Of a DNA stretch of 64,000 bases, positions 1 through 64,000 are shown piece after piece. A program made the translations under genes and the position numbers. Location: assembly GCA_029212615.1 (NCBI GenBank), contig JARGPJ010000008.1, positions 1 through 64,000 of the forward strand. Direction: 5' to 3'. Source of the stretch: Verrucomicrobiales bacterium. Its GTDB lineage: Bacteria > Verrucomicrobiota > Verrucomicrobiia > Verrucomicrobiales > DEV007. A model generated the notes under the pieces. The model saw only the letters and a list, made by a program, of their open reading frames with translations, did no database searches and was not told where the DNA came from. How positions within the stretch are numbered: position 1 is the stretch's first letter; each line of letters starts with the position of its first letter.

Positions 1-2
1 CG

Positions 3-92
3 GAGATCTACTTGCACGTCGCGATAGGGACGAACGGGCTGGGGGTACTGAGCCCTTTGGATTCGCCGGCGGGGGCTGAAGTGATGCGATGA
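3..92 (+). CDS. C-terminal fragment of an unidentified protein (runs in from the left)
   Basis: The third forward frame is open from the window edge to a TGA at 90-92 and would encode 29 residues ending AGAEVMR. It converges on the minus-strand gene that ends at 108, which is a normal layout for a gene end. Nothing in the short peptide identifies a family. It may be chance; the other two forward frames close earlier or within 80 bases. Confidence 0.35.
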   Translation, partial: EIYLHVAIGTNGLGVLSPLDSPAGAEVMR

Positions 93-107
93 GCTGTGCC
101 TGTGGTA

Positions 108-788
108 TCAAATCGAGGACTTCTTCTCATCTGGTGGATACAAGAAGCTCATATCGGGCCGTTCGGTGGCATAGAAGTGAACCCAAATGTAAGCGTGACT
201 GAACGCTGAAACGATCAGGGCCGCTGATGAGTTGAAGCCCACCGCAATGGCCCAGAATAAGAGGAATGCGTAAAGATACATTCCGTTGTTTGTGTAGCGA
301 AAGATACCTTTGTTCACCAGGGGCATGTTACGGTATCGCGGATCAAAATGATCGGCTCCTGCCGCCCGTGACATGCCGAAGTATCGTTTAACGCTAACCA
401 TCGCGTAGATTCCGGGAACGGCCGGAAGAAGCGTGAGGAAGACCCTCGGTAGAATATTCAGATGGAGGCTGGACCGGTCCAGCCAGGCGAGGGCGAGTAG
501 AGAAACAAAACGCCCCGAAAACAGAATGAAGAAAACGGCAAGGTAAGCTCTAAAACCGATCGACCTGCTCGTAAACGCTGATCGTAATTCGAGACGCCAG
601 GCCATCCATACGAAAAGCTGGTGAGCGATCGGAAATGCCACTGCTATCCAGAAAGCTCCCGGCGAGGGCTTCTTAAGGGAACACCATGCGATAGCGACGA
701 GGGCGAGCAGAACCACCAGGCACACGAAGTGTAATAGCTGCCCCGTCCAGATCCCGGGTGCCAGCTTCGAAGATTTTCTATTTCGCAT
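108..788 (-). CDS. integral membrane protein, probable PEMT/ICMT-type methyltransferase
   Basis: This 226-residue protein has about six hydrophobic segments. Its C-terminal third carries the pattern GIFRYTNNGMY, a further membrane segment and HFYATERPDM, which resembles the SAM-binding tail of the isoprenylcysteine carboxyl methyltransferase / phosphatidylethanolamine N-methyltransferase fold (Arg-Tyr, then His and Glu near the C-terminus). If correct it would methylate a lipid or prenylated substrate in the membrane. The substrate cannot be told from sequence. The start ATG is at 788; 433 bases without a gene separate it from recG, so it is probably transcribed alone. Confidence 0.55.
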   Translation of the reverse strand: MRNRKSSKLAPGIWTGQLLHFVCLVVLLALVAIAWCSLKKPSPGAFWIAVAFPIAHQLFVWMAWRLELRSAFTSRSIGFRAYLAVFFILFSGRFVSLLALAWLDRSSLHLNILPRVFLTLLPAVPGIYAMVSVKRYFGMSRAAGADHFDPRYRNMPLVNKGIFRYTNNGMYLYAFLLFWAIAVGFNSSAALIVSAFSHAYIWVHFYATERPDMSFLYPPDEKKSSI

Positions 789-1221
789 TCCGTTCCGGGT
801 GATTGTTGTCAGAGCTGTTCTTCTGATGGCTGATGATCAAGGAGGCAGGCCCGGCATCGCCACTCTCGCCGTGTTGGTCACTTGATGTTGCTTGAACGTG
901 ATGAACGAAAAACCATACCGCCTTGTAAAACATGTAGAACCACAGTTCGCTTTGTCCAGTGTCAGAGATGGCAAAGCGATAGCATACGACACCGTCACCT
1001 ATCTCGTTCCCATCAAACTGTCCTCAGCATTTTCAGACTTTTTTCGGCGGAAGGTGTTCACGTGTCCGCCCCGTTGTAGCTCCGCACGAATATCAGGCGA
1101 TCACTCATGATCGCTGCGGCTTGTTAACCGGGCTTGGTTAAATTGATCGTGACGGGCATCTGATCGCTGAGGGAGGACAATCGATCAATCGATAACCTGC
1201 GGGGCGGATTGCCTCGATGAC
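789..1221. other. 433-bp gap without a convincing gene
   Basis: The stretch lies between the start of the membrane methyltransferase gene and the end of recG, both on the minus strand. Two overlapping forward frames of 65 and 72 codons (882-1110) show no signal peptide, domain or ribosome binding site. No hairpin followed by a T-run is evident. It should hold the promoter of the minus-strand gene ending at 108. Confidence 0.5.
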
Positions 1222-3246
1222 TCAACCCTCCTGCGCTTCCGTGTCTGCGAGGAAGCGTTCGGCAATCGATTTGGCTGCTTCGACCAGCTTGGTGTCGCCG
1301 ATCAGCTCACTGAACTTCAGATCCGGGAGGCCGCTTTGTTGGGTTCCGAGGACTTCGCCGGAACCCCGTTGCCTGAGGTCTTCGTCAGCAATTTTAAATC
1401 CATCCCGAGTTTCTGTCAGGATATGAAGGCGCCCGGCTGCCCCCTCCACTTCAGGGTCGATCATGAGAACACAGAAGCTTTTGTGCTCCCCCCGTCCGAT
1501 GCGGCCCCGAAGTTGGTGGAGTTGAGCGAGCCCAAAGCGTTCGGCATTGTAGATCAGCATGACGTTGGCGTTGGGAACATCAACGCCGACTTCGATGACG
1601 GTAGTGGATACGAGGACGTTGGTGTCGCCGCTGCGAAATCGGGTCATGACTTCGTCTTTTTCTTCGGCGGAGAGACGACCATGGATAAGAGCGAGGTTTG
1701 TTTCAGGCAGGAGCTCCTGCCATTTTTCAAATTCGACGCTGGCGGCGCCGGCTTTTGATTTCTCCGACTCGTCAATGAGGGGGTAGACGATGTAAATTTG
1801 ACGTCCTTCGGCGAGCTGGTCTTTGAGAAAGCCCGCCGCCTGGCTTGTTTGCGTGGTCTTTCGTATGCCAGTGATGATCTTGCCGCGCCCGGGAGGAAGC
1901 TCATCGAGAATGGAGACGTCGAGGTCGCCGTAGAAGGCGAGCGCGAGGGTCCGTGGGATCGGGGTCGCAGTCATGACGAGGACATCGGGCGAATCGCCAC
2001 GCTGAATCAGAGCCTGTCGCTGGGCGACGCCGAATTTGTGTTGTTCATCAATCACGGCGAGGCCAAGGCCATTGGGAAAATCACTCTTGTCATGGATGAG
2101 CGCGTGGGTGCCGATGATGAGCGCTCCGTGATTCGGGGTGCCGCCGGAGAAGAGGGGCAGACCGCCACCGGCTTCCTTTGATCCTGTTTTGAGTTTCACC
2201 TCAATACCAAGTGGTTCAAACCATTGTTGAAAGGTCAAAAAGTGCTGCTCAGCAAGGATCTGGGTCGGCGCCATGAGGGCTGCATCGAATCCGGCTTCGA
2301 CCGCCATGAGGATGGCGCCTGCGGCGACAAGTGTTTTACCGGCGCCGACGTCACCCTGGAGAAGGCGCACCATGGGGTGCGGGGAGCTCATGTCCTCGCG
2401 GATTTCGGACATGGTGCGCAGCTGTGCCCCGGTCGGTTCGAAGGGGAGTTGCTCAAGGAAGGCTTTGAGGAGAAGCCGGTCGCGGAAGTGGACCTTGCCA
2501 CCGCGTGCACGATGTTCTGCTCTTCGTTTCTGAAGAATGAGTTGAAGCTGGGTGAACTCCTCCAGCGCGAGGTAGCGCTTTGCCGGTTCCAGTTCCGCGA
2601 GGGTCGCGGGGTAGTGAATGGCCTTGAGGGCCTCTGCTCTGGACAGGCCGGTGTCGGAGCTGCCGGGGGGAAGCCAGTCGGGAACATCGGAGGATTTGAT
2701 CTTGCTGAGAAGGCCGTAGATGAGAGCGCGAAGCGGCTTCTGAGAGACGCCGCTGACGAGTGGGTAGATCGGAACTATACGGCCCATGTGGGCATCAGCT
2801 GAGGCGGGATCATGATCAACAATCTCGAAGTCGGGCTGATCGATAACGAACCGTTTCCCGCTCACTTTCGGTTTGCCGTAGATCACGAGTTGGTGTCCGA
2901 CCGCAAGGATCTTGTGAATGTATGCCAGGTTGAACCAGCGCAGGACGATGCGGTTTCCGAGGAGGTCCGGTCCTGCTGCCGGTTCGACGGTCGCTTCAAA
3001 AAAGCGGCTCCCGCGGCCTTTTGCGAAGCGGCTTTGGCAGTCCGTCACTTCGACGTGGAGGCAGACGGCTGTCTCCATCGGGCTGTCGGGAAAAACATCG
3101 AAATGCGTTCTGTCTTCGTATCGCCTGGGGTAGTGTGCGAGGGCATCGCCAATCGTGACGAGGCCGAGTTTCTCGAATCCCTCCCGGGCTTTTTTGTCGA
3201 GCCGGATGAGGCCCGTTTCGTCGATCCGGGTATCGAGCGGGAGCAT
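1222..3246 (-). CDS. recG: ATP-dependent DNA helicase RecG
   Basis: RecG remodels stalled replication forks and Holliday junctions. The 674-residue product matches the family length (E. coli 693). After an N-terminal wedge/OB region (about 1-230) come helicase motifs: Walker A GDVGAGKT (298-305), DEQH (400-403), motif III TATPIPRT (426-433), motif V VIEVGVDVPNA (550-560) and motif VI QLRGRIGR (578-585). Motif II reads DEQHKFG where DEQHRFG is usual, a conservative change. Its ATG shares one base with the trkH stop (TGATG at 3244-3248), so translation is probably coupled to trkH. Confidence 0.97.
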   Translation of the reverse strand: MLPLDTRIDETGLIRLDKKAREGFEKLGLVTIGDALAHYPRRYEDRTHFDVFPDSPMETAVCLHVEVTDCQSRFAKGRGSRFFEATVEPAAGPDLLGNRIVLRWFNLAYIHKILAVGHQLVIYGKPKVSGKRFVIDQPDFEIVDHDPASADAHMGRIVPIYPLVSGVSQKPLRALIYGLLSKIKSSDVPDWLPPGSSDTGLSRAEALKAIHYPATLAELEPAKRYLALEEFTQLQLILQKRRAEHRARGGKVHFRDRLLLKAFLEQLPFEPTGAQLRTMSEIREDMSSPHPMVRLLQGDVGAGKTLVAAGAILMAVEAGFDAALMAPTQILAEQHFLTFQQWFEPLGIEVKLKTGSKEAGGGLPLFSGGTPNHGALIIGTHALIHDKSDFPNGLGLAVIDEQHKFGVAQRQALIQRGDSPDVLVMTATPIPRTLALAFYGDLDVSILDELPPGRGKIITGIRKTTQTSQAAGFLKDQLAEGRQIYIVYPLIDESEKSKAGAASVEFEKWQELLPETNLALIHGRLSAEEKDEVMTRFRSGDTNVLVSTTVIEVGVDVPNANVMLIYNAERFGLAQLHQLRGRIGRGEHKSFCVLMIDPEVEGAAGRLHILTETRDGFKIADEDLRQRGSGEVLGTQQSGLPDLKFSELIGDTKLVEAAKSIAERFLADTEAQEG

Positions 3247-4730
3247 CAGTATTTCTTCCAGAGGGATGGGACGAAAAGCACGAGCAGGGCGAAAAACTCG
3301 AGTCGTCCAAGGATCATGAGAAAACTCAGGACCATTTTCGTGGCAGGATTGAGAAACCCGAAATTCTCGGTTGGACCAACCGCTTCAAATCCCGGGCCGA
3401 TGTTAAAGAGGGTCGCAAAGACGCAGCCGATCGTGGAGATCATGTTCAGGTCCGGCTCGAGCAGGGAGACGACGACGCAGGCCGCGCCGGAGATGACAAA
3501 GCCGAGGGCGATGAAGAAGGAGGTCGTGGTCAGAGCCCGTTCATCGGGGGCGATCCCGTTCAGTCGAATCCGGAACACCCGGGTGGGCCGAAAGGAACGC
3601 ACCAGTTCCCGCTGCGCGGTCTTCAGGTAGAGGATGACGCGATTCATCTTGATCCCGCCGGCGGTCGATCCGGCGCAACCGCCGATGAGCATGAGTAACA
3701 TGAGCAGGATCTGGGAAAAGAGAGGCCATTTGGAGTAGTCGGAGACACCGAACCCGGTGGTCGAGCTGATCGAGATGACATTGAAGAAGCCATCGCGCAG
3801 GGCCTGGCGATACCCGAAGTGAGTTGAGGCAAGCATGAGGTCGAGTGCGATCGCAAGGATCGCCACGAGAACGAGGATGAGGTAATATTTTGCCTCCTCC
3901 TCTTTTCGAAGTCGCTTCCAGTTTCCGGTCACGACAAAGACGTAGAGCATGAACCCGATCGAGGAGAGAAACATGAAGAGGCCGATCCATATCTCGATAC
4001 CAAGGTCCTGATAGTGGCCGATACTCAAATTCATGGGGCTGAATCCTCCGGTGGCGATGGTGCACATCGCGTGACAAACCGCTTCGAATTCGGGCATTCC
4101 GAGGAGGATGAGTCCAATCGTGCAGACGACGGTGAGGATTAGGTAAACCTTGAGAAGAGCGAAGGCGACGTCGCGAATCCGGGAGGTGCGGGAGTCGGAT
4201 ATATTCAAGCTCGATTCCTGGGCGATGAGCGATTTACTCCCTGCGCCGAGGAACGAAAGGACCGCGACAAAAACCACGAGGATACCGATTCCTCCGAGCC
4301 ATTGAGTCACGGAGCGCCAGAGCAGGATAGCCCGGGGGAAAGATTCGATATCCGACATGATACTTGAACCGGTCGTGGTGAATCCGGAGACGGACTCGAA
4401 GAAGGCATCGAAAAACCCAAGGCCCTGAGTGCAGAGGAGGTAGGGGAGCATGCCGAGGAAGCTGACCTCGATCCAGCTCAGGCCAACGATGAGGATGGCC
4501 TCGCGACGAAGCACTTCCGGTTTCCCCCCGAGGCCGAGGAGAAAAAGGAGGAGACCGACGCCAATTGAGATGAGCATGGATTTTCCCATGGCCTCATGGG
4601 CGTAGTTTTCGAGGGTGGTTTGAAAGCCCTGTTCCATATCCCACCAGGCGAATCCCCAGCAGAATCCCATCGTGACTCCGATGAGAACGGCGAGAAGCCC
4701 GAGGATCTTAAAGACGATACGAAAATTCAT
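3246..4730 (-). CDS. trkH: potassium uptake channel subunit TrkH
   Basis: The 494-residue membrane protein is the K+-conducting part of the Trk/Ktr system in the inner membrane. The four selectivity-filter loops of the SKT superfamily are visible in order: FTTTGSS, ATGGFS, STTGFG and NIGPGF, each with the key glycine. Eight or more hydrophobic helices surround them. It overlaps trkA upstream and recG downstream by one base each (TGATG), so all three should be made from one transcript. The partner TrkA supplies the nucleotide-binding gate. Confidence 0.96.
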   Translation of the reverse strand: MNFRIVFKILGLLAVLIGVTMGFCWGFAWWDMEQGFQTTLENYAHEAMGKSMLISIGVGLLLFLLGLGGKPEVLRREAILIVGLSWIEVSFLGMLPYLLCTQGLGFFDAFFESVSGFTTTGSSIMSDIESFPRAILLWRSVTQWLGGIGILVVFVAVLSFLGAGSKSLIAQESSLNISDSRTSRIRDVAFALLKVYLILTVVCTIGLILLGMPEFEAVCHAMCTIATGGFSPMNLSIGHYQDLGIEIWIGLFMFLSSIGFMLYVFVVTGNWKRLRKEEEAKYYLILVLVAILAIALDLMLASTHFGYRQALRDGFFNVISISSTTGFGVSDYSKWPLFSQILLMLLMLIGGCAGSTAGGIKMNRVILYLKTAQRELVRSFRPTRVFRIRLNGIAPDERALTTTSFFIALGFVISGAACVVVSLLEPDLNMISTIGCVFATLFNIGPGFEAVGPTENFGFLNPATKMVLSFLMILGRLEFFALLVLFVPSLWKKY

Positions 4731-6079
4731 CAGGGAGCGACGAGCTTCAGAAATTCGCGTTTTGCCTTTGGTTTCACCAATGCATAAAGGCTGTCCTCTA
4801 CGTTGATGACATCATCCGCCGTTGGGACTTCCCCGCGGACGCCGTGGAGCTGGGCGACGAGGACGCAATCGGTGGGCCATTTGATTTCGCGGACTGTCTT
4901 GCCGAGAGTGGATGAATCATCATGAACGGTCGCTTCAATGAGTTCGACACCCTCGAGCTTCTGCAGAAGGTGAAAGCGATCGGAAGTGATAAAGCGGGCG
5001 AGGTCTTTTCGGGTCGCCTCGCGTGGACTGACCGCTGCAAGGATCCCCATCTTTTCCCCGAAGCCGGTCATGGCGTCGGCGTAGTCGGCGCGGTGGATGA
5101 GAGGAAGGCAGTATTTGGCGCCGAGGCTGTGGGCCTGGAGGCAGGTCATGACGTTGTCTTCGTCGACGCCGGTGACGGCAATGAAAAAATCAGCTTCGCC
5201 GATCCGTTCCTCTTTCATCTCGGCGATTGAGGTCGCATCGGCGTTCAGAATCGTGACATTGGTGAGCAGGTCACTCAACTCCTGACAGCGTTCCGCATCC
5301 TGTTCGAAGATACGGACACGGCAGTTCCAACTCTCGAGGGACTGGGCGAGAGAAAATCCATACTCCCCTCCACCGAAAATGACGATATTGCTCTGTGAGT
5401 CCCTGCTGGACTTGTTCCGTAGCCGGAGCACGGTCTCATGTAGTTTGGCCGGTTCACCGAACAAAGTGACCAGGTCATCTGACATGATGATCTCGGACGC
5501 GGAAGGGACAATTGTTTCCTTGCCCCGCGTGATCGCCCCGACGCGGATGCGGGCGGGGAAATCGATATCCATGAGTGCTTTCCCGCAGAGTTTGCTGTCG
5601 GCATTCACCTGCACCTGCTGAATCTCGACATGGCCACGTGCGATCTCCTCGACCATCGCGGATTGAGGATTGCGGACGTATTTGGCCAGTTCAATCGAGG
5701 CAAGTCGCTCCGGACTGAAAAGGTAGTCGATCCCGAAGTGTTCCCCGTAATCGAGGAAGAGGGACTCGCGCTGGATCCCGGGATGAACACGGCAAATTGA
5801 CTTGGCGGCACCGAGTTGTTTCGCGACCGAGGCGGAAACGAGGTTGATGTTATTGTCGCTCGTGAGAGAGAGAAAGAGATCGCAGTCCGATACGCCCGCT
5901 TCGATGAGGACGCTGATGGAGGTGCCGTCAGCAACCATGACGCGGGCATCGATGCGACTGTTCAGCTCGGTGGCGACAGACTCGTTCGCTTCAATGACAA
6001 CGATCGAGTGGCTTTCCGAGGCGAGGCTGAGCGCGATGTGGGTGCCGATTTCCCCGGCTCCGACGATGATAATATTCAT
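4730..6079 (-). CDS. trkA: Trk system NAD-binding regulatory subunit TrkA
   Basis: The cytoplasmic 449-residue protein has the two tandem RCK (TrkA-N plus TrkA-C) units typical of full-length TrkA. The first begins with IIIVGAGEIG (residues 3-12), the second with NIVIFGGGEYG near residue 231, both Rossmann glycine loops. It binds NAD(H) or ATP and gates TrkH, which follows immediately with a one-base TGATG overlap. It is the first gene of the trkA-trkH-recG run; the lpxL-like gene ends 72 bases upstream and may share the transcript. Confidence 0.96.
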   Translation of the reverse strand: MNIIIVGAGEIGTHIALSLASESHSIVVIEANESVATELNSRIDARVMVADGTSISVLIEAGVSDCDLFLSLTSDNNINLVSASVAKQLGAAKSICRVHPGIQRESLFLDYGEHFGIDYLFSPERLASIELAKYVRNPQSAMVEEIARGHVEIQQVQVNADSKLCGKALMDIDFPARIRVGAITRGKETIVPSASEIIMSDDLVTLFGEPAKLHETVLRLRNKSSRDSQSNIVIFGGGEYGFSLAQSLESWNCRVRIFEQDAERCQELSDLLTNVTILNADATSIAEMKEERIGEADFFIAVTGVDEDNVMTCLQAHSLGAKYCLPLIHRADYADAMTGFGEKMGILAAVSPREATRKDLARFITSDRFHLLQKLEGVELIEATVHDDSSTLGKTVREIKWPTDCVLVAQLHGVRGEVPTADDVINVEDSLYALVKPKAKREFLKLVAP

Positions 6080-6151
6080 ACGGGCAGAATCGATTTTACC
6101 CTAAACGCGACGGGAAGGGTTTCAATGATCGAAAAACACGACTGGAAAGGG

Positions 6152-7117
6152 TTAAATGCCGACCCGCTCACGGACCTGGTCGAATTTTTCATTCGATCTC
6201 GCATAGGAAGGGTAGTGGGCTTCTTCACCGGTGGGGAGGTAGCGGAAATGTTTATACATCCAGAGCCAGGGGGCGGGATTCTCACGGATGATCGGCTCGA
6301 AAACATCCCAGCAAGCCTGGGCGATGGTCTGGTCGGTATCGTCAGGGCCGAAGGTCAGCTTTTTGAATCCACGGATGAGGTAGGTGCCATCCGGTTTTGG
6401 AATGCAGATACCGGGAATGACAGGGAGTCCGGTGCGCTTCATGAGCTCGGCATGGATCGCGGTGACGCAGGTCATTTTGCCGAAGCACTCGATGATCGTC
6501 GCGGGTTTTGACGGTTTGATCGTGAGGTCGGTGAGAAATGCGGCGTGTCCTCCTGCTTTGAGGTTCCGAAGCAATTTCCGAATCGCGCCGCGCTGAGAAA
6601 TGACCTCGTGCCCCGAGATCTCGCGGTTCTTCTTGTAGATGTCGGTGAGGCTCTGGTTCTTAAAATCCTGAGCAATGATGGTGAACTTGTAGTCCCGGAA
6701 CCCCATCATGAGGGCGATCCACTCGAAATTTCCGTAGTGTGGCGTCACCCAGATCGCCCCGGTCTGGAGGGCCGCGTCAACGGCCTCCTGATCATCGATC
6801 TGGACGTCACAATATTTTTCGTAGTTGTCCGGGGTAAGTCGGCGGCTCCAGAACTGATCGATCACGGTCTGGGCGAAGGAGCGATAGGAGTCTTTGGCAA
6901 GCTGACGAATTTCGGATTCATTCTTTTCTGCTCCGAAGATCAGAGTCAGATTTTCAATCGCGGTGGTGCGTCCACGTTTGTCCGCAAGGAAGGCGATGCT
7001 TCCGAGGAGTCGGCTCAGTCCGTGGGCGGCGCGGCGCGGGAGCAGGGGAATCGCAAAATAGAGCCAGGCGAGACCCAGCCATTCGGCTTTGTAGCGTAAC
7101 TTTTTCCAAACAGACAT
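6152..7117 (-). CDS. lipid A biosynthesis acyltransferase, LpxL/HtrB family
   Basis: The 321-residue protein belongs to the LABLAT branch of membrane acyltransferases, which add secondary acyl chains to Kdo2-lipid A at the inner membrane. The catalytic HX4(D/E) motif is HYGNFE (127-132). An N-terminal hydrophobic segment (about 12-28) and the charged patch around FLADKRGR are also family features. A conserved LTDLTIKPS segment near residue 195 fits the second substrate region. Which acyl position it serves (lauroyl or myristoyl type) cannot be told. Its presence argues for an LPS-bearing outer membrane. Confidence 0.88.
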   Translation of the reverse strand: MSVWKKLRYKAEWLGLAWLYFAIPLLPRRAAHGLSRLLGSIAFLADKRGRTTAIENLTLIFGAEKNESEIRQLAKDSYRSFAQTVIDQFWSRRLTPDNYEKYCDVQIDDQEAVDAALQTGAIWVTPHYGNFEWIALMMGFRDYKFTIIAQDFKNQSLTDIYKKNREISGHEVISQRGAIRKLLRNLKAGGHAAFLTDLTIKPSKPATIIECFGKMTCVTAIHAELMKRTGLPVIPGICIPKPDGTYLIRGFKKLTFGPDDTDQTIAQACWDVFEPIIRENPAPWLWMYKHFRYLPTGEEAHYPSYARSNEKFDQVRERVGI

Positions 7118-7251
7118 AGTGACGCGGAAGTTCGTCGATTGCGTGGCGGGTGCAACTGACGATGCAGGAGCGGGAAGCGCCTGTGCCGGAGCCTAATCCG
7201 GAAAATGTTTCAGCTGGCCTGCGAGTTTCAGTTTAGAACGTCACGAGGGAT

Positions 7252-9510
7252 CTACGAGGCTTGCAAGTTGATCCTGAGGCGTTCACGACGTCGATATAAA
7301 AAAGCACAGCCCAGAAGGAGGGCGAGCCCCAGCCAGGTGCCAGGTTCGGGGATTGCAGTCAGCGTAATGGCTGAGCCATCGTTATAGTCGATCATGTAGG
7401 TGCCCCCACCAATTGTATGGAGCGAGTCATCGGCCCATCCATTGAAGGTTGCGTTCGCCGTTAATGTTCCGTAGGTGGCGATCGTGAACTTGTCACCGAA
7501 GGTGTATGTTCCAAGATCATTTATCTGGATCGTCGACCCTGTGATGTCCAGGTTGCCTGAGACGACGATGCGGTCAGATGTCCCTGAATTACCGGATCCG
7601 CCGATAAGGTCGACAAGCCAGGTGGATCCGGATTCCGCAGTGAGATTCGTGGTGCCGGTATCAGGTGCAAAAGTCAACGTGCCGACATTACCGTTCGTCC
7701 CACCGCTCAGGGTGGACCCTGAATGGACGGTAGTGTTGCCACCAATGGTCCCGCTTCCACCCAGAGTCGCATTGTTGGTGGCGCCATCGCCCACTGTGAC
7801 CACTCCCGTCGCAGCGGTCTGGTCTCCATTCACGAGCAGTGTGCCTCCGGTGACGATGGTTTCGGATTTATAGGTGTTGTCTTCTGTGAAGATGACGGTG
7901 CCGTTGGATGTGCTCCCTGCGGTGTCTCCCGTTCGCCGCCCGTTGATGTTGATTGGCATGTTTGCAGTGCCGGTACCATCGAAAATCAGCCCGCTAAGGG
8001 TGAGGGTGTCAGTGTCATAGGCTCTGACGATGAGCTGGCTGACGCCGTCGTTTTCCCGGAGTTGAATGCTTCCACTGACCGTTCCGATTCCATTGGCTCC
8101 GCCGGAGTCTTGCAGTTCAAACATTTTATTATCGCCGCCATTTGCCGCTACAATTGCCTGCGAAAGCGTTACTCCGTTCGCGATCGACAGGATGGTGTTG
8201 TCTTGAATGAGTCTGAAATTGCCGCTGAAGTCTGTGAGGTTGGAGGTGGCGGCTATCTGAACCTCACCGGTCCCGATATTAAGATCTCCGCCGTCACCGG
8301 TTTTGACTGTCCCGCTGATTTTGATGAGGCGATCGTCTGTGCCGGGTTTGAGGTCACTGTCCGCATCCAGAGTGATCGTGCCGGTGAGGTCGGTGACGCT
8401 GCCCGCTCCGTAGCCGGTTTGAATAGTGCCCCCGTTTAGATCGATATTATTTGCGATGGTTCGTGTTGAGTTCCCGGCAATATTTCCCCGAAGAATGCCG
8501 TCCGTGTTCAGGGTGACTTTAGCTGTGCCCAGGGCGCTGTCGTTTAGGAGGAAAATTGCTCCGTCATTGATCTCCCAGTTTGCGATCGATTCGCCGCTCT
8601 GGTCACCGGCGATGAGGATGGTTGCATTGCCTTCTTTGGTGATGGTGATGTTAGTGCCACTTACCTTGAAGCCGTCGTCCAGGTCGAAGCGGCCCGAGCC
8701 GCCGAGGGTGACATTACCGGTGAAGATAAGTTCATCAGCAAAGGCGTCCCGTGCGTCTTCGGTGCCGTTGTTGACGAGGGCACCAAGGCCGTCGACACCG
8801 CTACCTTCGATGCTGATGCTGCCGGTGCCGTAGCCTTTTAAACTGGCGCCGGCCGCCAGGGCATTGAGGTCAAAGGTGCCGCCGCTTTCCACCGTGAGCG
8901 TGTTGGCTGCTGCTCCCAGTGAGCTGAGGTTGCCATCGGTGTCATCTCCGTTTCTAAGCGTTGCTCCATTTTTAATCACAATATTACCGGTAAAATCGTT
9001 GGTCACGCCACCGCCTCCCAGTGTCAGGGTGCCGGTGCCATCGTGGGTGATATTGGTAGATCCGGTAATCTTTGCGTCGATGGTGATATTACCCGTGCTG
9101 GTGCCGTTGATCGAGATTCCACCGGTGGCTGAAATCGTTTCGCTATCAGCAACGAGGTCATTGAAGGTGTAATCTTCGGTATTCTCGAAGGTGATGCTTC
9201 CCGTGGCAACGGAGGTGTTCAGGGTAACCGTGTTCGGACCGCCGCCTGCCGGATCATCGCCGAAAGTTACATCGTCGCCATCTGAGTAGGTGGTGTCGTC
9301 CCCAATCCAGTTGTCGGTTGTTGCATCCCAGGAAGTTGAACTGGTCGCATCCCAGTCAATCGAGTCCTGTGCTCGAGTTTCCTGTGCCGGGAGGGCCAGG
9401 GCGAAGAACATCACGGTCGGGAGAACATTCCAAGAGAGTGTTTGGAAGAAGGATCCGAACTGGTCGCGGGATTGATTCCGGCTACTGCCGGAGGAGCGAA
9501 AGAAAATCAT
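7252..9510 (-). CDS. secreted beta-repeat protein with PEP-CTERM anchor
   Basis: About 752 residues of Gly/Thr/Asn-rich beta-helical repeats of the autotransporter-associated type, for example GTLTLGGGGVTNDFTGN and TVGDGATNNATLGGSGTIGG. The N-terminus has a long signal sequence ending near PAQETRAQ. The C-terminus has the PEP-CTERM sorting signal: PEP, a hydrophobic helix (LGLALLLGCAFLY) and RRR. No autotransporter barrel follows, so export and processing should go through an exosortase, encoded elsewhere. An upstream GTG at 9564 is in frame, but the ATG at 9510 gives a more normal signal peptide. Likely a surface or extracellular matrix protein. Confidence 0.88.
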   Translation of the reverse strand: MIFFRSSGSSRNQSRDQFGSFFQTLSWNVLPTVMFFALALPAQETRAQDSIDWDATSSTSWDATTDNWIGDDTTYSDGDDVTFGDDPAGGGPNTVTLNTSVATGSITFENTEDYTFNDLVADSETISATGGISINGTSTGNITIDAKITGSTNITHDGTGTLTLGGGGVTNDFTGNIVIKNGATLRNGDDTDGNLSSLGAAANTLTVESGGTFDLNALAAGASLKGYGTGSISIEGSGVDGLGALVNNGTEDARDAFADELIFTGNVTLGGSGRFDLDDGFKVSGTNITITKEGNATILIAGDQSGESIANWEINDGAIFLLNDSALGTAKVTLNTDGILRGNIAGNSTRTIANNIDLNGGTIQTGYGAGSVTDLTGTITLDADSDLKPGTDDRLIKISGTVKTGDGGDLNIGTGEVQIAATSNLTDFSGNFRLIQDNTILSIANGVTLSQAIVAANGGDNKMFELQDSGGANGIGTVSGSIQLRENDGVSQLIVRAYDTDTLTLSGLIFDGTGTANMPININGRRTGDTAGSTSNGTVIFTEDNTYKSETIVTGGTLLVNGDQTAATGVVTVGDGATNNATLGGSGTIGGNTTVHSGSTLSGGTNGNVGTLTFAPDTGTTNLTAESGSTWLVDLIGGSGNSGTSDRIVVSGNLDITGSTIQINDLGTYTFGDKFTIATYGTLTANATFNGWADDSLHTIGGGTYMIDYNDGSAITLTAIPEPGTWLGLALLLGCAFLYRRRERLRINLQAS

Positions 9511-9683
9511 TGTCGGCTGTTCTGTTTGTTTCGGATGCAGGCGGCGAGCTGACTCCGAACGCACCTTAGATAACCATGAAGCTTCTCATTGTCAATTGAG
9601 CTCTCCCGGGGCAGAAGCAGCGCTTTTTCCGTAGAGGTATTGTCCGCTTCTTTGCTTCGTATTATGCCTTATTGTTCATCGTC

Positions 9684-10664
9684 ATGCATCACCAGACCTT
9701 CGTATCACTCTTTCGAAAAATTCTCTCCACGCCGACGGCGCCGTTTCACGAATACCATGTCGCGGCGGTGATTCGTGAACAGTTGGCGGCGATGCCGAAT
9801 GTTAAAGTGAAAGAGGATGCTTTCGGCAATCTCATCGCCTCCTATCGGCGGGGGAGGAAAAAGCCGCGGCTTGCTTTTGCTGCTCACATGGATCACCCGG
9901 GATGGGTGAAGTTCAAAGGGGCGGAAAAATTTCTCGGAGGGGTTCCAAAGGAGCGGCTCGACACGCATCCGGTGGAATGGTTCGGCGACTTTGGAATGTG
10001 GGATTTGAAACCCTTTGAACTGAAAGAAGGGATCATCCACTCCCGCGTCTGCGATGATCTCGTCGGCTGCGCTGCGATTCTCGCGATGTTCATGGAGCTG
10101 GAGGCAGCTGAAGTGGAGGCCACTGTCTACGGGCTCTTCACCCGTGCCGAAGAAGTCGGCTTTATCGGCTCGGTTGAAATGGCAAAAGACTGGCCTCTGC
10201 CGGATAGTGTTTGCTTTGTCTCGCTGGAAACATCAGCACCCCGTGGAGGCGCCGAAATGGGCGGGGGGCCGGCGATCCGGGTGGGAGACCGCATCAGTGT
10301 TTTTCACGACGCCACGACGGCGGAACTTGTCGATGCGGCGACAGAGGGAAAGATTCCGCACCAACGGGCGCTTCTCGACGGCGGGGCCTGCGAAGCCACG
10401 GCGATGAATCTCTACGGAATCCCCGCAGCGGGTATTTCGGTGATTCTGGGCAACTATCACAATTGTCCTCCGGAGAAAGGGATTGCAGAGGAATTTATCG
10501 CCTTAAGCGATGCGAAGAATCTGGTGAAGCTCATCACCGCGACCGTCGTGCGGATGAGCGAAAGCAAGGCCGGGCAATCATCGAAAGCGAAATTGCGGAA
10601 GCGCCTTGAGAAGCGGGTCCGCGATCATCGAAAGTATGAGCGGTCGGCAAAGAAATGCTGGTAA
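9684..10664 (+). CDS. M42-family metallo-aminopeptidase (FrvX-like)
   Basis: The 326-residue protein has the metal-binding layout of M42/M20 co-catalytic peptidases: AAHMDHPG near residue 66 (His ligand and Asp), CDDLVGC (bridging Asp), TRAEEVGFIGS (catalytic and metal Glu), DGGACEA and NYHNCPPEKG (last His). M42 enzymes are cytosolic aminopeptidases that trim peptides, or deblocking enzymes. An in-frame TTG lies at 9672, but the ATG at 9684 is preferred. It diverges from the beta-repeat gene with a 173-bp shared upstream region. The basic tail (LRKRLEKRVRDHRK) is an extra. Confidence 0.85.
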   Translation: MHHQTFVSLFRKILSTPTAPFHEYHVAAVIREQLAAMPNVKVKEDAFGNLIASYRRGRKKPRLAFAAHMDHPGWVKFKGAEKFLGGVPKERLDTHPVEWFGDFGMWDLKPFELKEGIIHSRVCDDLVGCAAILAMFMELEAAEVEATVYGLFTRAEEVGFIGSVEMAKDWPLPDSVCFVSLETSAPRGGAEMGGGPAIRVGDRISVFHDATTAELVDAATEGKIPHQRALLDGGACEATAMNLYGIPAAGISVILGNYHNCPPEKGIAEEFIALSDAKNLVKLITATVVRMSESKAGQSSKAKLRKRLEKRVRDHRKYERSAKKCW

Positions 10665-10694
10665 ATGCTGAAGGGCTGGCGTTGCATTGCTATT

Positions 10695-10760
10695 AAGTGA
10701 ACAGCGTTCACTTGTCTACACCAAGGAGTCAGCGTTCATTTAACGAAACGTTGTTTACTT
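10695..10760. promoter_or_regulatory. operator-like palindrome and repeated half-sites upstream of tetR
   Basis: A perfect inverted repeat, AAGTGAAC-AGC-GTTCACTT, spans 10695-10713. Its right half recurs as GTTCATTT at 10734-10741 and GTTTACTT at 10753-10760. A 19-bp near-perfect palindrome upstream of a TetR-family gene is the usual form of an autoregulatory operator, so binding by the product of 10874-11569 is the simplest reading (inference). Confidence 0.6.
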
Positions 10761-10873
10761 ATTCTTTCTCCGCTCTTCATTAGGGGGCCGCCTCGGGGAA
10801 CACGACTTCGCAGCGCCATTATTGAAAGGAAAGGAATCTGCACGACTGTCGCGGAGCAGGATTCGGAAATGAG

Positions 10874-11569
10874 ATGAGTGAGATGGAAGAACCCACGGAA
10901 AGTTGGCGGCGGGCGAGAAAGCCTGAACAGATTGAAATGCGCCGGGCGTCAATCCTCGCGGCGGCGGTTCAGCTTGTTGATAAGGGGGGCGCCGAGGCCG
11001 CTGGACTTTCGGCGATTGCCCGCACCGCTGGTTTGTCAAAAGCGAATCTCTATCGCTATTTTGAAAGTAGGGAAGCGATCCTGCTTTCCATTTTCATGGA
11101 GGAGCTGGATCAATGGTCCTTCGCTCTGGTAGAGGCACTCGATGGAATTTCTGAGCCAGGAGATGTCAGCTGTGTTGCACAACTGTATACGGACTCGTTC
11201 TCCGGGCGGGAGCGTCTCAGCGAGTTAATGTCGGTTTTTGCTCCGGTCCTCGAGAGGAATCTCACGGTTCAATCGGTTGAATCGGAGAAACACGAACTTC
11301 GAAGCTGTTTTGTCCGCCTCGTTCCGGTTTTGTGCGGAGCCTTGCCTCAGTTTTCGAAAGCACAGGCGAATGAGTTCCTGATCATGCAGACGATCTTTCA
11401 GATGGGATTGTGGCCTCACACAAACCCATCGCCGGAGGTGGATGAAGTGTTGAGCCGCGAAACTTTTGCCGACCTTCGCATGAATTTTGAGGAGCGGGTT
11501 CGTTGGCATGCCCTCATTCTCCTACGTGGATTGGAAACCGTGGAGGCACCCCGCGTTCGACCCATTTAA
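10874..11569 (+). CDS. TetR/AcrR family transcriptional regulator
   Basis: The 231-residue protein opens with a TetR N-terminal helix-turn-helix (about 23-70), with the recognition core GLSKANLYRYFESREAIL. The remaining residues form a helical ligand-binding domain of no recognised subfamily. The arm SWRRARKPEQIEMRR before the helix-turn-helix is unusually basic. The palindrome at 10695-10713 lies about 160 bases upstream. The sulfatase gene starts 38 bases downstream on the same strand, so the two may be co-transcribed and the effector could be linked to sulfated substrates (inference). Confidence 0.9.
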   Translation: MSEMEEPTESWRRARKPEQIEMRRASILAAAVQLVDKGGAEAAGLSAIARTAGLSKANLYRYFESREAILLSIFMEELDQWSFALVEALDGISEPGDVSCVAQLYTDSFSGRERLSELMSVFAPVLERNLTVQSVESEKHELRSCFVRLVPVLCGALPQFSKAQANEFLIMQTIFQMGLWPHTNPSPEVDEVLSRETFADLRMNFEERVRWHALILLRGLETVEAPRVRPI

Positions 11570-11607
11570 GTCTTTTCAGGAATAATTCATTTCCGTAGGA
11601 TTTCCCC

Positions 11608-12897
11608 ATGTTTGACGGGCGAGGATGGATCTGTGTATTGCTGCTGCTGGGCTTTTTATCGGGAGGGGTGATTCACGCTCTCGATGAGGATTCGAATCCT
11701 CCTAATATTCTGTTCATCGTCGCCGATGACCTGGGCTATGAGAAACTGGGATGTTACGGCGGGCTTGGAACGAAGACGCCGAATCTCAATCATCTTGCCA
11801 GAGAAGGGGCCCGGTTTGCGAGGGCTTATGGGAGTCCGGTCTGCACCCCAACGCGGATGAGCGTGTATACAGGGCAGTATCCGACACGGCATGGGTACAC
11901 CTCGGTTTTGCCCGTTCACAACGGGACGAAGGAGGCGGTCGATTTTAAAGAACGCTTTCCCAGTTACGCGAAGCAACTGCGAGAGGCCGGCTATCTGACG
12001 TCTGTGACGGGAAAATGGCAGCTCGCCACTCTCGAGCTCCATCCTTATCATCTCAAGGACGCGGGATTTGACTCCTGGTGTGTTTGGCAGATCTGGAAAG
12101 AAGGAGCAAAGACAACGCGTTATTGGGATCCCTGCCTTAATGAAGATGGAAAGATTCGCAAAGGGCTCACGGAGCGATTCGGCCCTGATGTCATGGCTCG
12201 TTATGTCATCAAACAGATGAAGGCGGCGGTCGAGGCGGGGAAGCCGTTTTTCATTCACCACAACATGCTTTTACCTCATGAGCCGATCGTGGAGACCCCG
12301 CAGACCAGAAGGCTGGGTCGCGAAGCATCACTGACGGAAATGATTCGTTATATGGACAGGATTATCGGAGGCCTCGTCACGGCAGTCGACGACATGGGGA
12401 TTGCAGAGGATACCTGCATTGTCTTCCTCGGGGACAACGGGACCGACACGGTTGGGCAAGTCAGGACAACAAGGGCCGGTCTTGTTCGCGGAGGAAAGCG
12501 AACCCTCAACGAAGGCGGAACTCACCTTCCTTTGATCGTGAGGTGGCCGGGGCGGATCGAGGCCGGGACGGTGAGGCGCGACCTTGTCGATGTCGTGGAT
12601 CTCTTCCCCACTTTTTGTGAAATTGCCGGGGCGAAGCTTCCGGAGGAGGCGGATCTCGACGGAGTTTCCCTCGTGCCCTGCTTACTGCGGGGTGAAGCGG
12701 TCGGACGAAAGGTCACGGTCGCCGGATTCAGAAAGAAGTTCAGTGTATTTAGCGGTTCGTGGCGCGTCAATTCCGCCGGTGTTATTATTGATGCCCGTGA
12801 CCTACCCCGCGAGAAGATCGTCTCAGACGAAGAGCTCAGTGCCGGCGTCAGGAGGTCGATCGGAAAAATGAAACAACACCTTGAGATGCTTCCCTGA
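11608..12897 (+). CDS. secreted type I sulfatase (formylglycine type)
   Basis: The 429-residue alkaline-phosphatase-superfamily enzyme has a signal peptide (1-24, ending VIHA). Metal-binding DD is at 40-41, and the sulfatase signature CTPTR at 79-83, whose Cys79 must become formylglycine. HHNMLLPHEP and FLGDNGTD supply further metal ligands. It hydrolyses sulfate esters of an unknown carbohydrate in the periplasm or outside the cell. No maturase (anSME or FGE) is encoded in this window. It follows the TetR gene by 38 bases and meets the phospholipase-like gene head-on with a 2-base gap. Confidence 0.93.
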   Translation: MFDGRGWICVLLLLGFLSGGVIHALDEDSNPPNILFIVADDLGYEKLGCYGGLGTKTPNLNHLAREGARFARAYGSPVCTPTRMSVYTGQYPTRHGYTSVLPVHNGTKEAVDFKERFPSYAKQLREAGYLTSVTGKWQLATLELHPYHLKDAGFDSWCVWQIWKEGAKTTRYWDPCLNEDGKIRKGLTERFGPDVMARYVIKQMKAAVEAGKPFFIHHNMLLPHEPIVETPQTRRLGREASLTEMIRYMDRIIGGLVTAVDDMGIAEDTCIVFLGDNGTDTVGQVRTTRAGLVRGGKRTLNEGGTHLPLIVRWPGRIEAGTVRRDLVDVVDLFPTFCEIAGAKLPEEADLDGVSLVPCLLRGEAVGRKVTVAGFRKKFSVFSGSWRVNSAGVIIDARDLPREKIVSDEELSAGVRRSIGKMKQHLEMLP

Positions 12898-12899
12898 AG

Positions 12900-13298
12900 C
12901 TATTTCTGAGGGCCAGCCATGTTCCGGGCGGCAATGCGTTGAGCTGATCGATAGGCACCACCTCCGAGATTGCACACAAGCCAATAGGAAAGCTTCGCTT
13001 TGAATCGCGCCATTTTCGGACGGCGGGAAGTCTCACAGGCATAGAGAAGATCTTCGAGAAAAAGATCGTCACACTCTTTCTGAAGTTTCCCCACCGTGTC
13101 GTAGCAAAGATCATGCTTTCGGCAGGAATAGCGAAAATCAGCCCCTTTGTGACCCTGGCCTCCGATGAGGAGAAGGCGGAAGGGGCCTTTGAATGAATCC
13201 GGACCGCAGGGGCATTGCTCCTGATACTTATCGGCAAATGCGTGAGTTCCGCAGAAGGCGAAAAAGATGAGGAGAGCAGAGACGGCGTGGATTTTCAT
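12900..13298 (-). CDS. secreted phospholipase A2-like protein
   Basis: The 132-residue protein has a signal peptide (1-22, ending HAFA) and the secretory PLA2 active-site motif in the form SCRKHDLCYD (58-67), with catalytic His62 and calcium-binding Asp63. A glycine-containing stretch CGPDSFKGP (31-39) precedes it, as a Ca2+ loop does in animal and bacterial PLA2s. Later cysteines (76, 88) could form disulfides. Expected activity is hydrolysis of the sn-2 acyl ester of phospholipids outside the cytoplasm. It starts 10 bases after the ABC ATPase gene and is probably in the same transcript. Confidence 0.75.
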   Translation of the reverse strand: MKIHAVSALLIFFAFCGTHAFADKYQEQCPCGPDSFKGPFRLLLIGGQGHKGADFRYSCRKHDLCYDTVGKLQKECDDLFLEDLLYACETSRRPKMARFKAKLSYWLVCNLGGGAYRSAQRIAARNMAGPQK

Positions 13299-13308
13299 CG
13301 GAGGTCAG

Positions 13309-14142
13309 TTAGATGACGCTTCCGCTATCGGGAACGAATTCATCCTCATGGTATAGGCGATAACGTCCGAGACGAGAACGAAGTTTCAATTCGCTCTTGA
13401 AGGCGCGAGACAGGGTGTGCGAATTGAGGGCCCGGCGCTTTTCGCCCTGGGCGATGACCGACCCCTCTTTCAGGATAAGGGCATGGGTGATCGAAGGGGT
13501 GATCTCCTCGACGTGGTGTGTCACAATGATCAGAGATTTGAACGAGCCCTTCTTTGTCAACTCGTCGACGAAGGCCAGAAAATGCTCCCGCGCGACGGGA
13601 TCAAGTCCGGCGCAGGGTTCATCGAGAACGAGAAAATCCATCTTCGGTGCCATGAGTGCCCTTCCAATGAGGACACGCTGGCGCTCGCCTTGAGACATGG
13701 TCGCCCAGATCTGGTCGCGGAGGTAGCCGCAGTTCACTTTCTCGAGTGTCTTCTCTGCTGCTTTGATTTCATTGGAATCCTCCGTTCGCTGCCAGTAGTT
13801 CACCATGGCATGACGGCCGGCGAGGACAATTTCCAATCCTGTTTCTTCAGGATCAATGAGGGAAGCGATGCTCGCACTGACAAAACCAATGCGCTTTCGC
13901 CATTCATCCCAGTCCTGGGACTCGGAATTCACCGCATTCTCGCGGCCTTTCATCGTGATTTCCCCTTCGGTCGGCGTGAGGTAATTCAAGAGGACATTGA
14001 GGAGCGAGGTCTTTCCTGAACCGTTTCCACCGAGGACGACCCAGTGCTGACCCCGTTCCACGGTCCAACTGACATCGTTCAGAATCTCTTTACCGTTTCT
14101 CCGAACGGTCACTTTTTCCATTTCAAATACGGGGGCTGCCAT
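13309..14142 (-). CDS. stand-alone ABC transporter ATP-binding protein
   Basis: The 277-residue ATPase has Walker A GGNGSGKT (38-45), a variant signature MSQGERQRV in place of LSGGQ, Walker B FLVLDEP and switch His in VTHHVEE. Length and sequence resemble the YlmA/ModF-like group of ABC ATPases. No permease or binding protein is adjacent, so its partner is elsewhere or it has a non-transport role. An in-frame GTG at 14178 would add 12 residues; the ATG at 14142 fits the domain start better. It precedes the phospholipase-like gene by 10 bases. Confidence 0.85.
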   Translation of the reverse strand: MAAPVFEMEKVTVRRNGKEILNDVSWTVERGQHWVVLGGNGSGKTSLLNVLLNYLTPTEGEITMKGRENAVNSESQDWDEWRKRIGFVSASIASLIDPEETGLEIVLAGRHAMVNYWQRTEDSNEIKAAEKTLEKVNCGYLRDQIWATMSQGERQRVLIGRALMAPKMDFLVLDEPCAGLDPVAREHFLAFVDELTKKGSFKSLIIVTHHVEEITPSITHALILKEGSVIAQGEKRRALNSHTLSRAFKSELKLRSRLGRYRLYHEDEFVPDSGSVI

Positions 14143-14216
14143 AGTGCAAAGGCTATCGTGAGAAAGCGCGATTTCCACCGAAAATCTGATCGACTCGATT
14201 TTCCAATCAATGGAGC

Positions 14217-14762
14217 ATGAATGACGATTCCTTTGTCATGATCACATTTCGATGTTCACTTTTAGTCCTTTCCATTTCATGCCTCTCTTCCTATTGTGCT
14301 GCTCAGGAGCTTTCTGAGCTGGCGCTTTTTAAGGCTTTAGCCGGAAAAAGGGTGGAGTCAGGGGAGCTCGTCCCGCAGGCCAACGCGCAGCCGATCCCCG
14401 GAAAGGCGGTTTCGGTTGGAACGGTTCCGGATGACGGGAAGGGGTTTCAGATCAGAGGTAGCGCGGTTTATGAGCCGGTTAAGTGGGACTACCTTTGGCA
14501 CTTTGTTTTCGATGAGGGACGGGGGAAGGGAGCGGTGTCAGCCATCTATAAAGATTCAATGGGGCAACAGATCCCGTATCAGGGGCTTTACGATGCAGAG
14601 AATCAGCAGGTTCAACTCGTTGCTAAACTGAAGGGAGGCGGCAATGCCCGCATCATTTATCGGCTCGAAGCTTCCGGAGTGATCCGGATCAGCAGCCTCA
14701 TTGCTGATGCGAACAACACCCCGATGGTTACGTACTCAGCTCAGAACGTCGCCGCTGAATAA
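14217..14762 (+). CDS. conserved-looking secreted protein of unknown function
   Basis: I do not recognise this 181-residue protein. An N-terminal signal peptide is clear (MITFRCSLLVLSISCLSSYC then AAQ), which suggests the second in-frame ATG at 14238 may be the true start. The rest is predicted to be beta-rich, with VKWDYLWHFVFDEGRGKG and VQLVAKLKGGGNARIIYRLE, compatible with a small periplasmic barrel or lipocalin-like fold, but this is a guess. It diverges from the ABC ATPase gene and lies 144 bases upstream of the transaldolase gene. Confidence 0.7.
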   Translation: MNDDSFVMITFRCSLLVLSISCLSSYCAAQELSELALFKALAGKRVESGELVPQANAQPIPGKAVSVGTVPDDGKGFQIRGSAVYEPVKWDYLWHFVFDEGRGKGAVSAIYKDSMGQQIPYQGLYDAENQQVQLVAKLKGGGNARIIYRLEASGVIRISSLIADANNTPMVTYSAQNVAAE

Positions 14763-14906
14763 AGGAGCTCTGCGGATTCGGAGGAAGAGGCGGGTCGTGA
14801 GATGGCGCGGGGATAAAAACTTTCCTCATCCTCCGCATGAAGAAATTGTGACGCATTCTTCCGGCTAATCATTGGACACTCTGTTAAAGCCCCCTCAAAT
14901 TGACTC

Positions 14907-15848
14907 ATGGCTAACCAACTTGAGCAACTGAAGCAGTTCACCACCGTCGTCGCTGACACGGGAGATTTTGAGTCGATGCGGGAATATGAACCGCAGGACG
15001 CCACGACAAATCCCTCCCTGATCCTCAAGGCATCACAGCAGGAGCAGTATGCGCACCTCGTTGACAAAGCGGTCGCTGATTTTGGTGGATCGGGTTCGGT
15101 CGAGGCAGTGATTGATCGTGTTCTCGTCGCCTTCGGGAAAGAGATTCTCCAGATCGTCCCCGGACGTGTTTCCACCGAAGTCGATGCCCGGCTTTCCTTT
15201 GATGAAGCGGCAACGATCGCCAAGGCGAAAGAAATCATCGGACTGTATGAAGACGGCGGCATTGAGCGTGAGCGTATTCTCATCAAGATTGCCTCGACCT
15301 GGGAGGGGATCGCCGCGGCAACCAAACTTCAGGAAGAGGGGATTAGCTGTAACCTCACCCTCATGTTTTCACTCGCCCAGGCAATTGCCTGCGCGGAAGG
15401 GGGGATTCAGCTGATCTCGCCTTTTGTGGGCCGAATCTACGACTGGTTCAAAAAGGACACGGGTAAGGAATACACCGGGGCGGAGGATCCGGGCGTGCAA
15501 TCTGTGCAGCAGATTTACAACTACTACCGTAAGTTTGGCTTTGAGACTGAGGTGATGGGGGCCAGCTTCCGAAACACGAGTCAGATCATCGAGCTCGCCG
15601 GCTGTGATCTTCTCACGATCGGGACGGGGTTGCTCGAAGACCTGCAGAATTCTGAAGACCCGATTGAGAAGAAGCTCGATCCGGAGGTGGCCGCCCAATC
15701 GGATATCGAAGCGATTGCAATGGATGAGAATACGTTTCGCTTCATGATGAATGAAGACGCCATGGCGACAGAAAAGACCGCTGAAGGCATTCGCAACTTC
15801 TCTGCAGATATCCGGAAGATGGAGACGCTCATCGCCAATAAGATGTGA
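14907..15848 (+). CDS. tal: transaldolase
   Basis: The 313-residue enzyme of the non-oxidative pentose phosphate pathway transfers dihydroxyacetone from sedoheptulose-7-phosphate to glyceraldehyde-3-phosphate. Catalytic Asp17 lies in [18 protein letters not shown] follows at 31-40, and the Schiff-base lysine is K127 in [11 protein letters not shown]. Length and motifs match the TalB subfamily (E. coli 317 residues, K132). It stands alone here; zwf, another pentose-phosphate gene, is 20 kb away. Confidence 0.96.
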
Positions 15849-15927
15849 TGGGATGGATCTCTTTTTCCCGGGGTTCAGGTATGGATTTCGTTGGAGATAG
15901 AGCGGTGGGGTTGTAGTTTTCGGGAGC

Positions 15928-17193
15928 ATGAAGAAAGCGATCCCGTTCATTATCAGCCTCGCCATTTTTTTGGGATTACTTGTCCTCACCGTCGTTCTGC
16001 GGGCGCCAAAGCCCGAACTGGGGGAGAAAGAGAAACCGGCAGATCCTGATCCGCCCCTCGCGCCACTGGTTCATCCCCCGCGGGGTTTTGAGCCGGACTG
16101 GGAGGCGTTGAACGCTTACCACGGAACGATTTCGGCGGATGAACTCCGGACGCTTATCGAAGATGTCTACACCGTCGATGATACCTGGATGCAGGTCATT
16201 GCGATTGAAGGAGACAGGGCAACCGTTCAAACCTCAGGCGTGCCGTTCGTGCTCAGATTGAGGGAAGGGGGGGCAACGGCACCGGTCGAGGTCCCGCGCT
16301 ACTGGAGGTCGGGCATTTCTCTTCGCGAGATGCACATAGCGATTGATCCCGGGCATATCGGCGGGGATTTTGCGCGGATTGAAGAGCGTCATTTCGGTCG
16401 ACCTCAGGATAGGCCGGTCCGGGAGGGGGAGCTCACGCTCATGACTGCGAAACGGTTGAAGCCGATTCTCGAAGAGATGGGTGCCCGTGTCAGTCTGGTC
16501 AGGGATTCCAATGCGCCGGTGACCGCGAAGCGAGCCGCCGATTTTCTCAATCTTTATCAGGAATACAATCCGGGATGGCCCGATGCGATGCTCCAACCCT
16601 ATGCCAACGGTCGCTTTTATCGAAGAGAGGAGATCGTGGAGCGGGCCCGGGTCGTGAATGAAGACTTGAAGCCTGATCTCGTCCTTTGTCTGCACTACAA
16701 TGCTTCCAGTGGTAGCGGCGCGTGGTCATCTCCGGACAAGCCCGTATTTGTCGAGGAAAACCATTTCCATCTTCTTTTAAACGGGGCCTACACCGTCGGG
16801 GAAGTACTCGATGAGGGCGACCGCTTTCAGATGATGGAGCGGATCCTCCAGCGGATCCACGAAGAGGAAGCTGCCGTCGGTGCCGTTGTCGCTGATGTCT
16901 TTGCGGAGCGTACCGGTTTAGAGCCCTACTCCTACGATCCTGAATCGAAGCGGGCGAGGAATGTCGATGGCCACTCCTACCTGTGGGCCCGCAACCTTCT
17001 CGCGAATCGTTCTTATACCTGTCCTGTCATTTTTTTCGAACCCTGGGTCATGAATAATACAGATGCCTATGCCTGGATCCAGGAAGGTGACTACGAGGGG
17101 GAGCGAATCGTGAACGGGCGTTCGCGGCCTTCGATCATGCGGGAATATGCTGAGGCAGTGGCTGCGGGTCTGGCGGCGTATTTTGAGAGGTGA
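15928..17193 (+). CDS. membrane-anchored N-acetylmuramoyl-L-alanine amidase (Amidase_3)
   Basis: The 421-residue protein has an N-terminal membrane anchor (about 4-24) and an Amidase_3 zinc-hydrolase domain. Zinc ligands are visible: His in IAIDPGHIGG, Glu in VREGELTLMTAKRL, and His in LVLCLHYNA. A catalytic Glu is likely in IFFEPWVMNN. Such enzymes cleave the amide between muramic acid and the stem peptide during cell separation or recycling. Between the anchor and the domain lies an insert of about 110 residues, and the domain has extra loops, so it is divergent from AmiC. The product faces the periplasm. Confidence 0.8.
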   Translation: MKKAIPFIISLAIFLGLLVLTVVLRAPKPELGEKEKPADPDPPLAPLVHPPRGFEPDWEALNAYHGTISADELRTLIEDVYTVDDTWMQVIAIEGDRATVQTSGVPFVLRLREGGATAPVEVPRYWRSGISLREMHIAIDPGHIGGDFARIEERHFGRPQDRPVREGELTLMTAKRLKPILEEMGARVSLVRDSNAPVTAKRAADFLNLYQEYNPGWPDAMLQPYANGRFYRREEIVERARVVNEDLKPDLVLCLHYNASSGSGAWSSPDKPVFVEENHFHLLLNGAYTVGEVLDEGDRFQMMERILQRIHEEEAAVGAVVADVFAERTGLEPYSYDPESKRARNVDGHSYLWARNLLANRSYTCPVIFFEPWVMNNTDAYAWIQEGDYEGERIVNGRSRPSIMREYAEAVAAGLAAYFER

Positions 17194-17609
17194 ATGCTCA
17201 GTTTGTGCACGTGCTATCGACACGAAAGCGATAGCCGGAGGCAGGCGGCGATACGATCAATTTGCGCAGTTGGGTTTCAAATCGGTCGCCGCTCCGAGGA
17301 GGGCAATCAGGAGTCATCTCCCCGGACCCCATCGATTTGTTGCTGATGACTGAGGGTGGGCCGCCGTGTCCCCCCTTTGGCTGTCATCGAATGATCGGTG
17401 CAGTGAAACTCTCCTGTTGAAAGCAGCAGCAGGCTTCCTGGCAGTTCATCAGTGGGGGATGCCATCGGAAAAGTTGAGTGATGGCTTCTTCAAGAGTAAA
17501 TTCCCAGATTCATTCTGTGAGAGTTGTATTAAGAACATGAATTAGCGGGCCGCCCGAAAGATTTGTTCGCTGTCTTAAACGGGAGGTGCTTCTTTTCAGG
17601 GATTTTGAA
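17194..17609. other. 416-bp gap with no recognised gene
   Basis: Between the amidase and DUF1919 genes, both forward, no frame shows codon structure, signal peptide or domain, and no strong terminator hairpin with a T-run is visible. An in-frame GTG at 17586 upstream of the DUF1919 gene is judged non-coding. The stretch could carry remnants of whatever brought the DUF1919 gene here. Confidence 0.45.
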
Positions 17610-18206
17610 ATGAGTAAGCAGCGATCCATCGATAGAAATGTTCTGCAATACCTGATCCCTCAGTCATTCAGTATTATCTCGGATGACTGCTGGGGAATGG
17701 CTTGTTATTCTTTCTTCGGGTACCGTTATGACAGCCCTTTCATTGGTTTGGTCGTCGAATCTAATTGCTACCTCGACTTCCTTCTGCGTTTTCTAGCCAG
17801 GGAACCGCCTGAACTGGAATTTATCGAAACGGAACGAGAATACCCGGTCGCTCTGTGCCTTGGCGCCAAATTGGGATTCGTTCACGATGAGAGTGGTGAA
17901 ATTGCAAAAGAGAAGTTTGAGCAACGCTATGAGAGGATCAATTGGAATCGCCTTCTCGTGAAAATCGATTTCGGAAAGCCGGGATATAGTATCGAAGACA
18001 TGGAACGTTGGAACAAGATGGAGCTCCCAAATGTCCTCGCGCTGTATTCATCAACCACAGAGATTCCTTCTTCGGGCCTACATGGTGGAATACTTGTTCC
18101 GGAGTGGTGCTTGAATGGGTACGAAATGTTTGCCCTTTCCGTGAAGCACTTTCAGCTCCCTACGTGGTTGAGAACTGGAGAAATCCTTCCGTCGGAGGGT
18201 CGTTGA
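17610..18206 (+). CDS. DUF1919 family protein
   Basis: The 198-residue product begins with the family hallmark SFSIISDDCWGMACYSFFGY followed by YDSPFIGLVV, and later has the R-x-NWNR region. DUF1919 proteins are found in capsule and exopolysaccharide loci and are suspected acyl- or glycosyl-transferase-like enzymes, but the activity is not established. ATG 17610, with AGGG about nine bases upstream, is chosen over the in-frame GTG at 17586. It is isolated from any polysaccharide cluster and its codons look less GC-rich than neighbouring genes, hinting at lateral gain (not computed). Confidence 0.8.
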   Translation: MSKQRSIDRNVLQYLIPQSFSIISDDCWGMACYSFFGYRYDSPFIGLVVESNCYLDFLLRFLAREPPELEFIETEREYPVALCLGAKLGFVHDESGEIAKEKFEQRYERINWNRLLVKIDFGKPGYSIEDMERWNKMELPNVLALYSSTTEIPSSGLHGGILVPEWCLNGYEMFALSVKHFQLPTWLRTGEILPSEGR

Positions 18207-18268
18207 GGCAAATCAGGCTCTGCCTCCCACCTTGCACCTGGCTCATCCCGCGCTAATATCCCCGCGCT

Positions 18269-21097
18269 ATGACCTCACGTGAAATCCGGCAGTCCTTCCT
18301 CGATTTTTTCGAAGAAAAACAGCACACTATTGTGCCTTCGGCATCTTTGATGCCCACCTCTCCGAACCTGCTTTTCACCAATGCGGGAATGAACCAGTTC
18401 ATTCCCTATTTCCTGGGAACAGAGGCAGCTCCCTACGATCCGCCCCGCGCCGCTGATACGCAGAAGTGCATTCGTGCCGGCGGTAAGCATAATGATCTCG
18501 AAGATGTCGGCTACGACACCTACCATCACACGCTTTTTGAGATGCTGGGAAACTGGAGTTTCGGCAACTATTTCAAAGAGGAGGCGATCAACTGGGCGTG
18601 GGAGCTTCTCACGGAGCGTTGGAAGCTTCCGGCAGAACGCCTTTACGCAACTGTCTATGCTCCCGCTGAAGGGGATCCGGCAGAGTTCGATCAGGAAGCT
18701 TACGATTTCTGGGCGGCCATCTTTAAGAAGGCGGGGCTGGACCCGGAAGTTCACATTGTGAACGGTAACAAGAAGGACAACTTCTGGATGATGGGCGAAA
18801 CCGGCCCCTGCGGTCCCTGCTCCGAGTTACATATCGATCTCACGCCTGAGGGCAACACGAAGGGAAGTCTCGTCAATGCGGATGACTCACGTTGTATTGA
18901 AATCTGGAACCTTGTTTTCATTCAGTTCAACGCGAACGAAGACGGCAGCTTCCGACCTCTCCCCGCCACTCACGTGGATACGGGCATGGGATTCGAGCGG
19001 GTTTGCTCAATCGTTCAGTGCACAAAAGGGCTCACCGACTTCAGCACGCTGGCCTCGAATTACGACACGGATGTTTTCTCTCCGATTTTCAAAAAGCTCA
19101 GCGAGGCGACAGGAAAATCCTACACCTCGACGGTGCCTGAAGGTGGCAAGCGGAGCGGACTCTCCGAACAGGAGCAAATCGACATCGCTTTCCGCGTGAT
19201 CGGAGATCATATCCGCACCGTGAGTTTCTCGATTGCCGACGGAATTGAGCCCGGTAACGGCGGTCGCAATTATGTGATTCGCAATATCCTCCGCCGTGCG
19301 GTTCGTTTCGGTCGCATCCTGGGCTTTGATGCGGAGAGTCCTTTCCTCCATGAGTTGGTTTCTGTTCTGGTCGAGGAAATGGGTGATGTCTTCCCCGAGC
19401 TCGCCGCCCGACAGGAGAAAATTGAGTCTGTTCTTCGCGCGGAGGAGGAGCAATTTAACCGCACCCTCGATCGCGGCTTGAAGCTTTTTGATGATGCCGC
19501 GGATAAAGTTGCCGCCGGGGGGATGTTCCCCGCTGAAACGGTCGTGAAACTCTGGGAAACCTATGGCTTCCCCACCGACCTGACTCAACTCCTTATCGAT
19601 GAGCGTTCTCTCAGCGCTGATCAAGCGGAGGTCGAGCGTCTCGTCGCCGCGCACAAGAGCACCGGTGCGGAAGGTCAGAAATCCACGGTCGTTGAAGCGG
19701 TTTCCATTGAAACGAACGTGAAGACTGAGTTTGTCGGCTTTGATGAAGACGAAACGGAAGCTGAAGTTTTTGAATGGATTGAGAACGAGGCAGGCGTTTT
19801 TGCGATCGTGAACCGCAGTCCTTTTTACATCGAAAAAGGAGGCCAGATGGGTGACCTCGGTGTCATGGTGGCGGGAGCGGAAAGTATCCCTGTCCTCGGG
19901 GTGATCGGAGTGGGCGAAGCGGCAGTTCTTCAGCTGGCGAAAAAGCCGGACGAAGTAAGCGATACGGTGGCCCTTAAGATCGATGCCGAACGTCGGCGGG
20001 AAATCGAGAAACATCACACGGCAACGCACCTCTTTCACTGGGCTCTGCACCAGATTGTCGACCCTGACGCAACCCAGCAGGGATCCCTCGTCGCTCCGGA
20101 CCGGCTTCGTTTTGACTTTAATTCCAAGGCGCTTGATGCCGATCAAATCAGCCGGATCGAGGCGGAGGTAAACGGCTGTATCCATTCGAACGACCCTGTT
20201 ACTGTCTCCGAAGTTTCCCACAGTGAGATCAAGGACAATGGCGATATCATGCAATTCTTCGGGGATAAGTATGGTGACAAGGTCAGGGTCGTGCAGATTG
20301 GTGGAAAGGACGGAGCGTTCGACGGCTACTCAATGGAGTTGTGTGGAGGAACTCACGTTTCATCAACCGGCGATATTGGATTCTTTAAAGTGAAAAGCGA
20401 AGGAGCTGTCGCTGCGGGGATTCGGCGGGTCGAAGCCGTATGTGGAACCGCCGCTTCTGAACTGATCGTCGAGCAGGCCGCGGCAGTGACGGCTGATCTC
20501 GAAGAGGCAACAGCCAAGCTGTCCGCTGCAAACGGGAAGTTGGCTGCTCTTGGCAAAGATGAGGTCACTCTTGAGGCCGGGGATGGGGGGCAGAAGGATA
20601 TTTTCAAGGCAATTGAGGCGGGTGAACTCTCGACTGCGAACGCCTTGCTGAAGCAGTACGAGGCACAGCGGGATGCGGTGAAGTCGGCAGCGATTGAGGC
20701 TGACAAGGCCGTTAAAAAGGCTTCTGCCGGAGCCGCCGCTGAGATTGCTTCACAGTGGTATGATGAAACCATTGCCGGTCTTGAGGGAGACACCTATGCC
20801 GGGCTTCTCCCCGGAGACTCACCTGCGCTCCTGCAGGAAGCGATGAATGTGGTCAAAGCCCGTCAGTTCAAAGGCGCGGTTGCCGTTGGCGTCGTTGCTG
20901 ACGGAACCCTGCATTTTGGAACGGTGGTTTCCAAAGAGGCGACAGATCGTTTCAAGGCCGGCGATATCGTCCGGGAAGCCCTGGCGGTTGCAGGAGGGAA
21001 AGGCGGAGGAAAGCCGGAAATGGCCCGTGGAGCCGCCCCGAATGCCGCTGATCAGGCGGATGCCGTCATTGAAAAAGCCAAATCTCTGCTCGCTTAA
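18269..21097 (+). CDS. alaS: alanyl-tRNA synthetase
   Basis: The 942-residue enzyme charges tRNA-Ala. It has the class II catalytic core at the N-terminus (MTSREIRQSFLDFFEEK; TNAGMNQF; GETGPCGPCSE), the editing domain with zinc ligands HHTATH and CGGTH, and a C-terminal coiled-coil plus C-Ala region ending GGGKPEMARG. It is longer than the E. coli enzyme (876) mainly through insertions in the linker. ATG at 18269 gives the family's normal N-terminus. It is followed 26 bases later by the MIF-like gene. Confidence 0.98.
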   Translation: MTSREIRQSFLDFFEEKQHTIVPSASLMPTSPNLLFTNAGMNQFIPYFLGTEAAPYDPPRAADTQKCIRAGGKHNDLEDVGYDTYHHTLFEMLGNWSFGNYFKEEAINWAWELLTERWKLPAERLYATVYAPAEGDPAEFDQEAYDFWAAIFKKAGLDPEVHIVNGNKKDNFWMMGETGPCGPCSELHIDLTPEGNTKGSLVNADDSRCIEIWNLVFIQFNANEDGSFRPLPATHVDTGMGFERVCSIVQCTKGLTDFSTLASNYDTDVFSPIFKKLSEATGKSYTSTVPEGGKRSGLSEQEQIDIAFRVIGDHIRTVSFSIADGIEPGNGGRNYVIRNILRRAVRFGRILGFDAESPFLHELVSVLVEEMGDVFPELAARQEKIESVLRAEEEQFNRTLDRGLKLFDDAADKVAAGGMFPAETVVKLWETYGFPTDLTQLLIDERSLSADQAEVERLVAAHKSTGAEGQKSTVVEAVSIETNVKTEFVGFDEDETEAEVFEWIENEAGVFAIVNRSPFYIEKGGQMGDLGVMVAGAESIPVLGVIGVGEAAVLQLAKKPDEVSDTVALKIDAERRREIEKHHTATHLFHWALHQIVDPDATQQGSLVAPDRLRFDFNSKALDADQISRIEAEVNGCIHSNDPVTVSEVSHSEIKDNGDIMQFFGDKYGDKVRVVQIGGKDGAFDGYSMELCGGTHVSSTGDIGFFKVKSEGAVAAGIRRVEAVCGTAASELIVEQAAAVTADLEEATAKLSAANGKLAALGKDEVTLEAGDGGQKDIFKAIEAGELSTANALLKQYEAQRDAVKSAAIEADKAVKKASAGAAAEIASQWYDETIAGLEGDTYAGLLPGDSPALLQEAMNVVKARQFKGAVAVGVVADGTLHFGTVVSKEATDRFKAGDIVREALAVAGGKGGGKPEMARGAAPNAADQADAVIEKAKSLLA

Positions 21098-21123
21098 CTG
21101 TTCCAGGACCCGCGAATTCCATC

Positions 21124-21468
21124 ATGCCTCTCATTAAAATCAAAACCAACGCTATCGTCTCGCCGAAGAATCTCTCGGAGCTTCTTTCAGAGTCGACGGC
21201 AATCACCGCAGATATTCTCGACAAGCCGGTCTCTATTTTCATGGCCAGCGCCGAAACGGAAGCGGCCATGATGTTCGGAGGTAAGGTTGTGCCGACCGCG
21301 CTTTTCGAGATCGAAGCCCTCGACTATGAGGAGGGGCTTTCCCAGGGGCTGGTGAATGCGCTGACCGATCTTGCCGGCCACCTGCTCAAAGCGTCTCCGG
21401 AGAACGTCTTTATTAAAATTTCCAACGTGCCGCGGGGTTCCTGGGCAGGGAGCAAGCGGATCTTTTAA
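21124..21468 (+). CDS. MIF-family tautomerase
   Basis: The 114-residue protein matches the macrophage migration inhibitory factor family in length and layout: initiator Met followed by Pro2, the catalytic base after Met removal (MPLIKIKTN), MMFGGK in the middle, ALFEIEAL, and the C-terminal ENVFIKISNVPRGSWA that closes the trimer active site. Known members tautomerise phenylpyruvate or dopachrome; the bacterial role is generally unclear. It is close behind alaS and converges on the lipoprotein gene, 19 bases away. Confidence 0.88.
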   Translation: MPLIKIKTNAIVSPKNLSELLSESTAITADILDKPVSIFMASAETEAAMMFGGKVVPTALFEIEALDYEEGLSQGLVNALTDLAGHLLKASPENVFIKISNVPRGSWAGSKRIF

Positions 21469-21487
21469 GCGGGGCGACTGAATCCGC

Positions 21488-21871
21488 CTAGCTCTTTCCC
21501 TCACCACCGTCCCACTTTGGAGCGTTGATGACGAGGTAGGCGTGGAGTGCTTCGAGGAAATAGAGATACTCGGCCTTCGAAATCTCCTGCGGATTGGTTT
21601 CCCAGCTGAAAACGAAGAGGGCTTTTTCGCCACCAAGATCTTTGAGCACGTCCTCGCGAAATTCGCAGGTGATTTTTCGCTCCTCCTTGCTGACTTTAAG
21701 GTGTGCTCCCTCATCGCCGGTGATCATGAACCCATGCACGGACGAGATATGCCTCGCGACAGAGGCATCCTGCGGGTGCCAGTCAGCGGCGTCGCTCGGA
21801 TCTTCCTTTTTTGCGCAGGCACCTAAAGTCAGCGCCATCGCTATGAGGGGAAGAGTGATTGAAAATTTCAT
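21488..21871 (-). CDS. small lipoprotein of unknown function
   Basis: The 127-residue protein has a lipoprotein signal with lipobox LTLGAC (cleavage before Cys19), followed by AKKEDPSDAAD. The mature part contains charged alpha/beta sequence (KITCEFREDVLKDL, LFVFSWETNPQEIS) with no recognised domain. Residues after the lipidated Cys are not the classic Asp+2 retention signal, so outer-membrane placement is possible. It lies 21 bases downstream of the NicO-like transporter gene on the same strand and is probably in its operon. Confidence 0.72.
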   Translation of the reverse strand: MKFSITLPLIAMALTLGACAKKEDPSDAADWHPQDASVARHISSVHGFMITGDEGAHLKVSKEERKITCEFREDVLKDLGGEKALFVFSWETNPQEISKAEYLYFLEALHAYLVINAPKWDGGEGKS

Positions 21872-21892
21872 GGGTCGGGAAATGGGAGCGGA

Positions 21893-22531
21893 TCAGACCC
21901 AGTCGTGCCAGGTGTTCCAGGTACGATAGCCCACGCTGGCGAAACACAGCACCGCGGTGACCATGCAGATTGCCGGGCCGAGTTTCGGGCTTTTAATGAT
22001 CGTTGGAAAGAATCCGGTAACGGCGGTGACGCTGCAGAAACCGAGGGCAGTTCCGATAAAGACCACCGAGGAGGCAGTGAGCGCATGAGCGAGGCCGTGC
22101 ATTCCGAGGGCGCCGCCAACCATGGCATATCCGATCGTGTCCGGCCCGGGAATGAATCCAATCGCCGCACCGGCGAGAAAGGGGCGCTTGGGGTTCATCA
22201 ATTTTGCCGCCGCCCCGCTATTTTCATCGCTGCGTCGGAATGCTTCACAGAGAAGGAAGATTCCGAGGATTGTCAGGATCGGGATATCGAGGTTGGTGAT
22301 GATGAACTTCCCTGCCGGCCAGGCGGAGGTAAGCATCTTCAGAAAGAACTGACCGACTCCCAGCGCCAGCGCATCGAGGACACCGTGAGCAATCGCCATT
22401 CCGCCGGTGAACTTCCAGGCATTGCGTCTCGTCATGCCGCCCGTTGCAAGAAGCAGCGGTGTGGGATGTCCGGGGAAGAACACGTGGGCGAAAGAGAATC
22501 CGATCAGGAAAATTATCTGTTCGAGCGACAT
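21893..22531 (-). CDS. NicO/RcnA-like or LysE-type membrane transporter
   Basis: The 212-residue protein has about six membrane helices in two inverted halves. The first has FAHVFFPGHPTPLLLATGG, resembling the H-x-x-x-PGH motif of nickel/cobalt exporters of the RcnA/NicO/UreH type. The second has AAIGFIPGPDTIGYAMVGGA, resembling their G-x-x-PCP/PGP repeat. LysE exporters share this fold, so amino-acid efflux is the alternative. The neighbouring zinc uptake genes make metal efflux attractive, but 257 bases and a repeat element separate them. Confidence 0.55.
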   Translation of the reverse strand: MSLEQIIFLIGFSFAHVFFPGHPTPLLLATGGMTRRNAWKFTGGMAIAHGVLDALALGVGQFFLKMLTSAWPAGKFIITNLDIPILTILGIFLLCEAFRRSDENSGAAAKLMNPKRPFLAGAAIGFIPGPDTIGYAMVGGALGMHGLAHALTASSVVFIGTALGFCSVTAVTGFFPTIIKSPKLGPAICMVTAVLCFASVGYRTWNTWHDWV

Positions 22532-22685
22532 GGAGTGATGAGAGTAGGCTGAAATAGATTAAGATATCCTTAGTTATTTACAAGAAAAACCATAAAAATT
22601 ATAATAAATGAGCAATCGGCTCTTCTGCAAAGGGGAACTCTGCCGGATTGGACCGCCGCAAATGGAGAAGACGCTGGAAGGGTGC

Positions 22686-22772
22686 TGGAGGGACAAGCGC
22701 CGTCTTGTCCGCGTCGGTCCTGCATTCTGAAAATTCGGAGGCTTCGCTGACGACGTGGAAGTCGTCCCTCCA
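22686..22772. repeat. 87-bp inverted-repeat element with two internal hairpins (REP-like)
   Basis: The ends are perfect 9-bp inverted repeats, TGGAGGGAC (22686-22694) and GTCCCTCCA (22764-22772). Inside are two hairpins: GGACAAG/CTTGTCC (22691-22710) and GACGAC/GTCGTC (22749-22766). The left end resembles the hairpin downstream of zwf at 36592-36613. It occupies the gap after znuB and encodes nothing. Confidence 0.7.
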
Positions 22773-22788
22773 TTTCAGTTGGCCCCGC

Positions 22789-23628
22789 CTACGCCTTCAT
22801 GATTCGCTTGATGACAAACGAGAGACCATAAACGAGAGAAGCGATGAGGACGATAAATGGTCCCGTCGGGACATCGAGCTGAAAGCTGAAGGCCAATCCG
22901 CCGGTGTTGTAAACCAGGGTCAGCCCGATGGAGATCAGAATGACGACCCAGAGTTTTCGTGAATATCGGGAGGCGGTTGCTGCCGGCAGAACGAGAAGGG
23001 CGAGTGATAGAATAATCCCGGCGACGCGGACCATGAGAACCATACTGATGGCGGTAAGGGCGAGGAGGAGGAGATAGTAAGCGTCTGAAGAAACGCCACG
23101 GAGCCGGGCGAATTCTTCATCGAAGCACACCGCGACGAGTTTGTGATAGAAGAGACCGACGAGAGTGAGAACGATGACGCCGAGGACCACCGTCGCAATG
23201 ACATCGCTCCTCGAGGTCAGGAGAATATTTCCGAAGATATAGCTCTCCAGGCTGACCGCTTTTCCGGGTGCGTAATGGATAAAGAGGAGGCCGGTGGCCA
23301 TGCCGAACGCCCAGATCGCTCCGATGATGGTGTCCTCGCGTTCGCCTGCCCGCAAGCTGACCCATCCGATCACAAAGGCGGAGAGCAGGGCAGCGACGAC
23401 CGCACCCACCATCGGGGTGAGCCAGGGAAGGTCGTAGACCCGGCTGAAATAGATCGCGGCGCCGATTCCCCCGAGAATACTGTGGGCAATGGCGGCGGCG
23501 ATGTAGCCGATTCGTCGTGTCACCACGAATGAACCCACGACTCCGAAAGTCAGGCTGGAGACGATCCCGGCCAGGAGAGCGTATCGAATCAGCGGGATAT
23601 TTTGAACGGCATCAAAGAATTCAGTCAT
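22789..23628 (-). CDS. znuB: zinc/manganese ABC transporter permease
   Basis: The product is about 279 residues, hydrophobic, with eight or nine helices. It matches the ABC-3 permease family for Zn2+/Mn2+/Fe2+ (GIVSSLTFGVVGSFVVTRRI, AIAHSILGGIGAAIY, and the central YIFGNILL region). The ATG at 23628 gives the typical short N-terminus; an upstream ATG at 23652 would overlap znuC by 32 bases. With znuC and znuA it forms a complete importer. The substrate is called zinc because of the His-rich binding protein, but manganese cannot be excluded. Confidence 0.9.
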   Translation of the reverse strand: MTEFFDAVQNIPLIRYALLAGIVSSLTFGVVGSFVVTRRIGYIAAAIAHSILGGIGAAIYFSRVYDLPWLTPMVGAVVAALLSAFVIGWVSLRAGEREDTIIGAIWAFGMATGLLFIHYAPGKAVSLESYIFGNILLTSRSDVIATVVLGVIVLTLVGLFYHKLVAVCFDEEFARLRGVSSDAYYLLLLALTAISMVLMVRVAGIILSLALLVLPAATASRYSRKLWVVILISIGLTLVYNTGGLAFSFQLDVPTGPFIVLIASLVYGLSFVIKRIMKA

Positions 23629-24403
23629 GTTCACAGGCGGAGTGATCTCCATGCTGATGGCGCGCCCGGCGATCGTGCTCGACGCGTCGTACGCCGCTGT
23701 AGATCTCGCGGATGGTTTCTCCGGAAAGAGGGAGCGAATGACGGTGAACCCGATGATTCACGCAGAGGACAGAATCGCCGATTTCGGAAATCAAATCGAG
23801 ATCGTGCGTTACCATGAGAATGGTCATTTTCCCCTTCAGCTGTGCGAGCGTCTCGATGAATTGTTCTTCAACCGAGAGGTCAATGTTCGCGGTTGGTTCG
23901 TCGAGGAGGAGAAGTTCCGGCTCGCAGGCGAGGGCACGGGCAATGAGAACCCGCTGGCGCTGACCGCCGGAAAGATCGGAGAAGGGGCGTTGTGAAAGGT
24001 CTGCGAGCCCGACTTCCTCCAGGGCTACTAGAGCCGCTTCTCGACATTCCTTTGAAAAGAATCCGAAGCGGTGACGATCGAGCCGGCCCATGAGGACGAT
24101 ATCGATCGCAGTGATGGGAAAGAGGGGGTCGAATCGAACCGCCTGCGGGACATAGCCAACCTGACAGCGTGCTTCCTCCGGTGTTTTGCCGAAAAGGGAG
24201 AGCGTGCCCCGGTTCGGTTCGAGCAGCCCGAGCATGAGCTTCAGCAGGGTTGACTTGCCGCCCCCGTTCGGGCCGATCATGCAGAGCGATTCGCCCTTTG
24301 AAATCGTGAAGGAGACGTCTTCGAGAACGAGTTGTCTCCCGTAGCCGAAGCAAAGCCCGTTTGAGAGGGCTATGGTAGTGTCTTCAACAGGGTTCGATCG
24401 CAT
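23621..24403 (-). CDS. znuC: zinc/manganese ABC transporter ATP-binding protein
   Basis: The 260-residue ATPase has Walker A GPNGGGKS, Q-loop region VGYVPQAVRFD, signature LSGGQRQRV, Walker B LLLLDEPTANID and switch His in VTHDLDL. The C-terminus is His-rich (RRARHQHGDHSACEHD), as in several zinc-specific ATPases. Its first codons (MRSNPVEDTT) lie inside one copy of the 22-bp repeat described at 24385-24472. The stop overlaps the start of znuB, so translation is coupled. Confidence 0.92.
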   Translation of the reverse strand: MRSNPVEDTTIALSNGLCFGYGRQLVLEDVSFTISKGESLCMIGPNGGGKSTLLKLMLGLLEPNRGTLSLFGKTPEEARCQVGYVPQAVRFDPLFPITAIDIVLMGRLDRHRFGFFSKECREAALVALEEVGLADLSQRPFSDLSGGQRQRVLIARALACEPELLLLDEPTANIDLSVEEQFIETLAQLKGKMTILMVTHDLDLISEIGDSVLCVNHRVHRHSLPLSGETIREIYSGVRRVEHDRRARHQHGDHSACEHD

Positions 24404-24472
24404 GCCTAACAGGGTTCAAGAGAGAACCTTACAGGGTTAAGCGGGAGACTCAACCCTGTTGAAAGGAGGACA
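24385..24472. repeat. four 8-bp repeats at 22-bp spacing across the znuA-znuC junction
   Basis: ACAGGGTT occurs at 24387, 24409 and 24431, exactly 22 bases apart, and its complement AACCCTGT at 24452-24459, one base off the same register. The first copy is within the znuC N-terminal codons. The flanks are related too (minus strand: AACCCTGTTAGG, then AACCCTGTTGAAG). A related pair lies at 55929-55964. Function is unknown: operator, RNA structure or decaying tandem repeat. Confidence 0.7.
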
Positions 24473-24494
24473 CCGACTCTGTTGGATTCGTCGC

Positions 24495-25421
24495 TCAACG
24501 GGTCTTCTGAATCGCTTCAGAGATCGTCCGGAGGTTCTCGATGACGTCCTTCTCGAGGGGGTCGAGTTCCTGGACTGTTCCGCCAATGGTTTCGGCGAGG
24601 GAAACTGCGCTCGATTGATCGAATTGCGGCTGGACGAAGATGAGCTTCACGTTTTCCTCTTTCGCTTTACTCGCAATCGAAGCGAGCTGTTTCGGGCTCG
24701 GACTGCGTCCAGTGACCTCGATCGCTTTCTGCTCGAGGCCGTAGGCCTGGGCGAAGTAGGCGAAGGCTCCATGGTAAACATAGAATGACTGGCCCTTCAT
24801 GGGAGCAAGCGCGTCGGTGAGTTCCCTGTCGATGGCGGTGAGCTCTTCTTTGAGCGCGGTAACATTCCTGTCGATTCCGGAAGCTGCTTCCGAAGGAGTG
24901 AATTTCTTCAGGGTTGAAGCAATGTGGTCCGCTTGATGCATCAGCATGGCGGGCGAAAGCCAGACGTGAGGGTCTTTCAGTTCGGAATGATCGTGACCAT
25001 GGTGGTCATGCTTGTGCTCTTCGTGATCCTCATCCTCAGCATGTTCGGCATGCGCTTCTTCACAGACGGAGCAACTTCCTTCGAGAAGGTCGAGACCTTC
25101 GAGAAGGCTGATCTCTTTCGGAGCTGAGACACCGTCGCCCAGTTTAACGAAGAAGTTACCTTCGAACCCGAGATCACCTGAGAAAATGAGATTGGCCTTT
25201 GAAATCTCGGCGAGCTGCTTCGGTGTAGGGGAGTAGTCGTGACTGTCGTCACCTTCACCCACAATCGTTGCAACATTAATCCAGTCACCGCCAATTCGCT
25301 CTAACAGCCACTCGTAGGGAAGGACCGGCACGTAGACGAGCGGCTTTTCAACCTTCTCCGCTTGTGAAAGCATCGGGAGGGCCAGGGAGACGACGGCAAG
25401 GAGGGCGGATTGAAACTTCAT
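24495..25421 (-). CDS. znuA: periplasmic zinc-binding protein of the ABC importer
   Basis: The 308-residue solute-binding protein (cluster A-I) has a signal peptide (1-21, ending LSQA). A long His/Asp/Glu loop (HAEHAEDEDHEEHKHDHHGHD) sits before the conserved KDPHVWLSP, the hallmark of zinc-specific ZnuA proteins. Metal-ligand histidines are expected in DDSHDYSP, in the DPHVWL motif and in YVYHGAFAYFA. It follows the HMA gene by 50 bases and precedes znuC by 91 bases that carry the 22-bp repeats. Confidence 0.93.
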   Translation of the reverse strand: MKFQSALLAVVSLALPMLSQAEKVEKPLVYVPVLPYEWLLERIGGDWINVATIVGEGDDSHDYSPTPKQLAEISKANLIFSGDLGFEGNFFVKLGDGVSAPKEISLLEGLDLLEGSCSVCEEAHAEHAEDEDHEEHKHDHHGHDHSELKDPHVWLSPAMLMHQADHIASTLKKFTPSEAASGIDRNVTALKEELTAIDRELTDALAPMKGQSFYVYHGAFAYFAQAYGLEQKAIEVTGRSPSPKQLASIASKAKEENVKLIFVQPQFDQSSAVSLAETIGGTVQELDPLEKDVIENLRTISEAIQKTR

Positions 25422-25471
25422 GTCAGGAGGAGGGGAGAGGAAAATTCAGGGAAAGGGGGGGGGCGACCGGA

Positions 25472-25780
25472 TCAATTGGTCTTGGACCACGAAACAATCT
25501 TGTAATGCGGTGCGTTTTTGCCCAATGCGGCAATGGCCTCAGATTTGGATATGGAAGAGGACCCGTCGGTGATCACTGTCAGGGTGTGTTTGTCGCCTGA
25601 ACCGGCGGCAATGCGCACGGTCTTGACACCATCCAGATTGCCAAGTGCCTTTGCGATCTTCTTTTTACAGCCCGTGCAATCGATGCCTGTCATGCTGGCC
25701 TGATAGGTGGTGTCATCAGCAATAGCGGGGCTGAGAGCGAGGAAACTGAGAGCGAAAAGTAGAGTCGTGAAGATTTTCAT
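25472..25780 (-). CDS. secreted heavy-metal-associated (HMA) domain protein
   Basis: The 102-residue protein has a signal peptide (1-21, ending SPAIA) and one HMA ferredoxin-like domain. The metal-binding loop is GIDCTGCKKKIAKAL, with CxxC at 35-38. Cytoplasmic HMA domains usually carry copper or zinc; here the protein should be periplasmic, so it could pass metal to ZnuA or sequester it (inference). It is the promoter-proximal gene of the znu operon and diverges from the His-rich barrel gene over the palindrome cluster at 25793-25857. Confidence 0.85.
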   Translation of the reverse strand: MKIFTTLLFALSFLALSPAIADDTTYQASMTGIDCTGCKKKIAKALGNLDGVKTVRIAAGSGDKHTLTVITDGSSSISKSEAIAALGKNAPHYKIVSWSKTN

Positions 25781-25792
25781 CGTGAGCTTAAT

Positions 25793-25857
25793 GCAATTTA
25801 ATTGCGCAAATCATTTGCGTTACGGTAAAAGATGGATCAATTGCAATTCGATTGCAA
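25793..25857. promoter_or_regulatory. three palindromes in the divergent metal promoter (Zur/Fur-type operator candidate)
   Basis: Three perfect inverted repeats lie within 65 bases: GCAATT-T-AATTGC (25793-25805), CGCAAAT-C-ATTTGCG (25805-25819) and TTGCAAT-TCG-ATTGCAA (25841-25857). The shared half-site TTGCAAT / TGCAAAT recalls Fur-superfamily boxes. They sit between the HMA-znu operon and the barrel gene, so both could be repressed together when zinc is plentiful. No regulator gene is in the window. Confidence 0.68.
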
Positions 25858-25879
25858 CAGCAAACTGATTGTAACTATG

Positions 25880-27139
25880 ATGAAATCACTCTCCTTAACA
25901 GTCCTTACTGCCTCCTTTCTAATCACTTCCGGATTTTCGCAAGATGCTATCGAGGAGGATGTCTTCGAATACACAGTTGGTGAGGTAGACTATCTCACCG
26001 GTGAAGGTTTCAATGTGGGTGGCTTTCTTGTCCCCGAAATCTTTTTTATCGGAACGGGTGGCGTGACGGAGCCGGGATCAGATGTCGGTGACTTTGCCAA
26101 CTCCGAGCACGACCCGCAGAATGATGTCACGGTTCAGGCAATCGATGTTGATCTCATTCTGAACTTCAATGATGTCGTTACGGGATTCATTGCCGGAACG
26201 GGTTTTCAAATTGAAGACAGTGTCTGGGAGGCAGAGCTGGAAGAGGCCTTCCTTCATTTTAACATCACGGACAATCTCGCGATTGGCGGGGGACAGTTTC
26301 TGAACACCTTTGGCTTTCAGGCCCACCAGCATGTTCACGGCTGGGATATGGTGAACCAGAACCTCATCAACAGCAGAATGCTCAATGAGGGACACTTGTT
26401 CACTCAGGGAGGGGAAGTTCTCTTCAAGACACCGAATTCGGGGCTGTTGTCGCTCGCACTGGGCGGGGTTCGCTCACATGCTCATGATCACGGGCATGAC
26501 GACCATGATGATCACGATGAGCATGAAGAGGAGCACCATGACGAACATGAAGATGAGCACGATCATCATTTTGAGTCGCATGATGCGGGATTTAACGACT
26601 GGGTCTTATCTGCCGATTACAAATTTCGGCTTCCTTTTGACGACAGTGTTGTGCTGTCGACTTCTCTTGCGACAGGTGAGAACGGCTTCGGTGGAGACAC
26701 TCACCTATACGGTGTCGGGCTTCAGAAAGTTTGGAACGGTCACGATCATGGTGCCGGTGGACCGGACTTCTGTACCGGAGCTCTCATGTTTCGAACTGAA
26801 TTCTTTGGCCGGGAAGTTGAGGCCATTCACGAGGATGGCGATGTGGAGAATTTCGATGACTACGGCCTTTCTTCGCTTCTGTCCTACGGCCTGAGCGACG
26901 CTACTACGATTTCCTTTCGTCACGACTGGGTTTCCGATGTGGAGGAGTTGGAGCTTTCCGATACGCATCGTTTCTCTCCTTCGATCACGACTTATGTTGA
27001 CCCCGCACAGCGGATCAAATTGCGCCTTCAGTATGACAATGTGCAGAGTGCCTCTCTCGAGAGCGAGCACGTCGCCTGGCTTCAGGTGCAGTTCCAGTGG
27101 GGCGGAGATGGTGGCAGCCACGCGAACCATAATCACTGA
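25880..27139 (+). CDS. outer-membrane beta-barrel protein with His-rich loop, probable zinc porin
   Basis: About 419 residues: a signal peptide (MKSLSLTVLTASFLITSGF, then SQ) and amphipathic beta strands ending in VAWLQVQFQWG, like a barrel of the porin or zinc-regulated outer-membrane type. A loop of His, Asp and Glu (HAHDHGHDDHDDHDEHEEEH and onward) near the middle would bind Zn2+ at the cell surface or periplasm, and the C-terminus ends SHANHNH. The earlier in-frame ATG at 25832 lies inside the operator region and is rejected. The gene diverges from the HMA-znu operon. Confidence 0.78.
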   Translation: MKSLSLTVLTASFLITSGFSQDAIEEDVFEYTVGEVDYLTGEGFNVGGFLVPEIFFIGTGGVTEPGSDVGDFANSEHDPQNDVTVQAIDVDLILNFNDVVTGFIAGTGFQIEDSVWEAELEEAFLHFNITDNLAIGGGQFLNTFGFQAHQHVHGWDMVNQNLINSRMLNEGHLFTQGGEVLFKTPNSGLLSLALGGVRSHAHDHGHDDHDDHDEHEEEHHDEHEDEHDHHFESHDAGFNDWVLSADYKFRLPFDDSVVLSTSLATGENGFGGDTHLYGVGLQKVWNGHDHGAGGPDFCTGALMFRTEFFGREVEAIHEDGDVENFDDYGLSSLLSYGLSDATTISFRHDWVSDVEELELSDTHRFSPSITTYVDPAQRIKLRLQYDNVQSASLESEHVAWLQVQFQWGGDGGSHANHNH

Positions 27140-27183
27140 TCATTCGGGGTAGGGTTTCAAAACTCACCTTTAGAAAAATTGAG

Positions 27184-27218
27184 ACTCCCGTCAGGCGATG
27201 AGCCTGCGGGAGTTTTTC
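27184..27218 (+). terminator. intrinsic terminator of the zinc-barrel gene
   Basis: A stem ACTCCCG (27184-27190) / CGGGAGT (27207-27213), extended inward by CAGG/CCTG, is followed directly by a T-run (TTTTTCG). It lies 45 bases after the stop at 27139. Confidence 0.88.
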
Positions 27219-27269
27219 GTTTTATACTCTCTCAAAGCACAGAAGGCCCGGGTAGAGAAGAGGGAAAGG

Positions 27270-27289
27270 CAGGCGAGAGCGCTCGCCTG
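27270..27289. repeat. perfect hairpin in the barrel-accC gap
   Basis: CAGGCGAG and CTCGCCTG form an 8-bp stem around AGCG. It lies in the 258-bp gap between the barrel terminator and accC, next to the degenerate accC-tail copy. No T-run follows, so it is not an obvious terminator. Confidence 0.55.
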
Positions 27290-27294
27290 TTTCA

Positions 27295-27339
27295 ATGATG
27301 ATGTCCGGCAACCTGTCCGGCGAGGCCGGGGCTGTGGGA
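27295..27339 (-). pseudogene. degenerate copy of the accC 3' end
   Basis: Read on the minus strand, these 45 bases match the last codons of accC (27491-27534) with a few substitutions and small indels. With frame corrections they would encode something like PASPDRLPDIIIE, against [13 protein letters not shown] in AccC. The copy lies about 195 bases beyond the accC stop and has no start or long open frame, so it is a fossil duplication rather than a gene. Confidence 0.6.
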
Positions 27340-27459
27340 TTGGAAGAGGTTCCCGATACGGGCGGTACCGTGCTTCAGGGGGCTGCCTGAAAACCCGGCT
27401 CGTTTCATTCTGCTCCTTCCAGGGGAAGGGGGCAAAGGATGAAAGCCAGGTAAGAAGAG

Positions 27460-27478
27460 GAAAGCGCAAAGCGCTTTC
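27460..27478 (-). terminator. hairpin terminator directly after accC
   Basis: GAAAGCGC (27460-27467) and GCGCTTTC (27471-27478) form a perfect 8-bp stem with loop AAA. It begins within the accC stop codon and, on the minus strand, is followed by pyrimidine-rich CTCTTCTT. It resembles a rho-independent terminator with a poor U-tract. Confidence 0.6.
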
Positions 27479-28872
27479 TACAAGTCTTCTTCGATCATGA
27501 TGTCAGGCAATCCGTCCGGAGGCGCGGGCTGCGAGGCAAGAAACTTCTCGACCCAGGCAATGTTGTAATCGCCGGAGCGGAAAGCGTTGTGCTTAAGGAT
27601 GGATGCCTGAAAGGGAATGGTTGTCTTGATGCCGCGGATCACGAACTCGTTCAGAGAGCGGATCATGCGCGCGATCGCGATCTCGCGGGTAGCGCCGGTG
27701 ACGATCAGCTTGGCGATCATCGAGTCGTAGTTCGGAGGAACTTCGTAGCCGCTGTAGACATGAGTGTCGACACGGACGCCGCGACCACCGGGTGCGTAGA
27801 AAAGCTTAATCTTTCCGGGGCTGGGTGCGAAATTATTGTAAGGGTCTTCCGCGTTGATACGGCACTCGATGGAGTGACCGCGCGGGGAACTGGCCATGAC
27901 ATGCTCAGAGAGCGGATGTCCCGCCGCCACGCGAATCTGTTCCTTAATGAGATCACAGCCGCGAACTTCTTCGGTGATGGGGTGCTCCACCTGAATCCGG
28001 GTGTTCATTTCCATGAAATAGAAATTTTCATGGTCATCGACGAGATACTCGATTGTTCCGCAGTTCTCGTATCCGATGTTTTTCACGAGGGTTTCCGAGG
28101 CTTCCGCCATGCGCTGGCGAAGTTCATCAGAGAGGAGCGGGGATGGCGTTTCCTCAATAATCTTCTGGTTGCGCCGTTGCATGGAGCAGTCGCGCTCCCC
28201 GAGCTCTTTTACGTTTCCGTGACTGTCTGCCACGATCTGAAATTCCACGTGATGTGGATTTTCGACGAGCTTCTCGATGTAAACATCGGGATTACCGAAG
28301 CAGGCTTCCGCTTCCTGGCGGGCAGCATTGAAGGCGTTCACAAAGCTCGCCTTGTTGAGGGCCGGGCGCATCCCGCGTCCTCCGCCGCCGGCGGTGGCTT
28401 TGATCATGACGGGAAAGCCCATCTCTTCAGCAAACTTCAGCCCTTCTTCTTCGGTCTCAACGATGCCATCCGTTCCCGGTGTCACAGGGACGCCGTATTT
28501 GACCGCGGTAGCGCGGGCGGTGTTCTTGTCGCCCATCATCGAGATCACCTCGGAGGATGGACCGATGAATTTAACGTTGCAGCTCTCGCAGAGTTCGGCG
28601 AAGCGGGGATTCTCCGAGAGGAACCCGTAGCCGGGATGAATGGCGTCCACATTGGCGATCTCCGCGGCAGAGAGGATCGCTTCCATCTTCAGGTAGGAAT
28701 CGGCGCTTGAAGGAGGTCCGATGCAGATCGCGTCGTCGGCGAGATGCACATGCATTGAGTCGACGTCTGCTTCAGAGTAGACGGCGGTGGTTCTCACGCC
28801 AAGTTCCTTGGCGGCACGGATGACGCGTAGGGCGATCTCGCCCCGGTTCGCTACGAGAATGTTCTTAAACAT
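27478..28872 (-). CDS. accC: acetyl-CoA carboxylase, biotin carboxylase subunit
   Basis: The 464-residue ATP-grasp enzyme carboxylates biotin on AccB, the first step of fatty acid synthesis. It starts [16 protein letters not shown] and has the glycine-rich ATP loop [12 protein letters not shown], the EAEACFGN region and [15 protein letters not shown]. It is about 15 residues longer than E. coli AccC (449) because of the tail [19 protein letters not shown], a degenerate copy of which lies downstream. accB is 42 bases upstream in the same operon. Confidence 0.98.
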
Positions 28873-28914
28873 GGTATCACTGCGCGGAAGCTCCGCTGAT
28901 CAGGAAAAAATTTA

Positions 28915-29391
28915 TCAGGAGGTCTTCACGCGGAAGAGGGCCTCACCGAACTGAACGGCATTGCCATTTTCAGCAATGACTTCGACGATCTCGCCGGTAA
29001 CTTCGGCCTTGATCTCATTCATCACCTTCATTGCTTCGATGATGCAGACGGTCGTGTCAGGAGTGACCTTGTCGCCCACTTTCACGAAGACGTCAGCATC
29101 CGGAGAAGGAGAGGTGTAGAATGTTCCCACCATCGGCGAAGTCACTTCCTCTCCCGCGGGAACGGCAGCTGCTTCCGGTGCGGCTCCACCGGCAGGGGCA
29201 GCGGGAGCTTGAGCATACTGAGGGGCGTATTGCGGGGCTGGCTGAGAAGCGAGGAGCTGGGAGATGGCGCTGACATCGACGTCACTACCCTTTTTAAGTT
29301 CCAGCTTGGTTTCGTCCTGTTCGAGAGTGAACTGTGAAAGTCCATGCTCGTCCATGAGCTCAACGATTTTTTTGATGTCTTTGAAGTCCAC
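28915..29391 (-). CDS. accB: biotin carboxyl carrier protein of acetyl-CoA carboxylase
   Basis: The 158-residue protein has an N-terminal helix region (MDFKDIKKIVELMDEHGLSQ), an Ala/Pro-rich linker (QPAPQYAPQYAQAPAAPAGG) and the biotinyl domain with EAMKVMNEI, whose Lys is biotinylated. The domain ends AVQFGEALFRVKTS. It is translated ahead of accC from the same transcript. Paired inverted repeats at 29458-29511 lie upstream, between it and the aminotransferase gene. Confidence 0.97.
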   Translation of the reverse strand: MDFKDIKKIVELMDEHGLSQFTLEQDETKLELKKGSDVDVSAISQLLASQPAPQYAPQYAQAPAAPAGGAAPEAAAVPAGEEVTSPMVGTFYTSPSPDADVFVKVGDKVTPDTTVCIIEAMKVMNEIKAEVTGEIVEVIAENGNAVQFGEALFRVKTS

Positions 29392-29457
29392 GGCGGTGTG
29401 TGTTCCGGTTGATGTTTTACTGGCTACCTATAGCCCGCGCCAGCCTCATGCAGGAGC

Positions 29458-29511
29458 GGGCGAGTTTCCAGCGGAAAAACTCGCCCCGATTCAAGCCTGT
29501 AGTTCAGGCTT
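29458..29511. repeat. two adjacent hairpins between the aminotransferase gene and accB
   Basis: GGGCGAGT (29458-29465) pairs with ACTCGCCC (29479-29486), and AAGCCTG (29493-29499) with CAGGCTT (29505-29511). On the minus strand the first has a run of T inside its loop. They follow the aminotransferase stop within a few bases and may terminate that transcript or protect its 3' end. The preceding sequence GCAGGAGCGGG recalls REP elements of other bacteria. Confidence 0.5.
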
Positions 29512-29513
29512 CG

Positions 29514-30692
29514 TCAAGTTCGAGACTTACGGAGAACAGTAAGTGCAGTTTCAATTTCAGCTTGGGTATTGTAAAAGTGAGGACTGAATCTGAGGTGTGG
29601 AACTCCTTGACGGTCATGGCGGAAGCTCGAAATAACGTTTGCTTCGAGGAGCGCTTCGTAGAGCTTTTCGATTCTGTCAGGGGAATTCAGATCGGTGCAC
29701 GAAGTGATCCCTGAGGCAGTATTTCCCTCTGTTGGCCCCACGACACTTAGTCCCATTTCGCTTAAACCTTCGATGAGAAGTTGCTTCAGCGACAACAATC
29801 GTGCTGATATCCGATCAATGCCGACTTCCGTGAGCAGGTCCATCGATGCCTGCATTCCAACAAGACCCTGGGCATTCAGAACACCGGGCTCATAGCGCCG
29901 CCCGCCGGATTCAAAATCGACTTTGTCGTCGGCGATGAAATTCGGGCATTTCACATTCCAGGCACCTACCAGCGCAGGATGAAGATCCGCCATACGGGAG
30001 CGTTTCACATAGAAAATTCCTGCCGTCATCGGTCCGAGCATCCACTTATGCGAATCGGCGCTGAGGAAATCGACATGTTTTGCGGCGGTTCTGAAAGCGC
30101 CTACCGTCTGGATTGCGTCGAGGCAGAAAAGGATGTTGTGCTTCTTTGAGAGCTTGCCGACTTCTTCAATATCGAGTCGGTAGCCGGTGAGGAAATTGTT
30201 CGAAGCAAGGGCAAGAAGGCGGGTTTGAGGGGTAATGGCTTCTTCGACGAGCTCAGGGGTGATCGCACCTACTTCGTCAGGTTTGAGGTAAACGACCTTC
30301 ACCCCCTTTTTCTCGAGGTTCTTCCAGGGGTAAACATTGGCAGGGTAGTCGTCGAGGTAGGTGATGATTTCATCGCCCCTATTCCAGCGTATCCCGTTCG
30401 CGACAAGGCTGAGCCCGAGGCTTGTGGGTCCGAGGAGGGCAACTTCGTCGGCGTCGCATTCGATGAGACGGGCGGCTGAGTCGCGGACTTCGTCCATCCG
30501 TTTCAGGAGGACTTGAGAGTAGTCGAGCTCCCCGGTGGAGGACGCGGTGTTAAAACGGTTCATCGCCTCGACCGCGACCTGCGGCACCGCCGTGACGGCG
30601 GCGTGGGCGAGGAAAATACGGTCTCGAGTGCAGGGAAAGGAGGACTTTCTCCACTCCTCGTCGGAGTCGATGCGTGTCAGGTAATCGTTCAT
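29514..30692 (-). CDS. class V aminotransferase (cysteine desulfurase/epimerase-like)
   Basis: The product is about 392 residues, a PLP-dependent fold-type I enzyme. The Schiff-base lysine is in SADSHKWMLGP, preceded by the PLP-binding Asp in FCLDAIQTVGAF. The downstream GIFYVKR and GGRRYEPGVLNAQGLVG segments fit the isopenicillin-N-epimerase / cysteine desulfurase-like group. No IscS-type catalytic Cys loop is obvious, so the substrate is left open. An in-frame GTG at 30722 would overlap the upstream gene; the ATG at 30692 leaves a 7-base gap and is preferred. Confidence 0.85.
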   Translation of the reverse strand: MNDYLTRIDSDEEWRKSSFPCTRDRIFLAHAAVTAVPQVAVEAMNRFNTASSTGELDYSQVLLKRMDEVRDSAARLIECDADEVALLGPTSLGLSLVANGIRWNRGDEIITYLDDYPANVYPWKNLEKKGVKVVYLKPDEVGAITPELVEEAITPQTRLLALASNNFLTGYRLDIEEVGKLSKKHNILFCLDAIQTVGAFRTAAKHVDFLSADSHKWMLGPMTAGIFYVKRSRMADLHPALVGAWNVKCPNFIADDKVDFESGGRRYEPGVLNAQGLVGMQASMDLLTEVGIDRISARLLSLKQLLIEGLSEMGLSVVGPTEGNTASGITSCTDLNSPDRIEKLYEALLEANVISSFRHDRQGVPHLRFSPHFYNTQAEIETALTVLRKSRT

Positions 30693-30699
30693 GGTCGAA

Positions 30700-31086
30700 T
30701 CAGACGCGTCGGGCGCGCTCACCTTCCTCGATCAATTCCCAAAACTGCTTCGACTCGGCGAGAGCTTCGTCTTCACTGACAGGAAGATTCGCCCGGAAGA
30801 GGAAATCCTGAAAGGTTCCCTTGCTGAGGACGCGGTGGACGATCACTGACTGATGGTCGTCTGAAACAGCAAAATAGATTCGGACATCACTCGCGCGGTA
30901 GCGGTAGAGCTTGCTGCCGTCGCGTTTGATCTGTCCAAACGGCGCTTCGTTATCGTTCTCTTCAATACCGTCGAGATCTTCAGGGCGGACCTGGAACTCG
31001 CTCAGGACCTCAAGCTGTTCGAGGGTCGGGAGCTGGGAGATCTCAGCAGCGCTGATTTCGTTAAAGATGACTTGGAACACAGGCAT
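30700..31086 (-). CDS. RelE-fold protein without an adjacent antitoxin
   Basis: The 128-residue protein has a central stretch FGQIKRDGSKLYRYRASDVR, then IYFAV and VIVHRVLSKGTFQDFLFR, closely resembling the beta-sheet core of RelE/ParE toxins (basic residues and a conserved Arg before the last strand). The N-terminal ~45 residues and an acidic C-terminal helix are extra. No antitoxin-like gene is next to it; it is framed by the HAD phosphatase and the aminotransferase genes at 42 and 7 bases. A housekeeping RNA- or ribosome-binding role is as likely as a toxin. Confidence 0.6.
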   Translation of the reverse strand: MPVFQVIFNEISAAEISQLPTLEQLEVLSEFQVRPEDLDGIEENDNEAPFGQIKRDGSKLYRYRASDVRIYFAVSDDHQSVIVHRVLSKGTFQDFLFRANLPVSEDEALAESKQFWELIEEGERARRV

Positions 31087-31128
31087 AGTGTCTTCTTTCT
31101 GGAGAAATGAAACAATGAGATTCTCGGA

Positions 31129-31725
31129 TCATTCACCGCGGCTGTCGACAAAAACGCTGGCCATCCCGGCAGCATTTGCGGCATCGATTCCGGCCTGGCC
31201 ATCCTCGAAGACGAGGCATTCGCCGGGGGCGACGCCCATTTTCTCGGCAGCGAGGAGAAACATGTCGGGCGCTGGCTTTCCGTGCTCCACGTCTTTTGGT
31301 GTCACAATGATGTCGAAAATCTCGCGGAGACCGATTATTTCGAGTGAGGGCTCGACAATGGAGAGGTCACTTCCCGAAGCGACCGAGATTTTGCGCCCTT
31401 CGGCGTGGTATTGTTTCGCCAACTCCGCCACTGCAGCGACCGGTTGAAGTTCGGCGAGATGTTTTGAATACCATTCAAGTTTGTAGTCGTGAACTGAATC
31501 CGGATCGATGGAGGCCCCGAAGCGCTGGTTCAGATCCATCGTGGTGACGCGATCGGGAACCCCGGCATTTGCGTAGAATTCGTCCTCAGTCCATTTCCAC
31601 GGGGCATTGTGATGTTCAAAGCTCGTGACCCAGGCGCGGAAATGAAGAGGCATTGAATCGACAAGGGTGCCGTCACAGTCGAAGATGTAGCCGCCGAAGT
31701 CGCGGTCGGGAAGGTCGAGAGTCAT
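31129..31725 (-). CDS. HAD-superfamily phosphatase/phosphoglucomutase-like
   Basis: The 198-residue protein has HAD motif I FDCDGTLVDS (nucleophile Asp and acid Asp), motif II SVASGSD, the KPAPD lysine of motif III and motif IV VFEDGQAG. The helical cap between motifs I and II (about 25-85) puts it with subfamily I, the beta-phosphoglucomutase / 2-phosphoglycolate-like group. The exact sugar- or acid-phosphate substrate cannot be predicted. It is the first gene of the HAD, RelE-fold, aminotransferase run. Confidence 0.88.
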   Translation of the reverse strand: MTLDLPDRDFGGYIFDCDGTLVDSMPLHFRAWVTSFEHHNAPWKWTEDEFYANAGVPDRVTTMDLNQRFGASIDPDSVHDYKLEWYSKHLAELQPVAAVAELAKQYHAEGRKISVASGSDLSIVEPSLEIIGLREIFDIIVTPKDVEHGKPAPDMFLLAAEKMGVAPGECLVFEDGQAGIDAANAAGMASVFVDSRGE

Positions 31726-31785
31726 GCCGCGAAGGTGCGCCAGATTGGAAGGCAGTCAAGAGGGTGCGCCCTCTCCGCGGTCAGG

Positions 31786-32289
31786 TCACTCAATGCTCTT
31801 CGTCGACGACTCGGAAGGGAGGGCCTCCACCACTTCAGCATCGACAGTGTCTCCACCCTTGGTGAAGAATTTCTTAAAAATCCGGCGGGGAAGGCTCTTT
31901 CCCGACTCTTCCGCTTCGAGTTCGCTCACTGCGGCTTCTTTGGCTTTTTCCCATGCCTGTGCGAAGCCGGGGGCGTTTACGACCATCCCCTTCTCAGCGC
32001 GCGCATAGATTTCGAGCTCACGCTCGAGGGAAAGGTAATCGTTCTGAACGCGACCGGTGTTCACCTTCATCCGAAGATTCTCATTCTCACCTTTCAGCTT
32101 TTCAATCTGCCCCTTCATTTCGGACATTTTCTCCGCTTCGATTTCGAGCTTGTCGCTGAGGTGCCCTTTGAGGCGCTTCAATTCACCCTTGGTCTTCATG
32201 TGCGCAAAGAGCGAGAGTACGCAGAGAAGAAAACCGAGGAGAAAGCCCCAGAAGAACCAGTGGGTGACGACAGTCTTGATTGTTTCCAT
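31786..32289 (-). CDS. membrane-anchored coiled-coil protein of unknown function
   Basis: The 167-residue protein has one N-terminal membrane helix (about 9-30, HWFFWGFLLGFLLCVLSLFA). A charged coiled coil follows (residues 33-80, rich in Lys/Glu heptads such as LSDKLEIEAEKMSEMKGQIEKL), then a basic patch RRIFKKFF near residue 140. I recognise no family. It diverges from the GbsR-like regulator gene over a 101-bp gap, so the two may share control. Confidence 0.7.
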   Translation of the reverse strand: METIKTVVTHWFFWGFLLGFLLCVLSLFAHMKTKGELKRLKGHLSDKLEIEAEKMSEMKGQIEKLKGENENLRMKVNTGRVQNDYLSLERELEIYARAEKGMVVNAPGFAQAWEKAKEAAVSELEAEESGKSLPRRIFKKFFTKGGDTVDAEVVEALPSESSTKSIE

Positions 32290-32390
32290 GTTCCAGAAAC
32301 TATACGGGGCCTTGAGGAGGACGTAAATAGACTAAATCAAAGGAAATGAATCAGAAAACACTTGCGAAATGATGTTCTTCCATTTCTGTA

Positions 32391-32948
32391 ATGACAGAAA
32401 ATAAGGAAATGAACGAGCTTCCATCATTTGCACAGCACTTCATCCTCCACTGGGGAGAGATGGGAACCAAGTGGGGAATCAATCGTACCGTCGCGCAGAT
32501 TCATGCGCTGCTGTTTCTCAGTGAAGAACCCATGAACGCTGAAGGCATTTGTGGTCAGCTCGGGGTGGCTCGTTCGAATGTGAGTAACAGCCTCAAAGAG
32601 TTGCAGAACTGGGGGATCGTGAAGCACGTTCATCTTCCCGGGGATCGAAGGGATCATTTTGAGTCGATTAAAGATGTGTACGAAATGTTCCGCATCATCG
32701 CTTCTGAGCGGAAAAAGAGGGAGATCGATCCGACGCTGGTGAATCTCAGGGCTTGTGCGGATGAGGCGGGGCAGGAGAAAGAACCGGGTGATCTCTATGC
32801 CAAGCATCAGTTGGAGGAGCTTCTTGGTTTCTTTGAGCTGGTCAGTGATTTTTACGAAAACATGAACAAACTGCCAACCACTTCGGCGGTGAAGGCCATC
32901 CGAATGGGGGACAAGCTCGCCAAATCTCTTGGCGCGATTTCGAAGTAG
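32391..32948 (+). CDS. GbsR/MarR-type transcriptional regulator
   Basis: The 185-residue protein has a winged helix (about 26-90): AQIHALLFLSEEPMNAEGIC, then LGVARSNVSNSLKELQNWGI as recognition helix, then a wing with HLPGDRRDHFES. This arrangement fits the GbsR family, which often controls osmoprotectant genes, but no such genes are here. It precedes the epimerase gene by 24 bases, so the likely targets are its own operon and the divergent coiled-coil gene. Confidence 0.88.
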   Translation: MTENKEMNELPSFAQHFILHWGEMGTKWGINRTVAQIHALLFLSEEPMNAEGICGQLGVARSNVSNSLKELQNWGIVKHVHLPGDRRDHFESIKDVYEMFRIIASERKKREIDPTLVNLRACADEAGQEKEPGDLYAKHQLEELLGFFELVSDFYENMNKLPTTSAVKAIRMGDKLAKSLGAISK

Positions 32949-32972
32949 TTCAGCAGCGAAAGAGAAAACAAG

Positions 32973-33959
32973 ATGAGCACAAAACGCGAACAGAGGGTGG
33001 TTATCGCCGGAGGGGCGGGATTCCTGGGCAGGGCGCTTGCAGCGGCATTGGATAAGAAGGGATATGACGTCGTTGTCCTGACGCGTGATCCCGCGAGCTA
33101 CGCAGGAGCGGGTAGAGCGATCAGATGGGACGGGGAGACGGTCGATGAAACGTGGGTTGCTGAACTCGAGGGGGCAAAGGCTCTCGTGAATCTTGCCGGC
33201 AAAGGAGTGAACTGCCGTCAGACAAAAGCGAGCCGTGAAGAAATTCTTAAGTCAAGGGTCACGCCAACGGAGACGCTTGGCGAAGGGTTGCGACTTGTTT
33301 ATCGCGTTCCGGAAGTGTGGGTACAGGCGGGAAGTCTCGCGATCTACGGCAATGCCGGTGACCGGATTTGCGACGAAAGTGGTTTCGTGCCGGATGAATA
33401 TCCGACGGATGTCTGCGTTGCCTGGGAGGAGGCTCTGGGTCGGGCGATCCGACCTGAGATGCGGTGGTCGATGCTGCGAATCGGTTTTGTCCTCGGGCGT
33501 GATGGTGGGGCTCTGCCTGCCCTGGCCAGGCTGGCCAGACTTGGGCTTGGCGGCACGATTGGAAGCGGTAGGCAATGGATCAGCTGGATTCACCTGGACG
33601 ACATGATGCGGCTCTTCATCGAGGCGATCGAGAATCCAGCTGTTCACGGTATCTACAATGCGAGCGGCCTCCAGCCAGTGCCGAATGCAGAGTTCATGGC
33701 TACCTTGCGGGAAAGCCTCAGGATTGGCTTCGGGCTTCCAGCGCCGGCCGCGCTGGTGAAAATCGGTGCACCACTGATGGGTGCTGATCCGGATCTGGCT
33801 CTGAATGGCCGCCGGGGATTGCCGGTCAAAATACATGGTCTCGGCTTCCGGTTTCAGTTCCATGAACTTGAAGATGCCCTTGCCGACTTATTGAGGCCAA
33901 AAGCGAAGGCGCCCGCCCCGGCGGCGGAACGGGATTTTGTTCAAACCTTAGCCCGCTGA
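32973..33959 (+). CDS. NAD(P)-dependent epimerase, TIGR01777/YfcH family
   Basis: The 328-residue extended SDR has the Rossmann loop GGAGFLGRAL near the N-terminus (residues 11-20). NLAGKGVNCR and the segment following SLAIYGNAGDRICDES (family catalytic region) follow, then a C-terminal DUF1731-like domain ending LGFRFQFHELEDALADLL. Members of this family have no firmly assigned substrate. It sits between the GbsR regulator and the DUF2071 gene, with 24- and 5-base gaps, so all three are probably one operon. Confidence 0.9.
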   Translation: MSTKREQRVVIAGGAGFLGRALAAALDKKGYDVVVLTRDPASYAGAGRAIRWDGETVDETWVAELEGAKALVNLAGKGVNCRQTKASREEILKSRVTPTETLGEGLRLVYRVPEVWVQAGSLAIYGNAGDRICDESGFVPDEYPTDVCVAWEEALGRAIRPEMRWSMLRIGFVLGRDGGALPALARLARLGLGGTIGSGRQWISWIHLDDMMRLFIEAIENPAVHGIYNASGLQPVPNAEFMATLRESLRIGFGLPAPAALVKIGAPLMGADPDLALNGRRGLPVKIHGLGFRFQFHELEDALADLLRPKAKAPAPAAERDFVQTLAR

Positions 33960-33964
33960 ATGAC

Positions 33965-34795
33965 ATGACTGTTCTTCACGATCTCTACCGACTCCCGAAA
34001 GCAAAACGCGTCCGGGGCGGGGGATCGGAGGAAAGTCAGCGGCAGTCACTTCGTCCAACTTCGGCGGAGGCGCGCCACGCGATGGAAGATCGGTTTGCGG
34101 AGACAGTTCTCCTCTCCGATTGGGTGGATTTTGTTTTCATCCATTTCGAAGTCGACCGGGATCTACTCCAGCAAGTGGTTCCCTTTCCCGTGGATACGTA
34201 TGAGGGTAAAGCCTTTGTCAGTCTCGTTGCCTTCACCATGAAGCGGATGCGCCCCGCTTTCGGGGGGAAGGCGACCGGGTGGATTCTCCGACCGATCGCG
34301 AGTCATCAGTTTCTCAATCTGAGGACCTATGTGAACCTTGGAGGACAAACGGGGATCTTCTTTATGGAAGAGTGGCTGAATGAAAAGTTTGCGGTAATCC
34401 TCGGACCGAAGACTTTCGGACTGCCGTATCACTATGCCTCGGTTGATTATCTGCACGATGAGGAACGCTGTGCCTGTCGTGTTCTTGCCAATGAAGGGGA
34501 GATTTGTTTCAGCGGCCGGAAGAATAAAGCACTGGGAACAGTATGTCCCGGTTCCCGGGACGATTTTCTTTTGGAGCGCTATACCGCTTTCACTGCTGCC
34601 GGGAGAAAGCCGCACTATTTTCGTGTCTGGCATCCTTCCTGGAAGATCGGGGCAGTCGATCATTTTGAATTAACGAGTCGGGTCCTGCTCAGCGGACTGC
34701 GCGAGTTGTGGACGGATACAGCGATAGTGGTTGGTACGCACTGGAGCCCCGGAGTTTTCGACGTCCGGATGGGGCGGCCGCACTCAGTGGGATAA
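33965..34795 (+). CDS. DUF2071 family protein (YqjF-like)
   Basis: The 276-residue protein matches DUF2071 in layout: DWVDFVFIHFEVDRDLLQQV, VPFPVDTYEGKAFVSLVAFTM, NLRTYVNLGGQTGIFF, GLPYHYA and a C-terminal VGTHWSPGVFDVRMGRP. An N-terminal extension of about 45 polar residues precedes the domain. Function is unknown; DUF2071 has an acetoacetate-decarboxylase-like beta fold. It follows the epimerase gene by 5 bases, a pairing that suggests a shared small-molecule pathway. A REP-like array begins 33 bases after its stop. Confidence 0.85.
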   Translation: MTVLHDLYRLPKAKRVRGGGSEESQRQSLRPTSAEARHAMEDRFAETVLLSDWVDFVFIHFEVDRDLLQQVVPFPVDTYEGKAFVSLVAFTMKRMRPAFGGKATGWILRPIASHQFLNLRTYVNLGGQTGIFFMEEWLNEKFAVILGPKTFGLPYHYASVDYLHDEERCACRVLANEGEICFSGRKNKALGTVCPGSRDDFLLERYTAFTAAGRKPHYFRVWHPSWKIGAVDHFELTSRVLLSGLRELWTDTAIVVGTHWSPGVFDVRMGRPHSVG

Positions 34796-34827
34796 GCAGA
34801 GTAGAACGGATCCCGGGAAATCAGCAC

Positions 34828-34945
34828 CAATAAAGGGACAGACCTCCAATTTGAGATTTGTGTTCGGCAATAGAGGGACAGACCTACAAATGGTGGGAAG
34901 CAAGCACCTTCGACGGCGCCCAATAGAGGGACAGACCTCCAATTT
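34828..34945. repeat. three copies of a 25-bp REP-like repeat
   Basis: Three direct copies begin at 34828, 34868 and 34921, each 25 bases. The shared core is CAATARAGGGACAGACCTMC, followed by AAWTK; copies 1 and 3 differ at one or two bases, copy 2 at a few more. The AGGGACAGACCT core resembles the repeat family spread by REP-associated tyrosine (IS200-like) transposases. No transposase is in the window. They fill the gap between the DUF2071 gene and zwf. Confidence 0.78.
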
Positions 34946-35030
34946 AGGGTTTGGCACCTGTATCAAATGAAAAGTTTCCTTATCAATTCAACGGTCAATT
35001 CATTTGCAATGGCTCGAAATCTGCGGATTC

Positions 35031-36575
35031 ATGCGGGAGATGGAAGAGAACCCTTTTCGAGAGGCTGACTTAAGCCTGCGCAATCACCCTGAGTCCTGTG
35101 TCCTCGTTATCTTCGGGGCAACCGGTGATCTCACTCACCGCAAGCTGATTCCGGCACTGTATAATCTGGCCGCCGACGGGGATTTGCCTGCGGGCCTCCG
35201 GGTTGTCGGTTTTGCCCGCCGCGAGAAGTCCGATGAAGAGTTTCGGGAAGGACTTAAGGAGCTTAACGAGCAGGTCTCCCGTCAGGGGCATGATGATGAT
35301 CTCTGGGAGCAGTTTTCTCATAGCATCACTTATCATCAAAGTACGTTTACGGATGCTGATGGCTACGTTGCTCTTAAAAAGCGTCTCGACGAAATGGAGG
35401 CGGACGGCGCAAGTCCAAACCGCCTTTTTTACATCGCGTCCGCCCCGGAATTCTTCGACGATATCCTTCTTCACTTGAAAGCAGCGAAACTGAACGAGTC
35501 AGAGACAGGCTGGTGTCGGGCAGTTGTTGAAAAACCGTTTGGGACTGACCTCGCAACGGCTCAGCATTTGAATGAAGTCGTGAACCAGACCTTTGAGGAG
35601 AAGGATACTTACCGGATCGATCACTATCTGGGGAAAGAGACGGCTCAGAACATCATGGTTTTACGTTTTGCGAATCAGTTCTTCGAGGTGTTGTGGAACA
35701 ATCGCTTTATCGATCATGTTCAGATCACCTGTGCGGAACCTCTCGGAATGGAAGGTGGTCGAGGGGGATATTACGATAAGTCAGGTGCTTTGAGGGATAT
35801 GGTTCAGAACCACCTTCTGCAGCTTCTCAGCCTTATTGCAATGGAGCCACCGGCAGACCTTTCCGCCGATGGCGTTCGTGACGAAAAGGTTAAAGTGATG
35901 AAGTCACTCCGGCCTTTTAAGGACGCGGACGACGTCGCGAAAAGCGTGGTAAGGGCTCAGTACACGGCGGGAACCGTCGATGGCGAGGAAAAGGTAGGCT
36001 ATCGCCGCGAAGACCGTGTCAATCCCGGTTCGATGACAGAGAGCTTTGTCGCCCTCAAAATCATGATCGATAACTGGCGCTGGGAAGGCGTTCCTTTCTA
36101 CATGCGAATGGGTAAGCGTCTCCCCAAAAAAGGCACCGAAATTTCGATCCACTACAAGCAGGCACCTAACGTGCTCTTCAATGCTGCCGTAGGTGCTGAA
36201 GCCATGCCCGGAAACGTACTCGTGATTCGGATCCAGCCGAACGAGGGTATCTCACTGGGGATGCGTTCGAAGCGGCCCGGTCCGGCGGCGACACTGCAGC
36301 CGGTGAAGATGGACTTTCGCTATCAGACCAGTTTCGGAAAGAGCAGTCCGGAAGCGTACGAGCGTCTCCTTCTGGACGCGATGGCCGGCGACGCGACATT
36401 GTTCGCCCGGAAAGACGAGGTCGAAAATGCCTGGCGTTATGTCGATCAAATCGAAGATGCGTGGCATAAATCGCCGAATCCTCCGAAGATGGCCGAGTAT
36501 CCCGCCGGTTCCTGGGGACCCAGTGAGGCAGATGAGTTGCTCGAGCAGGACGGCCACGAGTGGCGTCGGCTATAG
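35031..36575 (+). CDS. zwf: glucose-6-phosphate 1-dehydrogenase
   Basis: The product is about 514 residues, the entry enzyme of the oxidative pentose phosphate pathway. It has the NADP-binding fingerprint FGATGDLTHRKL and the active-site motif RIDHYLGKE, with the catalytic His system downstream. Length fits the family (E. coli 491). Candidate starts are TTG 35004, ATG 35031 and ATG 35040; one of the ATGs is most likely. It stands alone between the REP-like array and the alginate lyase gene; 6-phosphogluconolactonase and Gnd are not in the window. Confidence 0.96.
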   Translation: MREMEENPFREADLSLRNHPESCVLVIFGATGDLTHRKLIPALYNLAADGDLPAGLRVVGFARREKSDEEFREGLKELNEQVSRQGHDDDLWEQFSHSITYHQSTFTDADGYVALKKRLDEMEADGASPNRLFYIASAPEFFDDILLHLKAAKLNESETGWCRAVVEKPFGTDLATAQHLNEVVNQTFEEKDTYRIDHYLGKETAQNIMVLRFANQFFEVLWNNRFIDHVQITCAEPLGMEGGRGGYYDKSGALRDMVQNHLLQLLSLIAMEPPADLSADGVRDEKVKVMKSLRPFKDADDVAKSVVRAQYTAGTVDGEEKVGYRREDRVNPGSMTESFVALKIMIDNWRWEGVPFYMRMGKRLPKKGTEISIHYKQAPNVLFNAAVGAEAMPGNVLVIRIQPNEGISLGMRSKRPGPAATLQPVKMDFRYQTSFGKSSPEAYERLLLDAMAGDATLFARKDEVENAWRYVDQIEDAWHKSPNPPKMAEYPAGSWGPSEADELLEQDGHEWRRL

Positions 36576-36591
36576 GTGCTCGGGAGGTTGC

Positions 36592-36613
36592 TGGAGGGGC
36601 GAAGGCGCCCCTC
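36592..36613. repeat. hairpin after zwf, related to the 22686 element
   Basis: GAGGGGCG (36594-36601) and CGCCCCTC (36606-36613) form a perfect 8-bp stem with loop AAGG. The left edge, GCTGGAGGG, matches the left end of the inverted-repeat element at 22684-22692. It probably serves as the zwf transcript end, although no T-run follows. The rest of the 222-bp gap before the lyase gene shows nothing else. Confidence 0.55.
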
Positions 36614-36797
36614 TGTCATTCAGGGTGGCGGAAATCACGCGGCTGCTTGCAAGTGAACGACTATACCTGGCAAAACGTGAATCACGGCACGATCTGTCTG
36701 TATGATTTTCGTAATTACTGGAATTAGAAATTTGTGTTTCTCTGGAAGTGCCTTTCTGTTTTCCGTTTAAGATCTATCCAGAAACCTGATTTTCCTG

Positions 36798-37517
36798 ATG
36801 CGATACTTTCTTTCCGCGGTGGCGTTCTTATTCATTGTAACCTCTGTCGGTGCAAAAAACTTCGCGGGAGATATGTTCAATCTCGGCATCTGGAAATTGA
36901 CGATCCCGATGGATGACGATGGCGATGGTGTTGCGGATGAAATCGCGATGCCACTCCTCCGCTATTTCGAGGACCCCGATTTTTTTCATCTATCCGAAAC
37001 AGGTGATTCTGTCGTTTTTCGTGCTGCCTGTGGTGGGGCGACAACCGGCAACTCGAAGTACCCACGCAGTGAGTTGCGTGAGTTGAAGAAAGACGGAAAG
37101 ACTAAAGCGAGCTGGAGCACAACGAGCGGAGTTCATAATTTAACGGTGGAGTTTGCGGTAAACAAAGTTCCGAAGAAAAAACGGCACGTGGTCGCTGCTC
37201 AGATTCACGACGACGATAAAGGTCTCCTTATGGTTCGACTCGAAGGAGAGAAGCTCTTTCTGGAACGACACGATGCAGAGGATTTTGTTCTCCTTGAAGA
37301 CTATAAGCCCGGTACTTTCGTGAAGCTGATGCTCATCGCCGACAACGGTAGGATTCGTGTTTTTCTTGCCGGGAAGCAGCTAACGGAATGGAAAGTTGAG
37401 GCTGAAAACCTTTATTTCAAAGTGGGGTGCTACACCCAGTCAAACCCTGACAAAGGGGATAAACCCGATGACTACGCCGAGACCGAGTTTAAGAGCGTAT
37501 ACGTGATGCATAAGTAA
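36798..37517 (+). CDS. secreted alginate lyase, polysaccharide lyase family 7
   Basis: The 239-residue enzyme has a signal peptide (about 1-19, ending SVGA) and the three PL7 signatures in order: RSELRE (in KYPRSELREL), QIH (in VVAAQIHDDD) and YFKVGCYTQSN near the C-terminus. The Arg, Gln, His and Tyr of these motifs form the beta-elimination active site that cleaves alginate. Specificity is uncertain; Q-I-H lyases often prefer polyguluronate. It has no carbohydrate-binding module. It is a lone gene, without a PUL-like SusC/D or uronate kinase nearby. Confidence 0.93.
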   Translation: MRYFLSAVAFLFIVTSVGAKNFAGDMFNLGIWKLTIPMDDDGDGVADEIAMPLLRYFEDPDFFHLSETGDSVVFRAACGGATTGNSKYPRSELRELKKDGKTKASWSTTSGVHNLTVEFAVNKVPKKKRHVVAAQIHDDDKGLLMVRLEGEKLFLERHDAEDFVLLEDYKPGTFVKLMLIADNGRIRVFLAGKQLTEWKVEAENLYFKVGCYTQSNPDKGDKPDDYAETEFKSVYVMHK

Positions 37518-37571
37518 TGCCCGTCCCTGAAGGGGCCCTTCCAATCGAAGGGGCCAGGTGGTGAGCGGCTC

Positions 37572-38741
37572 ATGCTTGAGAGTTCAATCTTGGACGTTGA
37601 AAGTTCGGCGCAACTCGCCGTATCTTCCGAGATGAACAGCAGCGCTCCTCTCGGCCAACTTTTACTGACCGGTGTTCCCGGAAAAGAACTCGATCCGGAG
37701 ACCGCGGCCCGGTTTAAGAAGCTTCAGCCGGGGGGATTCATCCTTTTCGGACGAAATATTGAGTCGCCGCAACAGTTGCGGAAACTGATCGATGACCTTC
37801 GCGACCTCAGCGACATCGAGCCTTTCATCACGATTGATCAGGAAGGCGGTCGTGTTTCCCGTCTTCGCCTCATCGGAAGCGAGCCGCCGAATGCGCAGCA
37901 GCTTCGTGAGAAAGGGGATCTCAAGTTGATCACGAAACATGGGCGTCTCACCGGTCAGATTCTACGGATGTTCGGTTTCAATCTCGATCTCTGCCCGGTC
38001 CTTGATCTCTCTTTTGACGACGAGGCGGACAATTCTCTGAAAGGGCGCTGTTGGGGGAAGAGCACGGAAGAGGTTATCAAGAATGCATCGGTATTTAACG
38101 CTGAGATGAGGCGTGAAGGGGTTCTCAGTTCCGGGAAGCATTTTCCCGGCTACGCTTCGGCGGAATGTGATCCCCACCACGAACTTCCGATCATTAACAA
38201 GACTCTCGAGGAAATGGAGGAAGTAGAGCTGCGTCCTTTCCGGGCTCTCCTGCCCGATCTGGACAGTATCATGACCTGTCATTCGCATTATCCCTGTTGG
38301 GATGCTGATCGGCCGCGCTGGCCCGCCTCACTCTCAAAGAACATTATTGGACAGTTTTTGCGAAATCAGCTCGCTTACGATGGTCTTGTCATGACGGATG
38401 ATCTCGACATGGGAGCCATTCTTAACGAGGTCACCTTTGAGGAAACGATCACTGCCTGCATCGAAGCGGGAAATGATCTCGCCATGATCTGTCACCGTGT
38501 TGAACTGGTTGAGGAAGCGGCCGAGGTCATGAAAACGCTTCCGAATCCTGTCGTTGATGATGCGCTTCGCCGTATTGAAAAGACGAAGAAAAAGATGAAG
38601 CCGCCTTATGCCTGGTCGCTCGAACGTTTCCGGGAAATTGACTCGCAAATATGGGATCTTCGTGTTGAGACCCTGGGTGAGGAGCGGGCGAGAGAACTCT
38701 CGGTAGAGGACGGAAAGCGTTCTCCGGTTGAGCTGTATTGA
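37572..38741 (+). CDS. nagZ: beta-N-acetylhexosaminidase, GH3 (NagZ-like)
   Basis: The product is up to 389 residues. GH3 landmarks are PGGFILFGRNI, TIDQEGGRVSRL, KHFPGYASAECDPHHELP (the catalytic His dyad loop of NagZ, altered from KHFPGHG) and VMTDDLDMGAI with the nucleophile Asp. NagZ removes GlcNAc from anhydro-muropeptides in wall recycling. The in-frame ATG at 37632 may be the true start, since the first 20 residues show no motif. No signal peptide is apparent from either start, fitting a cytoplasmic enzyme. Confidence 0.88.
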   Translation: MLESSILDVESSAQLAVSSEMNSSAPLGQLLLTGVPGKELDPETAARFKKLQPGGFILFGRNIESPQQLRKLIDDLRDLSDIEPFITIDQEGGRVSRLRLIGSEPPNAQQLREKGDLKLITKHGRLTGQILRMFGFNLDLCPVLDLSFDDEADNSLKGRCWGKSTEEVIKNASVFNAEMRREGVLSSGKHFPGYASAECDPHHELPIINKTLEEMEEVELRPFRALLPDLDSIMTCHSHYPCWDADRPRWPASLSKNIIGQFLRNQLAYDGLVMTDDLDMGAILNEVTFEETITACIEAGNDLAMICHRVELVEEAAEVMKTLPNPVVDDALRRIEKTKKKMKPPYAWSLERFREIDSQIWDLRVETLGEERARELSVEDGKRSPVELY

Positions 38742-38760
38742 AATCCCGGAATCCCGTCGC

Positions 38761-39459
38761 TTAAAGTCCTTTCCGGGCGGCGTACCCGCCCGGGCTCAAC
38801 AGTTTCTTTACGTCGTCAACGCTCATGCCGGCGTTCGCCTTGTAGCCAGAGCTCTGCCGGACGCCGTCAGGTATGGGCGCGTTCGCGATGCCTTCGCTAC
38901 CGCGGGCGTCCGAAGAAGTGGAGAAACGCTTGTCTACACCGGGGGCATTTCCGGTATCAAAAGAGGCGAGTTGATTGGAGTTCTTCGTTTTTGCCTTTTG
39001 AAAGAGTTTTCCGGCCTGACGATCACTCGAGGTTCTGGAATTTCCTTCGCGGGCTGCGGAACCGCTCTCGCGAGCCGCATCCGTACCGGCAAATTCCTGG
39101 CGTTTGATATATTCCGGTGTGCGGAACTTTTTTGTCCGCGCAACGTCGTTCTTAAATTTGGCTTCCTTCTTGCCGAATTTTCCATCGAGCCCCTTGGCCT
39201 TATCCCCGGCAAAGAGGTTGGGCTTGTCGGCAACGATGGAGCCGTCTTCGCCGATGGAGTAACCCTTCTCGGCGAACTTTGACCGAATCTCTCCCGAATC
39301 ATTTCCTCCCTGACCACCCCACATGCCCTCGTCGAACTTGATGGTTGATTTCCGGGTCGTTGTTGTTGTCGTTGTGCACTGGCAAAAGAAAGCCATCACG
39401 CCGAAGGCGGAAAGCGCTCTTGTTGCGACAAAGGCAACACAATGGCGGGGGATTACCAT
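38761..39459 (-). CDS. small secreted or lipoprotein-like protein of unknown function
   Basis: The 232-residue protein has a hydrophobic N-terminus (about 8-26, ending AFFCQC) followed by a run of Thr (CTTTTTTTRKSTIKFDEG). It is then polar, Lys/Gly/Ser-rich and probably disordered, ending in MSVDDVKKLLSPGGYAARKG. The Cys residues at the end of the hydrophobic segment suggest lipidation, but the lipobox is poor. Its ATG overlaps the stop of the giant TPR gene by 7 bases (ATGGTAA), so it is translated from the same message. No family recognised. Confidence 0.6.
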   Translation of the reverse strand: MVIPRHCVAFVATRALSAFGVMAFFCQCTTTTTTTRKSTIKFDEGMWGGQGGNDSGEIRSKFAEKGYSIGEDGSIVADKPNLFAGDKAKGLDGKFGKKEAKFKNDVARTKKFRTPEYIKRQEFAGTDAARESGSAAREGNSRTSSDRQAGKLFQKAKTKNSNQLASFDTGNAPGVDKRFSTSSDARGSEGIANAPIPDGVRQSSGYKANAGMSVDDVKKLLSPGGYAARKGL

Positions 39460-42400
39460 GAGTCCCTATATTCAACCATTTCACGCCCTTCGGCAAGAGC
39501 GTTGCTCCAATCGTGGAGAAGGGCGCGGCGCCCGGAACTGAGGTCGACGTCGGAAAGACGGGTCTCCCATTCGTCGAGTTTTCCCCAATCATGGTAAAGT
39601 TGGACGAGGAGCCTGAGATCAACACGGATCGTTTTCTGAGCGACACGTTTCAAGATAGACTCTGCCTTCTCAAACTGAGACTGGTCGATGAGAAAGGACA
39701 CATAAGACTCAAGGAAGGCCTGATGATTCCAAAGGTAGGGGCCTGAAAAGTCATGATAGCGATCAAAGAGGCGCGCGGCGAGATCGTCTTCCCCGAGGTT
39801 GGCGAGGAGGGCCGGGAGGCGGTATCGGGTTGTTAAAGTGGGAAACCAGGAATCGAGTCCGGATTGGTGGAAGAGATCGGATCGAGCTTCTCTCATGAGG
39901 TTCTGATGGACCTCAAGGAGTCGCTCCCGATCTCCGATGCGGTGGAAAAACAAAATCTGTCGAACGGGTTGATGTTCGAGAAATGAGGTGCCGACCGCTC
40001 CTGAGCTATCGACCCAGGCCTTCGCTGCTTCAATCCCGTGAGGGCCGAAGGCAGGGAGGGTTTCCAGAATCTTTTGTTGGGTGCTCCTCCCGGAATCGCC
40101 AAGAAGATTCAATGCTGTAGGGCCGAGCTCGTTCTTGAGTGCCGCGCTGAGAAGCGAGCTGAGCCACGCGGAATCTCCCCGGGCGGGACACTGGTCAATC
40201 AGGTCAGCTATTTCCGTCGCGTCCCCTGGAAGGTTGATCCCCCACTCTACGAGACGGGAGGCATTTGACGAGGGGATCCCATTGCTGGCGGTCAATTCGT
40301 CGAAGCGATAAACAAAGTCCTGGAAGTAGGCTTGCCACATTGTCGCTGATTGTTCGGGCCAGGCGTCATCCCCGCTCATGAGGTGAAGCGATTGCGCTGA
40401 GATCGCGGCACGTTGAGCGGGATTTGATGTCCGTCGTCGCAGGATTCTGAGAATGCTCAGCGCTTCCTCCCGGCCTCCGGATTCATGGGCGAAATCGACC
40501 AGTTCACGGGTCACCGATGGCGGATGATTCTCAAGACTCTCGTGAGCAAGTTCGACCACTGCCGCGGGAGAAGGCCATCCCAGTTTTTTATGCAAGGCGG
40601 CTGCGCCGACCAGCGCTCTGCGTTCAAGGCCGGGTTCAGTTCCGTCACGCTGAATCGCTCCGAGCCAGTCGAGGGCTTCCTCATAGCGTTCTTTCGATTC
40701 GAGAACAGAAGCGCCGAGGAGGAGCTGCGGAGTGGTGATTGTCATTTCATTCCTGAAGAAAGTAAGAAGGCGGAGAAGTGCATCATCTCTTCCCATGAGC
40801 CGATAAGCTTCGACCAGGGCGGCCTGATAAGGGAGGTGGGCACGGCTTGAAATGGGCGGAGATCCGGAGGCCCCGGAGGGAGAGCGTCCCAACGAAATGA
40901 GGCGGTCGAGATCGCGACTCATGAAAAGAAAGAGAGCATGTTGCTCAGCGAGATAATCGGAGGTGAGTCCGGGAGGTGCCGGGTATTCGCGTGCATTAAT
41001 CCGATTGATAAGTTGCAGTGCCGGCTCCGGCTCCAGTGCCTCCGCGCAGGATTCAAACACTCCTTGAAGCGGTGTGTAGTCACGTGGCAATCGCATCGCC
41101 TCGAAGAGATAGACGGGAATGGCCTCGCGGTTAAAGCCGCGATTTCCGAGGGCGCGAGCCAGGTCGAGAGCACTGTCCGGTTCGAGAAAAAGGCGGTGCA
41201 TTTCATCGACGAGAGCCTGACGTTCGCTGAAGGACATGCTCTCAAAGCCAAGGAGGCGGCGGTCGATTTCAAATCGTTCAAATTCGGCGAGGACAGTTTC
41301 ATCAGTCGGAACGAAGCGGTACTCCCCTTTAAAGGCAGAGAGGATCTTCCCGCGATTCTCAGGGGTAATGAAAAGTCGGCTCGAGTAGAAATCCAAAACC
41401 TGCCTCATGCGCTGCCAGCTTTGGCTTTGGTCGTGACGTACCTGGTCGGGATCAGGATGCGAAGGCCGCATCACGTCAAGCTGTCGCTGAGTGAGGCGTG
41501 CGATTGCTTCAGTCGCCGCCAATGTGTCGCGTCCCGCGAGTGAAATCAGAGTTTCTCTCTCAAGGTGATCTGACGGAGTGGTGAGGCCGCCAAGGTGAGG
41601 ATGAGCTTTGAGCGAGAAGAGAAGTTCCCGGCGGCTTTTGTCGTTGTCGAGAAGGGAGAGCTTCTCCGTCAAGGCAATGAGAAAATGCCCTGAAGCGCCG
41701 GCCCCGGAACGGGCCCGGAGATGCGTAAGTGACTCGTCAAGGAGGCGGACCCGCTCTTCCGGGTGTCCGGACCATCCCGCCACTTGAGAGAGCGCAAACA
41801 GGAAGCTGCCATGTTCACTCAGGGGCTCGACTGCGAATCGCTTTCCAACTTGATAGGCGCCCTCGTAGTCGCCCGAGGCGCGCAGTTCCGAGAAGAGGTG
41901 GGTGGCAACTGCGCCCGGAACCTCGAACCGGGTGAGCGTGTCATAGAGAAAGTCAGGACTGCGCAGCGGGTCGAGAGGCAGGTCCTTGAGCAGGACCAGG
42001 GATGCCATCGTGAGGTAGAGGGAGCGAGGTGATTTCCCTTCCTTCTGATGTGATGTCCATTCGAGAAGATCACTGGTATTCCCGGTGAGAAGGAGGCAGT
42101 AGGCCCGGACGAAGTGTTCGAGATGGGTGGCGGGCTCCGGAAGCTGTTTCAGAAGCAGACTGAAGGCCTGGCGGTCACCGGCATGGCGAGCGGCCCAGAG
42201 CCTCTCATGCAGCGGGAGGGAGGGGTCAAGTCGGGAGCGAAGCCAGGATCCGCTATTGCCGGAACGGAGCGCAAGGGAAGCGGCTTCTTCGAGGGCACGC
42301 AGGCGGATGAGATAGGGTTCGTCCGGGGTGTAGGCGAACTCCGGATGAGGATCTTGAAGCGCTTCGGCAATATCATCCTGCAAGTCGCCCCCCATGAAAG

Positions 42401-45400
42401 GATACGACTCGATGGAAAAAATAAAGGGGTCCAACTCTGTCCCCGGGGCGCCGCGATCCTCAGCCGGCAGTGTTGCCACGCGAATCAGAGGAAGGGCGCG
42501 GGCAGCAAAGGCTTCCGGATAAACCTCGTCGGCGGTGTCTTCGAGGAGTTGCTCTAGGAGGGGCGCCGCTTCCGCCTCTTTTTCGTGTTCGATGAGAAGC
42601 AGTCCAAGCCGGAGCCTTGACTGGAGATCCCATCCCCGGAGTTCGACGATCTTCGACAGGGTGCGTTCCGCGGCTTCCCCTTGACCGTCCGCGAGATAGT
42701 GTTCAGTGAGTTCCTTCAGGAACTCAGGGTCACGACCAAAGCGGCCTTCAAGACGACGTCGAAGCCGGTTTGCCTCGTCGACCCGGAGATCCTTTTCGAG
42801 CATTTCGATGAGGGTAAGCCAGTTCTCAAGCTGTTCTCCTTCCTCCCGTGCGAGGAGCTGACGGCGATAATAGATTGCAGATTTGAGGTCCCCCATCTGG
42901 TCCGCAAGCTGACCCAACTCGTTGAGGAGTCTTTCATCCTGGCCGGACATGTAGTACGCCTTTTTCATGGCCTCAAATGATGCCGCGTCATTTCCGGCCG
43001 CCTTGTTTACTCTTGCCAGTGCTTCAGGATAAAAACGGTCGAATGGATTCTGCTGGGCCAGGTCTCGGTATTTTCCGAGCAGCCATTCGAGGAGAAAATG
43101 GGAGCGTGCCGTGCTGAGTTGAGTGTCGAGTTGCTTTCGGCGTTGAATCAGATCGGTCTCCCCCTGTATCAATTCAAGTTGGGCTTCGAGCGCCCCCTCC
43201 GGGTTTCCTGTTTCAATCAGAGTGGTCGTGAGTTGTTTCACGATTCGGCGTTTTTCGAACACGTTTGCCTCGCGGTAGGCTCTTTCCCAGACCTCAAGCT
43301 GCCGACTGGTGTTGCCCTGCCGTTGGTAGACCTTTGCGAGGGTGTTGAGCGTATTCAGTGAGGCATCCGGTTTTGCGGCAAGTCGTTTCAGTTCGCGGAT
43401 AGCTTCGTCCTCAAAGCCAAGCTCAAAACGCATTTCAGCGCGCCTTTGGAGGTATTCGTCGGCATTTTCAGCATCGATCTCCGAGAGAGCGGTGAGGTGC
43501 TGAATCATCAGAGTAGGGCGCTCATTCTGCACCGCGAGTTCCAGCAGCATTTCCTCCACTTCAAGCACGGGACTGCCTGCTTCCTCAGTTGCTTTGGTGA
43601 GTTGTTCGTAACACTCCTGATTGTCCTGCAGCTTGAGTGCCCACCAGGCCGCCCGGTAACGGTTGGCGGTGGAGGGTGTTTTCGACGCGGCCGACTTGAT
43701 CTTGTCGTAGTAGGCGACGAGCTCGGCTGGCGGAGGGTCGTCTCCGCTGCGGCCGATTTGCGAGGCTGCGGCGGCAATGCGTCGATATTGGGCAAGGCTT
43801 TGAATCCGTCCGTTCTGAAGGAGGCTGTCGTCTTCGACTGTATCTGCTTCGGTTGAAAAGTGTCCGCGAAGCAGGCTGAAAAGCCGTTGATCAAGGTCAG
43901 CTCTCCTTTCGACTGTTTCCTCATTTTCCCGGAGGGATTCAAGGAGCTTGATCGCTTTTTTGATCTCTCCTGATTCAACGAGAAGGTCGGCTTGAGCGGT
44001 GAGGTATTCCTGTTTTTCGGGAGCGAGGGATATCGCTTCCCTGATAGCGTCGAGCGCCCGTTGTTTTTCGTCGAGTTCCCGGAGAATGATCGAAACCCGG
44101 TAGAGGCGACGTGAGCGTTCCATCGTGCTTTCCCCGGCAGCTTCGATGAATGCGTTGAGTGTCTCGATCGCCTGTCCGGTCCGGCCCCGTTCGTTGAGGA
44201 ACCGGGCGAGGTCGGCGGGAGCGTTCCCTTCATTTGCGCCGGCAATGGCATCGTCGTAGGAATCGCGAAGGAGGCGCTCGACCAATCCATCGAGGTAGTT
44301 TTCGCGGGCAAAGGCGAGAATTTCAGCGACCTCATCTTTATTCAGAGGGGTGGACTCGAGATGCTTTTCGACGATTTCTCTCGCGGTGAGACGATCATCA
44401 TCGTTCAGGGCGATGCGTGCTCGTAGTAGAATGAGATGAAGCGGGACCTCTGCCTGTTCAGCCAGTGCCTTTTCCAAGGTTGCTGCCGCCGCTTCATAAC
44501 GATCATTTCGCATTTGAATGCCGGTGAGGCGCAGGCGGTAGTCGAGGTTTTCGGGGAGGAGTTCTACGAGATTCGCTGTGACTCGTTCTTCTTCCTCAGG
44601 CGATGCGGTAAGGCGGTAAAATTCTGCGAGGTCGAAGAGAGCTTGCTCGGTTGGGTTGACTTCGCTGATTCGCGCGGTGAGTTCTTCCTCGAGATCGGGG
44701 AGACGTTCGAATCGTTCGTGGATTTGGACCCATTGAGAGAAGAGCGCGGTGTAATCGTGATTCTTAAAATGAAGGAGAGCGAGGCCGCGTTTTGCCGAGA
44801 TCACTGCTCCTTCGAAGTCGCTGATGAATTCGTAGAGCGTCGTCAACTCGATGAGTGCATCGAGTTGCTCCCGGGGGCTGCCTGAGGAGGTGAGGGATTG
44901 AAGGAGTTCCAGGGCAGCATCCGTTTCGCCCGCTTCGAGAAGTTGACTCACGATCTGATTCCGGAGAGAAGTGTCTTCGGGGTAGGCTGTGAGTAATTCA
45001 GTCCAAATCGCGAGTGCTTCAGGATTTCGGGCTCGTTCGCGGAGAAGCGCTGCCATGCGGAGCCGGAAGGCCACTCCGTTTTCGTCAAGCGCCGGCACTT
45101 CCTCAGCAAGCCGGTGGTAAAACGAAAGCGCCTTGCTGGTTCTCCCCTGGAGATCGGCAATTTCGGCAAGGGCGCGAAGGGCATGCGGGTTCGCCGGATC
45201 GAGATCGAGAACCTTCCCGTAGGATTCCCGTGCTTCGTCCACTTGTTCATTCTTCCGGAGAAGATGAGCGTGAATGAGCGTTGGTATCGCCTTCTCTGAA
45301 GTGGCTGCGTTTCCTATATAGCTGAGTAAGAGTGGCGTTTGCTCCTTCTTTTCGTAGAGATTCCAAAGGAGATTCAGCACTTTGCCGTAGGCGGGATCCC

Positions 45401-45563
45401 CCTGAAGCAACTTCAGGTAGTGGTTTGCGAGACGGGTGTCCGTGTCGGTCCAGGGTATCGTGCTCGCTTCCTCTGAGCTATTCTGGGAAAAAACAGGGGA
45501 AAGCCCGATCGCCAAAGACAGCGCGGTGACCCGAAGTAGTTGACTGGAAATGAGAGCCTTCAA
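39453..45563 (-). CDS. 2036-residue secreted TPR-repeat protein
   Basis: This is the longest gene in the window. A signal peptide (1-26, ending SPVFS) precedes an almost continuous array of tetratricopeptide-type helix pairs, for example the segment around DARESYGKVLDLDPANPHALRAL and later TALNLLGDSG and FEKAESILKRV. No enzymatic domain or membrane anchor is evident after the signal. A periplasmic or surface scaffold role is likely, as TPR arrays bind other proteins. It shares a 7-base overlap with the small lipoprotein-like gene and diverges from phzF (78-bp gap). Confidence 0.85.
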   Translation of the reverse strand: MKALISSQLLRVTALSLAIGLSPVFSQNSSEEASTIPWTDTDTRLANHYLKLLQGDPAYGKVLNLLWNLYEKKEQTPLLLSYIGNAATSEKAIPTLIHAHLLRKNEQVDEARESYGKVLDLDPANPHALRALAEIADLQGRTSKALSFYHRLAEEVPALDENGVAFRLRMAALLRERARNPEALAIWTELLTAYPEDTSLRNQIVSQLLEAGETDAALELLQSLTSSGSPREQLDALIELTTLYEFISDFEGAVISAKRGLALLHFKNHDYTALFSQWVQIHERFERLPDLEEELTARISEVNPTEQALFDLAEFYRLTASPEEEERVTANLVELLPENLDYRLRLTGIQMRNDRYEAAAATLEKALAEQAEVPLHLILLRARIALNDDDRLTAREIVEKHLESTPLNKDEVAEILAFARENYLDGLVERLLRDSYDDAIAGANEGNAPADLARFLNERGRTGQAIETLNAFIEAAGESTMERSRRLYRVSIILRELDEKQRALDAIREAISLAPEKQEYLTAQADLLVESGEIKKAIKLLESLRENEETVERRADLDQRLFSLLRGHFSTEADTVEDDSLLQNGRIQSLAQYRRIAAAASQIGRSGDDPPPAELVAYYDKIKSAASKTPSTANRYRAAWWALKLQDNQECYEQLTKATEEAGSPVLEVEEMLLELAVQNERPTLMIQHLTALSEIDAENADEYLQRRAEMRFELGFEDEAIRELKRLAAKPDASLNTLNTLAKVYQRQGNTSRQLEVWERAYREANVFEKRRIVKQLTTTLIETGNPEGALEAQLELIQGETDLIQRRKQLDTQLSTARSHFLLEWLLGKYRDLAQQNPFDRFYPEALARVNKAAGNDAASFEAMKKAYYMSGQDERLLNELGQLADQMGDLKSAIYYRRQLLAREEGEQLENWLTLIEMLEKDLRVDEANRLRRRLEGRFGRDPEFLKELTEHYLADGQGEAAERTLSKIVELRGWDLQSRLRLGLLLIEHEKEAEAAPLLEQLLEDTADEVYPEAFAARALPLIRVATLPAEDRGAPGTELDPFIFSIESYPFMGGDLQDDIAEALQDPHPEFAYTPDEPYLIRLRALEEAASLALRSGNSGSWLRSRLDPSLPLHERLWAARHAGDRQAFSLLLKQLPEPATHLEHFVRAYCLLLTGNTSDLLEWTSHQKEGKSPRSLYLTMASLVLLKDLPLDPLRSPDFLYDTLTRFEVPGAVATHLFSELRASGDYEGAYQVGKRFAVEPLSEHGSFLFALSQVAGWSGHPEERVRLLDESLTHLRARSGAGASGHFLIALTEKLSLLDNDKSRRELLFSLKAHPHLGGLTTPSDHLERETLISLAGRDTLAATEAIARLTQRQLDVMRPSHPDPDQVRHDQSQSWQRMRQVLDFYSSRLFITPENRGKILSAFKGEYRFVPTDETVLAEFERFEIDRRLLGFESMSFSERQALVDEMHRLFLEPDSALDLARALGNRGFNREAIPVYLFEAMRLPRDYTPLQGVFESCAEALEPEPALQLINRINAREYPAPPGLTSDYLAEQHALFLFMSRDLDRLISLGRSPSGASGSPPISSRAHLPYQAALVEAYRLMGRDDALLRLLTFFRNEMTITTPQLLLGASVLESKERYEEALDWLGAIQRDGTEPGLERRALVGAAALHKKLGWPSPAAVVELAHESLENHPPSVTRELVDFAHESGGREEALSILRILRRRTSNPAQRAAISAQSLHLMSGDDAWPEQSATMWQAYFQDFVYRFDELTASNGIPSSNASRLVEWGINLPGDATEIADLIDQCPARGDSAWLSSLLSAALKNELGPTALNLLGDSGRSTQQKILETLPAFGPHGIEAAKAWVDSSGAVGTSFLEHQPVRQILFFHRIGDRERLLEVHQNLMREARSDLFHQSGLDSWFPTLTTRYRLPALLANLGEDDLAARLFDRYHDFSGPYLWNHQAFLESYVSFLIDQSQFEKAESILKRVAQKTIRVDLRLLVQLYHDWGKLDEWETRLSDVDLSSGRRALLHDWSNALAEGREMVEYRDSW

Positions 45564-45641
45564 TAGTCAACGGGAGAGAGGGCAAACCCGAACGTAACGG
45601 TAGGCGACCCGCTCGATGACGTCAAATTTCCCCGCATACTG

Positions 45642-46460
45642 ATGAGCACACGATTCAGCCATTATTCTATTTATCAGGTTGATGCTTTTGCTGATGCCGT
45701 CTTCAAGGGAAACCCCGCTGCAATTGTTCCGCTGGATACCTGGCTTCCCGATGCAGTCATGCAGAAGATCGCGATGGAGAATCAGCTGTCAGAGACCGCC
45801 TTCTTTGTGCAGGTCGGTTCAGGGTTTGATCTTCGCTGGTTTACCCCGTTTTTTGAAGTGGATCTTTGCGGCCATGCCACGCTGGCCGCGGCTCATGTCC
45901 TGTTCAGTGAGCTTCATTTGGATGGAGGTGAAGTGGTTTTCAAAACAAAGAGTGGCGAACTGAAAGTGGAGCGGGATAACGGGGCATACCGGATGAATTT
46001 TCCGATCGACAGGCTGTCGCCTCTTTCTGATGACCGGGTTGAAGTGGCGCTGGGGGTTCCTCCCATGGCGCTGTTTCAGGGAAAAGATGATCTCCTCGCC
46101 GTTCTCGAGTGTGAGAAAGCGGTTCGGGAACTGGAGCCTGACATGCGGCGTATCGCCGAACTTGATGCTCGCGGTGTCATTGTCACGGCGCGGGCGGGAA
46201 GGGCGGAGCAACTCGATTTTGTGTCCCGGTGCTTTTTTCCTAAATACGGGATTGATGAAGATCCAGTGACAGGGTCTGCGCACACCACGATGGCTCCGTA
46301 TTGGAGTGAAAAACTGAACAAATCAACGCTGCGGGCTGCACAAAGATCCCCGCGGGGAGGGAGCGTAGGATGTGAAGTGCTCGGCGATCGTGTTATCCTC
46401 AGCGGCGGTGCGGTGACCTTTCTTCGCGGGGAGATTAGTCTTCCGCTCGTTGCTGGATGA
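45642..46460 (+). CDS. PhzF-family isomerase
   Basis: The 272-residue protein shows the PhzF/YddE layout of two related halves: YQVDAFADAVFKGNPAAIV, the catalytic Glu in NQLSETAFF, DLCGHATLAAAHVLF, and in the second half GIDEDPVTGSAHTTMAPYW. Family members catalyse proton shifts or isomerisations on small acids; apart from PhzF proper the substrates are unknown. No phenazine genes are near. It diverges from the TPR gene and converges on ahpC across the hairpin at 46508-46536. Confidence 0.92.
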   Translation: MSTRFSHYSIYQVDAFADAVFKGNPAAIVPLDTWLPDAVMQKIAMENQLSETAFFVQVGSGFDLRWFTPFFEVDLCGHATLAAAHVLFSELHLDGGEVVFKTKSGELKVERDNGAYRMNFPIDRLSPLSDDRVEVALGVPPMALFQGKDDLLAVLECEKAVRELEPDMRRIAELDARGVIVTARAGRAEQLDFVSRCFFPKYGIDEDPVTGSAHTTMAPYWSEKLNKSTLRAAQRSPRGGSVGCEVLGDRVILSGGAVTFLRGEISLPLVAG

Positions 46461-46501
46461 TTTTGTCCGGTCTTTCGGCAGATGATTAAGAAGGGGGGGA
46501 A

Positions 46502-46536
46502 GAAAAAACGGCGCGGAGAAATTTCTCACGCGCCGT
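46502..46536 (-). terminator. terminator of ahpC, possibly bidirectional
   Basis: ACGGCGCG (46508-46515) pairs with CGCGCCGT (46529-46536), and the interior GAGAAATTTCTC is itself a perfect palindrome. On the minus strand the stem is followed by a run of six or more T (46502-46508 as A on the plus strand), a classic intrinsic terminator for ahpC. The plus side has only CTTC. Confidence 0.88.
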
Positions 46537-46561
46537 CTTCGAAAATAGATCTGGCAGGCGG

Positions 46562-47191
46562 TCAGCCTTTTGCCAGGTAGGCAGCAGTACTTTCGTGGGT
46601 GGCGTTCATGCCTTCAGAACCTTTTTCCCAGTCCATGGGGCAGACTTCACCGTTTTCTTCGAAGTGCTGTAGCGCATCAACCATGCGGAGCGCCTCTTTG
46701 ATGGATCGACCAAGAGGGAGATTGTTCACCAGCTGATGCTGAACGATGCCTTCTTTGTCGATGAGAAAGAGTCCACGGTAGGCAATGAGTTCGCCTTCGA
46801 CGATGAGTTCTCCGAATTCATCGATCGCGTAGTCTCCTACGAGAACGTCATAGTCAGCTGCGATAGTCTTGTTTGTGTCGGCGACGAGAGGATAGCTGAC
46901 GCCTTCGATCCCGCCTTTGTTGCGGGGCACCTGAAGCCATCCCCAGTGAGACATTTCCGTGTCAGTTGAGCATCCGATAACAGCGACGTCGCGACTTTCA
47001 AACTCAGCGATGCTGTCCTGAAAGGCGTGCAGCTCTGTCGGGCAGACAAAGGTGAAGTCTTTCGGGTAGAAGAAGAGGACCACGTATTTGGACCCCTTGA
47101 ATTGATCGAGTGAGAAGTCTTCGACGACCTGGCCGTTAACGACGGCGCTGGCATTGAAAGTGGGGGCTGGTTTTCCAACGAGTACTGACAT
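46562..47191 (-). CDS. ahpC: 2-Cys peroxiredoxin (AhpC/Prx1 type)
   Basis: The 209-residue protein has the peroxidatic Cys in DFTFVCPTELHAF and the resolving Cys in NGEVCPMDWEKGSEGM, typical of AhpC/Prx1. It detoxifies H2O2 and organic peroxides. The reductant (AhpF or thioredoxin) is not encoded here. The gene diverges from cysH; the 204-bp shared upstream region carries the palindromes at 47355-47386 close to cysH. A strong terminator follows its stop. Confidence 0.95.
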   Translation of the reverse strand: MSVLVGKPAPTFNASAVVNGQVVEDFSLDQFKGSKYVVLFFYPKDFTFVCPTELHAFQDSIAEFESRDVAVIGCSTDTEMSHWGWLQVPRNKGGIEGVSYPLVADTNKTIAADYDVLVGDYAIDEFGELIVEGELIAYRGLFLIDKEGIVQHQLVNNLPLGRSIKEALRMVDALQHFEENGEVCPMDWEKGSEGMNATHESTAAYLAKG

Positions 47192-47354
47192 GATAGTAGG
47201 GTAGGTATTGAATGGATTTTGTGACGGAAAGCGTTTGATGAGTACTCTTCGTCAACGATTGATAAGGTGGGAACCTAGAGGCATATTTCGACTCTTCAAT
47301 CAACACGAAGGCAAAAAACTTGACGGAAAACGGTAAGCAGTGTTCCTTCCATGC

Positions 47355-47386
47355 GTCTAAAGTAGACTAATCCTATCGAGAATAGG
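47355..47386. promoter_or_regulatory. two palindromes immediately upstream of cysH
   Basis: GTCTA-AAG-TAGAC (47355-47367) and CCTAT-CGAGA-ATAGG (47372-47386) lie just before the cysH ATG at 47396. CCTAT-N5-ATAGG recalls sites of Rrf2-family sulfur regulators such as CymR/IscR, but the match is loose. Position over the start region suggests repression of the cys operon. Confidence 0.45.
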
Positions 47387-47395
47387 GGTAATGCA

Positions 47396-48184
47396 ATGAC
47401 TTCATCGACGACAAAGCCGGAAGAATCCGGCTCTTCACTGAGCAAGCCGGCCGACATGGCGGGGATCTCCGACCTCGTTGCGGAAGCGGTGCGTCTCGAG
47501 GGCGTCAGTCCGGAGGAACGCGTTGAATGGGCGTTGAGGTATTTCAGCGGTTCGATCGCACTGAGTTCCAGTTTCGGGGCGCAGTCAGCAGTGCTTCTAC
47601 ATATGGTGACGCGTCAGCAGCCCGATATTCCGGTGATCCTCGTTGATACGGGATATCTTTTTTCGGAAACCTATCACTTTATCGATCGTCTGACTGAGCG
47701 CTTGAATCTCAATTTGAAGATCTACCGGAGTGAGTTTTCCCCCGCCTGGCAGGAGGCGAGATGGGGTAAGCTCTGGGAGCAGGGGGTGGAGGGCATTGAG
47801 AAATACAATCATCTCAACAAAGTCGAGCCAATGCGCCGGGCGCAGCAGGAACTCGGAATTACCGCGACGATCGCCGGTATCAGGCGACAGCAAAGCAGCT
47901 CCAGAGAAAGGGTTCCTGTTGTTGCCGGCCAGAAAGGCCTTTTTAAAGTCCATCCAATTATCGATTGGACAGACATGCAGGTGGGAGAGTATCTCATTGC
48001 GAACGACCTCCCTTATCACCCGCTATGGGACGAAGGCTATGTTTCAATAGGTGACTGGCATACTTCGCGAAAGCTGACTGACGGCATGACAGCCGAGGAG
48101 ACCCGATTTTTTGGATTGAAGCGGGAATGCGGGCTTCATGAGGAGATGAATCATCTCAGTGACGATGCTGACTTCGTGATTTAG
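47396..48184 (+). CDS. cysH: phosphoadenylylsulfate (PAPS) reductase
   Basis: The 262-residue enzyme reduces PAPS to sulfite with thioredoxin. The PP-loop region [27 protein letters not shown] and the C-terminal catalytic motif KRECGLHE are clear. The paired Cys motifs that bind the 4Fe-4S cluster in APS reductases are absent, so PAPS is the expected substrate, consistent with cysC downstream. It starts the cysH-cysC-cysD-cysN operon (22-base gap to cysC). Confidence 0.95.
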
Positions 48185-48206
48185 GAATTGAAGCCCCTCT
48201 ATTAAT

Positions 48207-48821
48207 ATGAATTCGAATCTTGAGCACATTTATCCAGTCTTTGACAAAATGCTTCCGCGCGAGGCAAAGGAAAACCTCCTCTCACAGCGTGGCGTTGTCG
48301 TTTGGATGTATGGTCTCAGTGGATCGGGTAAGAGCACGCTTGCCAATCTGCTCGAACGGCGCCTGCACGCTGATGGTCGTCTTGTGAAGGTGCTCGATGG
48401 AGACAATATCCGTGCAGGACTGAATCAAAATCTGGGTTTTTCCAACGAAGATCGTCTTGAGAATATTCGTCGTGTCTCCGAGGTGGCGAAGCTTTTTGTC
48501 GAATCGGGAATCATCACGATTGCTTCTTTTATCACGCCAAGTAATGAACTTCGTAAGTTGGCTCGCGGTATCCTCGGTGACTCAGACCTTCTCGAAGTCT
48601 ATGTGAAAGCTTCTTACGAAACCTGTGCCGTTCGCGACCCCAAGGGACTTTACGCAAGGGTGAAGGCTGGGGAGGTGAAGCAGTTCACGGGGAAGGATTC
48701 CGCCTTCGAAGAGCCGGATCAGGCCGACCTTATTATTGACACTGAGGCTCACAGTGAAGAGGAATGCCTTTCTCAATTATTCGACGCGGTGGTTCAGAAA
48801 TCACAACTTCAGCAAGACTAA
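48207..48821 (+). CDS. cysC: adenylylsulfate (APS) kinase
   Basis: The 204-residue kinase phosphorylates APS to PAPS. It has the P-loop GLSGSGKSTLANLLERRL, DGDNIRAGLNQNLGFS and the lid region DPKGLYARVKAGEVKQFTG. Length is normal for stand-alone CysC (about 200). It is separated from cysD by 9 bases. PAPS made here serves CysH and could serve the sulfotransferase encoded at 51444-52235. Confidence 0.96.
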   Translation: MNSNLEHIYPVFDKMLPREAKENLLSQRGVVVWMYGLSGSGKSTLANLLERRLHADGRLVKVLDGDNIRAGLNQNLGFSNEDRLENIRRVSEVAKLFVESGIITIASFITPSNELRKLARGILGDSDLLEVYVKASYETCAVRDPKGLYARVKAGEVKQFTGKDSAFEEPDQADLIIDTEAHSEEECLSQLFDAVVQKSQLQQD

Positions 48822-48830
48822 CGAATTAAC

Positions 48831-49751
48831 ATGCAAACAGAAAGAAACTCATATCGGGTCAATCACCTCGCTCAGCTTGAGTCTGAAGCGATCTTCATTC
48901 TTCGTGAAACAGCGGCCCAATTTGAAAAGCCGGCGCTTCTCTTTTCCGGAGGGAAAGATTCAATTGTGATGGCTCACCTCGCACGGAAAGCCTTCTATCC
49001 AGCACGAATTCCTTTTCCGCTGGTCCACGTCGATACCGGCCATAATTTTGAAGAGACGATTCAGTATCGTGACGACTACGCGAAAGAGATCGGTGCTGAG
49101 CTCGTCGTTGGTCTGGTTCAGGATTCGATTGATCGCGGAGAAGTTCAGGAGGAGAAGGGGCCTTTCGCAAGCCGGAATGCTCTTCAAACAGTGACCTTAC
49201 TTGATACAATCGAGAGGAATCAGTATGACGCCTGCCTCGGTGGGGGACGCCGTGATGAAGAAAAAGCACGGGCAAAGGAGCGTTTCTTTTCGCATCGTGA
49301 TGATTTCGGCCAGTGGGATCCGAAGAATCAGCGACCTGAGCTCTGGAATATCTTTAACGGACGCAAGCAACATGGAGAGCATTTCCGTGTCTTTCCGCTC
49401 TCTAACTGGACCGAAATGGACGTCTGGCAATACATCAAGGCTGAGAAAATCCCGCTCCCGAATCTTTATTTTACTCATCAGCGTGATGTCGTGCATCGCA
49501 ACGGATCCATGCTCGCGATCTCCGATGTGGTTATTCCACAGGCGGGAGAGGAAGTCGAAAAAGGGGCTACGGTGCGTTTTCGTACTATTGGTGACATGAC
49601 TTGCACAGGGGCGGTTTATTCCGATGCATGCGATATGGATTCCATCATCCAGGAAGTGGCGACTGCGCGCCAAACTGAGCGTGGGACCCGGGCCGATGAC
49701 CGCCGGTCCGAAACGGCGATGGAGGACCGCAAGAAGGAGGGCTACTTCTAG
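48831..49751 (+). CDS. cysD: sulfate adenylyltransferase subunit 2
   Basis: The 306-residue PP-loop ATPase forms the ATP sulfurylase with CysN. The ATP-binding motif is LLFSGGKDSIVM, followed by FPLVHVDTGHNFEET, GGGRRDEEKARAKER and the C-terminal RTIGDMTCTGAV. Length and sequence match E. coli CysD (302). It sits between cysC (9 bases) and cysN (60 bases of pyrimidine-rich sequence). Confidence 0.97.
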   Translation: MQTERNSYRVNHLAQLESEAIFILRETAAQFEKPALLFSGGKDSIVMAHLARKAFYPARIPFPLVHVDTGHNFEETIQYRDDYAKEIGAELVVGLVQDSIDRGEVQEEKGPFASRNALQTVTLLDTIERNQYDACLGGGRRDEEKARAKERFFSHRDDFGQWDPKNQRPELWNIFNGRKQHGEHFRVFPLSNWTEMDVWQYIKAEKIPLPNLYFTHQRDVVHRNGSMLAISDVVIPQAGEEVEKGATVRFRTIGDMTCTGAVYSDACDMDSIIQEVATARQTERGTRADDRRSETAMEDRKKEGYF

Positions 49752-49811
49752 GCCTTCGCCTCTTCTATATTTTCTACTACTAAACGACTTTAATTTCTTA
49801 CTTCTTTTTTC

Positions 49812-51098
49812 ATGTCTCACGAAGTTCCTTACGACGAAGGTTATCTCGAAATGGATCTGCTACGCTTCACTACCGCGGGTAGTGTCGACGATGGCAAGTC
49901 CACCCTCATTGGCCGCCTCCTTTATGATTCCAAGAACACTTTTGAGGATCAGATGGATGCCGTGGAAGCCACTTCCAAAAAGCGTGGCGATGAAAATGTG
50001 AACCTTGCCTTGCTCACCGACGGGCTCCGTGCTGAGCGCGAGCAGGGGATCACTATCGACGTGGCTTACCGCTACTTTGCCACCCCGAAGCGGAAGTTCA
50101 TCATCGCTGACACTCCGGGGCACATTCAGTACACGCGGAACATGGTGACCGGTGCCTCGACCGCGAACCTTGCCATTATTTTGATCGACGCACGAACCGG
50201 AGTGATTGAGCAAACCTGCCGTCACGCATTTATCGCTGATCTACTCCGTATTCGCCACGTCATCCTTGCGGTGAATAAAATGGATTTGGTCGATTACAGT
50301 GAAGAGCGATTCAATGAGATCACTGAAGATTTCAAGAAGTTCGCGTCACGGTTGAACAACATCACCGATATGACCGCAATTCCGATCAGTGCGCTTCACG
50401 GAGATAACGTCGTTGATAAGTCTGAGGCGATGCCCTGGTATCAAGGGCCCACGATGCTCTATCAGCTGGAAACAGTCTACATTGGTTCAGATCAGAACCA
50501 CGTTGATGCCCGCTTTCCTGTTCAGTGGGTCATCCGGCCACATTCTGATGAATATCATGATTTTCGCGGTTATGCCGGCCGCGTTGCGGGAGGGGTTTTT
50601 AAGCCTGGCGACGAAGTGGTGGTTCAGCCATCAGGATTCACCACAAAGATCAAAGCGATTGAATCACTCGACGGTCCACAGGAGCAAGCTTTCGCTCCGC
50701 TTTCCTGTACGATGACTCTAGAAGACGAGATTGACATCAGTCGCGGGGACATGATCGCCAAGCCGAATAATCCGCCTCAAAAGGGGCAGGAGATCGAGGC
50801 GATGGTTTGCTGGTTTTCCGACAATGTAGAACTTCAGCCCCGAGGGAAATATTACCTTCGTCACACCACGAAGGAGGTGAAAGCAATCGTTCAGGAAGTG
50901 AAATATAAGGTCGACATCAATACTCTTCACAAGATCGAAGATACGAGCACTTTCGGGCTCAATGAGATCGGGCGGATCAGCCTCCGGACATCTGCACCGC
51001 TCCTGTATGATTCCTATCGAAAGAATCGACAGACCGGCAGTTTCATTCTCATCGATTCGAAAACGAATGAGACGGTTGCAGCGGGGATGATTGTTTAG
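49812..51098 (+). CDS. cysN: sulfate adenylyltransferase subunit 1 (GTPase)
   Basis: The 428-residue EF-Tu-like GTPase drives sulfate activation with CysD. G motifs are visible: G1 GSVDDGKSTLIG, G3 DTPGHIQYTRNM, G4 NKMD, and G5 with PISALHGDNV. Unlike CysNC fusions there is no C-terminal APS kinase, which matches the separate cysC gene. It is the last gene of the cys operon; tRNA-Cys lies 197 bases downstream. Confidence 0.97.
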   Translation: MSHEVPYDEGYLEMDLLRFTTAGSVDDGKSTLIGRLLYDSKNTFEDQMDAVEATSKKRGDENVNLALLTDGLRAEREQGITIDVAYRYFATPKRKFIIADTPGHIQYTRNMVTGASTANLAIILIDARTGVIEQTCRHAFIADLLRIRHVILAVNKMDLVDYSEERFNEITEDFKKFASRLNNITDMTAIPISALHGDNVVDKSEAMPWYQGPTMLYQLETVYIGSDQNHVDARFPVQWVIRPHSDEYHDFRGYAGRVAGGVFKPGDEVVVQPSGFTTKIKAIESLDGPQEQAFAPLSCTMTLEDEIDISRGDMIAKPNNPPQKGQEIEAMVCWFSDNVELQPRGKYYLRHTTKEVKAIVQEVKYKVDINTLHKIEDTSTFGLNEIGRISLRTSAPLLYDSYRKNRQTGSFILIDSKTNETVAAGMIV

Positions 51099-51295
51099 GT
51101 GCGTTTTCATCCTTCCTCATTCCTGAGTTTTACTCTTCTTTTTCCTCACCGATGTCGGGGAAAAGAGAAGGGTCAGGAAATGGAAAATGGTGATATTCCG
51201 GAGGTTTCCTGTGTCACCGTTATTCTAACCGATTGACAGCACAGGGGATTGCCTTTTAAATACCGCCCTGCCTCATTTCGAGGCGTAAAAGTGAC

Positions 51296-51366
51296 GGCGA
51301 GGTAGCCAAGTGGTAAGGCCGGGCTCTGCAAAAGCTCTATCGCGGGTTCGATTCCCGCCCTCGCCT
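51296..51366 (+). tRNA. tRNA-Cys (anticodon GCA)
   Basis: The acceptor stem GGCGAGG (51296-51302) pairs with CCTCGCC (51359-51365), discriminator T. The anticodon stem GGGCT/AGCTC holds loop CTGCAAA with anticodon GCA, reading Cys codons. The T arm GCGGG-TTCGATT-CCCGC is intact. CCA is not encoded. A run of seven T follows immediately and should stop transcription. It is the only tRNA gene seen in the window, 197 bases after cysN. Confidence 0.95.
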
Positions 51367-51443
51367 TTTTTCCGATCACCGATGACTTGAAGCTCAGGTT
51401 CCGGGATCCCGGCCGGAATCGAGGGTATCATTGCGGAAGTGAC

Positions 51444-52235
51444 TCAATCATTTTCAAGTTTAAGTGCCTTCCAGTAGAGTGGCATTGCAAGGGTTTCAAT
51501 CTCTTCGCGAACATCTCCGGGTAGACTTGCGGTGCCACTGCCGGGACCTGCCTTCAGTGATGCGTAGTTTCCCTTAACTTCTTTAATGAATGCCGGGGTA
51601 AGAATTTCCAGGATCTGGCGGCAATCGGATTCAGGAATCTCTTCTCCAAGGTAGCCTGCGATGGTTGAAAGTTTTGCTGATGGAGCAAGGAAGAAAGATT
51701 CGTAGCTTAAAAATTTCCAGGACGGTTTGTTTACAGATATGTTTGCGGCTCGATTGAGTGCTTCCCGGGTATGAGCTATCCACCAGGGGAGATTGCCGCG
51801 AGCGTAGTCGGTCAGCGTGATTTTGTCGGGGTCGATATACCCGTGGAATGAGGCGTAATTAAAATACGAGACCATGACGTCGTCCGGTGAACGGAAAAGG
51901 AACAGATGAGGTCCCCGCGCTTCGGGGTGAAGTCCGTCCCAGCTATGGGTAAGGAGGAAACCGGGATTAACGGATTGTGCATAAGGGTTTTTCCAATCAG
52001 GTCCGGCCTCATTGAGATTACGGTTTTTCCTCTTACCCACAATGCATTCTCTAACGAGCGGCTCACTGATTTTAGACCCGTTTCTGGTTATCTGAATTGC
52101 GATTCGCAACGCTCTGGCGATCCATGTTCGGCCTGATCTCGGAAAGCTGATGAAATACCGGTCGGTTGGACTCAATTGACTACTGACTCCCTCTGCGAGG
52201 GGGATAAAATCATAAATACTTTGCTCTCTTTCCAT
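51444..52235 (-). CDS. PAPS-dependent sulfotransferase
   Basis: The 263-residue protein (start at ATG 52235) has the 5'-phosphosulfate loop YFISFPRSGRTWI (27-39) and a 3'-phosphate-binding region LFLFRSPDDVMVSYFNYASF. These fit the Sulfotransfer_1 family, which moves sulfate from PAPS to hydroxyls of glycans, lipids or small molecules. An in-frame start further upstream (52439) would overlap the divergent gene and is rejected. Neighbouring cysHCDN supply PAPS, and the divergent fusion gene suggests a glycan acceptor (inference). Confidence 0.88.
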   Translation of the reverse strand: MEREQSIYDFIPLAEGVSSQLSPTDRYFISFPRSGRTWIARALRIAIQITRNGSKISEPLVRECIVGKRKNRNLNEAGPDWKNPYAQSVNPGFLLTHSWDGLHPEARGPHLFLFRSPDDVMVSYFNYASFHGYIDPDKITLTDYARGNLPWWIAHTREALNRAANISVNKPSWKFLSYESFFLAPSAKLSTIAGYLGEEIPESDCRQILEILTPAFIKEVKGNYASLKAGPGSGTASLPGDVREEIETLAMPLYWKALKLEND

Positions 52236-52299
52236 ATTGGATTTGTATCGACGCCCTCGGGATGATGGATCGAGGGCGTGTCTTCTTCCAATAATAGTG

Positions 52300-54807
52300 A
52301 TGAGTAATCGTAAGTCGATAAATGTTCCTGCCATGCGTATTGCGATGGTTGGGTTTGGGGCGCGGGCTGAAGAGCATCTTGATGCCCTGAAGAAAAGCAG
52401 AGAGCCTTTTGAAATCCGTGTCGTTTGTGACTCGGACAAAGCTGCTCTTGAGCGGGCTGAGAAACGAATGGGTCAGGTCAGGGTCGGTGCCGATCTTGGG
52501 AGTTTGCTGGAGGAGTGCCCGTGCGATCTTGTTGTGATTTGTCTTCCCCCGGCGGTCGACTTGCGTCCGACGGTTAAAGCTGTTGCCGCCGCGGCCGGCG
52601 TGAAAGCGGTCCTGATTGAAAAACCTGTGGCGAATACGACCCGCGAGGCAACGGAGGTAATGAGTGGCCTACCTGTACCTGCATTTCTTTTCCATCAAAT
52701 GAGATATCTACCCTGGGCAGTGAATGCAAGGGAGTGGTACCGACAGCGAAAAGCGACAGGCGCGTCACTCGTCAGCATTGAGGGCTACTGCTATGGTAAG
52801 TTCCTCGATCAGGGGCTGCATCTTTTCGATCTGGCGTGCTGGATCACCGGTTCGATTCCCGCCCGGATACACAAGGCTGTTGCGGAGCACGACCCTGCCC
52901 GCATCAGTGCCCGTTCCCCGCTTCCTTTTGAATGGAGGAGGGATTATTCGCATGCCGGTCCCACTGTTTTCGAAGTTGAGTCAGGATGGGACGATGAAGC
53001 GAAATTCCTTCTCAAAACAGGGCCTTCAGCCGCTGAAGGCTGGTTGGGTAAAGGGCTTCGCCTTTCCTGCGGCGACGACGATTGGTTTGAGCTGGGGACG
53101 ACGGGGGCCTCGGCGGGGAGTCCGGACGGTCAATCCTCGGAATCGGGCACGATTGAGGACTACAAAAAGGCAACGACTTCCGTTTATGAGGCGTTTTCCC
53201 ATTGGTTGACAGGGGAGGGTCCCGAGCCGGATCTCCCTGATTTGGAGGAGCATAGTGAACACTTGCGTTGGTATGAGGCGGTAATCAACTGTGAAGGGAT
53301 TGAGAGACTGCCTTCTCCATCCTGGTTGAAAAGCGAACGTTCAAGAACCCCGATTCTTGTCGTGATTCCCTTGAGCGATCATCGTGGGGTTGCTGAGGAT
53401 TGCGTCCGCAGTTGGACTCAGGAACAGAAGGGATGCGAAGAAGAGGATTATCAACTCGTGGTTATCAGCAATCAGGAAACAAAGGGAATCGGAGAAAAGG
53501 TTCGCCCTCTTCTCCGTGAAAACGATCTCCTCATAGAGACGGAGCTTCCTATGGCGGAGCTGGGACAGGGTGATATGGAGGAGTATGTCATTGGGATTGG
53601 CGCCAGTGATTCTGAATGGATTTTCCTGACAGAGCCGCATTGCGAAGTTCCTTCGGACATTGTCATCGAATTGAAGCGGTTTTTTGAAACCAGCGAGGCG
53701 GCGGGGTTCTGCACGGGGGCAGAGGATGTGGTTGATACTTCCTGGGGGATGATGGAGGCGCTCTACTCCGCGGAAGGGGTTGAAGAATGGAAGAAGGAGG
53801 GGAATTGGGGGAAAATGATCATGCGTGGATTCGGCGTCCGTCGAACTGCTTATGAGAGGGTGGGAGGTTTCAGGTTGGAGTATGGTCGCTTCAGCGAATG
53901 GCTTCTGGGAGCAGATCTACACCGCGAGGGATATTATCTGGACTACGCTCCAAAGGTTCGCGTGCTCCATCACTACACGCTGGAGAAACCCTATCTCGAC
54001 GAAGCCATTGAAGAATTCGTTATCGGACAGGCAAAGTATGCCAGCTCTGCACCGGAGGGCGAACGCCTTCCCTATTTTCCGGATCCTCTCGCAGAGGTTC
54101 CGTTGCCGCCGATGTTGAACTCGCTTTTTGACAAGGCTGCTCAGATTGCGAAGAAAAAAAACATCAAATCGATCCGGAGAAGATTCCGGTGGATTTCGCC
54201 GGCGAAGAAGAAGCAATTAGCCAGAGATTGGAACAGTCTATTGGTTCACCTGCTGGTCGGGGGGCTTCCGAAGAAGGCTTTTCCGCACTTCAAGAATTAC
54301 TATCAGGCACAGATTGAGGCTTCGTTACTGAAGCATTTGCCTAAGTTTTCGAATCGGGATGCCGCCTCACTGCAACCCGGACAAGGTTGGGATGCAGGAA
54401 GTGACGAGTTTAAGAGCCTCGTAAAAGTTCACCCGTGTGAAAATTGGAAAGAGACGAGTTTCCACTGGGCGGAGCCGGTCTTTGCGATTCCGATCGATGT
54501 CACAGCGGTTTCCGGTCACAGCGTGATTTTTGAGCTCATGCTTCCGGAAGGGCTGGGAAGCGTAGATGAGAAGGTGATTTTCCTGATTTCGAGTTGGGAG
54601 GAAAATGAACCGGTATCACCAACGCTTGTTCGCGGGGACGGAACGGTGATGCTGCGATTTGAGGTTCTTCTGCCGAATCGCGAGGCTATGCCGACCTCCT
54701 CCGAAAATGGCTGGCTGTTGGTCGGTTCGCCGGCACTCGAAACGGGTTCAGAAGAGAAGCGGCAGCTGGGTCTTCCGGTCGCTGCGCTCTCTATCTCACG
54801 CGGTTAG
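52300..54807 (+). CDS. fusion of Gfo/Idh/MocA oxidoreductase and GT2-like glycosyltransferase
   Basis: The product has about 835 residues (ATG 52300; ATG 52333 also possible). Residues ~12-345 form an NAD-dependent Gfo/Idh/MocA-type domain: MRIAMVGFGARAEEHLDAL, IEKPVA (the conserved EKP, 107-109) and DQGLHLFDLACW. Residues ~350-585 resemble a GT-A glycosyltransferase: TPILVVIPLSDHRGVAEDCV, SDSEWIFLTEPHCEVPSD (DxD-like region) and GVRRTAYERVGGFRLEYG. A basic helical segment and a beta-rich tail (~710-835) complete it. It could oxidise or epimerise a sugar and transfer one in the same polypeptide. It diverges from the sulfotransferase gene, 64 bases away. Confidence 0.72.
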   Translation: MSNRKSINVPAMRIAMVGFGARAEEHLDALKKSREPFEIRVVCDSDKAALERAEKRMGQVRVGADLGSLLEECPCDLVVICLPPAVDLRPTVKAVAAAAGVKAVLIEKPVANTTREATEVMSGLPVPAFLFHQMRYLPWAVNAREWYRQRKATGASLVSIEGYCYGKFLDQGLHLFDLACWITGSIPARIHKAVAEHDPARISARSPLPFEWRRDYSHAGPTVFEVESGWDDEAKFLLKTGPSAAEGWLGKGLRLSCGDDDWFELGTTGASAGSPDGQSSESGTIEDYKKATTSVYEAFSHWLTGEGPEPDLPDLEEHSEHLRWYEAVINCEGIERLPSPSWLKSERSRTPILVVIPLSDHRGVAEDCVRSWTQEQKGCEEEDYQLVVISNQETKGIGEKVRPLLRENDLLIETELPMAELGQGDMEEYVIGIGASDSEWIFLTEPHCEVPSDIVIELKRFFETSEAAGFCTGAEDVVDTSWGMMEALYSAEGVEEWKKEGNWGKMIMRGFGVRRTAYERVGGFRLEYGRFSEWLLGADLHREGYYLDYAPKVRVLHHYTLEKPYLDEAIEEFVIGQAKYASSAPEGERLPYFPDPLAEVPLPPMLNSLFDKAAQIAKKKNIKSIRRRFRWISPAKKKQLARDWNSLLVHLLVGGLPKKAFPHFKNYYQAQIEASLLKHLPKFSNRDAASLQPGQGWDAGSDEFKSLVKVHPCENWKETSFHWAEPVFAIPIDVTAVSGHSVIFELMLPEGLGSVDEKVIFLISSWEENEPVSPTLVRGDGTVMLRFEVLLPNREAMPTSSENGWLLVGSPALETGSEEKRQLGLPVAALSISRG

Positions 54808-54887
54808 AGGTCACCCCTCTTCAGAAACCGCAACAGCGGCGTTCAACAACAAGCAGCAAACGCCTGGTAGAATAAAATTGATCAATC

Positions 54888-55826
54888 TTATTCCTCTTTC
54901 GGTAAATGCCGGGTCAGGAATTCAACCGTCCGCTTAATGATCTCATCTCGTGTCGGTTCAATATCCGTTTTCCCGTCGGCCTTTCTCCAGTTGTGTCCGG
55001 CATTCCTGACAATTAGCACATCGACCGGAGCCGAGATCTCGTCGGCTCGTTCTTTCATGTAATGCGCATGATGAACCGGAATCGTCGTATCTCCATCCCC
55101 CTGAATCATTAGAAGCGGTGGGCTGCCTGCCTTCAAATAGGTGATCGGACTCATCTCGCGATAGAGCGCCAATTTGTTTTCCGGGTCGTGACCCGGCTTC
55201 AAAATACGGGGCCCGAATCGATCCCGAAAACCTTCCCTGCCATTATGATTGAAGAGCTCCGTCTTCTCAAAATCACAGGGACCATACCAGGATACTCCGG
55301 CAATCATTTTGTAGTGTTCGTTCGCCAGTGACTCGTCGCCCGGCAATGAATCCGGTGAACTCAACAACAACATTTGCGCGATCTGGCCGCCCGCAGAATC
55401 CCCGAACGTGAAAACCCGATTCGGATCAATTCTGTATTTCCCGTGATTCTTTACGAGGAATCGAATCGCATCTTTGCAGTCGGTCACGCAGTCTTTGATC
55501 GTGATCTGCCCGCCTTGTTTGTAGAGCCTGTATTCGACAGAAGCTACGCAAAATCCATTCTTCGTCAGCCCTTCGACAACCTTTTGCATGTTGCCGCGCT
55601 TCGCCGCGTCCTTGTTACCCGCTGCCCAACCACCTCCGTGCGTGTAGACGACGAGTGGCAATGATGCCTTCGAGGTGCCAGCTGGATAGTACAAATCCAG
55701 CAAAAGGGACCGTTTGGCCGAGACCGCTTTGTATTCAACGCTGCTCTGGCTTTCCTGCTCTTGCGAATGGGCCGTTTCACCAGGTGTGAAGGCGGCGAAC
55801 ATCGCGATTAGTGCGATTCTATTCAT
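54888..55826 (-). CDS. secreted alpha/beta hydrolase (esterase/lipase, BD-FAE-like)
   Basis: The 312-residue protein has a signal peptide (1-21, ending TAHS), oxyanion-hole motif [10 protein letters not shown], nucleophile elbow [10 protein letters not shown], catalytic Asp in [14 protein letters not shown] and His in NAGHNWRKA. This is the carboxylesterase group related to feruloyl and acetyl-xylan esterases. The substrate may be an acylated polysaccharide (inference from secretion). Its ATG overlaps the stop of a tiny upstream frame (55823-55921) in an ATGA junction. Confidence 0.9.
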
Positions 55827-55921
55827 TCAATTATGGTTACCATGACGACCCCTCCTCCGACTCCGCAACGTCCAGCCATGATGCCGGCAAAGATACCAAC
55901 AGCGGGGAGAGTGAGTTTCAT
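55823..55921 (-). pseudogene. 32-codon frame resembling the N-terminus of a TauE/SafE permease
   Basis: An ATG at 55921 opens a short frame whose product ends IFAGIMAGRCGVGGGVVMV followed by TIIE and stop. The pattern GxxAGxxxxxxGVGGGxxMVP-like is the first-helix hallmark of TauE/SafE sulfite/sulfonate exporters. The stop overlaps the hydrolase start by ATGA. It is either a remnant of a lost permease gene or a leader-type short frame. The rest of the permease is missing. Confidence 0.4.
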
Positions 55922-55928
55922 GGTTGCT

Positions 55929-55964
55929 TCAAGAGGGTTGGATTGTCTACCTAAGAGGGTTGAA
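55929..55964. repeat. two copies of the 22-bp-spaced repeat at the 3' end of holA
   Basis: AAGAGGGTTG occurs at 55931-55940 and 55953-55962, exactly 22 bases apart. On the minus strand the unit reads AACCCTCTTAGG then AACCCTCTTGAAG, closely resembling the znuA-znuC repeats except that G is replaced by C at the positions flanking AACCCT. The second copy supplies the last codons of holA (IQPS and stop). Confidence 0.65.
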
Positions 55965-57051
55965 TAAGGATCTTGGTGACGAGTTGATTCAACACCAGAT
56001 GAGGTTCCAGTTGCGTCGTGACAAGGCGCTCATTCGCCTCGAGACAGGCTTCGAGCGCATTCCTGAGTTCGTCAGAATTAAAGCGGTTTGAAACCTGAGC
56101 AGCAAGGAACAGGGCGTAGGCGGAGACTCCGCCATCCTTTTTCCGGGGGAGGTGTGCCGTCTCAGAGGCAGGAAGGGCATCAATGGATTTGGCAAAGGCC
56201 GGATAACTGCGGCCGACGCGGATTCCATGTTTCTCGACGAGGTCCCGGGCGTGGAGGAGATGTCGAATTTTCGGGACGATGGCGGCAAGGAGGATGCCGA
56301 CAGCATTCTCCCCGTTCCGCAGCTGCTGCTCAATCAGGTCGAGCGCTTTGGGGAGATCTTTCCGGGCGATAGCGTCACCGATTTCAAAAATAATACCGAC
56401 GTGACTGGCGGAGACCACGGCGCTTACGTCGGCCTCTGTCGCGGCACGCTCGCCGACGTAGATCGCGAGCTTCTCAAGTTCCGATCGCACGATGCGGGTT
56501 TCAACGCCGGCAAGGAGAACGAAGCGGTCCAGAGCCCCGCTGTCGAAGGTGAGCCCGATGGCTTGTGCCTCCTTTTCAACAAAGGGCATCATTTCCTGTT
56601 CCCAGTTGTCTTTTTTAATATCGACTTTATCAAAAAATTTGACCTCCGCGATCTTGTTGAGTTTCTTGAAAAAGGCGCGCCGCTTGTCCAGTTCACTGGC
56701 GCTGATGATCAGCTTTACATCGGCCGGGAGACCGCTTTCAAGGAGGTTTCCCAATGCTTCGATAGAGGCAAGGGTGGATTCCGCTTTTCCGGTCTGGCTG
56801 TCACTGAAAAAGTTTGCGCTTTGCAGCCAGACCACTTTATCGCCTCCAAAGAACGGCAGGGTTTGAATCGCCTCGATCGTGTTCGCGATGATTCTCGTGG
56901 CATGTTCAGCGTTGTCGGCCCCTCCCGGGATGATTTCGAGGCCGAACTCATCATCTTTCGGCGCGATTTTCTGAGAGAGCCGCAGGGCTGCCTCTTTGAC
57001 CTGTGCCTCATCGTTGCCGAAGAATGCGTAAACTTGCGAACTGCCTGCCAT
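55951..57051 (-). CDS. holA: DNA polymerase III delta subunit
   Basis: The 366-residue clamp-loader subunit matches the HolA family: N-terminal VYAFFGNDEAQVKEAAL, FFGGDKVVWLQSANFF, KLIISASELDKRRAFFKKL and the C-terminal collar region with SDELRNALEACLEANERL. It opens the beta clamp with the tau and delta-prime subunits, which are not in this window. Length fits (E. coli 343). It is a lone gene; the repeat pair overlaps its 3' end. Its start has a normal ATG at 57051. Confidence 0.9.
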   Translation of the reverse strand: MAGSSQVYAFFGNDEAQVKEAALRLSQKIAPKDDEFGLEIIPGGADNAEHATRIIANTIEAIQTLPFFGGDKVVWLQSANFFSDSQTGKAESTLASIEALGNLLESGLPADVKLIISASELDKRRAFFKKLNKIAEVKFFDKVDIKKDNWEQEMMPFVEKEAQAIGLTFDSGALDRFVLLAGVETRIVRSELEKLAIYVGERAATEADVSAVVSASHVGIIFEIGDAIARKDLPKALDLIEQQLRNGENAVGILLAAIVPKIRHLLHARDLVEKHGIRVGRSYPAFAKSIDALPASETAHLPRKKDGGVSAYALFLAAQVSNRFNSDELRNALEACLEANERLVTTQLEPHLVLNQLVTKILIQPS

Positions 57052-57376
57052 GGGAAAGGAGAAATAGTGCGGGCAGGGCGGCTCTGCAATTCAGAATCAG
57101 GCTTTCTGCATGGAGAGGGGAGGAAATTTCAGTCGGGGCAGCATTTCACTTGAATCCTCTCCCGTATCTGGTACTGGAATCATCCGCATTGTTCACGGAG
57201 TTGCGGTCGAGCCTTAGCCATAGTCATCACCAATTCCCCGTCATTGCGGGACATTTGTAGCGTGAAGGCCCGATGACTGACGCCGCCCGTGAATTCGAAT
57301 CAATTCGAATAGCTGAGGCAGAGGAGGTTGTGGGGTTGGATCGGGCACGAAAATCCCAAACCGATTTCCCAAAGAC
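57052..57376. other. 325-bp divergent gap between holA and aspC
   Basis: No gene is evident. At 57292-57310 there are two direct copies of AATTCGAAT exactly 10 bases apart, each also self-complementary over ATTCGAAT. They could be a regulator site for aspC or chance AT-rich sequence. The gap must hold promoters for both flanking genes. Confidence 0.45.
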
Positions 57377-58543
57377 ATGAGCCTCATTGCAGAAAAATTC
57401 GCCCACATTGCTGAATCCCAAACGCTGGCGATCACCGCCGCTGCCAAAAAACTTCGTGACGAGGGACAGGACGTTGCCAGCTTCGGAGCCGGAGAGCCCG
57501 ATCTAGACACCCCGCAGCACATCAAAGATGCGTGTATCGAGGCCCTTCAAAATGGAAAGACTAAGTACACGGCGGCGACTGGTATTCCGGAATTGAAGGA
57601 AGCTATTGCGGCCAAGCTTCTTGTTGATAACGGTCTCGAATACGAAACCAGCCAGATTTCAGTGAACTGCGGAGCAAAGCACTCCTGCTACAATGCAATT
57701 CTCGCCTGCTGTGACCCCGAGGACGAAGTGATCATTCCTGCTCCTTATTGGACAAGCTACCCTGAGATGGTGCGCCTTGCGGGTGCTGAGCCATATGTGG
57801 TTGAGACCAAGCGCGAAAATGGTTGGAAAATCACGGCGGATGAATTTGAAGATGCCATCAGTGGTCGCACACGGATGCTTATCATTAACAGCCCCGGTAA
57901 TCCAACCGGTTCGGTTTATACGAAAGAGGAGCTTGAAGCGCTCGCTGAGGTGGCCGCATCTGAAGATATCATCATTCTCTCCGACGAGATTTACGAGAAA
58001 CTCATCTACAATGATAAGAAGCACGTGAGCACCGCTTCGGTCAGCGATGAAGCCAAAGCCCTCACCGTCACGATCAATGGTTTCAGTAAGGTCTATGCGA
58101 TGACGGGATGGCGTCTCGGTTACACGGCGGCTCCTCCTGAAATTGCCAAAGCGATTTCGACAATCCAGAGCCACACAACATCGAATCCGACGACTTTCGC
58201 GCAGTATGGTGCGCTCGCTGCTCTGCAGGGACCGCAGAATATGATCCATGACATGGTCGAGGAATATGACATGCGTCGTCAGTACATGCTGAGCCGTCTT
58301 TCAGGGATCAATAATATCGAAGTGGTCGAGCCGGACGGCGCTTTCTACTTCCTGGTCGACACCACGAAGATGGGTCTCAGTTCGATGAACCTGACTGAGA
58401 AGCTTCTTTCCCGCTACCTTGTGGCGGCAGTGCCCGGTCTTGCTTTCGGTTACGACAATTCCATCCGACTCAGTTACGCAACCAGTCTTGATATCATCAA
58501 GAAAGGTCTCGATCGTTTCGAGGAGTTCTGTCTCGGACACTGA
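57377..58543 (+). CDS. aspC: class I aspartate/aromatic aminotransferase
   Basis: The 388-residue PLP enzyme has NSPGNPTGSVYT, ILSDEIYEKLIY (PLP-binding Asp and Tyr) and the Schiff-base lysine in NGFSKVYAMTGWRLGY. The C-terminal half carries the substrate-binding Arg in NSIRLSYATS. It matches the AspAT subgroup Ib, which links aspartate and oxaloacetate; some members use tyrosine, prephenate or other acceptors. It is followed by the GNAT gene after 19 bases. Confidence 0.92.
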   Translation: MSLIAEKFAHIAESQTLAITAAAKKLRDEGQDVASFGAGEPDLDTPQHIKDACIEALQNGKTKYTAATGIPELKEAIAAKLLVDNGLEYETSQISVNCGAKHSCYNAILACCDPEDEVIIPAPYWTSYPEMVRLAGAEPYVVETKRENGWKITADEFEDAISGRTRMLIINSPGNPTGSVYTKEELEALAEVAASEDIIILSDEIYEKLIYNDKKHVSTASVSDEAKALTVTINGFSKVYAMTGWRLGYTAAPPEIAKAISTIQSHTTSNPTTFAQYGALAALQGPQNMIHDMVEEYDMRRQYMLSRLSGINNIEVVEPDGAFYFLVDTTKMGLSSMNLTEKLLSRYLVAAVPGLAFGYDNSIRLSYATSLDIIKKGLDRFEEFCLGH

Positions 58544-58562
58544 TCCCTGTCCTTTCCTGACG

Positions 58563-59021
58563 ATGAATCCTCCAGTCGATCTTGTTTGGATCGATTCGGA
58601 GGATTTTCGTTTTCCAGAGTGGATTGAATTACGTCAGGTCATTCTGCGTGATCCCATTGGGCTGACCTATTCTGAGGAGGATTTAGAGTCGGAGCGGGAT
58701 GAGCGGCACCTCATCGCTGGGGACACTATGGGAATTCTCGGTGGCCTTGCCGTGAAAGTTGTCGATCAGGGGCATTGGAAGGTTAGACAAGTCGCTGTTG
58801 CTGAAATCATGCAGGGACGGGGGCTCGGTCAGCTTCTGATGAGGCACATGATGGCTGCGGCTCAGAGTGAAAGAGTGCCGCGGATCCTGCTTCATTCGCG
58901 GGAGAGCGTGGTTCCGTTCTATGAAAAACTCGGCTTTTCCACTGTTGGCGAGGGCTTCCTGGAGGTGGGCATCCCTCATCGACTCATGGAAATCACTTTT
59001 CCTTTTTCTTCACCGGCCTAA
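58563..59021 (+). CDS. GNAT-family N-acetyltransferase
   Basis: The 152-residue protein has the GNAT fold: VRQVAVAEIMQGRGLGQLLM forms motif A, with the acetyl-CoA pyrophosphate loop QGRGLG, and VVPFYEKLGFSTVGEGF is motif B. The start chosen is the ATG at 58563; earlier in-frame codons lie inside aspC and are rejected. Acceptor unknown. It probably shares a transcript with aspC. Confidence 0.86.
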   Translation: MNPPVDLVWIDSEDFRFPEWIELRQVILRDPIGLTYSEEDLESERDERHLIAGDTMGILGGLAVKVVDQGHWKVRQVAVAEIMQGRGLGQLLMRHMMAAAQSERVPRILLHSRESVVPFYEKLGFSTVGEGFLEVGIPHRLMEITFPFSSPA

Positions 59022-59101
59022 GTTCGGACGGTTTCGCTGAAGAAATCACTTTTCCGCCACCTTGGAACTCCTTTACTGCTCTCCATTTAACCCACATCGA
59101 A

Positions 59102-59854
59102 ATGTCCCCGGAACTCGAACTCGCTATCGCTGCTGCGCGGGAAGTCGGTCAACTTCTTCGAGAAAATTTTGAGTCTGATCTCGATGTTGATGAGATGCAT
59201 GCTCACGACATCAAGCTTGCGCTGGATGTGAAGAGCCAGGAGTTGATCGAGGCGAAAATTCTTGAGACCTTTCCCGGCCATGCCATCTACGGTGAAGAGG
59301 GAATTGCAGGTGATCAGTCCAGTGATACTCAGTGGATCGTTGATCCGATCGACGGAACGGTGAATTTCTTTTTCGGGATTCCTCATTTCTGCATTTCGAT
59401 TGCGATGCGTCAGGAGGGGGAGCTGAAAATCGGGGCGATCTACGATCCAATGGCGGATGAAATGTTTGCGGTCGATTTTGAAGGGCCGGCAACGAAGAAC
59501 GGAAAGCCGATTAAGCCGAGTAATCGCGCGCAGTTATCTGAATCTATTGTTACGATTGGTTTTTCAAAGAGCAGTGAATCCATCGATGCCGGTATGGAGC
59601 GCTATAGAAAATTTGCTCACCGTGTTCGAAAAACCCGCATGATGGGCAGCGCGGCTCTCGCGCTTGCTTACATCGCCTGTGGGCGGCTTGATGCCTACGT
59701 AGAGGAAATGATCAGTATCTGGGACATCGCGGCGGGACAGCTCATGCTCGAGCGGGGCGGAGGAAAGGTTGAGCTTGTTCAGTCTGACATTGATCCTGAC
59801 AAGTTGCGGATCGTTTCCTATAACGGGAAGTTAAGTTTTGAAGGAATTCTTTAA
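59102..59854 (+). CDS. inositol-monophosphatase-family phosphatase
   Basis: The 250-residue protein shows IMPase metal motifs: GEEGIAG, WIVDPIDGTVNFFFGIP, and the C-terminal WDIAAGQLMLERGGG. The family dephosphorylates inositol phosphates, PAP or related molecules; because PAPS is made nearby, a CysQ-like PAP phosphatase role is possible but not shown. It ends 2 bases before ispF, so the two are co-translated. Confidence 0.9.
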   Translation: MSPELELAIAAAREVGQLLRENFESDLDVDEMHAHDIKLALDVKSQELIEAKILETFPGHAIYGEEGIAGDQSSDTQWIVDPIDGTVNFFFGIPHFCISIAMRQEGELKIGAIYDPMADEMFAVDFEGPATKNGKPIKPSNRAQLSESIVTIGFSKSSESIDAGMERYRKFAHRVRKTRMMGSAALALAYIACGRLDAYVEEMISIWDIAAGQLMLERGGGKVELVQSDIDPDKLRIVSYNGKLSFEGIL

Positions 59855-59856
59855 TC

Positions 59857-60345
59857 ATGAGATATCGCAGTGGCATTGGATACGACGTTCATCAATTTGC
59901 CGAGGGTCGGCCCCTCGTGCTTGGCGGGGTGACGATTCCCCATACCCGGGGGCTTGCAGGTCACTCTGATGCGGATGTGTTGTCGCATGCGATTGCAGAT
60001 GCGGTTCTCGGTGCCATCGGTGAGCCGGACATTGGCTATTGGTTTCCGCCAACGGATGATTCCATCGAAGGGATCTGCAGCCTGAAAATTCTCGAAAAAG
60101 CCGCTGAGTTGGTCGCGGCCAAAGGTGGCTACATTGAAAACATCGACGCGACTCTTGTTGCAGAGGAGCCAAAAGTAATGCCTCATGCCGCGGCCATGAA
60201 AGAAGCTGTCGGCAAGGCTCTTGGTCTTGATTCGGCTGATATCGGGATCAAGGCGACGACGAACGAGACAATGGGGTTTGTCGGCCGTGGCGAGGGAATT
60301 GCTGCGCTGGCTTCTGCTTCGATTGCTCTACCGGAGCGTGAATGA
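59857..60345 (+). CDS. ispF: 2-C-methyl-D-erythritol 2,4-cyclodiphosphate synthase
   Basis: The 162-residue enzyme of the MEP isoprenoid pathway has GIGYDVHQF (metal Asp and His), LGGVTIPHTRGLAGHSDADV (metal His), and TTNETMGFVGRGEGI. Length and motifs match the trimeric IspF. It lies 2 bases after the IMPase gene and 62 bases before dacA. Confidence 0.97.
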   Translation: MRYRSGIGYDVHQFAEGRPLVLGGVTIPHTRGLAGHSDADVLSHAIADAVLGAIGEPDIGYWFPPTDDSIEGICSLKILEKAAELVAAKGGYIENIDATLVAEEPKVMPHAAAMKEAVGKALGLDSADIGIKATTNETMGFVGRGEGIAALASASIALPERE

Positions 60346-60407
60346 AAATATTCGGCCTGCGGGGTGCAATTGTCTCATTCTCATTGTAGGCTGAGGAACG
60401 GAATCGA

Positions 60408-61223
60408 ATGGAAGCGGTCGGACTCTTTATCAGTCAACAATGGAAGAATGTGCTCGAGGTGATCATCCTCTGGGTGATCATTTACAACACGTACCGATAC
60501 TTCCGGGCGACTCGCGGGGCACGAATCTTTACGGCTCTCGTCGGCATGTATATCGGGATGACGCTGCTTTCCGAGTGGCTCGACCTCACTGTGATCGGAT
60601 GGCTTCTGAAATATGTATCGGTTTTTCTCGCGATAGCGTTAGTCATCATTTTCCAGCCGGAACTTCGGCGTGCGCTTGCTGAGCTGGGAAGTCATCGCTT
60701 CTTTTCCTCAATCAACGAAGGGGCCCGTGCCCGTTTCGCTGATGATCTGATTGAAATGGCGGAAACGCTTTCCGGCCATCGCACCGGAGCTCTTATCGCG
60801 ATTGAGCGGGGCATCGACCTGAAGCAGTATCTTGAAACCGGGACGGAGATGGATTGCGTGCTTTCGCCCGAGCTGGTTTACACCATCTTTTACAGTGGGA
60901 CAACGCTGCACGACGGCGGCATGATTATCCGCATGGCCGACGAGCGCATTTCGGGGTCAGGTTGTGTTTTTCCTCTCAACCAGCGTGAATTAAGCGATCA
61001 GAGTATTGGTCTTCGCCACCGCGCGGCGATGGGGATCACGGAGGAGTCAGATGCGATTGCCCTTGTCGTCTCTGAGGAGACCGGGGCTATTTCTATTGCC
61101 GTAAGCGGAAAGCTGGAACGGGATTTGGAGAAAGAAGCGTTTCGAGAGCGGCTCAATGAGCTTCTGTTGAATCAGGAACAGGACGAGGAAGAAATTGCCG
61201 CGGAGGAGGACGATGAATCTTAA
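60408..61223 (+). CDS. dacA: diadenylate cyclase (CdaA/DacA)
   Basis: The 271-residue enzyme makes cyclic di-AMP from two ATP. It has three N-terminal membrane helices (about 16-85) and the DAC domain with LHDGGMIIRM (DGA-type motif) and LGLRHRAA-like GLRHRAAMG. Length matches CdaA, with an acidic tail QDEEEIAAEEDDES. Its stop overlaps the start of the short cdaR gene by 11 bases, and glmM follows, the conserved cdaA-cdaR-glmM order. Confidence 0.96.
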   Translation: MEAVGLFISQQWKNVLEVIILWVIIYNTYRYFRATRGARIFTALVGMYIGMTLLSEWLDLTVIGWLLKYVSVFLAIALVIIFQPELRRALAELGSHRFFSSINEGARARFADDLIEMAETLSGHRTGALIAIERGIDLKQYLETGTEMDCVLSPELVYTIFYSGTTLHDGGMIIRMADERISGSGCVFPLNQRELSDQSIGLRHRAAMGITEESDAIALVVSEETGAISIAVSGKLERDLEKEAFRERLNELLLNQEQDEEEIAAEEDDES

Positions 61224-61443
61224 GGCTCTCTTTGTCGAAAACTGGCCGGCTAAGTTGGCTTCGCTACTCATTGCAACGGCGATTTGGTATCTGATTCGCA
61301 ATCATCTCGATGCTGATAATCCATCCTTTCCGGTTCCCGGAACCACGGTCCCGTCGGTGAGAACTTCGACCGGCCCAAACCTGGACGACACACTCTTAAG
61401 TCCTTTGGCTCCGCCGGTTCCCGGCAATGATGGTGGCAATTGA
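61213..61443 (+). CDS. shortened CdaR/YbbR-like membrane protein
   Basis: The 76-residue protein (ATG 61213, with GGAGGAGG upstream) has one hydrophobic helix FVENWPAKLASLLIATAIWYLI, typical of YbbR/CdaR N-termini, then a Pro/Thr-rich tail. The YbbR repeats of CdaR, normally several hundred residues, are missing. Its position between dacA and glmM marks it as the CdaR counterpart. It could still anchor to CdaA in the membrane. Natural shortening, not a frameshift artefact, since no YbbR-like frame follows. Confidence 0.7.
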   Translation: MNLKALFVENWPAKLASLLIATAIWYLIRNHLDADNPSFPVPGTTVPSVRTSTGPNLDDTLLSPLAPPVPGNDGGN

Positions 61444-61472
61444 TGTGCCCCGTGATCACTGATTTTTAACGC

Positions 61473-62840
61473 ATGAGCGACGATAAACGACAATTTTTCG
61501 GCACTGACGGCATTCGCGGCAAAGCGAATGTGTATCCTCTCACCGCAGACTTCGTGGTCCGCCTCGGCCAGGCTGTTGCGGAGGTTTTTCTTGAAAGTCG
61601 CGGGGACTCCCGTGAGTGGCCCACCGTCGTGGTCGGTAAAGACACTCGTCAGTCCGGGGACATGTTTGAAAGTGCGATCAGTGCGGGGCTCAACTCTCGC
61701 GGGATTGATGTTAGACTCGCCGGTTTTATTCCCACGCCTGCCGTAGCGATGTTGACGCGGGAGACTGGAGCAGTTTTCGGCGTGGTTATCTCTGCTTCGC
61801 ACAATCCTTTCGCGGACAATGGCATTAAGTTTTTCGGTCCTGATGGATATAAACTGACCGATGAGATGGAACTTGAGATCGAACGTCGCGTCCTCGCTGA
61901 GCCGGTCGCGAAGAACGAGGGCATGATCGGTCGGACTGCAGCTCTCGAAAAGGCTTCTGAGAGATACATTGATTTCGTGAGGGCGTCTGTCGGTAATGAT
62001 CGTGAATTGCTGGGGGGGCTCACGATTGCTCTTGATTGCGCCAACGGAGCCAGTTATGAAACCAGTGAAGCAATCCTGCGTTCTCTTGGCGCAAAGGTGA
62101 AAGTTTTTCATCACCATCCGAACGGGATCAATATCAATGAAGGTTGCGGCTGCACCCATGCAGAGGTGATCGAATCCCTCGTCAAAGAGCATGGCGCAGA
62201 TGTTGGCGTTTCTCATGACGGCGATGCCGACCGCGTTCTTCTTTGTGATGAAACGGGATCAGTCCTCGACGGGGACGAGCTCATGGCCATCGCCGCTATT
62301 GCGATGATTGAAGCGGGGACGCTCAAGGACAGCACTCTTGTCTCTACCGTGATGAGCAATGCCGGTCTCGATGAAGCGGTTGCGGCTGCGGGTGGTAAGG
62401 TGGTCAGGGCCGGGGTCGGCGATCGCTACGTTCTCGAGATGATGCGGGAACACGGCTACAATCTGGGCGGCGAGCAAAGCGGGCATTTCATTTTTCACGA
62501 TCACAATACGACCGGCGACGGGATCGTCTCCGCGGTGCAACTATTGAAAACGGTTCGTGAAAGCGGAAAACCCTTAAGCGAACTGCGGAAAGTGCTGACC
62601 AAGTTTCCGCAGGCCCAGCGTAATGTGAGGGTATCAGCGAAGAAAGACGTCACTGAACTTACCGCCGCTTCAAAAATTGACGAAGTGAGCGCGCTGCTGG
62701 GTGATGCCGGGCGCATTATGCTTCGCTATTCCGGGACCGAACCACTCCTGCGAATCCTCATTGAAGGACGCGATGAAGCACAGATCAATGAATGGGCCGA
62801 TCAACTCGTCGAGCTGATCGCCGACGAAATCGGGGAGTGA
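61473..62840 (+). CDS. glmM: phosphoglucosamine mutase
   Basis: The 455-residue enzyme converts glucosamine-6-phosphate to glucosamine-1-phosphate for UDP-GlcNAc and cell-wall synthesis. It has the N-terminal FFGTDGIRGKAN, the phosphoserine loop VVISASHNPFADNGIKFF, the metal loop DGDADRVLL and the C-terminal RYSGTEPLLRILIEG. GlmM activity is modulated by CdaA in other bacteria. Its stop shares one base with the bioD start (TGATG). Confidence 0.98.
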   Translation: MSDDKRQFFGTDGIRGKANVYPLTADFVVRLGQAVAEVFLESRGDSREWPTVVVGKDTRQSGDMFESAISAGLNSRGIDVRLAGFIPTPAVAMLTRETGAVFGVVISASHNPFADNGIKFFGPDGYKLTDEMELEIERRVLAEPVAKNEGMIGRTAALEKASERYIDFVRASVGNDRELLGGLTIALDCANGASYETSEAILRSLGAKVKVFHHHPNGININEGCGCTHAEVIESLVKEHGADVGVSHDGDADRVLLCDETGSVLDGDELMAIAAIAMIEAGTLKDSTLVSTVMSNAGLDEAVAAAGGKVVRAGVGDRYVLEMMREHGYNLGGEQSGHFIFHDHNTTGDGIVSAVQLLKTVRESGKPLSELRKVLTKFPQAQRNVRVSAKKDVTELTAASKIDEVSALLGDAGRIMLRYSGTEPLLRILIEGRDEAQINEWADQLVELIADEIGE

Positions 62841-63460
62841 TGGCGAAGGCGGTCTTCATCACGGGGACGGATACCGATGTGGGGAAGACCTGGGTCGCCG
62901 TCCGGCTTATCGAGTTGATGAGAAGGCGCGGCATCAGGGCTGTGGGAATGAAGCCGATCGAATGTGGAAGCGACGATGACAGCCGCGCTCTCCATGCTGC
63001 CGCCGCTGATGCCGGTGTGACATTGGAGGAGGTGAACCCGGTGCATCTCGATGAGCCCGTGGCCCCGGCTGCGGTTTCGGAACCGGTCGAGATCTGCTTC
63101 GAAGAACTCAAGACGGCCTTCGGGAAGCTCAGTGAGAAGGCGGATTTTGTCGTCGTCGAAGGAGCCGGGGGATGGCTTGTTCCGATTGATACCGAAAAGT
63201 CGGTTGCTGATCTCGCGGCCTGCCTCGGGGTGCCTGTCGTCGTCGTAGCCGCGAACCGCCTCGGCTGCCTGAATCACACGCTTCTCACGGCGCAGGCGAT
63301 CCATTCGGCAGGGGTGGAGCTTCGAGGGGTTTTTCTGAATCTGTTCGGCGCTGAAGACCTCTCACAGCAGAGCAATGCCGATCAGTTGAGACAAAGGCTC
63401 GACGAAGTCCCACTCATTGATCAGGATCTCGAAGCCCTTGCGGATTTATGCCTTCAATGA
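62840..63460 (+). CDS. bioD: dethiobiotin synthetase
   Basis: The 206-residue ATP-dependent enzyme closes the ureido ring of dethiobiotin. It has the P-loop ITGTDTDVGKTWVAVRL, KPIECGS, VVEGAGGWLVPI and VVVAANRLGCLNH. Start at ATG 62840, overlapping the glmM stop by one base; longer starts upstream lie inside glmM. No other bio genes are in the window, so it is separate from the biotin pathway cluster. Biotin is needed by AccB. Confidence 0.95.
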   Translation: MAKAVFITGTDTDVGKTWVAVRLIELMRRRGIRAVGMKPIECGSDDDSRALHAAAADAGVTLEEVNPVHLDEPVAPAAVSEPVEICFEELKTAFGKLSEKADFVVVEGAGGWLVPIDTEKSVADLAACLGVPVVVVAANRLGCLNHTLLTAQAIHSAGVELRGVFLNLFGAEDLSQQSNADQLRQRLDEVPLIDQDLEALADLCLQ

Positions 63461-64000
63461 TGGATTCAGCCCTAAGCCTGCCCTTTTATCTGTTACCTCT
63501 CGCTGTGGGGATCATGGCATTGATCCTGGGCTGGGTGATGGGGCGGCTTTCAATGAAAAAGAGTGCCCCGCTTTTGCCGACTGAACCCGAAAAGGCGGTC
63601 AATGAGGAGGAAGAGGACGATCCCACTGCGCCGATTGTGCCCATGATTGAAATGGCGAGGTCTCCTCATGATCGTCATCGCGATCTTGCCGTCGGGAAGG
63701 GCATCGTCAGACAGATTGATTTCCTCGATACGATGATGAAAAGCGCGGAGAAGAAAGGGGATTCTGATACGGCGAACCAGCTCGCCCTGCTTCGCAAAGA
63801 GTTCGAAGGGTTATTGAAGGAATGTGCCGTTGAAGCCTTTGATTTCCCGCCCGAAACGATCGTTTCCGCTGTAATGCGGGGTCAAATTCAGATTGTTGGC
63901 GGGAGCACCGCCGATGGGGAAAGAACGCGAATTGCGGAAATGGTCCGGTGTGGATTCACCTACCTTCATGGAGATGAAGACCCCATGATTATCCGGAAAG
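63457..64000 (+). CDS. membrane-anchored protein with GrpE-like domain (runs off the right edge)
   Basis: The frame opens at ATG 63457 (ATGA overlap with the bioD stop) and is still open at the window end. An N-terminal membrane helix (about 9-29, LPLAVGIMALILGWVMG) and an acidic linker lead to a helical domain. IDFLDTMMKSAEKKGDSDTA and VSAVMRGQIQIVGGS, then VRCGFTYLHGDEDPMIIRK, resemble the C-terminal half of GrpE, the DnaK nucleotide exchange factor. GrpE is normally cytosolic, so an anchored form is unusual. Assignment is tentative. Confidence 0.5.
   Translation, partial: MMDSALSLPFYLLPLAVGIMALILGWVMGRLSMKKSAPLLPTEPEKAVNEEEEDDPTAPIVPMIEMARSPHDRHRDLAVGKGIVRQIDFLDTMMKSAEKKGDSDTANQLALLRKEFEGLLKECAVEAFDFPPETIVSAVMRGQIQIVGGSTADGERTRIAEMVRCGFTYLHGDEDPMIIRK

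Follow-up and report, generated by a model that had tools for sequence, protein, structure and literature searches.

A rare but recurrent gene of Verrucomicrobiales joins a Gfo/Idh/MocA oxidoreductase to a putative glycosyltransferase of an E-x-H family

Among the closest described relatives of the protein considered here, the WlbA/WbpB-type enzymes are UDP-GlcNAcA 3-dehydrogenases, and GenD2 is likewise a sugar oxidoreductase of the Gfo/Idh/MocA type. Both WlbA and SqgA act at C3, and Gal80p, which has no catalytic activity, serves as a sensor or scaffold. Among glycosyltransferases (GTs), variants of the DxD metal motif are known; the GalNAc-transferases of family GT27 have a D-x-H...H metal set and carry a lectin domain. 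DgpA acts at C3 of glycosides, and DgpA-type relatives act on intact glycosides, as described in passages of one report (PMC11239390). In passages found in open-licence papers, Gfo/Idh/MocA genes are separate genes, and no fusion of such a gene to a GT gene is named. Both parts of the protein described below are of known kinds; no description of their combination was found in the open-licence literature, in a search for which the wording of some queries was poor.

The window, that is, the whole analysed stretch of 64,000 nucleotides, belongs to a Verrucomicrobiales bacterium (GCA_029212615.1, contig JARGPJ010000008.1). In this window, one intact reading frame with 0 internal stops begins with an ATG at 52300 and ends with the stop codon at 54805-54807. 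The original prediction that a single polypeptide comprises a Gfo/Idh/MocA oxidoreductase and a glycosyltransferase was borne out by this 835-aa frame and by homologues that share its architecture. The features of the gene are as follows.

52300..54807, + strand: fusion protein gene (835 aa, stop included in the coordinates; full-length orthologues known)
52330..53337, + strand: Gfo/Idh/MocA oxidoreductase half, residues ~11-346, consisting of a Rossmann domain (12-121) and an alpha/beta domain (Pfam, PDB profile matches, AlphaFold, Foldseek)
52618..52626, + strand: E107-K108-P109, the family lysine motif, kept in 5/5 fusions
52807..52830, + strand: D170-Q-G-L-H174-L-F-D177, the active-site His motif, its H kept in 5/5 fusions
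53320..53346, + strand: short inter-domain linker, residues ~341-349 (low pLDDT)
53347..54099, + strand: predicted GT-A-like glycosyltransferase domain, residues ~350-600 (family alignment, PDB profile, Pfam of relatives)
53632..53640, + strand: E445-P446-H447, in the DxD position, with E and H invariant in 16/16 family members
53968..53970, + strand: H557, candidate third metal ligand, invariant in 16/16 members
54367..54804, + strand: C-terminal beta domain, residues ~690-835 (family alignment, pLDDT; also on 11 Gfo-less members)

Proteins with the same domain order were found, and the fusion is a real protein that recurs full length in four other genomes. These are Akkermansiaceae UBA6138 (L047; 57% identity to the window protein), Verrucomicrobiales NAT23 (L048, genome G025; 49%), uncultured Verrucomicrobiales SRR3933179 bin 11 (L049, genome G005; 48%) and G090, a genome from another family of the order, whose fusion has 884 aa and 27% identity.

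According to its profile matches and predicted fold, the N-terminal half is a Gfo/Idh/MocA oxidoreductase. PF01408 (GFO_IDH_MocA) matched residues 12-121 with an E-value of 1.8e-13 and 51.7 bits against a Pfam cut-off of 24. The half carries G18-x-G20, E107-K108-P109 and D170-Q-G-x-H174-x-x-D177, in agreement with the Rossmann loop and EKP originally read from this region. The GxG, the EKP and the His are all kept in 5/5 fusions, including that of G090, whose Gfo half has 21-35% identity to the other four; at the position of D170, G090 has an Asn, and so does WlbA at the corresponding site. As for the C-terminal alpha/beta domain of the family, PF22725 (GFO_IDH_MocA_C3) scored below its cut-off of 27 bits in the window protein (17.8) and the UBA6138 fusion (20.1) and above it in the G090 fusion (32.4). 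This domain is nevertheless present in the predicted fold, which matches whole enzymes with a TM-score by target of ~0.7.

In the AlphaFold model, 26 of the 33 ten-residue blocks of residues 11-340 had a pLDDT of at least 80. A Foldseek search with this half retrieved whole Gfo/Idh/MocA enzymes (first match with E 2e-17 and TM-score by target 0.69); oxidoreductive sulfoquinovosidases, WlbA and GenD2 were among the top matches, and Gal80p was also among the matches. A PDB search with a profile built from the five Gfo halves gave the oxidoreductive sulfoquinovosidase 8qc2 as the best match (7.7e-17), and WlbA (3q2i) was matched at 5.1e-13. In the alignment with SqgA and WlbA, both the EKP lysine and the second-motif His have counterparts, although the second stretch aligns only weakly. 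Because it is mainly the Rossmann domain that aligns with the solved relatives, the nearest PDB match says little about the substrate and was rejected as evidence for it.

The GT half (residues 350-835, ~485 aa) consists of a GT2-like part followed by the beta domain. Pfam matched 0 families at E <= 0.01 in residues 350-835 of the window protein. An alignment of the GT family was considered as a whole, with 16 members: the five fusions and 11 proteins without a Gfo half, one of which, from G085, has an extra C-terminal domain. PF00535 (Glycos_transf_2) matched 9 of these 16 at E <= 0.01, the best at 1.8e-10. The 16-member profile reached GT structures in the PDB at 7.9e-6 to 4.8e-5, among them TarS (5tz8, 1.6e-5) and a Leptospira GT (6p61, 1.3e-5); RmlT (8bz8) was matched at 0.0033, and the match to GalNAc-T10 was weak (0.0022).

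The AlphaFold model covering the complete fusion protein was built from four sequences and had a mean pLDDT of 61.7. The first ~70 residues of the GT half reached a pLDDT of ~50-84, and the blocks of the GT core (residues 461-600) had values of 22-41; a second model was similar, both being under 50 with only four sequences. A fold search with the weak GT model gave GH146 arabinofuranosidases first and RmlT and TarS at an rmsd of ~20, and it has no evidential value. Since the GT core was not confidently folded, the assignment of the GT half rests on sequence. Two confident domains had been named as the support required: the Gfo half folds confidently, whereas the core of the GT half does not. 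The statement that the middle of the protein resembles a GT-A glycosyltransferase draws its support from the family profile, which reaches GT2 structures; the window protein has no Pfam match of its own here, and the core fold was not confirmed.

The RVGGF motif noticed earlier is present at residues 520-524, with G522 kept in 15 of the 16 aligned rows, G523 in 16 and F524 in 14. The DxD-like region that had been proposed was not recovered: the canonical DxD metal motif is absent from the GT half, and the DxD position of TarS aligns with E-x-H (E445, H447). The alignment columns invariant in 16/16 rows are E445, H447, W503, G523, H557, E714 and W723. Because variants of DxD are known, E-x-H bars the label of a canonical GT2 enzyme, not that of a GT. 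The GT half is most likely a GT2-like glycosyltransferase of an E-x-H family, as judged from the aligned members.

Two relatives without a Gfo half (488 and 482 aa) are encoded in the window's own genome, where they adjoin on contig 13, and match the catalytic part. Two relatives in G025 align over window residues 350-833 and 354-833. It was also observed that a tandem pair of E-x-H GT genes is common to the window genome and G025 (L026:9893-12804 and L028:7009-9926), with tree support of 100/100 for each pair.

The C-terminal beta-rich domain of the original prediction was upheld as a predicted structure, the last ~145 residues of the protein having AlphaFold pLDDT blocks of 61-85. By alignment it occurs in all 16 members, which match over it by construction. 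Among 379 ORFs searched, a PhyH dioxygenase encoded divergently to the NAT23 fusion proved to end in a related beta domain (2.6e-6). PhyH dioxygenase genes lie beside or near three GT-family members (L048:8769-10046, L031:8593-9645 and L089:9949-10791).

For the protein as a whole, the evidence leans towards a bifunctional enzyme that would alter a sugar by redox chemistry and then transfer it in the building of a glycan. The observed basis of this mechanism is the conserved co-linear fusion, the conserved motifs and the predicted fold of the Gfo half. The Gfo half would act on a hydroxyl, oxidising or reducing it with NAD(H), and the sugar concerned would be either a nucleotide sugar or part of a chain. 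The redox site may be C3; this is a guess made because DgpA, WlbA and SqgA act there, and their ranking among the matches is no proof. The GT half would take a sugar from a nucleotide donor and attach it to a surface polysaccharide or to a glycoprotein, with a metal that may be held by E445, H447 and H557. The beta domain may bind glycan or mediate the formation of oligomers, and tethering could keep the redox-modified sugar beside the transferase. The cofactor NAD(H), the C3 site, both donor and acceptor, the metal triad and the channelling are inferences, as are the make-then-transfer order and the sulfated surface glycan of the original prediction.

Instead of preparing the donor, the Gfo half may act on the acceptor, oxidising or epimerising a sugar of the chain or removing one in the manner of SqgA, with the GT half adding sugars. 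Its closest solved relatives, both by profile and by fold, are NAD-dependent glycosidases (8qc2, 8qc3), and the DgpA-type relatives act on intact glycosides in the passages cited above (PMC11239390). However, WlbA, which was solved with UDP-GlcNAcA, and GenD2 of the gentamicin pathway score nearly as well, and an alignment confined mainly to the Rossmann domain has little bearing on the substrate. Action on the acceptor is considered rather unlikely.

The surroundings of the gene bear on a further proposal. In the window, cysH-, cysC-, cysD- and cysN-type genes (assigned by Pfam) are followed by a sulfotransferase gene (-), the fusion gene (+), an esterase gene (-) and holA (-, PF06144).

51444..52235, - strand: sulfotransferase gene, divergent, 64 bp from the fusion gene (PF00685, E 1e-7; association not found elsewhere)

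The fusion gene had been described as divergent to a sulfotransferase gene and downstream of PAPS synthesis. The hypothesis built on this, in which the fusion, the divergent sulfotransferase and the cys genes would jointly serve the pathway of a sulfated surface glycan, proved weak and is regarded as doubtful. The search for sulfotransferase neighbours covered the two families PF00685 and PF13469. Neither family was represented next to the fusion in G005, G025 or G090, and no sulfotransferase was found among the 10 of 18 neighbouring ORFs of the UBA6138 fusion that were scanned; within this scope, conserved linkage of fusion and sulfotransferase is absent at the four other fusion loci. Matches to PF00685/PF13469 exist in all four searchable fusion genomes (G000, G005, G025 and G090), but only those at 64 bp in the window and at ~73 kb in G025 share a contig with the fusion. 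The window sulfotransferase itself had no match at E <= 1e-10 in 35 other genomes, G025 not being among them.

In four other members of the genus, cysN and holA could be read on one contig (L082-L085). In 4/4 they flank other genes, and none of the ORFs between them matched the window's sulfotransferase, fusion or esterase in blastp at 1e-5; this interval (51099-55950 in the window) is variable in the genus. The cys operon is regularly present in the genus genomes and is followed by a variable interval, so its nearness to the fusion gene says little. The PAPS operon was rejected as evidence of sulfation, since it is present where the interval contains neither sulfotransferase nor fusion.

Other observations favour sulfation in addition to the distance of 64 bp. 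The GT-family member of G085 (L062:8183-11155, 990 aa) comprises an E-x-H GT and a beta domain followed by a sulfotransferase-like domain, the matches to which are below cut-off (PF06990 5.4e-4, PF03567 6.4e-3). In G005, the relative L030 follows a PF00685 gene, with one GT2 gene in between, and directly precedes a GT4-type gene. Moreover, passages of PMC7356697 report sulfated polymers of a glycosaminoglycan-like kind for a strain of Kiritimatiellae, a group within the phylum. A link to sulfation may exist for the GT family, but it is not ascribed to the fusion itself.

The gene contexts of the other four fusions do not match that of the window. Among the five contexts, only that of NAT23 resembles a sugar cluster as far as neighbours were scanned, the Pfam scan covering a minority of those in G005 and G090. 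The NAT23 fusion lies near genes for UDP-GlcNAc 2-epimerase (PF02350, 3.9e-90), Polysacc_synt_2, an epimerase-family protein and a GT2 enzyme, and these neighbours therefore favour polysaccharide synthesis. The G090 fusion is located between two housekeeping genes, a recA-like gene (identified by eye) on one side and a seryl-tRNA synthetase gene (Pfam) on the other, the latter separated from the fusion by one ORF; this context is uninformative. Elsewhere in the window, a 2036-aa ORF with tetratricopeptide repeats was observed at 39453-45563 (-).

Another reading is that the Gfo half has no catalysis of its own and serves as a sensor or scaffold by which the GT is positioned or regulated. Among the four close fusions, the Gfo halves are 41-56% identical against 68-74% for the GT domains; the Gfo half thus diverges faster, so a weaker constraint may apply to it, and Gal80p is among its fold matches. 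Nevertheless, the GxG, EKP and His are retained in 5/5 fusions despite an identity of only 21-35% in the Gfo half of G090, and a dead Gfo half is judged quite improbable.

Other fusions of Gfo domains were found in the order. When 386 genomes of the order were searched with the Gfo profile, the best non-GT matches, all at E <= 1e-22, came from four frames 788-806 aa long in which a Gfo domain is joined to a DegT/DnrJ/EryC1 aminotransferase. Each frame comes from a different genome, all within a single family of the order, and Pfam confirmed the architecture in the three that were scanned (G211, G126 and G198).

L073:3993-6326: Gfo + DegT fusion frame, Pfam-confirmed
L074:1288-3621, - strand: Gfo + DegT fusion frame, profile match
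L075:6912-9257, - strand: Gfo + DegT fusion frame, Pfam-confirmed
L076:2908-5277: Gfo + DegT fusion frame, Pfam-confirmed

In G211 (L073), the Gfo + DegT gene is followed by a gene of the aminoglycoside 3-N-acetyltransferase family. This order would make sense for oxidation, transamination and N-acylation at C3, and therefore the neighbour hints at a route through a 3-keto sugar. The DegT-fused Gfo domains form a tree group of their own and were not shown to be the nearest kin of the GT-fused ones.

The GT fusion is rare. It was found in 4/386 genomes of the order sample and in 3/33 genomes of the genus, the own genome included and several of the 33 being incomplete. In the class sample (315 genomes), it was found in the own genome only, together with one Gfo-less relative in G901. 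The phylum sample (387 genomes, searched with the GT profile) gave the order members already seen and six distant partial matches, and in no case did the matching frame also encode a Gfo domain. A single-protein scan of genome contigs with the window fusion gave no relatives. A phage origin was considered and rejected, there being no PHROG match at E <= 0.1 and no relative among viral contigs. In G621, another member of the class and the source of one of the six distant matches, a canonical GT2 gene with a DSD motif adjoins a separate Gfo/Idh/MocA gene on one strand (L053:119-2193).

The fusion spans at least two families of Verrucomicrobiales. In the trees, the five fusion GT domains lie on one side of a branch (100/98), and the five fusion Gfo halves are grouped with 100/100 against the DegT group and with 97/97 for the branch as drawn under midpoint rooting; G090 is outermost in both trees. 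A further tree, into which an unrelated 501-aa ORF (L089_1) had been admitted, left the fusion group unchanged. The simplest account of these trees would be one old fusion followed by loss or occasional transfer. That two genes were joined by an assembly or prediction error, with separate genes in the homologues, as had been named among the possible outcomes, can be practically dismissed, because the fusion recurs in four other genomes and is therefore neither chance nor assembly error, and each half of the five fusions forms one group.

The reading of the protein as a bifunctional redox and transfer enzyme may be taken further. An ancestral fusion in Verrucomicrobiales might be a single-chain make-and-transfer enzyme, in which an NAD-dependent 3-oxidoreductase would hand a 3-keto or otherwise C3-altered sugar to an undescribed GT of the E-x-H metal type. 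The resulting surface glycan would contain a sugar beyond the reach of free enzymes, given the instability expected of its 3-keto intermediate. In this specific form the proposal is speculative and unlikely to hold in full. If the redox half does make such an unstable sugar, the protein would represent a single-chain solution to handling it. Fusions reveal which enzymes share one pathway. The present one ties an orphan E-x-H GT family, whose member in the window has no Pfam GT match, to a sugar oxidoreductase, which provides a handle on the role of the family. As it stands, the fusion is a recurrent but rare putative enzyme.

Compared with known systems, the Gfo half resembles WlbA/WbpB-type enzymes and GenD2 in the Rossmann fold, the EKP lysine, the His of the second motif and the fold of the whole half; these enzymes differ in being separate single-domain proteins of ~350 aa with 17-19% identity among the fold matches listed. 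The SqgA oxidoreductive sulfoquinovosidases (8qc2, 8qc3) gave the best matches to the Gfo half by profile (7.7e-17) and by fold (2e-17), but they are unfused glycosidases. The wall teichoic acid glycosyltransferases TarS and RmlT are alike in their GT2-type N-terminal part, with a profile match over ~115-125 positions; they have no oxidoreductase, and TarS has DxD where the fusion has E-x-H. In the GT27 polypeptide GalNAc-transferases, D-x-H...H resembles the E-x-H...H of the fusion, whose metal role is predicted, and the profile match to GalNAc-T10 is weak (0.0022); these enzymes are eukaryotic, carry a lectin domain and are otherwise far. The ~485-aa E-x-H GTs of the same order, two of them in the own genome, are alike over the whole GT half including the beta domain and differ in having no Gfo half. 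Finally, the Gfo + DegT fusions have an aminotransferase as the partner, and their Gfo domains stand in a separate group, but like the GT fusion they consist of a Gfo domain and another sugar enzyme. These fusions show that, within this order, a Gfo domain has become linked to another sugar enzyme on more than one occasion.
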